Positions 1-21,055 of a stretch of 21,055 nucleotides of DNA are shown piece by piece. The first letter of the stretch is position 1. Each line of letters begins with the position of its first letter. Position numbers and translations under genes: made by a program. This stretch comes from a virus. The notes beneath the pieces were generated by a model, which had not been told where the DNA came from, searched no databases, and saw only the letters and a list, made by a program, of their open reading frames with translations. The stretch covers positions 1 to 21,055 of the IMG/VR virus record IMGVR_UViG_3300021131_000063; one strand, 5' to 3'.

Positions 1-42
1 CCCATACGAAATATAAGGACCGGAGTTAGCTGTAATAGACAT
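1..42 (-). CDS. Start of a phage protein of unknown function (3' part beyond window)
   Basis: Only the first 14 codons are inside the window (MSITANSGPYISYG), reading off the left edge. The ATG at 42-40 is preceded by GGAGA about six bases upstream, and it follows the capsid gene stop by 15 nt, so it is the next gene of the head operon. In tailed phages this place after the major capsid gene usually holds a head-completion, connector or other virion protein. With 14 residues no family can be assigned. Confidence 0.6.
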   Translation of the reverse strand, partial: MSITANSGPYISYG

Positions 43-57
43 TTGCTGTCTCCAATC

Positions 58-972
58 TTACGAAGTTGGGAATGAACCGTAGATCGAACGCCAGTTGTAA
101 TAGCCGACCGAATAACGCTCGTAGCCTTTTACCAACAGGTTGTCTGTCGTAAAATCGACTTGCATATCCATTTCGAAAGGAACTCGCTCCATGTACACAA
201 GACCTTTGATGCTGGTCAACAAGAACCATGCATAGTTAGAGGTCAAGAAGTCCATGACCATATAACCTTCAGGCAAGCCGCCTGCGGTCATGAGGATCGC
301 GTTCACATCGTTGTCTGCTGTACCGGGGCGCAACTGGGTCTTGGTCAAGCGGATAGCAACTGGTTCCAAAGCAGGAGGAACAATCAGTTTGCGACCGCGA
401 GCAAAGATCTTAATGCCAGCGATGTCACGGAAGTTCTGACGAATTGCGACCATGCCGTTCAAGAGGGTCGATTCGTTGAGATCAACATCAACGGTCGGCT
501 TGTTGGCAATCGTGGTGCCGTCGATAGGATGCGAGGTGGAGCAGAGAGCAACACCGTCACCGCCGATTGACGCATTGTAGGTCGTCGCAGTGTTCAGAAC
601 GTTAGCAGCGTAGATTTCCTTCGTCTGATGGAAGGACTCAACGAGGCCGAGGTTGGTTGGCTTGAACTGTGCTTTGTACAGGTTATCGTCAATCGCCTTA
701 CGGGTGATCGCGTAACCGAGAGCAATTTCGTTATGCTCTTGGTTGTACACGTAACGCTCGCCAGCAGCGTTGTCAAACTGGGTGTTACCACCTTCAGTCT
801 TCAATTGTGCCAGACCGAGGTAACGCATTTCAGCGGTACGTTCGAGCGCCATGTTCGACTTGGTGATTTCGAACACCTTGTCGTACTGGCTTGGGATTTG
901 TGCGTACTTGCCTTCAACGCCACGGAGACCGGGGAGAAGAAGGTCACGAATTTGACTAAGATTAATAGCCAT
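58..972 (-). CDS. Major capsid protein, Mu gpT-like (HK97 fold)
   Basis: 304 aa. It would form the icosahedral shell of the head. The middle of the protein has the pattern I associate with the Mu gpT-like major head subunit family: an LCSTSHPIDG block (about residues 143-152), then a DLNESTLLNG helix, then a GRKLIVPPALEPVAIRL segment (about 193-209), and a C-terminal beta-rich part ending in a strongly conserved-looking YERYSVGYYNWRSIYGS. The length is in the normal range for HK97-fold capsid proteins (about 280-400). The N-terminus has no obvious cleaved delta domain, which fits a separate scaffold protein upstream in the operon. The start at 972 has AAGGAGT nine bases upstream. It sits immediately after the putative decoration gene. 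The assignment is by sequence pattern and gene order, not by search. Confidence 0.82.
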   Translation of the reverse strand: MAINLSQIRDLLLPGLRGVEGKYAQIPSQYDKVFEITKSNMALERTAEMRYLGLAQLKTEGGNTQFDNAAGERYVYNQEHNEIALGYAITRKAIDDNLYKAQFKPTNLGLVESFHQTKEIYAANVLNTATTYNASIGGDGVALCSTSHPIDGTTIANKPTVDVDLNESTLLNGMVAIRQNFRDIAGIKIFARGRKLIVPPALEPVAIRLTKTQLRPGTADNDVNAILMTAGGLPEGYMVMDFLTSNYAWFLLTSIKGLVYMERVPFEMDMQVDFTTDNLLVKGYERYSVGYYNWRSIYGSFPTS

Positions 973-985
973 TGTGTGTTACTCC

Positions 986-1594
986 TTACAGGCCGGTTGT
1001 GGTGCGGAAGGTCTGGTTATTGAACGCTACAGTGATGTAGTTGTACGGAGTGGTTGTATCCGTGCCGTTCGCGCCGGGAGGGGCGGTAACCAGATTGTAA
1101 ATGCGAAATGCATAGTTCGTGGAAGCGGAAATGTTTGCTTGGTTTGCGTAAGCAATTGACTGACCGCTGAACTGCTGTGCGGAGGTCGGGGAGGTTGTCA
1201 AACCAGCCCAGTCGATGTTTTTACCGACGTTTGACTGCACAACAGCAGAAGAACCACTTGATTGAACTTTAAAGAGAGCCTGCGGGTCAGTAATAACCCA
1301 TGCAGTAATGACGGTTCCGGTAGGAACGGTCGTGCCGCCGGGCCAATAAGGAGACCAAATAACGCGGTTAACGGCTGAAGAGTAATATTCGCAACCGATA
1401 AAGACACCGAGGATCTGGTTTGCACCGACAGTAGCGGCTGTCAAATAGCCGCCGGAGAGAGCAACGGGGTCACCCGTCATGTAGTAGTTAGAATCACCGC
1501 TAGCGATCAACCATTGCGATTGGCCCAAAGAACCTTCACGCCCATCGAGAAAGCCAGCAAGTTGGAAACCATTGGGCGCTGATGTGTTCGCCAT
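986..1594 (-). CDS. Putative head decoration / minor virion protein
   Basis: 202 aa, rich in Ser, Thr, Ala, Gly, Tyr and Asn, with almost no charged residues. It has short beta-prone stretches (GDPVALSGGYLTAATVGANQ, TGTVITAWVITDPQALFKV) and no signal peptide or membrane segment. It lies directly upstream of the major capsid gene (13-nt gap) on the same strand. This is the usual place of head decoration or head-fibre proteins, and composition and place are the only basis for the call. The start ATG at 1594 is preceded by AGGAGCTACCT, a good ribosome binding site. A 158-nt gap with two inverted repeats separates it from the gene before it, so capsid and decoration may have their own transcript or processing point. 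It could also be another virion protein. Confidence 0.6.
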   Translation of the reverse strand: MANTSAPNGFQLAGFLDGREGSLGQSQWLIASGDSNYYMTGDPVALSGGYLTAATVGANQILGVFIGCEYYSSAVNRVIWSPYWPGGTTVPTGTVITAWVITDPQALFKVQSSGSSAVVQSNVGKNIDWAGLTTSPTSAQQFSGQSIAYANQANISASTNYAFRIYNLVTAPPGANGTDTTTPYNYITVAFNNQTFRTTTGL

Positions 1595-1662
1595 AGGTAG
1601 CTCCTGTCTGGAATGATCTTATCTTTTGACAGCGCGTCAGGTTAAGATCAGTCAGCAAAGCC

Positions 1663-1679
1663 CGCTACGGCGCGTAACG
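1663..1679 (-). other. Short stem-loop upstream of the decoration gene
   Basis: In the minus-strand RNA, CGUUACG and CGUAGCG pair over seven bases (one U-G pair) around a CGC loop. No strong U-tract follows, so this is not a convincing terminator. It may be an RNA-processing or attenuation element ahead of the decoration and capsid genes. Confidence 0.3.
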
Positions 1680-1689
1680 GAAGTGAATA

Positions 1690-1721
1690 CGCAGTAAATA
1701 ACACACTCATTATTTACTGCG
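1690..1721. repeat. Perfect 12-bp inverted repeat in the intergenic gap
   Basis: CGCAGTAAATAA (1690-1701) and TTATTTACTGCG (1710-1721) are exact reverse complements around an 8-nt loop. The stem is AT-rich and is not followed by a T-run on either strand, so an operator or an mRNA-processing site is more likely than an intrinsic terminator. It lies between the AT-hook gene and the decoration/capsid pair. Confidence 0.6.
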
Positions 1722-1752
1722 CAAGTGCGTTAAAGGAAAAAATTACTAATTT

Positions 1753-2337
1753 TTAGCCTTTTGGAATTTCCATCGGAATATATTCTTTATTAATTTGAGT
1801 GCGACGTTGGTCACGTTCAAATGTACCCGTTGGAGCCATGCCCAAAGCGCGTTCTTTTTCTTTCACAACGCGGCGAGCCTCCTGCAATTCCAAGAACTTA
1901 GCCCGGTTTGAGATTTCTGCTGGGCGTTCCATCAAAATCATCCCCTCACGAATGATCGGACCCTTATGATTAGCGGGCATCATGTGCGGATGACGGCTAA
2001 CATCAACCGCTTCCCAACCAGCTTGCGCTAATTCTACTTCATATGACCCATCAGTTTGGCCCAAAGTCTCATAACGCTTCCAATTATAATCCCAACCATC
2101 CGGGATATCGCGTGGATCAATGTAAAATTTATCATAAAGCGCCATATCCGTATCCGCGTCGCGGGTTCTGTTACGGATTTGTTCCGCACGAATAGCCGCT
2201 TCGCGAATGCCGCGTGTTACGGGTGCTGCTTTTACTTCAACTGGTTGGTTTTCCACAACATTATCCTCAAAAACAGATGTGTTATCTTCAATTTCTACCT
2301 TGCGGGGACGACCCGGCTTGCGTTTGATGTCATTCAT
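1753..2337 (-). CDS. Phage structural-module protein with N-terminal AT-hook motif
   Basis: 194 aa. The N-terminus MNDIKRKPGRPRKVE holds a canonical AT-hook core (GRPRK, residues about 9-13), a minor-groove DNA-binding motif. It is followed by an acidic linker and then a middle segment rich in Trp and Tyr (KFYIDPRDIPDGWDYNWKRY, about residues 71-90). The C-terminal third is charged and helical. I recognise this as a hypothetical protein found beside capsid genes in many phages, but I know no function. The start codon overlaps the stop of the scaffold-like gene by ATGA (2334-2337), so translation is coupled to it. It could help link DNA and the inside of the head, or be a minor head protein; both are inference. 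Confidence 0.7.
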   Translation of the reverse strand: MNDIKRKPGRPRKVEIEDNTSVFEDNVVENQPVEVKAAPVTRGIREAAIRAEQIRNRTRDADTDMALYDKFYIDPRDIPDGWDYNWKRYETLGQTDGSYEVELAQAGWEAVDVSRHPHMMPANHKGPIIREGMILMERPAEISNRAKFLELQEARRVVKEKERALGMAPTGTFERDQRRTQINKEYIPMEIPKG

Positions 2338-3281
2338 ATCTTCAACTGGCCTTTCTTAGCGTAATGTACCATTGCTTCCGCATATTCTTCATCAGACATG
2401 CCCAATACTTCTTCCGCATATGCCCGCATTTCGGGTGTAAGTGTCACGCGAGTTTGATTTTGACCCATTGTTGGTACACTTCCGCCACGTGCAACAGGCG
2501 CAGCCGTCACAACATTGCGTTGTTTCGGGGCAGTAGCCGTTTCACGAGCCGGTGCATTAAGTTCATTGTCAAGATATTGGAAGTATTGCGGTGTATCCGG
2601 TTGGTAATTGTCAGCAATTGCCTTGTAATGAGCAGCCGCTAACATGTTTTTAGACCGTTGATCCTGCATTAAATGGATGTTTTTACGCAACCACGTTTGC
2701 GATTCAGGCGATAAACGCTGCAATTCAGCTTCAATAGGGTCGTAATTAGTTTGTTCATACGACGGTTGCTGATATTGCGGTTCCGGTCTGGAGCGTTCCA
2801 TTTGGATCCGCTCTTCAAGGGCTTCGCGCCCTTGTTGCAAAGTCGCAAGCTTGCTTTCAACCTGTGCCATTTGACGTTGAAGCTTGGCGGCAGCATGATA
2901 ATCGCCTTGTTCAAGGCGACTCGCATACTCTTTTTCCAACATTTCACCGTCGCGTTCATACGATGCAATAGCATTTACAAATGCGGTGTGTTGAGAATCA
3001 GCCGCCTGCGTTGCATATGTGCGAATTTCGGTTTCTTTTTGATAAAGATTCCGTTCCGCTTCATATTTTTGGCGTTTAATTTCTTCAGCTTCACGCTTTT
3101 TAGCTTCAAGTTCGCGTTTTAACTGTTCAATGCCTTCATCCGCACTTAAAAGGGGAGCCTCCTCCTCCTTTTCCACAGCGTTTACGGGCAATTTTGCGGG
3201 GGTATCCGCGCCAATATCGATCTCTTCGACAACGGGCAACGCTAAGTCAACAATGACTTCTTTAGCTGCTGTATTATCCAT
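2334..3281 (-). CDS. Putative capsid scaffolding protein
   Basis: 315 aa. It would guide capsid assembly and then leave or be degraded. After an acidic, low-complexity N-terminus (about 1-48), residues about 48-165 are an almost unbroken charged coiled coil (EQLKRELEAKKREAEEIK and onward, very rich in Glu, Lys, Gln, Arg). A Gln/Pro/Tyr-rich stretch follows, then a C-terminal helical tail with TPEMRAYAEEVLGMSDEEYA. A long coiled coil, high charge, no enzyme motif and a position between portal and capsid genes are the usual signs of scaffold proteins. AAGGTGATAC precedes the ATG at 3281. No protease gene is seen between portal and capsid. It could instead be a head protein of another kind. Confidence 0.68.
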   Translation of the reverse strand: MDNTAAKEVIVDLALPVVEEIDIGADTPAKLPVNAVEKEEEAPLLSADEGIEQLKRELEAKKREAEEIKRQKYEAERNLYQKETEIRTYATQAADSQHTAFVNAIASYERDGEMLEKEYASRLEQGDYHAAAKLQRQMAQVESKLATLQQGREALEERIQMERSRPEPQYQQPSYEQTNYDPIEAELQRLSPESQTWLRKNIHLMQDQRSKNMLAAAHYKAIADNYQPDTPQYFQYLDNELNAPARETATAPKQRNVVTAAPVARGGSVPTMGQNQTRVTLTPEMRAYAEEVLGMSDEEYAEAMVHYAKKGQLKI

Positions 3282-3289
3282 GTATCACC

Positions 3290-3682
3290 TTAAAAAACTA
3301 CGTCTGGAGATTCAATGCGAAGGCGAACTTGGACATCTTGCACCATACGGCAAAGCACACCGTTAATCATGACCTGCCATCCGTCCGACGGACGAATTAC
3401 AACCCAATCACCAACGTTCACGTTTTGTCCTTGGAAAGAGGTATTCGCGTCATCAACAAAAGCCTGAACGCCTTTTTTCAAAACAAGGCCAGCTTTTCCC
3501 TGATATTCGTCTTCTTTGCGCGAATCATCTGTTAAATAAATACCGGATTTGGTTTTTTCCGGTCGCTTGTACACTGCTACAAGCACCCAATTAAAGAAAA
3601 TATCTACTTTAGAAAGGTCACCGATAGCGTTACCGATTTGTTCACGCGGGTCTCCCACGTGTTCCATTTTCATATACGTCAT
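3290..3682 (-). CDS. GroES-like co-chaperonin (Cpn10 fold)
   Basis: 130 aa, longer than cellular GroES (about 97). The core VLVAVYKRPEKTKSGIYLTD (about residues 33-52), then GKAGLVLKKG (62-71) and NVGDWVVIRPSDG (89-101), follows the Cpn10 strand order. In GroES the mobile loop carries a Gly-Ile-Val-Leu hydrophobic tripeptide that docks on GroEL; here the same place reads SGIYLTD. Extra residues are an N-terminal stretch of about 24 aa and a C-terminal extension. Phage relatives in function are T4 gp31 and similar proteins, which replace or modify host GroES for capsid folding. It sits between the scaffold-like gene and the portal side of the head operon, which supports a role in capsid folding. 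AGGATAC precedes the ATG at 3682; a second in-frame ATG lies three codons on. Confidence 0.72.
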   Translation of the reverse strand: MTYMKMEHVGDPREQIGNAIGDLSKVDIFFNWVLVAVYKRPEKTKSGIYLTDDSRKEDEYQGKAGLVLKKGVQAFVDDANTSFQGQNVNVGDWVVIRPSDGWQVMINGVLCRMVQDVQVRLRIESPDVVF

Positions 3683-3690
3683 ATTGTATC

Positions 3691-3903
3691 CTATCTCGCG
3701 TTGTTGTTGTCGCCGATTAACTTTTCGTTAATCTCATGCGCCCAGATAAGTGTGTCAGAAATCGCTTTTAGATATCCGACGGCGTTTTTGTATTCCTCTA
3801 GTGTTGCATAAGACCCGCTTAGGATGAATTCCGCCCGGGTCAACTTTTCCTCATTCAGTCGTTCACGCAGCTTGCGATAGAACAACAAGTCAAAACTATT
3901 CAC
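3691..3903 (-). CDS. Small helical protein of the head module, unknown function
   Basis: 70 aa, mostly alpha-helical by composition, with charged N-terminal and middle parts (RKLRERLNEEKLTRAEFILS) and a Gly/Tyr/Leu/Ile middle. No Cys, no membrane segment, no known motif. AAGGAGG stands seven bases before the ATG at 3903, one of the best ribosome binding sites in the window, so this small gene is very likely expressed well. It follows the 442-aa gene stop by nine nt and ends nine nt before the GroES-like gene start. Small proteins of this kind are common between portal and scaffold genes, but I do not recognise a function. Confidence 0.72.
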   Translation of the reverse strand: MNSFDLLFYRKLRERLNEEKLTRAEFILSGSYATLEEYKNAVGYLKAISDTLIWAHEINEKLIGDNNNAR

Positions 3904-3912
3904 TGCACCTCC

Positions 3913-5241
3913 TTATTTTGCAAGAGGCCATTTCCGTTTTTCTAAACGGCCAAGGCCGGAACCAGAACCATAGTCATGCTCTTGATGTGCTGGCATAGAA
4001 GCCTGTGGGGCTTTGCCGCCAACACGACCACCCGACTTGCGCATCGGGGGTGTGGGAGCCGTCATACCGGGCTTCCCAACATTCATAGCTGGGCCTGCGC
4101 CCAAACCACCGCCAGCACCAGCCATGCCCGCGCCCGGAGGCATTGCACCCGGAGGAGGACCGCCGGGAGGAGGACCACCAGCGCCGCCCGCAAGGGCAGC
4201 AGCAAGCTGTGGGGGAATAGCGGGAGCGCCAGCCATAGGCATAGGAGCCTGCCCGCGAGCCTGCTTACCACCGGCATCTACAATAAGATTAATCGTGGTT
4301 CTACCACCGGCTTTGCGATGTGCTCTGCCACCTTTTTTCATTTCATCTTTAGGCATGTTGGAGCCAGCGGGTATTCGCGCTCCCACAGCAGGCATACCAG
4401 ACATTTTATCCGCTGCACGTTCAATGTTTCTAGAGCGATTTGCCATTTTACTCATTGCGTCCATTTTTTGATCGGCAGGCAAATCATCATAATGGAATGC
4501 GCGTCTCATATTATCGCGATGAGCGTTAGAAACATATTTAGATAAAGCGCCACCCGACAATTTATGAGGACGTTCAGCTTTACCGCCCCAGCATTTTTCT
4601 TCGCGGTGCTTAAGCGCTTCGCCCTTAACCATTGATTTAATAAGTTTTTTATCAGCGGCTACGTCTTCATGCTTGTGGACGGCCCCACCTTTTTTGTGGG
4701 GCATGCCTATACCACCAATTGCGGGGGGAGCATATGGAAGGCCAGCTTTCTTTTTACGCATCGCAAGTGCTGCTACGCGTTTTTTGCGAAGCATGGGGTT
4801 CAGACCAGTCAAACCACCAGATGCAAAACCTGTTTCTTTTGCGGATTGTTCAAATTTACGGGTCGCATCACGCAAAGTATCTTCGTTATGCGCACTATCC
4901 ATACCGTAATCAGAAGCTTCATTTACCGCCTTTTGACGGGATTTTTCGTACTGGGTATGTTCGCTGCGAAGTCCACCGCCGACTTCCTTTTTAGCGCGAG
5001 GCTTGTGACCCAAATGGTGTTTGGCGGCTTTGCCTTCAGCATGAGCCACCTTACCCCCGCGTCTAAAACGCTGTTTACCAACGGGCTGCAAACCAGAATT
5101 TTCGTCCGTCGTCAGAAGCGGAACGCCGTCATAAGGATGCGTATCATCAAAATGTTTCGCGGTTTTATGAGGTTTATCAACGCCCATGCTTTTTAATTTT
5201 TCATGGCGAGACTGTTTTGCTTCATGCTTGTAGTGTGACAT
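3913..5241 (-). CDS. Basic, Gly/Pro/His-rich low-complexity phage protein
   Basis: 442 aa. The N-terminal half is very basic and rich in His and Lys (MSHYKHEAKQSRHEKLKSMG). A short basic GG motif recurs: RRGGKVAHAEGK, KKGGAVHKHE, KKGGRAHRKAGGR and KSGGRVGGKA. Residues about 330-395 are a Gly/Pro/Ala/Met-rich tract. No enzyme motif, signal or membrane segment is visible. I recognise the type from marine and environmental phages, where proteins with repeated K-K-G-G-R motifs lie next to portal genes; no function is known to me. Packaging with DNA inside the head, or binding nucleic acid, would fit the charge, but that is inference. The low-complexity tract gives long open frames on the other strand, which are shadows. 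Confidence 0.72.
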   Translation of the reverse strand: MSHYKHEAKQSRHEKLKSMGVDKPHKTAKHFDDTHPYDGVPLLTTDENSGLQPVGKQRFRRGGKVAHAEGKAAKHHLGHKPRAKKEVGGGLRSEHTQYEKSRQKAVNEASDYGMDSAHNEDTLRDATRKFEQSAKETGFASGGLTGLNPMLRKKRVAALAMRKKKAGLPYAPPAIGGIGMPHKKGGAVHKHEDVAADKKLIKSMVKGEALKHREEKCWGGKAERPHKLSGGALSKYVSNAHRDNMRRAFHYDDLPADQKMDAMSKMANRSRNIERAADKMSGMPAVGARIPAGSNMPKDEMKKGGRAHRKAGGRTTINLIVDAGGKQARGQAPMPMAGAPAIPPQLAAALAGGAGGPPPGGPPPGAMPPGAGMAGAGGGLGAGPAMNVGKPGMTAPTPPMRKSGGRVGGKAPQASMPAHQEHDYGSGSGLGRLEKRKWPLAK

Positions 5242-5300
5242 TCTGGTTCTCCACGGTGGATTTTCGCACCATAAACTAATTTTTTAACCCTGCCAATGGC

Positions 5301-7445
5301 CTATACGTTAGGATTTTGCTTCAAATTTTGCATGTCTGGCTCAATAACATTTTCAGCGATATGAGCGCTTTCGGGATGGACAGCAATTTCGCGAGCAAGC
5401 TGATACAACGCAATTTGTTCTTTACTTTCACGGTCCGCAGCGCGATTTTGCGCTTCAGTTTGCGCGGATACCGCCTTAACTTTGACTTCCGCAATTTTCG
5501 CTTGCGAATCCATCATCTTCGCCTGCGCCATAACCATCGCGGGGTCTTGCATTGGATCCGGCGGCTGTTGCGGAGCAAACAAGGTCTTAGCGTCCTCAAT
5601 ACCCAACATCGTCAATACACGTTCATCAACCGCTTGCGCGTTGTACAGAGTGGGGTTAGCCGCCTGAAGCTGCTTCAAAGCCATAGCTTTTTGGATGCGG
5701 GCGGTTTGAGATGGGGTGTTGGGATCCGCAGCGGGCACCAAATTAGCGTTATCAAGTGCTTTTGTCAGAATTGATTCCGACCAAGTTCCAACAGGGAACT
5801 TGTTATCACGCCAGAAGCTTTCCGGATCTTCTTTAAAGAGGTCACGAAGCAACGCAAATTCACGAGCCTGCGCGTTATGCATCCGCTTGTGAACGGATGA
5901 CATAACTTTTTGAGCCTGTTCAATCAAAGCAATTGTTGTGCCAACTGGCGCTTCCGTATTCCCCTCACCGACTTTCATTTCGGCGGTCCCGCCCAAACGT
6001 TGACCTGATTGATCAATCAATTCAAGGAGTTGCAAAAACGCTCCATCCACGCCACGGTACGGAAGATTAGAAACAATATTTTGAATTGGCTGTCCGCCGG
6101 TCTCAATTCCCACGCCAGAACCGGGCGCAACGCGGAATTCGTTTGTTAATTGGCGACCCGCTTGTTTTGCGTAAATAAATCCGGGAAAGTTTGCGAACAT
6201 CCCGTTGTCGATGCACAACCGCCAACCGGCGGTCAACGCCATAGTTGAATTACCGAGTAAATGAAGTAAGCCAAAGCCATAAAAACCAATACCGGGTACG
6301 AAGATGTACTCGACAAACACCCCTTTACGCAGGAAATTATCATCACCTTGTCTCCACCACCGCCGGATCTCTAAAATTTCGCGGCTCGTTTTGTCAATTG
6401 TGACCCGATAAGGGAGGCGAAGGCCCGTAATATTCCCATCAGCATCTTCGTGTTCATACCCCGGAATGTCTAACTCACAATAACATTCGTATACGTCACG
6501 CAATTCGTTTTCAAGGTTGGATGTTTGAGTCGGCTTAATCCCTTGAATATCATCAATTTTTTCATCAACGACGTTCTTTTTTGTGGGGCCAGCATCTGAC
6601 AAAGCAACAGCGCGGTATACACCCAACAACTGCATGCGTTTCATGACCGAAGGTTGCATTTTGATGTGATGCGTAACGCGTTGCGCAGATTCAATGTTTG
6701 TTTCCGCGTTGGAAACAATAACATCTTTTACATCCACAAACTCGGATACGGGCCGCCGACGTATCGGGCAGTGATACACTTTCTTAAACGCGGTCCCGCA
6801 GAACCCAAGGGAGAAAAACATACGTTCCGTATCGGGGTAATATTCCTTGGCGGTATCCGTTAAATAATGGTTAAAATCCATTTCCAACGCAAGCGCTTCA
6901 ACTTCAACCGCTTGGTTTTGATACCCGTCATTCCTAACCTTTACGGGGCCAGCCGCCGGTAACATTTCACCTTGCGCGTTCGCTTGAAACCGCACAATAG
7001 CTTCCAAAAGAAGGGGATGTTTGACGGTCGCTTGACCCTCAACTGACGTAGACCCATCCGCCGAATTGGATTTTGGGGATTCAATTTTAGTGCCAAGTAG
7101 TTCCAAGCCCATAACCATTTGCTGAAGGTATTCGGCTCTAGATTGTTCGTCTTGTTCAATCAAACGCAACAATTCGTTGGAAATTTGGCCTAAAGCGGAC
7201 CCATCAAGGTCCATCGCAATGTTTTCGTTAAAATCTTCTTCAGACTTTTTTTGCGGGTTTGCCATTTGACCAATGTTAATGGTCACGGATCCGTCCGCGT
7301 TCTCGACTTTGATGTAACCCTTATCCATATCGATTTTGGGTTCAATGTCCCCACTACCCTCAAGAATAACATCCATAGGGTCATAATCGTCGTATGTTTT
7401 GCCGGATACGGGGTTCTGGCGAAGATTAAAAGGGGCGAGAGCCAT
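5301..7445 (-). CDS. Portal protein (P22-like)
   Basis: 714 aa, close to the 725 aa of P22 portal. Twelve copies would form the ring at the unique vertex through which DNA enters and leaves. The core segment YPDTERMFFSLGFCGTAFKK (about residues 200-219), followed by a VDVKDVIVSNAETNIESAQR segment, matches the order typical of P22-type portals. Later come GGQPIQNIVSNLPYRGVDG (about 440-460) and a GGTAEMKVGEGNTEAPVGTT segment, where a helix follows that would line the channel. The C-terminal 100 residues (PPDPMQDPAMVMAQAKMMDS and on) are a long charged helix, as in the portal barrel or stalk. It lies three nt after the large terminase gene, the classical order. The ribosome binding site is weak. 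Confidence 0.9.
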   Translation of the reverse strand: MALAPFNLRQNPVSGKTYDDYDPMDVILEGSGDIEPKIDMDKGYIKVENADGSVTINIGQMANPQKKSEEDFNENIAMDLDGSALGQISNELLRLIEQDEQSRAEYLQQMVMGLELLGTKIESPKSNSADGSTSVEGQATVKHPLLLEAIVRFQANAQGEMLPAAGPVKVRNDGYQNQAVEVEALALEMDFNHYLTDTAKEYYPDTERMFFSLGFCGTAFKKVYHCPIRRRPVSEFVDVKDVIVSNAETNIESAQRVTHHIKMQPSVMKRMQLLGVYRAVALSDAGPTKKNVVDEKIDDIQGIKPTQTSNLENELRDVYECYCELDIPGYEHEDADGNITGLRLPYRVTIDKTSREILEIRRWWRQGDDNFLRKGVFVEYIFVPGIGFYGFGLLHLLGNSTMALTAGWRLCIDNGMFANFPGFIYAKQAGRQLTNEFRVAPGSGVGIETGGQPIQNIVSNLPYRGVDGAFLQLLELIDQSGQRLGGTAEMKVGEGNTEAPVGTTIALIEQAQKVMSSVHKRMHNAQAREFALLRDLFKEDPESFWRDNKFPVGTWSESILTKALDNANLVPAADPNTPSQTARIQKAMALKQLQAANPTLYNAQAVDERVLTMLGIEDAKTLFAPQQPPDPMQDPAMVMAQAKMMDSQAKIAEVKVKAVSAQTEAQNRAADRESKEQIALYQLAREIAVHPESAHIAENVIEPDMQNLKQNPNV

Positions 7446-7448
7446 GTG

Positions 7449-9029
7449 TTATACCCAATAAAGCGGTTTTGCGTTACTTTGTGGCCTGTATAACATAGCT
7501 TCGGTCTTTTCCGCTATAGCTTCAACAGGTTTTTGTGCAAAACCAATGGTTCGTAGATGTAGAAGCGCCTGAGTCATACTATCAACCAAATCGTCATGCG
7601 CTCCCTTCGGGAACGATGTCGCTTGGGCAATCATCTTTTCCGTCCAATCAAAGTCAGGCGCGTAAATCATACCATCCGCGAAAAGATGCTGGATGGCGTA
7701 AGCGCGGGCTACTTTATCCCCCCGACCCGGGTCAACAAGTTGTATCCCCCAACTTTCGCGAGCGAAATGCACCCTGATCTCTTGCGCGACGGATATACCC
7801 GCTGCTTTTGATTCGATGAGAAGTTTGTCGATCTTAAATTTATTACACAGTAACCCGATTTGCTTCACAAGTTGTGGGAATTCAAGGCGGTCTTGCCACG
7901 CGTAGATGAGCATGATCCGCCGATTATCTTGGCGGTCTGTCCATACGCCCCATATGCTTAGAGCCGAATAATCGTTCTCTTGCTTTGTGGTATAGGCTGT
8001 ATCGAGCGAAGCGACGACATACTCAAACGGTGGGTAAACGGTTTTGGGTAACCCTTCCGCTCCGGACGTAGTCTCGTCCCAAAGGTTCCACCATTCTCTT
8101 TTGATGATGCCGCCGCCTTTTGGTTCTGGGCGCTGCTGCAACTGACCCGCTGCCGCAAATGGGCCGAGGCGGGTTTCAAGTTCCGTGACTTCCGGATCCC
8201 CAAATCGTTCAGGAACAAGAAGGTCTCCTTCCTCTCGTTCATCGATAAACCATTGAGTAATGCAACGGCGATCCGATTCAAAACGCATCGGTAAGCATAA
8301 ATGCGTCCAATTTCCGATGTCTTTTGACAAAATATGACCCGTAAGGTCATTTTCGTGGAGTCTCTGCATGATGACAATAAATGCGCCCGTCTTTGGGTCG
8401 TTGAGACGGGTGGACATGGATTGATCCCACCATTCGAGCGTACCATCACGGACAAGATCGGATTCCACTTCGTTCGCGTTGTGGGGGTCGTCAACAATGA
8501 TGATGCTACCACCTTCACCGGTGAGCGACCCGTCAACGGAAGTCGCGAGTCGATATCCGCCTTTATCATTGTCAAAGCGGACTTTTGTGTTTTGATCCGA
8601 TGTAATTTTAAATCGCTCCCCCCAGTACCGTTTATACCAAGGGCTTTCAAGGAGGCGGCGCGTTTTAAGGCTGTCGCGAATAGACAGGGTTTGTGCGTAA
8701 GAAGCAAACAGGAACTGGACGTGCGGGCCTGAAAGGGGGCCGTATTCCCTTTGCGCCCAAATCCACGCGGGGAAAGCGACGGAAACCATTGAGGACTTTG
8801 ATGTACGCGGCGGAACGTTAATGACAAGCCGCCTGATATCACCATCTGCTACCGCTTTTAAATGTTCCCCAATCGCGTTCAGATGCCACCCGTGTTTGTA
8901 CGGGTTTGGATCTATGTATTTCCACGCACCACGCAAGAATTTATGGATATTATTTTCATATTCCAACCGGAATATCTCTTTAATCGCCTCGTCAGGGTGT
9001 TCCGTAAGTGCTCTATTGTACTCATTCAT
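7449..9029 (-). CDS. Terminase large subunit (ATPase and nuclease)
   Basis: 526 aa. This is the packaging motor that cuts concatemeric DNA and pumps it through the portal. N-terminal ATPase: Walker A-like loop PPRTSKSS (73-80), Walker B IIIVDDPH (176-183), and a coupling segment MQRLHEND (221-228). C-terminal RNase H-like nuclease: first acidic residue in SLDTAY (D343), second in LLIESKAAG (E406), third in GAHDDLVDS (D479/D480 and D483). The length and the motif order are those of full-length large terminases. Its start overlaps the last codons of the small subunit gene by eight nt, so the two are translationally coupled. The Walker A of this group reads PPR-x-x-K-S instead of GKT, which is normal for it. 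Confidence 0.95.
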   Translation of the reverse strand: MNEYNRALTEHPDEAIKEIFRLEYENNIHKFLRGAWKYIDPNPYKHGWHLNAIGEHLKAVADGDIRRLVINVPPRTSKSSMVSVAFPAWIWAQREYGPLSGPHVQFLFASYAQTLSIRDSLKTRRLLESPWYKRYWGERFKITSDQNTKVRFDNDKGGYRLATSVDGSLTGEGGSIIIVDDPHNANEVESDLVRDGTLEWWDQSMSTRLNDPKTGAFIVIMQRLHENDLTGHILSKDIGNWTHLCLPMRFESDRRCITQWFIDEREEGDLLVPERFGDPEVTELETRLGPFAAAGQLQQRPEPKGGGIIKREWWNLWDETTSGAEGLPKTVYPPFEYVVASLDTAYTTKQENDYSALSIWGVWTDRQDNRRIMLIYAWQDRLEFPQLVKQIGLLCNKFKIDKLLIESKAAGISVAQEIRVHFARESWGIQLVDPGRGDKVARAYAIQHLFADGMIYAPDFDWTEKMIAQATSFPKGAHDDLVDSMTQALLHLRTIGFAQKPVEAIAEKTEAMLYRPQSNAKPLYWV

Positions 9030-9600
9030 CGGAAATATACTCGTATTCCGCCTCGATCATGATTTGATCCTTTGACTTCGGGGCCAGTTTTTGGAGCATT
9101 TTGAGGCGTTCCGTTTCCGGTAAATTACTAAAATCAAACACAATAGCGGGTGCGCGTTGTTGCTCTTCAGGGTCTTTATCCCGCCAATTCATCCGCGCTT
9201 TCGTTAAAAATATACCCGCTTGGATGGAGGATGGTTGGTCTTTCATCGCTTGTTGGTACAGGTTTTCCACGACCAAAGCATTCGCGATCTGCCGACCGTA
9301 CTGGATTTCGTGTTTGAAATGCTCCTGCAACCACCGTTTGGAAATACCGATGGTGTCTGCGATCTCGTCGTTCGTCAAACCCATCTTTGCGAGGCCCATG
9401 AGGGAGCGGCGAAGTCTATCGTCAAGGACAATCTCTTTCCTTTGACGAGGGTTCTTTTCAACTTTGTTTTTTGTTTTATACACTCTTTTGCGTTTTTCTT
9501 CGGGCATGCGTTGCCGTCCAATGCTTTTACCGTTAACGGATTTTTGATGTAACCGGCGTAATTTGACCTTTACACCGTTGATGACTTCCGTCTTGTTCAT
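9022..9600 (-). CDS. Terminase small subunit (DNA-recognition)
   Basis: 192 aa from the ATG at 9600. It would recognise the packaging start site and bring the large subunit to DNA. After a strongly basic N-terminal region (about 1-58), residues about 64-95 form a helix-turn-helix (RSLMGLAKMGLTNDEIADTI, then SKRWLQEHF). A second helical block that would form the oligomer follows (ANALVVENLYQQAMK), then AGIFLTKARMNWRD, a motif frequent in small terminases. The C-terminus overlaps the large terminase start. The open frame extends to 9693, but that part overlaps the divergent plus-strand gene and has no good ribosome binding site, so I prefer the ATG at 9600. A start at 9507 (MPEEKRK) is also possible. 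Confidence 0.82.
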   Translation of the reverse strand: MNKTEVINGVKVKLRRLHQKSVNGKSIGRQRMPEEKRKRVYKTKNKVEKNPRQRKEIVLDDRLRRSLMGLAKMGLTNDEIADTIGISKRWLQEHFKHEIQYGRQIANALVVENLYQQAMKDQPSSIQAGIFLTKARMNWRDKDPEEQQRAPAIVFDFSNLPETERLKMLQKLAPKSKDQIMIEAEYEYISDE

Positions 9601-9609
9601 GCGTATAAA
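9581..9609 (+). promoter_or_regulatory. Candidate sigma70-type promoter for the plus-strand small genes
   Basis: ATGACT (9581-9586) and TATAAA (9604-9609) are separated by 17 bp, matching the -35 and -10 consensus at four and five of six positions. Transcription would start near 9616, upstream of the ATG at 9661. The -10 box sits just before the small terminase start on the opposite strand. Confidence 0.4.
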
Positions 9610-9660
9610 ATGGATTAAGATATTCGGGTTGTCAATTCTTGCTTGAAAGATAAACGCAGA

Positions 9661-9903
9661 ATGGCTATTAATCAACTGCCTGACGAAGTTCACGACATTA
9701 CGATGGACCTGATGAATGCCCTTGAAGGGAGGGATTTAGCGATATCGGTCCTCTCCCTTATCAATTCCATCGCATTTTTGATTCAACAAATGCCGGAAGA
9801 GAACCACGAGGACATCCTGACAAATTCTACGGATATGTTGATGACATTGTTGGGTTTTATACAAATTGATCCTGAAGAGTTGGCAAACGCCACACGGCAC
9901 TAA
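9661..9903 (+). CDS. Small helical phage protein, unknown function
   Basis: 80 aa from the ATG at 9661; a TTG at 9643 would add six residues. The sequence is acidic and helical with a moderately hydrophobic middle (LSLINSIAFLIQQM, about residues 31-44) that is too short and too polar at its ends for a confident membrane helix. No Cys and no known motif. It is the first plus-strand gene after the divergent gap with the head operon. The ribosome binding site is poor for either start. It is followed 14 nt later by a gene with a strong AAAAGGAG site. I do not recognise a family. Confidence 0.62.
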   Translation: MAINQLPDEVHDITMDLMNALEGRDLAISVLSLINSIAFLIQQMPEENHEDILTNSTDMLMTLLGFIQIDPEELANATRH

Positions 9904-9917
9904 AAGGAGAATGCGTT

Positions 9918-10190
9918 ATGTTTGACCGCAATTACATGACTGAGGAAGAAGCGCTTGTTAAGTATTGCCCCCATCTTGAAGAAGATTGTCTGGGGCATGA
10001 CTGCATGATGTGGGTATGGCAAGACCCGCAGATTGTATGGTCGGAAGAATCTCCCGGCGAAGGTTGGGTAAAGGGCGAGATTGACGATGTTATTTTCAAT
10101 CTTGGGGGAGCGGAGAAAAAGCCGCCCAAATATGAATGGAAGAAAGAGCGGGAAGTTTTGCGTGGGCGTTGCGGATTGCGCAAATATTGA
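9918..10190 (+). CDS. Small Cys-containing phage protein (possible zinc binder)
   Basis: 90 aa. The N-terminal third holds CPHLEEDCLGHDCMMWVW with Cys at 17, 24 and 29; a fourth Cys is at 85 (GRCGL). This spacing followed by Trp-x-Trp occurs in a widespread family of small phage proteins with a K-C-P ... C-x-G-x-x-C-M-x-W motif that I recognise only as hypothetical. Four cysteines could bind one metal ion, but the last one is far away in sequence. The ribosome binding site AAAAGGAG lies before ATG 9918. It follows the previous gene closely and probably shares its transcript. No other function is visible. Confidence 0.75.
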   Translation: MFDRNYMTEEEALVKYCPHLEEDCLGHDCMMWVWQDPQIVWSEESPGEGWVKGEIDDVIFNLGGAEKKPPKYEWKKEREVLRGRCGLRKY

Positions 10191-10194
10191 TCAC

Positions 10195-10223
10195 TTGACA
10201 GCGACCCGAATAAACCATAGCTT
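10195..10223 (+). promoter_or_regulatory. Weak candidate promoter with perfect -35 box
   Basis: TTGACA (10195-10200) is five bases after the stop of the Cys protein gene. TAGCTT follows after 17 bp and matches the -10 consensus at only three of six positions. It would start transcription near 10230, at the edge of the repeat and hairpin stretch. Confidence 0.3.
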
Positions 10224-10232
10224 CATAGGTCA

Positions 10233-10334
10233 ATGAAATCCATCAGCCCGACAGGCATTGGGTCCGTATTTGTTAATTCAAATGTAAAAACGCACCGGCA
10301 ATGTTATGCGGAGAAATATCGGGTAAACGGATAA
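10233..10334 (+). CDS. Possible 33-aa ORF, perhaps a duplication remnant
   Basis: The frame reads MKSISPTGIGSVFVNSNVK, then a short tail ending in AEKYRVNG and TAA. There is only a weak AGGT ahead of the ATG. After the stop the same frame stays open and repeats the YRVNG codons 75 nt later, followed by YYKT and TAG (ending 10420). This could be a real small gene whose 3' part was duplicated, or chance. I do not recognise the peptide. Confidence 0.3.
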   Translation: MKSISPTGIGSVFVNSNVKTHRQCYAEKYRVNG

Positions 10335-10408
10335 ACGCATAAAGGAAATCCATCCTCCCGAGAAGTCCCATCCGATGGGCTTCCGAGTAGATATCGGGTA
10401 AACGGATA
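10316..10408 (+). repeat. 18-bp direct repeat, two copies 75 bp apart
   Basis: ATATCGGGTAAACGGATA occurs exactly at 10316-10333 and 10391-10408. The 75-bp offset keeps the reading frame. A partial upstream match (GAAATCCATC, then two different bases, then CCCG) precedes each copy at 10235 and 10345. Confidence 0.8.
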
Positions 10409-10454
10409 TTATAAAACATAGGGGTAAGCGGGTTTTTACTGTTTCACCGCCCTA

Positions 10455-10487
10455 GGGATGCCGAAGCAGAACAGTGTCAGGCATCCC
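10455..10487 (+). other. Stem-loop
   Basis: GGGATGCC (10455-10462) pairs perfectly with GGCATCCC (10480-10487) over a 17-nt loop. No T-run follows. A smaller hairpin, CTCACG-TTTTG-CGTGAG, follows at 10515-10531. Together they suggest a structured transcript ahead of the gene at 10647. Confidence 0.45.
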
Positions 10488-10646
10488 ACCCCCATTAGAC
10501 GATCTGGGTACAGGCTCACGTTTTGCGTGAGTCACGTCGCAATTCCAGACAGGGACCGCCATAACGTGAAGTACCCACCAAATTTCTCAAACAATTGGTG
10601 ATTTATGTGCGATAGGACGCATCTGGTTAAAAAACGGGAGAAGCAA

Positions 10647-10862
10647 ATGGATTACAAGGAAGTCATACGCGATTACGGGGTTGATATCTATTACACCCTC
10701 CTCCTCCCCGCCATCCGGGGATTGGAGTACAACAAAATCGAAGACGGGTACGTATACGACGAAACAAAAGCGGAAACCGTCAAAGCGACCATAGCGATCA
10801 TCGAAACACTCTTCGACATGGTGGATAGTGGATCCGATACGCCCACCGCACCTATTCCGTAA
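10647..10862 (+). CDS. Small acidic protein, unknown function
   Basis: 71 aa from the ATG at 10647, which has GGGAG seven bases upstream. An in-frame ATG at 10605 would add 14 residues but lacks such a site. The protein begins MDYKEVIRDYGVDIYYTLLL and continues with acidic helical sequence to a Ser/Asp/Pro-rich tail. No Cys, no membrane helix, no recognised domain. It stands after the hairpin-rich gap and overlaps a possible GTG-started ORF at its 3' end. Function unknown. Confidence 0.6.
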   Translation: MDYKEVIRDYGVDIYYTLLLPAIRGLEYNKIEDGYVYDETKAETVKATIAIIETLFDMVDSGSDTPTAPIP

Positions 10863-11067
10863 GCCGACCCTACAGGATCACTTACGCATACGCGCACATA
10901 AATGCGCAAGGGCAAGCCTTCGGCAGCTCGATGAGGGTCTCTCCCCCGCAATCCTTTTCCAGTACTGTGTGAACTCCGGAATGTGTTTATGCGAGGTGGC
11001 ACTGCGTGCCGCAGAGCGGCTTGATGAACTCGAAAATAGCCTCCGGCGGGGATCCAAAAAGGGGTAG
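10828..11067 (+). CDS. Possible small protein, GTG start, overlapping the previous gene
   Basis: 79 aa if started at GTG 10828, overlapping the previous gene by 35 nt. The C-terminal half looks protein-like (GMCLCEVALRAAERLDELEN, an amphipathic helix), while the first 25 residues look less natural. An internal ATG at 10981 would leave only a 28-aa peptide. The ribosome binding site is weak at both starts. It ends 63 nt before a strong terminator, which fits the last gene of a transcript. It may be real, but this is uncertain. Confidence 0.4.
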   Translation: MDPIRPPHLFRKPTLQDHLRIRAHKCARASLRQLDEGLSPAILFQYCVNSGMCLCEVALRAAERLDELENSLRRGSKKG

Positions 11068-11129
11068 CCCCATAGTAATTTAGTGGGGGTGAAGAATCGT
11101 GGGAAATTTGGGAATTTTTGGGGGATTAA

Positions 11130-11163
11130 CCGGGGATCCTAAAGGATCCCCTAGGTTTTTTTT
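11130..11163 (+). terminator. Strong intrinsic terminator
   Basis: GGGGATCC (11132-11139), a TAAA loop and GGATCCCC (11144-11151) form an 8-bp perfect stem, with a run of eight T at 11156-11163. It ends the plus-strand transcript that starts near 9616. Confidence 0.85.
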
Positions 11164-11183
11164 CAGGGGGGTATAGGACTGTT

Positions 11184-11310
11184 TTCCTACACAGGAATAT
11201 ATGTGCTGTCAACATAAGTAATACTACTTACTTGACAATACATTCATTCCTATCTGTTAGGAACGCATACCTATGTCAATATAGGTAGTAATACGTATAC
11301 GTAGTAATAC
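11184..11310 (+). promoter_or_regulatory. Dyad-rich operator/promoter region
   Basis: Within 127 bp there are five perfect inverted repeats: TTCCT-acac-AGGAA (11184-11197), TAAGTA-atac-TACTTA (11215-11230), TTCCTA-tctgt-TAGGAA (11247-11263), TACCTAT-gtcaat-ATAGGTA (11268-11287) and the 12-bp palindrome TACGTATACGTA (11292-11303). GTAATAC occurs three times (11218, 11288, 11304). TTGACA lies at 11232-11237, with a poor -10 (TGTTAG) after 17 bp. This pattern suggests regulator binding upstream of the gene at 11399. Confidence 0.5.
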
Positions 11311-11398
11311 TTATATATACTAAAGTATTATTGATTAAACCTTTGGTTTATGCAAGGATGCTATTGCGTCACGGGGACGCTACGAAAAGGATACTGCT

Positions 11399-11617
11399 AT
11401 GAAAAAAGACAATATTCTCACTGCCAAGTATTACGCTCAGGCACTCGCTGATCACGCTACAATCGCTCACTGGACTGACGGCAATGTTAATTTCCATGAG
11501 CAGTATATGCGCGATGCACTCGCAAAGATTGCCAAGTCTATGGGATACGCTCTTGTCGATATCACTGAGACTTTGGAGGCTTTTGAAGCCAGTGACGATA
11601 TTTCTATCGCGGCATAA
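11399..11617 (+). CDS. Small protein of unknown function
   Basis: 72 aa, helical and weakly acidic at the C-terminus (MKKDNILTAKYYAQALADHA ... VDITETLEAFEASDDIS). No Cys, membrane segment or known motif. AAAAGGA lies seven bases before the ATG at 11399. The upstream dyad-rich stretch suggests tight control. A perfect GC-rich hairpin (11623-11640) follows the stop by five nt. I do not recognise the family. Confidence 0.7.
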   Translation: MKKDNILTAKYYAQALADHATIAHWTDGNVNFHEQYMRDALAKIAKSMGYALVDITETLEAFEASDDISIAA

Positions 11618-11622
11618 AGCAA

Positions 11623-11640
11623 AGGGGGCGCAAGCCCCCT
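11623..11640 (+). terminator. GC-rich hairpin between two small genes (attenuator or processing site)
   Basis: AGGGGGC and GCCCCCT pair perfectly around a GCAA tetraloop of the very stable GNRA type. No T-run follows, so termination would be weak. The next gene starts 22 nt downstream, so this may stabilise the upstream mRNA or reduce read-through. Confidence 0.5.
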
Positions 11641-11661
11641 ATCATCAAAAGGATTGATACA

Positions 11662-11898
11662 ATGAAAACGATAGTATTATCCGCCCCTATCTATTGGGCC
11701 TCTTATCTAATCAATGCCGATGCATCAGGCATGGATGATAATGAAATTGAAGCTTGTGACGCATGGTTGCGTGCTGAATTCAGTCGGCAGTCTTATTCAT
11801 GCGTTGACGTGCTCGACGTTGGTTTTATGTATTACCATGACGCGTCTTTCTTCTATCCGTTGGGTTCGGATTGCGCTGAATATACTTTTATAGTTTAG
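11662..11898 (+). CDS. Small phage/plasmid-type protein, DUF6926-like
   Basis: 78 aa: MKTIVLSAPIYWASYLINAD, then GMDDNEIEACDAWLRAE and DVLDVGFMYYHDA. The pattern S-x-x-Y-W-A-S-Y-L-I-N-x-D-x-S-G, an acidic helix with D-A-W-L, then G-F-x-x-x-H-D-A is one I know from small proteins of phages and plasmids that I believe fall under DUF6926; the family name is from memory. No function is known. AAAGGA precedes the ATG at 11662. The stop is followed 30 nt later by a strong terminator, so it is the last gene of the unit. Confidence 0.75.
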   Translation: MKTIVLSAPIYWASYLINADASGMDDNEIEACDAWLRAEFSRQSYSCVDVLDVGFMYYHDASFFYPLGSDCAEYTFIV

Positions 11899-11927
11899 AC
11901 AGACTGAAACATTGTTGCACAATAATT

Positions 11928-11959
11928 AAGGCACGCTCTATTTGCGTGCCTTTTCTTTT
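11928..11959 (+). terminator. Strong intrinsic terminator
   Basis: AAGGCACGC (11928-11936) pairs perfectly with GCGTGCCTT (11944-11952) around a 7-nt loop, followed by TTTTCTTTT. It ends the plus-strand unit 11399-11898. Confidence 0.88.
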
Positions 11960-12002
11960 GTCCTATCCATTGTGCATTGCAGCAAAAAATGGGGTTTTGA
12001 GG

Positions 12003-12039
12003 GGGTCAAGTATTTCGCAGGTGCGAGATAGATTGACCC
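12003..12039. repeat. Long imperfect inverted repeat next to parS
   Basis: GGGTCAA (12003-12009) pairs with TTGACCC (12033-12039), and inside it TATTTCGC (12011-12018) pairs with GCGAGATA (12023-12030) with one T-G pair, closing on an AGGT loop. The whole makes a 15-bp stem with a small internal bulge. It may be the terminator of the minus-strand DUF932 gene, though the only nearby T-run on that strand is over ten bases beyond the stem. A protein-binding dyad is the other possibility. Confidence 0.55.
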
Positions 12040-12045
12040 GCCCCA

Positions 12046-12061
12046 TGTTTCACGTGAAACA
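12046..12061. promoter_or_regulatory. parS: Perfect chromosomal-type parS (ParB-binding) site
   Basis: TGTTTCACGTGAAACA is a perfect 16-bp palindrome identical to the ParB-binding consensus that is conserved across bacterial chromosomes. It lies in the convergent gap between the terminator at 11928 and the end of the DUF932 gene, three bases past its stop codon. ParB clamps load at such sites and spread on DNA. No parA or parB gene is in the window, so any ParB would come from the host or from elsewhere in this genome. Confidence 0.8.
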
Positions 12062-12063
12062 AA

Positions 12064-12837
12064 TCAGGCAAAGGCCTTTTCTGCTAGTCCCCACAATTGT
12101 GCGTTAAACCGTAAATCACTATCAGCACCACGTATCCGCCGGACAGAACGGGTTTTGCCTGTAGCGTTCCCTTGCAATCCGCCGCGGACTAGGTGCTCTT
12201 GAACGCGATTGAAAACATGCCATGCATTGTCCCCATTGTCTTCTATGCGCTTTGCTTCTAACAAATCACCAGCCACAATTGGTGCTTTATCTGCTATCGG
12301 ATAGCGAAGCGCAAGCGCAGCATGAGCGAAGTCTAATTGTTGGGCGTAGCTTAAATATTGTTTAGACCAGCCGTCAATCAGTCTATCCGCCGCGCTTGTA
12401 GTCGTTTGAATATGGTTTACCGCCGCCTTGATACGATACCAAAGGTTTCCGCCACGATGCCCAAGCGTTGCTTGCCCGAAGTCTTTAGAATAAGCGACAA
12501 TCCCATTCGCGCAAACAAAGCGGAAAACACCAGCAAATAACTCGACTGCCCTAGTCCCATCGTGTGCATTGCGTAAAAGGATTTGAGAGACTGTCCCATC
12601 GTGCTTTATTGGGGCTTCGCTATGCTGGAATTTGACAATGTGCGTATTAAATCCGAATTTATGCGCCTTTCGCACTCTTGCGGCCTGAGCGTCTACTACA
12701 CCATAACCAAGCTCTGCCATATGCCGCACTATATCTATAGTCGGAATATGCGCATATTTTGCGCTTCTAGTATGGTGTGGTTCCATTTTGAAAACTGCTG
12801 CTGGTAAATCATTAATGTTTTTAAATTGTGTTAACAT
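12064..12837 (-). CDS. DUF932 family protein
   Basis: 257 aa from the ATG at 12837, which has AAAGGAAG about eight bases upstream; the longer open frame to 12912 adds an unlikely hydrophobic start. The sequence has the marks of DUF932: KYAHIPTIDIVRHMAELGYG (about residues 27-46), then a conserved NAHDGTRAVELFAGVFRFVC (about 111-130), the box VCANGIV, and LGHRGGN. DUF932 occurs in many phages and plasmids, often as a single early gene, and its biochemical role is unknown to me. It has its own divergent promoter region shared with the gene at 13053 and stops three bases before the parS palindrome. The family call is firm by pattern; the function is open. Confidence 0.85.
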   Translation of the reverse strand: MLTQFKNINDLPAAVFKMEPHHTRSAKYAHIPTIDIVRHMAELGYGVVDAQAARVRKAHKFGFNTHIVKFQHSEAPIKHDGTVSQILLRNAHDGTRAVELFAGVFRFVCANGIVAYSKDFGQATLGHRGGNLWYRIKAAVNHIQTTTSAADRLIDGWSKQYLSYAQQLDFAHAALALRYPIADKAPIVAGDLLEAKRIEDNGDNAWHVFNRVQEHLVRGGLQGNATGKTRSVRRIRGADSDLRFNAQLWGLAEKAFA

Positions 12838-12883
12838 AGGCTTTGCTTCCTTTTGCTTTATGGCCACTATTAGCCATGAGCAG

Positions 12884-12912
12884 ACAATACTGTAAACTAA
12901 TCCTTTAAACAA
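12884..12912 (-). promoter_or_regulatory. Candidate promoter for the DUF932 gene
   Basis: On the minus strand, TTGTTT (12912-12907) and TATTGT (12889-12884) are separated by 17 bp, matching the consensus at four of six positions each. The start codon is 47 nt beyond the -10 box. Confidence 0.4.
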
Positions 12913-12992
12913 GCTTTTTTTGATGCGTGAAAATACTTAGTCTTTTGCTCATTCTGGGAATAAGTAAAAATGCGTATTTAATCGATTTGCGC

Positions 12993-13020
12993 TTGACTAT
13001 TGTCCCCACAATGTTTTACT
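12993..13020 (+). promoter_or_regulatory. Candidate promoter for the Cys-motif protein gene
   Basis: TTGACT (12993-12998) and TTTACT (13015-13020) are 16 bp apart. The spacer holds a small dyad, ATTGT-cccc-ACAAT, a possible operator. The gene starts at 13053. Confidence 0.42.
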
Positions 13021-13052
13021 TGCGCTTAATCATTGTAAAAGGAGTAAATGCA

Positions 13053-13790
13053 ATGTCCATTCAGTTTAGACGTTTCTTTTCCGTTGATAGTCCAAAAGCA
13101 ATCAAAGCGAATTCCTTTGGCTGGCTTAATGCTATTAATTACATGGCACCAGCTGCGACTGCTGGCTTTGGGGATTTTTGTCCAGATGCTTCCGACGGAT
13201 GCCGTTCGATTTGCTTAGGCGAGCACTCAGGACAGGCCGCCATGCGTAAAGACGGTGAGGATAATGTGGTAACAATATCCCGCAAAAACAAAATCGCGTA
13301 TTTCATGCGAGACCGTCAGGCCTTTCTGTCCGAAGCTTGCTATCATATCAACAAACTAAAAGATCAGGCACTAGCCAATGATCTAAAGCTTGCTGTGCGT
13401 CTTAATGGTTCCACGGATATTGCATTTGAGGGAATTCGAGATAATGCCGGAAAAACGATTTTCGACCATTTTCCGGAAATCCAGTTTCTTGACTACACGA
13501 AAAACGCGAGACGGTTTAAGCGCAAGCTTCCGGACAATTACCATTTGACATTTTCTCGTTCGGAAACTAACGAGGCACAATGCCAAGAATTATTGGAACA
13601 AGGCCACAATGTCGCTGTGATCTTTGCGCATGGTTTACCAGTCCGCCGGAAGCTTTGGGGTGCGCGCATTATCGATGGCGATAAGCACGATTTGCGCTTC
13701 TTAGACCCTCGCGGCGTGATTGTCGGATTGTCACCAAAAGGAAACAAGGCGAAACGCGACATGTCCGGCTTTGTGTTGCGCGACTATTGA
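13053..13790 (+). CDS. Phage protein of the DUF7227 / gp88-like type with N-terminal three-Cys motif
   Basis: 245 aa from ATG 13053 (GGAG eight bases upstream); the longer open frame adds a non-natural hydrophobic start. Near the N-terminus is C-x6-C-x3-C (C43, C50, C54: FCPDASDGCRSICLGEHSGQ), then SRKNKIAYFMRDRQAFL (77-92), KLAVRLNGSTDIAFEG (112-127) and a C-terminal GVIVGLSPKG (221-230). I know this order from a widespread phage family (DUF7227, related in pattern to the mycobacteriophage gp88 domain); names are from memory. The barrel-like alternation of strands and helices and the clustered cysteines recall metal or Fe-S binding, but the spacing is not the radical-SAM C-x3-C-x2-C. Function unknown. 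It is divergent from the DUF932 gene and ends at a terminator. Confidence 0.78.
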   Translation: MSIQFRRFFSVDSPKAIKANSFGWLNAINYMAPAATAGFGDFCPDASDGCRSICLGEHSGQAAMRKDGEDNVVTISRKNKIAYFMRDRQAFLSEACYHINKLKDQALANDLKLAVRLNGSTDIAFEGIRDNAGKTIFDHFPEIQFLDYTKNARRFKRKLPDNYHLTFSRSETNEAQCQELLEQGHNVAVIFAHGLPVRRKLWGARIIDGDKHDLRFLDPRGVIVGLSPKGNKAKRDMSGFVLRDY

Positions 13791-13817
13791 GGGATAGGGC
13801 GCAAGCCCTTCCCTTTT
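13791..13817 (+). terminator. Intrinsic terminator after the Cys-motif gene
   Basis: GGGATAGGGC (13791-13800) pairs with GCCCTTCCC (13805-13813), with one bulged T, around a GCAA tetraloop, followed by TTTT. A second small hairpin (CGCTGT/ACAGCG) follows at 13818-13837. Confidence 0.72.
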
Positions 13818-13931
13818 CGCTGTGTATTGCAACAGCGGCAAACGCTTCACGCTTGGGAGTCGGCGTGGTCAATGGCGGGGTAAAAGTCCTTAGACGTTCC
13901 CGTAATTATTAACCGAAAAGGAACCCAAACC

Positions 13932-14186
13932 ATGACCGGAATTTATACCGTCGTTAACGATAGCGACCTAATGGACGCACCCCATACCGTGTCTTTTTGC
14001 TACCGGAAACCCGCCGAAGAATATGTCCGCGAGTTGTTTAGGGTTTATTTGGAATATTCCAAAACTGACCCAACCGAACCGTTACCGGAACCCGAAACCT
14101 ACTACAACGGGGAAAAATACACGTTCGAGGGCGGATACTGCACCGAAACCGTCTTTTTAATCGAAACCGAATTACTGGGAGAGTAA
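13932..14186 (+). CDS. Small acidic protein, unknown function
   Basis: 84 aa, beginning MTGIYTVVNDSDLMDAPHTV, with many acidic residues and a Pro/Glu-rich middle (DPTEPLPEPETYYNGEKYTF). No membrane segment or known motif; two isolated Cys. AAAAGGAA lies about nine bases before the ATG at 13932. It is the first gene of a dense plus-strand array; the next gene begins four nt after its stop. I see no promoter of good quality in the 114-nt gap before it. Not recognised. Confidence 0.7.
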   Translation: MTGIYTVVNDSDLMDAPHTVSFCYRKPAEEYVRELFRVYLEYSKTDPTEPLPEPETYYNGEKYTFEGGYCTETVFLIETELLGE

Positions 14187-14190
14187 AACG

Positions 14191-14538
14191 ATGCTTTACA
14201 TTGTATCAAACGAAGACCTAAAAGAAACCGCCAATAATGCGGGGGAGAAAGAATGGTTTGCATATTTGGGGGACGCAGAAGAAGCCGCCAAACGCATTGC
14301 GAACGAAACAGGCATGCTGCAACACATCTATAGTTTTGTGCGGCACCATAGCATTATGCCCGAACCCGAAAGAACCTACCGCCTGTGCTTTAAAAAGATC
14401 GATGGTCATTATATGACCGTAAACGCTCATAACCTTGAGGAAGCGATTGAAAAGGGGAAAGACCGCCTGTCATCAACCGATTATGAATTCTATGACCATG
14501 TGGAACTCGCGTATCAGGAGACACCAGATGAAACGTGA
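14191..14538 (+). CDS. Small protein with C-terminal DpnD/PcfM-like pattern
   Basis: 115 aa. The N-terminal half (MLYIVSNEDLKETANNAGEK ... YLGDAEEAAKRIANETG) is helical. The C-terminal half (about residues 62-110: YRLCFKKIDGHYMTVNAHNL, then EEAIEKGKDRL and a Y/E-rich strand) has the strand-strand-helix-strand order of the small DpnD/PcfM-like proteins, in which a V-x-A-x-x-x-E-E-A-I motif is typical. Two later genes of this array share that pattern, so they may be paralogues. GGGAGA precedes the ATG by eight bases. The 3' end overlaps the next gene by 11 nt. Molecular role unknown. Confidence 0.7.
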   Translation: MLYIVSNEDLKETANNAGEKEWFAYLGDAEEAAKRIANETGMLQHIYSFVRHHSIMPEPERTYRLCFKKIDGHYMTVNAHNLEEAIEKGKDRLSSTDYEFYDHVELAYQETPDET

Positions 14539-14701
14539 TTACAAAGTGACCGTCACCAAGGTTTCAACCATTACCGTTACCGCTTATGATGAAGAGGACG
14601 CGATTGAGATTGCGTCCCAACTCCCCAATTCATTAACGGATTGGGAACACAAAACCGAATATGAGGCAGAAGAGGAATACGATTACGATGAAGAACCGTA
14701 A
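14528..14701 (+). CDS. Small DpnD/PcfM-like protein
   Basis: 57 aa from the ATG at 14528, which follows AGGAGA by six bases and lies within the end of the previous gene. The sequence MKRDYKVTVTKVSTITVTAY, then DEEDAIEIASQLP and an acidic tail (EYEAEEEYDYDEEP), is a compact version of the DpnD/PcfM-like strand-strand-helix-strand pattern. DpnD and PcfM themselves have no firm biochemical role. The 3' end overlaps the ArfA-like gene by 14 nt, so the three genes 14191-14897 are translationally linked. A longer open frame upstream, to 14435, lies inside the previous gene and is not used. Confidence 0.7.
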   Translation: MKRDYKVTVTKVSTITVTAYDEEDAIEIASQLPNSLTDWEHKTEYEAEEEYDYDEEP

Positions 14702-14897
14702 CCCAGTCGGGAAAGCATTACGCGATCCCGTATTCAGACAAAGGGTTGTGAAAGACAAAAAAGCGGAACACAACCGCCGACAATGCCGAACCCACAACCC
14801 CAAAACAGACTTCACAATGACAAAGAACAGAGGCGGGTCAAACCGCCTTTTTCATATAAAAAACAATACTTTAGTGTTGTTTTCCCGTCAAGGTTGA
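14688..14897 (+). CDS. arfA: ArfA-like alternative ribosome-rescue factor, with a terminator inside the ORF
   Basis: 69 aa as an open frame. Residues 9-23 read ALRDPVFRQRVVKDKK, almost the core of E. coli ArfA (D-P-L-F-R-Q-R-V-E-K-N-K-K). In ArfA this part and the basic tail bind the empty mRNA channel of a stalled ribosome and recruit RF2, so that peptides on non-stop mRNAs are released. A hairpin with a T-run (14831-14852) lies 43 nt before the stop, so transcripts ending there would code for about 55 residues without a stop codon. In E. coli the arfA mRNA is also made non-stop (by RNase III cleavage), which couples ArfA to failure of tmRNA. E. coli ArfA is 72 aa and its active truncated form about 55. 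The ATG at 14688 overlaps the previous gene; GAGGAA is 12 bases upstream. Short phage proteins with this N-P-V-x-K-A-L-R core are known to me as hypothetical proteins. Confidence 0.68.
   Translation: MKNRNPVGKALRDPVFRQRVVKDKKAEHNRRQCRTHNPKTDFTMTKNRGGSNRLFHIKNNTLVLFSRQG
14831..14852 (+). terminator. Intrinsic terminator inside the ArfA-like reading frame
   Basis: AGGCGG (14831-14836) pairs perfectly with CCGCCT (14843-14848) over a GTCAAA loop, followed by five T including the last paired one (14848-14852). In frame it encodes R-G-G-S-N-R-L-F. The stop codon of the ORF is 43 nt further on. Confidence 0.72.
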
Positions 14898-14920
14898 CAA
14901 CTATCAATTTTTGGTTTAAA
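14894..14920 (+). promoter_or_regulatory. Candidate promoter for the zinc-ribbon gene
   Basis: A perfect TTGACA (14894-14899) overlaps the TGA stop of the ArfA-like ORF. The best -10 candidates are TTTAAA after 15 bp or TAAAGA after 17 bp, both weak. It lies between the internal terminator and the gene at 14956, so a new transcript here would be logical. Confidence 0.4.
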
Positions 14921-14955
14921 GAACGGGTTAAGTGCTTGAAAAAGGATCACAAATT

Positions 14956-15153
14956 ATGAAAATGCGTTTCTATTATTGTCAAAGATGCGGTAGCACCCAT
15001 ATTTCCGCACCCACCACCACACAATGGGATCAGGCGGCTCAACAATGGGTTGCGGATGCACCGAACCTTGAGACGGGTTTCTGTGCGGTTTGTGAAGAAC
15101 CGACCCAGATCCGTGAGGGTTTGATTATGGAAAAAATCGAGGTTGAACGTTAA
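14956..15153 (+). CDS. Small zinc-ribbon protein
   Basis: 65 aa from ATG 14956, with AAAGGA nine bases upstream; a GTG at 14932 would add eight residues. Two Cys pairs, YCQRCGS (C8, C11) and FCAVCEE (C43, C46), are separated by about 31 residues. This is the classic C-x2-C ... C-x2-C zinc ribbon. The linker (TTTQWDQAAQQWVADAPNLE) includes two Trp. Such single-ribbon proteins are common in phages, where most have no assigned role; they may bind nucleic acid or a host protein. It begins just after the ArfA-like terminator and is followed 20 nt later by the coiled-coil protein gene. Confidence 0.75.
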   Translation: MKMRFYYCQRCGSTHISAPTTTQWDQAAQQWVADAPNLETGFCAVCEEPTQIREGLIMEKIEVER

Positions 15154-15173
15154 CCATACGGGGGTGAGTACAA

Positions 15174-15695
15174 ATGGACATTGTTGAACGGTTAATGAAC
15201 CGACACTGCTGCCAAGACAATTTTGACCAAGAGGCGGCGCAAGAAATCAAGCGGTTACGTAAGGCTCTGCAAGAAATTTTTGACCACGATAGCAGTTTGA
15301 ATGATGAATACACCTTCATTTCTTTTGTGGCAAAAAATGCTCTGAACACCAAAAAACAAGGCAAAGAAGAAGTGATGGACATTGTCGATAAACTCCGCCG
15401 TTTCCGCCCTACATATGGTTGGCCCGAAGAAAGTTCTGTGATCGTTGAGCCGACTATGAACCATGTTGCTGCTGACGAAATCGAACGGCTTAGGGGAAAA
15501 ATTAAGAAGCTGGAAAGAGAACTAGATAAAAAAGATGCCAATGCAGACATGCAATATTTAAATGGAATGAAATTCGGTTGGAATTGCAGTCTTTATGAAG
15601 ACAACGAAACGTACGAAACAGTAAAAAAATCAATCTTATTACAGATACGGCATTGGAAACAGCATTGGAGAAAGAGTGATGACAAAAATGATTAA
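15174..15695 (+). CDS. Coiled-coil phage protein with an internal duplication
   Basis: 173 aa. Two copies of a phage-type unit can be seen: MDIVERLMNRH ... EAAQEIKRLRKALQEI (residues 1-35) and MDIVDKLRRF ... VAADEIERLRGKIKKLE (69-120). Each is a short helix, a variable linker and an E-I-x-R-L-R coiled coil. A helical C-terminus with several Trp follows. The MDIV...RL...A-A-x-E-I-E-R-L-R unit is frequent in small accessory proteins of lambdoid and other phages; function unknown. The second unit has its own Met (codon 69), with an AAAGAAG stretch upstream, so a shorter product from about 15375 is possible. The start at 15174 has a GGGGGTGAG site. It overlaps the next gene by 17 nt. Confidence 0.72.
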   Translation: MDIVERLMNRHCCQDNFDQEAAQEIKRLRKALQEIFDHDSSLNDEYTFISFVAKNALNTKKQGKEEVMDIVDKLRRFRPTYGWPEESSVIVEPTMNHVAADEIERLRGKIKKLERELDKKDANADMQYLNGMKFGWNCSLYEDNETYETVKKSILLQIRHWKQHWRKSDDKND

Positions 15696-15888
15696 ATCAC
15701 GAATTAACGCATTGGAAATTGAAAACGCGGAATTACGGCGGGAAACCGTAACCTTACGTGATCAATTCGCTATGGCAGCGTTGCCATCCGTAATAAGGGA
15801 TGATCATAGGCAAGATCACATTGCAAAACGTGCATACCAAATAGCTGATGCTATGCTTGCAGCGCGGGACGATTCAACCGAAAATTGA
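15679..15888 (+). CDS. Small coiled-coil phage protein with the ADAML motif
   Basis: 69 aa from ATG 15679, which has GGAG eight bases upstream. The first 28 residues form a coiled coil (ALEIENAELRRETVTLRDQF). They are followed by DQFAMAALPSVI and IAKRAYQIADAMLAARD. The combination R-D-x-F-A-x-x-A-L ... I-A-x-x-A-Y-x-x-A-D-A-M-L-x-A-R is very common at the C-terminus of small phage proteins that carry different N-terminal parts. I know no function for it. It overlaps the previous gene and precedes a gap of 70 nt that ends in a very strong ribosome binding site. Confidence 0.75.
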   Translation: MTKMIKSRINALEIENAELRRETVTLRDQFAMAALPSVIRDDHRQDHIAKRAYQIADAMLAARDDSTEN

Positions 15889-15958
15889 GCGAAGTATTCA
15901 CCTTCCGGTTATGACCCACTGTTATAGTGACCGCCTTCCCAACCCACAGGAGGCCACT

Positions 15959-16192
15959 ATGGCAAAATTTATTGTTTCTTTATCCGCTCCTCTCGCTCGT
16001 GAATACGAGGTTGTTGCTGATGATATTGACGCAGCAATCGAAATCGCGACCGCTGAATTCATTAAAGATTTTCCGGTGGCGGCAAACACCGCCGAGATTG
16101 ATGAATTCGACGTGGAGGTTTCTGAGTCTTACGAAATCGACAATGACGGTAACGTTGTTGATGACGAAGAAGAAGACGCAGACGAAGAGTGA
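15959..16192 (+). CDS. Acidic DpnD/PcfM-like small protein
   Basis: 77 aa from ATG 15959, which has the perfect Shine-Dalgarno AGGAGG five bases upstream, the strongest in the window. The sequence MAKFIVSLSAPLAREYEVVA, then DDIDAAIEIATAEF and DEFDVEVSESYEID, follows the same strand-strand-helix-strand order as the genes at 14191 and 14528. It ends in a tail of about 17 residues that is almost only Asp and Glu. A strong acidic tail and strong translation would fit a DNA-mimic or an inhibitor that binds a basic host protein, but that is speculation. It is the last gene before a strong terminator. Confidence 0.72.
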   Translation: MAKFIVSLSAPLAREYEVVADDIDAAIEIATAEFIKDFPVAANTAEIDEFDVEVSESYEIDNDGNVVDDEEEDADEE

Positions 16193-16198
16193 TGAAAT

Positions 16199-16236
16199 GG
16201 GGGAGGGCCGAAACGGGGGGAAAGCCCTCCCCCTTT
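16199..16236 (+). terminator. Strong intrinsic terminator at the end of the plus-strand array
   Basis: GGGGGAGGGC (16199-16208) pairs perfectly with GCCCTCCCCC (16224-16233), 10 bp, followed by TTT. It separates the plus-strand array from the convergent helicase gene. On the minus strand the stem is followed by ATTTC, so it is weaker in that direction. Confidence 0.8.
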
Positions 16237-16297
16237 CTCAACCGCCGACAAAAGGAGCAAAACGGCGGGAGAAGTGTTCATAATTAACCGATATTGT

Positions 16298-17788
16298 TCA
16301 TGAGAACAACCGGCTTTCAGTATTAAATTCCAAAACCGCATATCCAATTTTACCCGCATCGGGTTGGTAGCGGATCTTTTTCACATAAATACCCGTTGTT
16401 GTATCATATTCCGGATCTCCAATCCGACCGATAATGACCCCCAAATCCGCTTTGTTCGCCCAATGGGAACTATCCGCGAGGTTATACAGCCCCAATTCTT
16501 CGCTATCCATTTGGCTTGATGCTTTCGTCGGGTGAACGACCACAATCACCAAAACATTGTATTGCATAGCGAATGATTTAAGCTTTTTGATGGCCCGACC
16601 GATATATTCCGTGTGGCTTTCGTCCGACCGCTTGCGATGCTCAATCTCGTTCCACGGGTCAATCAATACGCACTTAACCCCTTCACGAATGACAGCCGTC
16701 TGCATTTTATCAATCAACCAATCAATATCATGTTCCGTGTCCAAATCCGAACGGTTTGGAGCAATGAACGTGAAATACTTGTTAATAAAGGCCTTGGCTT
16801 TCTCCTGAAGCGCGACAGACCCATGCGTAAATTTACAACCCATAGCCGCCCCCATAATCGCGTGAGTGACATAAGGCGCGATCTGCATCTCGAATGAGGC
16901 TACAGCAATAGGCCATTTATGAAGCTTTGCGAGGTTCGCGACTAACTGCATCGTCCATGTGGATTTACCATGCCCCGGAAAACCGCCTACAACCATGAAA
17001 GCGCCGAGGTGAGGCTTGATGTACCCATCGACTAACGCCCAGCCTGTAGAGTACGTTTTTATTGGATCTGTAGGGGGAAAATCCTCCTCCTTGTACAGTC
17101 CGTCTATTGGGTACGGCTTGGCGGACGCAATACAGTCCAAAACAGCTTGCGGGCCGTGTTGAACCAAGACCTCATTAAAGTCTTTACATCCAGTTGGATA
17201 CACCACAAACGAACACCGAACACGATCCAAGCGACGTGCAAGTTCTTCAGATAATCGTTGACCAGCTTCATCATTGTCCGCCGCTATTATGATCCGTGGT
17301 ATTTTGGATATTATTTCCCAGTCATTAGCGAGGAAAGAATACTTTGTGTCACTTCCAAACTCGATGTCATCACATCCTTGAGGTACTCGTATAAGCTTAC
17401 CAGTACTATCACGAGGGGGAGGAGCACCATCAGGAACGGAAACAACAAAAGGCACACCGCACGCTGCCACACTGATTGCATCTATTTCCCCTTCCGTAAT
17501 AATGAGGGCCGCATCGCCCGATTGAACCATTGGGTCTTCTAACACATCAGCGTTAAAGAACCGTTTCTCACCACTTTTCTTTTGCCAGAATGTTTTTTGC
17601 GGGCCGCGATACTTCGCACCCACTTCAACACCGTGGCGGATAAACGGGAAAACAAATATGTCCCCGTTTTCATCTTGAATTACCGACCCATCCTGATCGC
17701 GCTTGCCGGAGTAGCATCCCATATGTTCTGCGATTATCTCCGTCAGCCCCCGACCTTCTAGCCACCTTTTGTGCATTTCCGAGATCAT
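16298..17788 (-). CDS. Replicative helicase-primase (TOPRIM + DnaB/T7 gp4-type helicase), lacking its own zinc finger
   Basis: 496 aa. TOPRIM primase part: ITEGEIDAIS (97-106, catalytic E100) and IIAADNDEAG (167-176, D171 and D173). Helicase part: Walker A GFPGHGKST (269-277), motif H1a ASFE (297-300), Walker B CVLIDPWNE (373-381), sensor VVVHPTK (416-422) and KIRYQP (471-476). This is the order of T7 gp4 and mitochondrial Twinkle. It would form a hexamer that unwinds the fork and makes primers. T7 gp4 carries an N-terminal zinc-binding domain; here that domain is in the previous gene, in another frame, overlapping by 119 nt. The codon right before the ATG at 17788 is TAG in the same frame. 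GGGG ahead of it is a fair ribosome binding site. Confidence 0.9.
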   Translation of the reverse strand: MISEMHKRWLEGRGLTEIIAEHMGCYSGKRDQDGSVIQDENGDIFVFPFIRHGVEVGAKYRGPQKTFWQKKSGEKRFFNADVLEDPMVQSGDAALIITEGEIDAISVAACGVPFVVSVPDGAPPPRDSTGKLIRVPQGCDDIEFGSDTKYSFLANDWEIISKIPRIIIAADNDEAGQRLSEELARRLDRVRCSFVVYPTGCKDFNEVLVQHGPQAVLDCIASAKPYPIDGLYKEEDFPPTDPIKTYSTGWALVDGYIKPHLGAFMVVGGFPGHGKSTWTMQLVANLAKLHKWPIAVASFEMQIAPYVTHAIMGAAMGCKFTHGSVALQEKAKAFINKYFTFIAPNRSDLDTEHDIDWLIDKMQTAVIREGVKCVLIDPWNEIEHRKRSDESHTEYIGRAIKKLKSFAMQYNVLVIVVVHPTKASSQMDSEELGLYNLADSSHWANKADLGVIIGRIGDPEYDTTTGIYVKKIRYQPDAGKIGYAVLEFNTESRLFS

Positions 17789-17984
17789 CTATTTCCCCGC
17801 CCGTCCAATTACAGTTAAAACAACGCCAACCGATGCCCGTCTCATCGATCCGCACTGATAAACAACGATCATGATTTTTCTTGCGCGTATGGCTGCATTG
17901 GGGACACAGGGTCTTGTAAGACCCCGCTTTCCCCGTTCGCAATTCTATCCCATGCGCCCGTGCTAACGCAAGCACGTCCATCAA
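17670..17984 (-). CDS. Primase zinc-finger domain protein, overlapping the helicase-primase frame
   Basis: 104 aa. It begins MMDVLALARAHGIELRTG and holds LCPQCSHTRKKNHDRCLSVR (26-45) and WRCFNCNWTGG (53-63). That gives two C-x2-C pairs (C27/C30 and C55/C58) about 24 residues apart, as in the zinc-binding domain of T7 gp4 and bacterial DnaG, which reads the primer start site. After about residue 65 the sequence no longer resembles a primase; the natural continuation (a GRGLTE-type linker) is in the neighbouring frame. So either the domain acts as a separate small protein with a tail of about 39 residues, or a frameshift joins it to the helicase. ATGA overlap with the upstream gene (17981-17984) shows coupling. 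Confidence 0.75.
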   Translation of the reverse strand: MMDVLALARAHGIELRTGKAGSYKTLCPQCSHTRKKNHDRCLSVRIDETGIGWRCFNCNWTGGEIDDLGNAQKVARRSGADGDNRRTYGMLLRQARSGWVGNSR

Positions 17985-18274
17985 TTTAACATTTCTTTAT
18001 TGATAAGGTTAAAATTACCAGCTTCAGGATTATGCATATGCGCGTGAATCAAAACCATAACACGGATATACAAATCATCTGGATTATCAGTATCACTCGC
18101 CATTAATGACGCGAGAACAGTCTGCATTGTCAAAATACCCATTGACAAGCTTTTACCGTTTACGACTTCCGCGAGTTGCTGACAAACCGCCTCAAACTCT
18201 TTGGCGTTTTCCGTCATAAATTCATTCGCATCGTTCAAAATTTTTTCATGATCTTTAAAACTAATCCGTTCCAT
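17981..18274 (-). CDS. Small protein of the replication operon, unknown function
   Basis: 97 aa from the ATG at 18274, preceded by GGGGAAAAGAG; a GTG at 18304 would add ten residues. The sequence is helical (MERISFKDHEKILNDANEFM ...), with a Met/Leu-rich C-terminal half (LYIRVMVLIHAHMHN). No motif that I know. It is coupled by ATGA to the zinc-finger primase gene, so it probably acts with replication or only shares its regulation. The N-terminus overlaps the small membrane ORF before it by 14 nt. Confidence 0.68.
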   Translation of the reverse strand: MERISFKDHEKILNDANEFMTENAKEFEAVCQQLAEVVNGKSLSMGILTMQTVLASLMASDTDNPDDLYIRVMVLIHAHMHNPEAGNFNLINKEMLN

Positions 18275-18392
18275 CTCTTTTCCCCATATCTTCACAAATT
18301 TCACACATTGCTTTTACGCAGATGATTACACTGGCCCACGTAATAATCCCCACAGGGATATACACGCATACAATGTCCAAATTACTGATCAT
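18261..18392 (-). CDS. Small single-span membrane protein (43 aa)
   Basis: 43 aa: MISNLDIVCVYIPVGIITWA, then SVIICVKAMCEICEDMGKRDGTD. Residues about 7-29 form one hydrophobic segment long enough to cross the membrane, with Lys and charged residues after it; three Cys lie around and after it. It exactly fills the gap between its neighbours: the start is within the last codons of the 83-aa gene, and the stop is 14 nt inside the 97-aa gene. There is no strong ribosome binding site, so it would depend on coupling. Function unknown; small phage membrane peptides include superinfection exclusion factors and holin partners, but nothing here decides. Confidence 0.5.
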   Translation of the reverse strand: MISNLDIVCVYIPVGIITWASVIICVKAMCEICEDMGKRDGTD

Positions 18393-18633
18393 AGGTCAAC
18401 CGATTGATCACTTCGAGGAATGAGGCGTATTGACGATACGTCATCATAACACCATCATCCGTAAACCTTGTATTATCAATCAGCATGTTAATCGCTTCAT
18501 TAATATTACGAAGCAAAAGAGCCGCCTTCCATTCGACCGTGTCTTCTTTATCAAACATCATTTGACCCGAATCACGAGCGTAATCGTCCGCAACCTGTGC
18601 CGCATTTTCTAATTGACTAATTAATTCAAACAT
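18382..18633 (-). CDS. Small acidic helical protein at the head of the replication operon
   Basis: 83 aa: MFELISQLENAAQVADDYAR, and later LLLRNINEAINMLIDNTRF and YRQYASFLEVINRLTYDQ. It is all-helical and amphipathic, with no Cys and no recognised motif. AAAGGA precedes the ATG at 18633 by nine bases. It is the first gene of the minus-strand unit that contains the helicase-primase, behind a promoter and an unusual set of inverted repeats. Function unknown. Confidence 0.7.
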   Translation of the reverse strand: MFELISQLENAAQVADDYARDSGQMMFDKEDTVEWKAALLLRNINEAINMLIDNTRFTDDGVMMTYRQYASFLEVINRLTYDQ

Positions 18634-18654
18634 GTATGGATCCTTTTGTTTCGT

Positions 18655-18690
18655 ATGCTCCCCGCGAGCATGTGGAATATAAACATGCTC
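18655..18690. repeat. Three alternating ATGCTC/GAGCAT half-sites across the promoter
   Basis: ATGCTC (18655-18660), GAGCATG (18666-18672) and CATGCTC (18684-18690) form two overlapping perfect inverted repeats. The second pair encloses the -10 box of the minus-strand promoter. The first pair would also fold into a stem-loop in the leader RNA. This looks like an operator. Confidence 0.55.
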
Positions 18691-18705
18691 TTATGACGTT
18701 GTCAA
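18676..18705 (-). promoter_or_regulatory. Promoter of the replication operon
   Basis: On the minus strand a perfect TTGACA (18705-18700) is followed after 18 bp by TATATT (18681-18676), five of six consensus bases. The start codon at 18633 is about 43 nt beyond the -10 box. Confidence 0.65.
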
Positions 18706-18721
18706 GCAAAGGTTTAAAAGG

Positions 18722-19657
18722 ATGCGATCAAAAGAAGCGGGTCAAGAGGTTTTAGTTGAAACCTTGCAGGCTCTTATGGCGGCACAGAACAATATGGCTG
18801 CTGCCGCACGAATGACAAAAGTCCCTTACATTACATATGTTAAACGGGTAGAAGCAGCGAAAAAGAAATTTCCGGATGGGCTTCCGGAAAAATTACAACC
18901 GAAAATGCGGTGGAGCATTCCACCTATGTTAAACCTCGATTTGGGTAAAGAGGTCACTGTCCTCGCGGGTGGTGATTTGCACACATGGTATGGTGAACCG
19001 CCCATCATGTGGCAGGCTTTCTGCCGGATCGCACACTTAATCAAACCCGATGTTATCGTGCTGATGGGTGATATGATTGATGGTGCGCGTGTTAGTAAAT
19101 ACGCGAATATGTATGGAAGCACCGCACCAAAAGTCGCGTTGGAAATCGAGACGTTCCAAGAATACTTAACGATGCTCCCAAAATGCAAAAACGTTTACTG
19201 GACTGTCGGTAACCATGACATCCGCGTTGATTCGTATTTGATGCAGAACGCATCGGAACTCGCGGAATATGTTGGTGGTCTTGCTGATCGTTTCCCACAG
19301 ATCAATTTCTGTATGGGTTTGACGATTGGGGAAACTGAATTCCGCCATCGGTATCGTGGCGGGATCCACACCGCCTTTAACAACACTCGTGAGGCTGGTA
19401 TCAATATGATTACGGCTCACACACACGCCCTACAAGTCACTGCGCATCGTAACAGGCGCGGTACTACCTACGGCGTGGAGACGGGCATGCTTGGCCCTGT
19501 AAATGGCCCCCAGTTTGAATATACGGAGGGTGCGCCCACCCGTTATCAAGAGGGGTTCGCGGTTCTGACGATTGATGCGGAGGGATATATGTTCCCTCCG
19601 GAATTGTGTGAGAAGGTGCGAGGCCGCCCCGTATTCCGTGGGGATTACGTTCTCTGA
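18722..19657 (+). CDS. Metallophosphoesterase (calcineurin-like) phage protein
   Basis: 311 aa. The metal-binding motifs of the calcineurin-like phosphoesterase fold are in order: GGDLHTW (83-89), GDMIDG (116-121), GNHD (163-166), GIHT (214-217) and AHTHA (232-236). Two divalent metal ions in such a site cleave phosphoesters, in proteins, nucleotides or DNA ends. The first 50 residues (QALMAAQNNMAAAARMTKVP and onward) resemble a helix-turn-helix; a DNA-binding N-terminus would suit a DNA-acting enzyme. Phage enzymes of this kind range from lambda-type protein phosphatase to SbcD-like nucleases; no SbcC partner is in the window. AAAGG is nine bases before ATG 18722. It diverges from the replication operon, and its 3' end overlaps the convergent gene by 13 nt. 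Confidence 0.85.
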   Translation: MRSKEAGQEVLVETLQALMAAQNNMAAAARMTKVPYITYVKRVEAAKKKFPDGLPEKLQPKMRWSIPPMLNLDLGKEVTVLAGGDLHTWYGEPPIMWQAFCRIAHLIKPDVIVLMGDMIDGARVSKYANMYGSTAPKVALEIETFQEYLTMLPKCKNVYWTVGNHDIRVDSYLMQNASELAEYVGGLADRFPQINFCMGLTIGETEFRHRYRGGIHTAFNNTREAGINMITAHTHALQVTAHRNRRGTTYGVETGMLGPVNGPQFEYTEGAPTRYQEGFAVLTIDAEGYMFPPELCEKVRGRPVFRGDYVL

Positions 19658-19926
19658 CGAACACGAAACAACGAAGGCTTGCGCTTAATCGCGATATACT
19701 CATATTGCATATAGCCAAGCTTTCGTTGAAACAAAAACACTTTCTTTTTCGCTTCCAAATCCATTGCTAACGCACCAACTTGTTTGATTTGCTTCGCCCT
19801 TTCGTTGTCAGCGTCACCAACGCTATCTCTCGCCATAAAACCCGTATAATACACATACGCTTCATACGGCTGCGATGAATGCAACCATTCCAAAATATCT
19901 GTCACTGATCCGTTCTCCAAACTCAT
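19645..19926 (-). CDS. Small phage protein, unknown function
   Basis: 93 aa: an acidic N-terminus (MSLENGSVTDILEWLHSSQP), an aromatic middle (YEAYVYYTGFMARDS), a Lys/Ala-rich helix and a basic C-terminus (KLGYMQYEYIAIKRKPS). The helix-plus-YEYIAIKR end looks like a small phage domain in which a basic strand closes the fold, but I do not recognise the family. The start at 19926 overlaps the stop of the previous gene by ATGA (19923-19926). The end overlaps the metallophosphoesterase gene. Confidence 0.7.
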   Translation of the reverse strand: MSLENGSVTDILEWLHSSQPYEAYVYYTGFMARDSVGDADNERAKQIKQVGALAMDLEAKKKVFLFQRKLGYMQYEYIAIKRKPSLFRVRQRT

Positions 19927-20165
19927 GCTGGCTCCTTGGGGACTTCCTGTATTGCAGGCCGCCGCGATAGCATCTGCTTAATCGTTTCGGACTTGATAGT
20001 CAGTTCGTTACGGAGAGACTCGTTTTCCCTCGCCTGTTGCGTCATGATCCCACGCCCCATGCGAATAACATCAACTATGTGCTGTAGGTCTTGGCTTTTC
20101 GTGTCCTTCAAACGCTCAATAATGGCGGTTGCTTGATCGATATACCTTTGAAGACCTTCGTTCAT
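19923..20165 (-). CDS. Small coiled-coil protein, unknown function
   Basis: 80 aa from ATG 20165; a GTG at 20174 would add three residues. Almost all of it is charged helix (YIDQATAIIERLKDTKSQDL, QQARENESLRNELTIKSETI), with a Pro-rich end. It looks like a coiled-coil oligomer without a further motif. GGTGGG stands shortly before the ATG. The start overlaps the stop of the small membrane ORF upstream (ATGA at 20162-20165) and the end overlaps the next gene, again by ATGA, so this is one tightly coupled cluster. Confidence 0.7.
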   Translation of the reverse strand: MNEGLQRYIDQATAIIERLKDTKSQDLQHIVDVIRMGRGIMTQQARENESLRNELTIKSETIKQMLSRRPAIQEVPKEPA

Positions 20166-20326
20166 ATGTCCCACCGATGTATTTCTTCTTTAACGCACCG
20201 CGCTGTGAATAATGGTTTCAACAACGCAGCACACGCAGCAAACGCGAAAAACCCAAATAGATATATGCGCAGGGATATTTCTATCCCCACGCGCTCTATC
20301 CACAATGTTATTTTGCGTCCATCCAC
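20162..20326 (-). CDS. Small membrane protein (54 aa, GTG start)
   Basis: 54 aa read from GTG 20326: M(V)DGRKITLWIERVGIEIS, then LRIYLFGFFAFAACAALLKP and a charged tail ending HRWDI. Residues about 19-38 form one clear membrane-spanning segment, flanked by charges on both sides. GGAA lies eight bases upstream of the GTG. The ORF fills a gap of 142 nt that otherwise has no gene. It overlaps the end of the GcrA-like gene by 19 nt and shares ATGA with the start of the next gene, the coupling used by its neighbours. A function as a holin or spanin part cannot be shown; no lysin is nearby. Confidence 0.58.
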   Translation of the reverse strand: MDGRKITLWIERVGIEISLRIYLFGFFAFAACAALLKPLFTARCVKEEIHRWDI

Positions 20327-20967
20327 CGGCTTGATTCCGTCATCTTTGATGCGAGAGCACTCAATGTCTGACTATACTGAGACGCGAACCAAGTAAACAT
20401 TTCATTTGCCTTGGCAACTTCCAAATCGTGTTGAACGCGCTGCTCAACCGACAGGAAACTCGTTTCTTTTTTGGATAAAATATCCAAGAGATTACGATAA
20501 TGGTCGCGCTGCTCCATAAAATTCTGCAACACTTTGACGCGAGGATCCGTTTGATCTTGCGTCATTGGTGTAACAATGGGTGCTACGCCAAAGTACGGTG
20601 TTGCCGCCATTGTTTGATCCGCGACGATGGTAACCGTTTGGGTTTCCGCCTGCTTGATCTGATCACGCGCCCATTTCGGAATATATTCACCCCTCTTCTG
20701 CCCCTTCATCGGGTGTGGGCGTGGAACCAACTTGATTGGTTCTTTCGCAAAACCGAACCGTTCAATCGCCTCCGCAATCTCGTATTCCCTGCCACCAAGC
20801 ATACGGGCAATCGCATGGATCGTCCGCCCTTCTTCGACATACAGTTTCTTCAGTTTGTTTTCCTTCTGCTTTGACCATTGCAAAATTTTGCGAGGTTTCG
20901 CTTTCGTAAAATCACTGACTTGTTCACGAAATTTATTTAGGCCGTCCATATCGTTTTGACTAAACAA
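20308..20967 (-). CDS. Protein with GcrA-like helix-turn-helix, TTG start
   Basis: 219 aa. I prefer the TTG at 20967 because GGAG stands eight bases before it; the next ATG (20949) is 26 bases from that site. Residues about 30-73 (WSKQKENKLKKLYVEEGRTI, HAIARMLGG, EYEIAEAIERFGF) resemble the N-terminal HTH of GcrA, the alphaproteobacterial cell-cycle regulator (W-x-x-E-x-x-x-x-L-K-x-L-W-x-x-G ... I-A-x-x-L-G-G). The C-terminal half is helical and charged, without GcrA features. It could be a phage transcription regulator or DNA-binding protein. It overlaps the preceding gene by eight nt. Confidence 0.65.
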   Translation of the reverse strand: MFSQNDMDGLNKFREQVSDFTKAKPRKILQWSKQKENKLKKLYVEEGRTIHAIARMLGGREYEIAEAIERFGFAKEPIKLVPRPHPMKGQKRGEYIPKWARDQIKQAETQTVTIVADQTMAATPYFGVAPIVTPMTQDQTDPRVKVLQNFMEQRDHYRNLLDILSKKETSFLSVEQRVQHDLEVAKANEMFTWFASQYSQTLSALASKMTESSRWMDAK

Positions 20968-21055
20968 AGTTTTTACTCCTTGGTTTGTTGATAGCTTCCG
21001 CCAATTCAACGACTTCCGCTATTGAGGGAGGGTATTTGCATTTCGCCAAGATACC
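20960..21055 (-). CDS. C-terminal end of a gene cut by the window edge
   Basis: The last 31 residues of a protein are open from the edge to TAG at 20962-20960: GILAKCKYPPSIAEVVELAE, then AINKPRSKNFV. The other two frames hold stops. The Shine-Dalgarno sequence of the next gene lies inside its last codons, which supports it as a real gene of the same operon. Not enough is present to name it. Confidence 0.55.
   Translation of the reverse strand, partial: GILAKCKYPPSIAEVVELAEAINKPRSKNFV

Follow-up and report, generated by a model that had tools for sequence, protein, structure and literature searches.

The 3' end of a short operon in a virus genome raises the question of whether a phage may encode a ribosome-rescue factor of the ArfA type on a message that ends before its own stop codon. 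The locus lies in a window of 21,055 nt (the whole stretch of DNA analysed, positions 1 to 21,055 of IMG/VR record IMGVR_UViG_3300021131_000063), in which the initial annotation had described an ArfA-like gene with a terminator inside its open reading frame (ORF). This ORF is the final gene in a run of small plus-strand ORFs, and its translation is MKNRNPVGKALRDPVFRQRVVKDKKAEHNRRQCRTHNPKTDFTMTKNRGGSNRLFHIKNNTLVLFSRQG* (69 aa). Relatives of the locus were located through a neighbouring gp88-like gene. They comprise a sister contig (L002, 94%), three diverged but syntenic loci (L049, L050 and L051) and a contig, L093, that carries the same ORF and stops just short of the hairpin position. The genes and motifs of the region are as follows.

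13932-14186 (+): small upstream ORF, apparently in one operon with the ArfA-like gene (ORF list; relatives in L049-L051)
14191-14538 (+): upstream ORF, apparently also of this operon (ORF list, protein search, relatives)
14528-14701 (+): upstream ORF, the last 14 nt of which overlap the ArfA-like ORF (ORF list, relatives)
14671-14676 (+): Shine-Dalgarno-like AGAGGA, 11 nt 5' of the ATG (read from the sequence)
14688-14897 (+): ArfA-like/DUF7230-like ORF of 69 codons (translation, Pfam and PDB matches, homologues in L002, L049, L050, L051 and L093)
14718-14762 (+): ArfA-like core LRDPVFRQRVVKDKK, residues 11-25 (Pfam ArfA match, PDB ArfA alignments)
14956-15153 (+): downstream gene that opens the next unit; 65 aa, zinc-ribbon-like cysteines (identity to relatives 82-98%)

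An NCBIfam profile search with the window protein gave no match, nor did a DNA-level search of annotated phages with the region, and the upstream 115-aa protein used as a query matched the sister contig alone. Elsewhere in the window, a CyVA-1 RNA (Rfam RF02965) was found at 10418-10495 (+), with 51.9 bits (gathering score 41.4).

Kinship of the protein with ArfA and DUF7230

The core had been described as very like ArfA. The relationship is real, as the top six PDB matches of the window protein are all ArfA (E = 0.03-0.04), but the likeness is short: the Pfam ArfA profile (PF03889) covers residues 11-25 at 17.1 bits (E = 0.004), which misses the cut-off of 25.5, and the KGKGSY motif is lacking. 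The best profile match is DUF7230 (PF23876), with 20.1 bits over residues 1-32 (E = 7e-4), also below its cut-off (27), and PHROG 20887 matches the window protein at E = 8e-6. The proteins of L049 and L051 gave no Pfam match.

Comparisons between profiles are stronger. The window clade aligns with a set of phage DUF7230-type proteins at E = 2e-13 (hhalign), and this set in turn aligns with cellular ArfA (E = 1e-5), the gap falling exactly over KGKGS. ArfA ranks first in PDB searches with the profile of either the window clade or the DUF7230 set (E = 0.004-0.005); the DUF7230 search lists nitrile hydratase next, at comparable E-values but without any stretch passing by itself. One annotated ArfA protein, from Pseudoalteromonas phage J2-1 (L110), exceeds both Pfam cut-offs (ArfA 41.3 bits, DUF7230 28.6 bits). 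Many phage ArfA proteins have a DUF7230-type N-terminus, RNPxAKxxRTPxY, fused to KGKGSY, and 80 loci kept from 200 stretches that matched phage ArfA in IMG/VR have the N-terminus RNPIAKEVRTPKYKxRVV joined to KGKGSY. On the basis of the double pass of L110, the profile-profile matches and these bridging sequences, we conclude from sequence comparison that DUF7230 is a branch of the ArfA family, with the window protein as a divergent member of that branch. The protein is not filed as ArfA itself because it lacks KGKGSY and scores under the Pfam cut-off.

The two functional elements of ArfA fare differently in the window protein. Its alignments follow the release-factor-facing core, A/L-x-D/S-P-L/V-F-R-x-R-V-x-K-x-K-K. 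The KGKGS[Y/F]xRK element of ArfA, which sits in the empty mRNA channel, is missing, its place being taken by AEHNRRQCRTH in the window and KAQNRRKCRSK in L049; many DUF7230 members keep Y-x-R-K at the position of the SYxRK of ArfA. A protein this short is expected to be ordered chiefly when bound to the ribosome. DUF7230-like proteins were also seen in Betaproteobacterial genomes (L037-L047; RNPVAKAVRTPAFRQRVVPDKR), where the tails are acidic instead of basic.

A hairpin and T-run inside the reading frame

The second part of the ORF and its 3' flank contain the following features.

14831-14852 (+): in-ORF intrinsic terminator, hairpin AGGCGG-GTCAAA-CCGCCT followed by T5 (folding, terminator scan, recoding, conservation)
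14860-14883 (+): second, A/T-rich hairpin 3' of the T-run (folding), with a mismatch in L002 and absent in L049-L051, hence not conserved
14894-14899 (+): TTGACA, resembling the -35 box of the following transcription unit and holding the ORF stop TGA at 14895-14897 (sequence)

The initially annotated hairpin and T-run are confirmed, both by folding and by a terminator scan. The stem GGCGG-GTCAAA-CCGCC occupies 14832-14847 and can be extended to 14829-14850; AGGCGG-GTCAAA-CCGCCT (14831-14848) provides six strong pairs, extendable by two, and TTTTT (14848-14852) lies directly 3' of the stem. The hairpin is in frame with no earlier stop, and 42 nt separate the end of the T-run from the TGA. The segment 14815-14900 folds at -26.6 kcal/mol, compared with -13.5 +/- 2.8 for shuffled sequences (z = -4.7; none of 200 as low). 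When the ORF was randomly recoded with synonymous codons, 79 of 4000 versions (~2%) encoding the same protein had an equally strong terminator somewhere in the second part. A consensus terminator scan skipped the plus-strand site because the stem absorbs the T-run, and a scan that trims the stem back to its last G-C pair does list it. The real product is predicted to comprise approximately residues 1-55, with the C-terminus ...GGSNRLF at the end of the transcript. Since the stop codon lies within TTGACA, it is probably outside the transcript that makes the ArfA-like gene. The stop in L049-L051 is a TAA just 3' of TTGACA, and TAAAAT is found 16 nt after TTGACA.

The arrangement is conserved. 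The ORF, hairpin and gene order are kept in the sister contig, and they are also kept, with no stop before the in-frame hairpin, in L049, L050 and L051, at 51-54% protein identity. An A-U stem pair of the window is G-C in these three loci, both sides having changed, and a G-U pair is A-U in L051, which also has one additional closing G-C; the T-run varies from 4 to 6 T across the clade. A formal test for covariation is powerless on these four distinct rows (137 of 500 shuffles score as high). Before the hairpin the two clades differ by a single indel, 3 nt long and in frame, and the first indel to break the frame, of 1 nt, lies directly 3' of the T-run, past which the C-terminal residues no longer align. 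These indels, together with the position of the stop at the next promoter, fit a coding frame that ends in practice at the terminator. From the core to the hairpin, all codon positions are conserved at the nucleotide level and substitutions do not favour frame 0, so that no codon-level selection on the tail peptide is seen; what this region retains is the hairpin and an open frame. Over the whole ORF, L049 and L050 differ in frame 0 by 4 synonymous and 0 non-synonymous changes.

In L049, L050 and L051 an extra terminator-like hairpin (GCCCC...GGGG followed by a T-run) is present just 5' of the ArfA-like ORF. The gene there lies between two terminators, so its expression would need read-through or a promoter of its own.

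Spread among phage and cellular genes

The initial annotation had asked whether homologous phage genes also carry a hairpin before the stop; they do in L002, L049, L050 and L051, but this is not general in the wider family. A strict in-ORF terminator was found in 7 of 90 unique phage ArfA/DUF7230-like ORFs, which fall into three lineages, namely the window clade, L026 and L180. It is absent from the other 83. An ordinary stop is therefore the rule among phage ArfA-like genes, and the fairly close relative L095 follows it, having no hairpin. Counted by lineage, in-ORF terminators occur in 3 of 86 phage ArfA lineages and in 10 of 902 other ORFs of the same contigs, an enrichment that is not significant (p = 0.10).

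Outside the window clade, L180 (1001-1147, +) encodes a phage ArfA with KGKGSY, and the stem of its terminator, GCCGCT-GCGA-AGCGGC followed by T6, ends 23 nt ahead of the last base of the stop codon; judged by this sequence, the gene is an independent candidate for a non-stop message. The DUF7230-type gene of L026 (1501-1674, +), also present in L027, has a strong in-ORF hairpin before the stop (GGGGCTAGG...TCCAGCCCC, T5). Gene gp10 of Citromicrobium phage RXM (L112, 787-811, +) has a stable stem that is followed by only TTT and ends 57 nt ahead of the last base of the stop. A hairpin in the last codons of the DUF7230 gene of Acinetobacter phage AbTZA1 (L028, 1489-1626, +), AAAGGACCTACGGGTCCTTT, reaches the stop codon, so that the predicted transcript would finish right at that stop.

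A scan of this type, applied to cellular arfA genes, found in-ORF hairpins in E. coli, where it recovered the published one, and in Proteus, Neisseria, P. aeruginosa and one further genome. The Vibrio and Aeromonas arfA genes examined have ordinary stops and no in-ORF terminator. Several candidates were set aside: the apparent in-ORF terminators of L064 and L070 are intergenic terminators covered by meaningless ORFs; the 'ArfA' of Pseudomonas phage Y3, an unverified record, is a P. aeruginosa host gene identical to the L117 sequence; and of three Salmonella matches (H58-H60), two belong to assembly records of Salmonella enterica and the third to an unannotated phage record of 1,521 bases.

Proposed mechanism and comparison with known systems

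The best reading, to which we give about an even chance, is that the operon-terminal gene encodes a divergent ArfA-type factor from a non-stop message gated by tmRNA. It is preferred because the ORF and hairpin are kept in diverged relatives, the frame-breaking indel lies past the T-run and the stop is located at the next promoter. Termination in vivo, control by tmRNA and rescue activity of the window gene are what we infer by analogy. Transcription of the short operon would end inside the coding frame and give an mRNA without a stop, encoding about 55 residues. While host tmRNA works, the product would be tagged for destruction and removal of the message would be helped. Once broken mRNA, arising from infection or host defence, exceeded the capacity of tmRNA, untagged protein would escape, bring the host release factor to ribosomes halted on cleaved messages and free them, including the ribosomes on its own message.

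Other explanations of the locus deserve attention. The gene may be related to ArfA yet independent of tmRNA, an operon terminator having strayed into the ORF's 3' end, where it is leaky or antiterminated and the 69-aa form does the work. This would suit the ordinary stops of most phage relatives, the modest T-run (4-6 T) and the second terminator-like hairpin 5' of the gene in L049-L051, which implies read-through or antitermination. A working C-terminus should be conserved, however, and the residues after the hairpin are not, with a 1-nt indel after the T-run and a stop in or beside the next promoter; we regard this account as unlikely. Nor do we see much probability, though some, in the view that DUF7230-type proteins share the ancestry of ArfA and have another role, such as halting or redirecting host translation through binding of the ribosome or a release factor. 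The absence of the mRNA-channel element KGKGSY from the window clade and DUF7230 members, and the acidic tails of Betaproteobacterial versions, point that way, but the conserved part is the core that faces the release factor, many DUF7230 members keep Y-x-R-K, and rescue factors are known to have terminators within their ORFs.

Chance or decay would imply a functionless gene that has lost its stop codon and reads into a terminator. The retention of the arrangement across 51-54% protein identity and the coding-like change in frame 0 over the whole ORF make this improbable, even if a chance terminator is seen in ~2% of synonymous recodings and the tail lacks codon-level selection. Least probable, and in our judgement only barely credible, is that the conserved stretch 14783-14870 encodes or overlaps something else, either a small peptide in the -1 frame (from the ATG at 14783) or a DNA or RNA element, the open frame 0 being incidental. 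Nucleotide identity is indeed highest across this stretch, the -1 frame (window 14783-14959, +) is also open and similar in L049-L051 (MPFQTPDKLHDDKEQGRVKPPF in L049), and the next gene of L095 begins at the corresponding spot in the same -1 frame. Against this, the window ATG at 14783 has no Shine-Dalgarno sequence, the length of the -1 frame differs greatly between the clades (58 versus 29 aa), and substitutions in it are no more synonymous than in frame 0. A -1 frameshift at the A-run past the core was also considered and rejected, as the stretch from the A-run to the ATG at 14783 is unconserved in that frame.

If the tmRNA-gated reading is correct, the factor would be yielded only when tmRNA is overloaded, and the response would be tied to the damage itself. 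Cleavage of mRNA is used by many anti-phage defences and toxins, and a rescue factor of its own could let a phage keep ribosomes free under such defences. A broader proposal, held more tentatively and at somewhat under an even chance, is that several phage lineages have their own tmRNA-gated switch, that the window clade, having lost KGKGSY, may sense the empty mRNA channel differently, and that the widespread phage family DUF7230 would represent a large, unrecognised and mostly ungated set of rescue factors. The link between DUF7230 and ArfA would give small hypothetical phage proteins a testable function.

Phage ArfA genes themselves have already been published, as gp10 of Citromicrobium phage vB_CbaS-RXM (PMC8953757) and as gp30 of pelagiphage HTVC027P, which is strongly expressed both early and late in infection (PMC12753301); the passages covered in these two papers describe no non-stop mRNA for either gene, and the one on RXM gp10 does not mention the hairpin (PMC8953757, PMC12753301). 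The suggestion that the arrangement is unreported in phages thus holds for the wiring: a literature search, in which subscription papers were thinly covered so that novelty is unproven, turned up no description of a phage arfA expressed from a non-stop mRNA. With the same thin coverage of subscription papers, DUF7230 was mentioned nowhere, and hence no link to ArfA was found. RXM gp10 and the IMG/VR phage ArfA proteins have an N-terminal motif of the RNPxAK.LRTPxFRxRVV type, as in the window, and the RXM gene resembles the window gene in having a hairpin and T3 before the stop. Unlike the window protein, these proteins keep KGKGSY or KGRGSY, and nearly all have ordinary stops. The DUF7230 phage proteins (PF23876; PHROG 20887 and 2701) have the segment RNPVAKALRxPxFRxRVVKDK in common with the window, but the members examined mostly have a normal stop after KYxRKxKxKK, with L026 as the exception.

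In E. coli arfA and B. subtilis brfA, a hairpin within the ORF leads to a non-stop message, the product of which is tagged by tmRNA until trans-translation fails (PMC8012679, PMC3989581, PMC6881298). Decay of the arfA message in E. coli also lowers the upstream gene zntR (PMC10107115), which suggests that the upstream ORFs of the window operon might be co-regulated. The window gene resembles bacterial ArfA (E. coli YhdL; PF03889) in its core, [L/V]FRQRVxKxKK, followed by a basic region, and in a hairpin within the ORF, with ~55 residues before the hairpin ends and a non-conserved tail up to the stop. It differs in the absence of KGKGSY, in a phage N-terminus of the RNPVxKAL type and in its score under the Pfam cut-off, and it has a short intrinsic terminator, whereas the stem of E. 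coli arfA is longer, imperfect and cut by RNase III. BrfA of Bacillus subtilis is an unrelated bacterial protein that is experimentally proven; the wiring is nevertheless alike, with an intrinsic terminator before the stop and a short product, and in BrfA this wiring has been proven to be under tmRNA control (PMC6881298).
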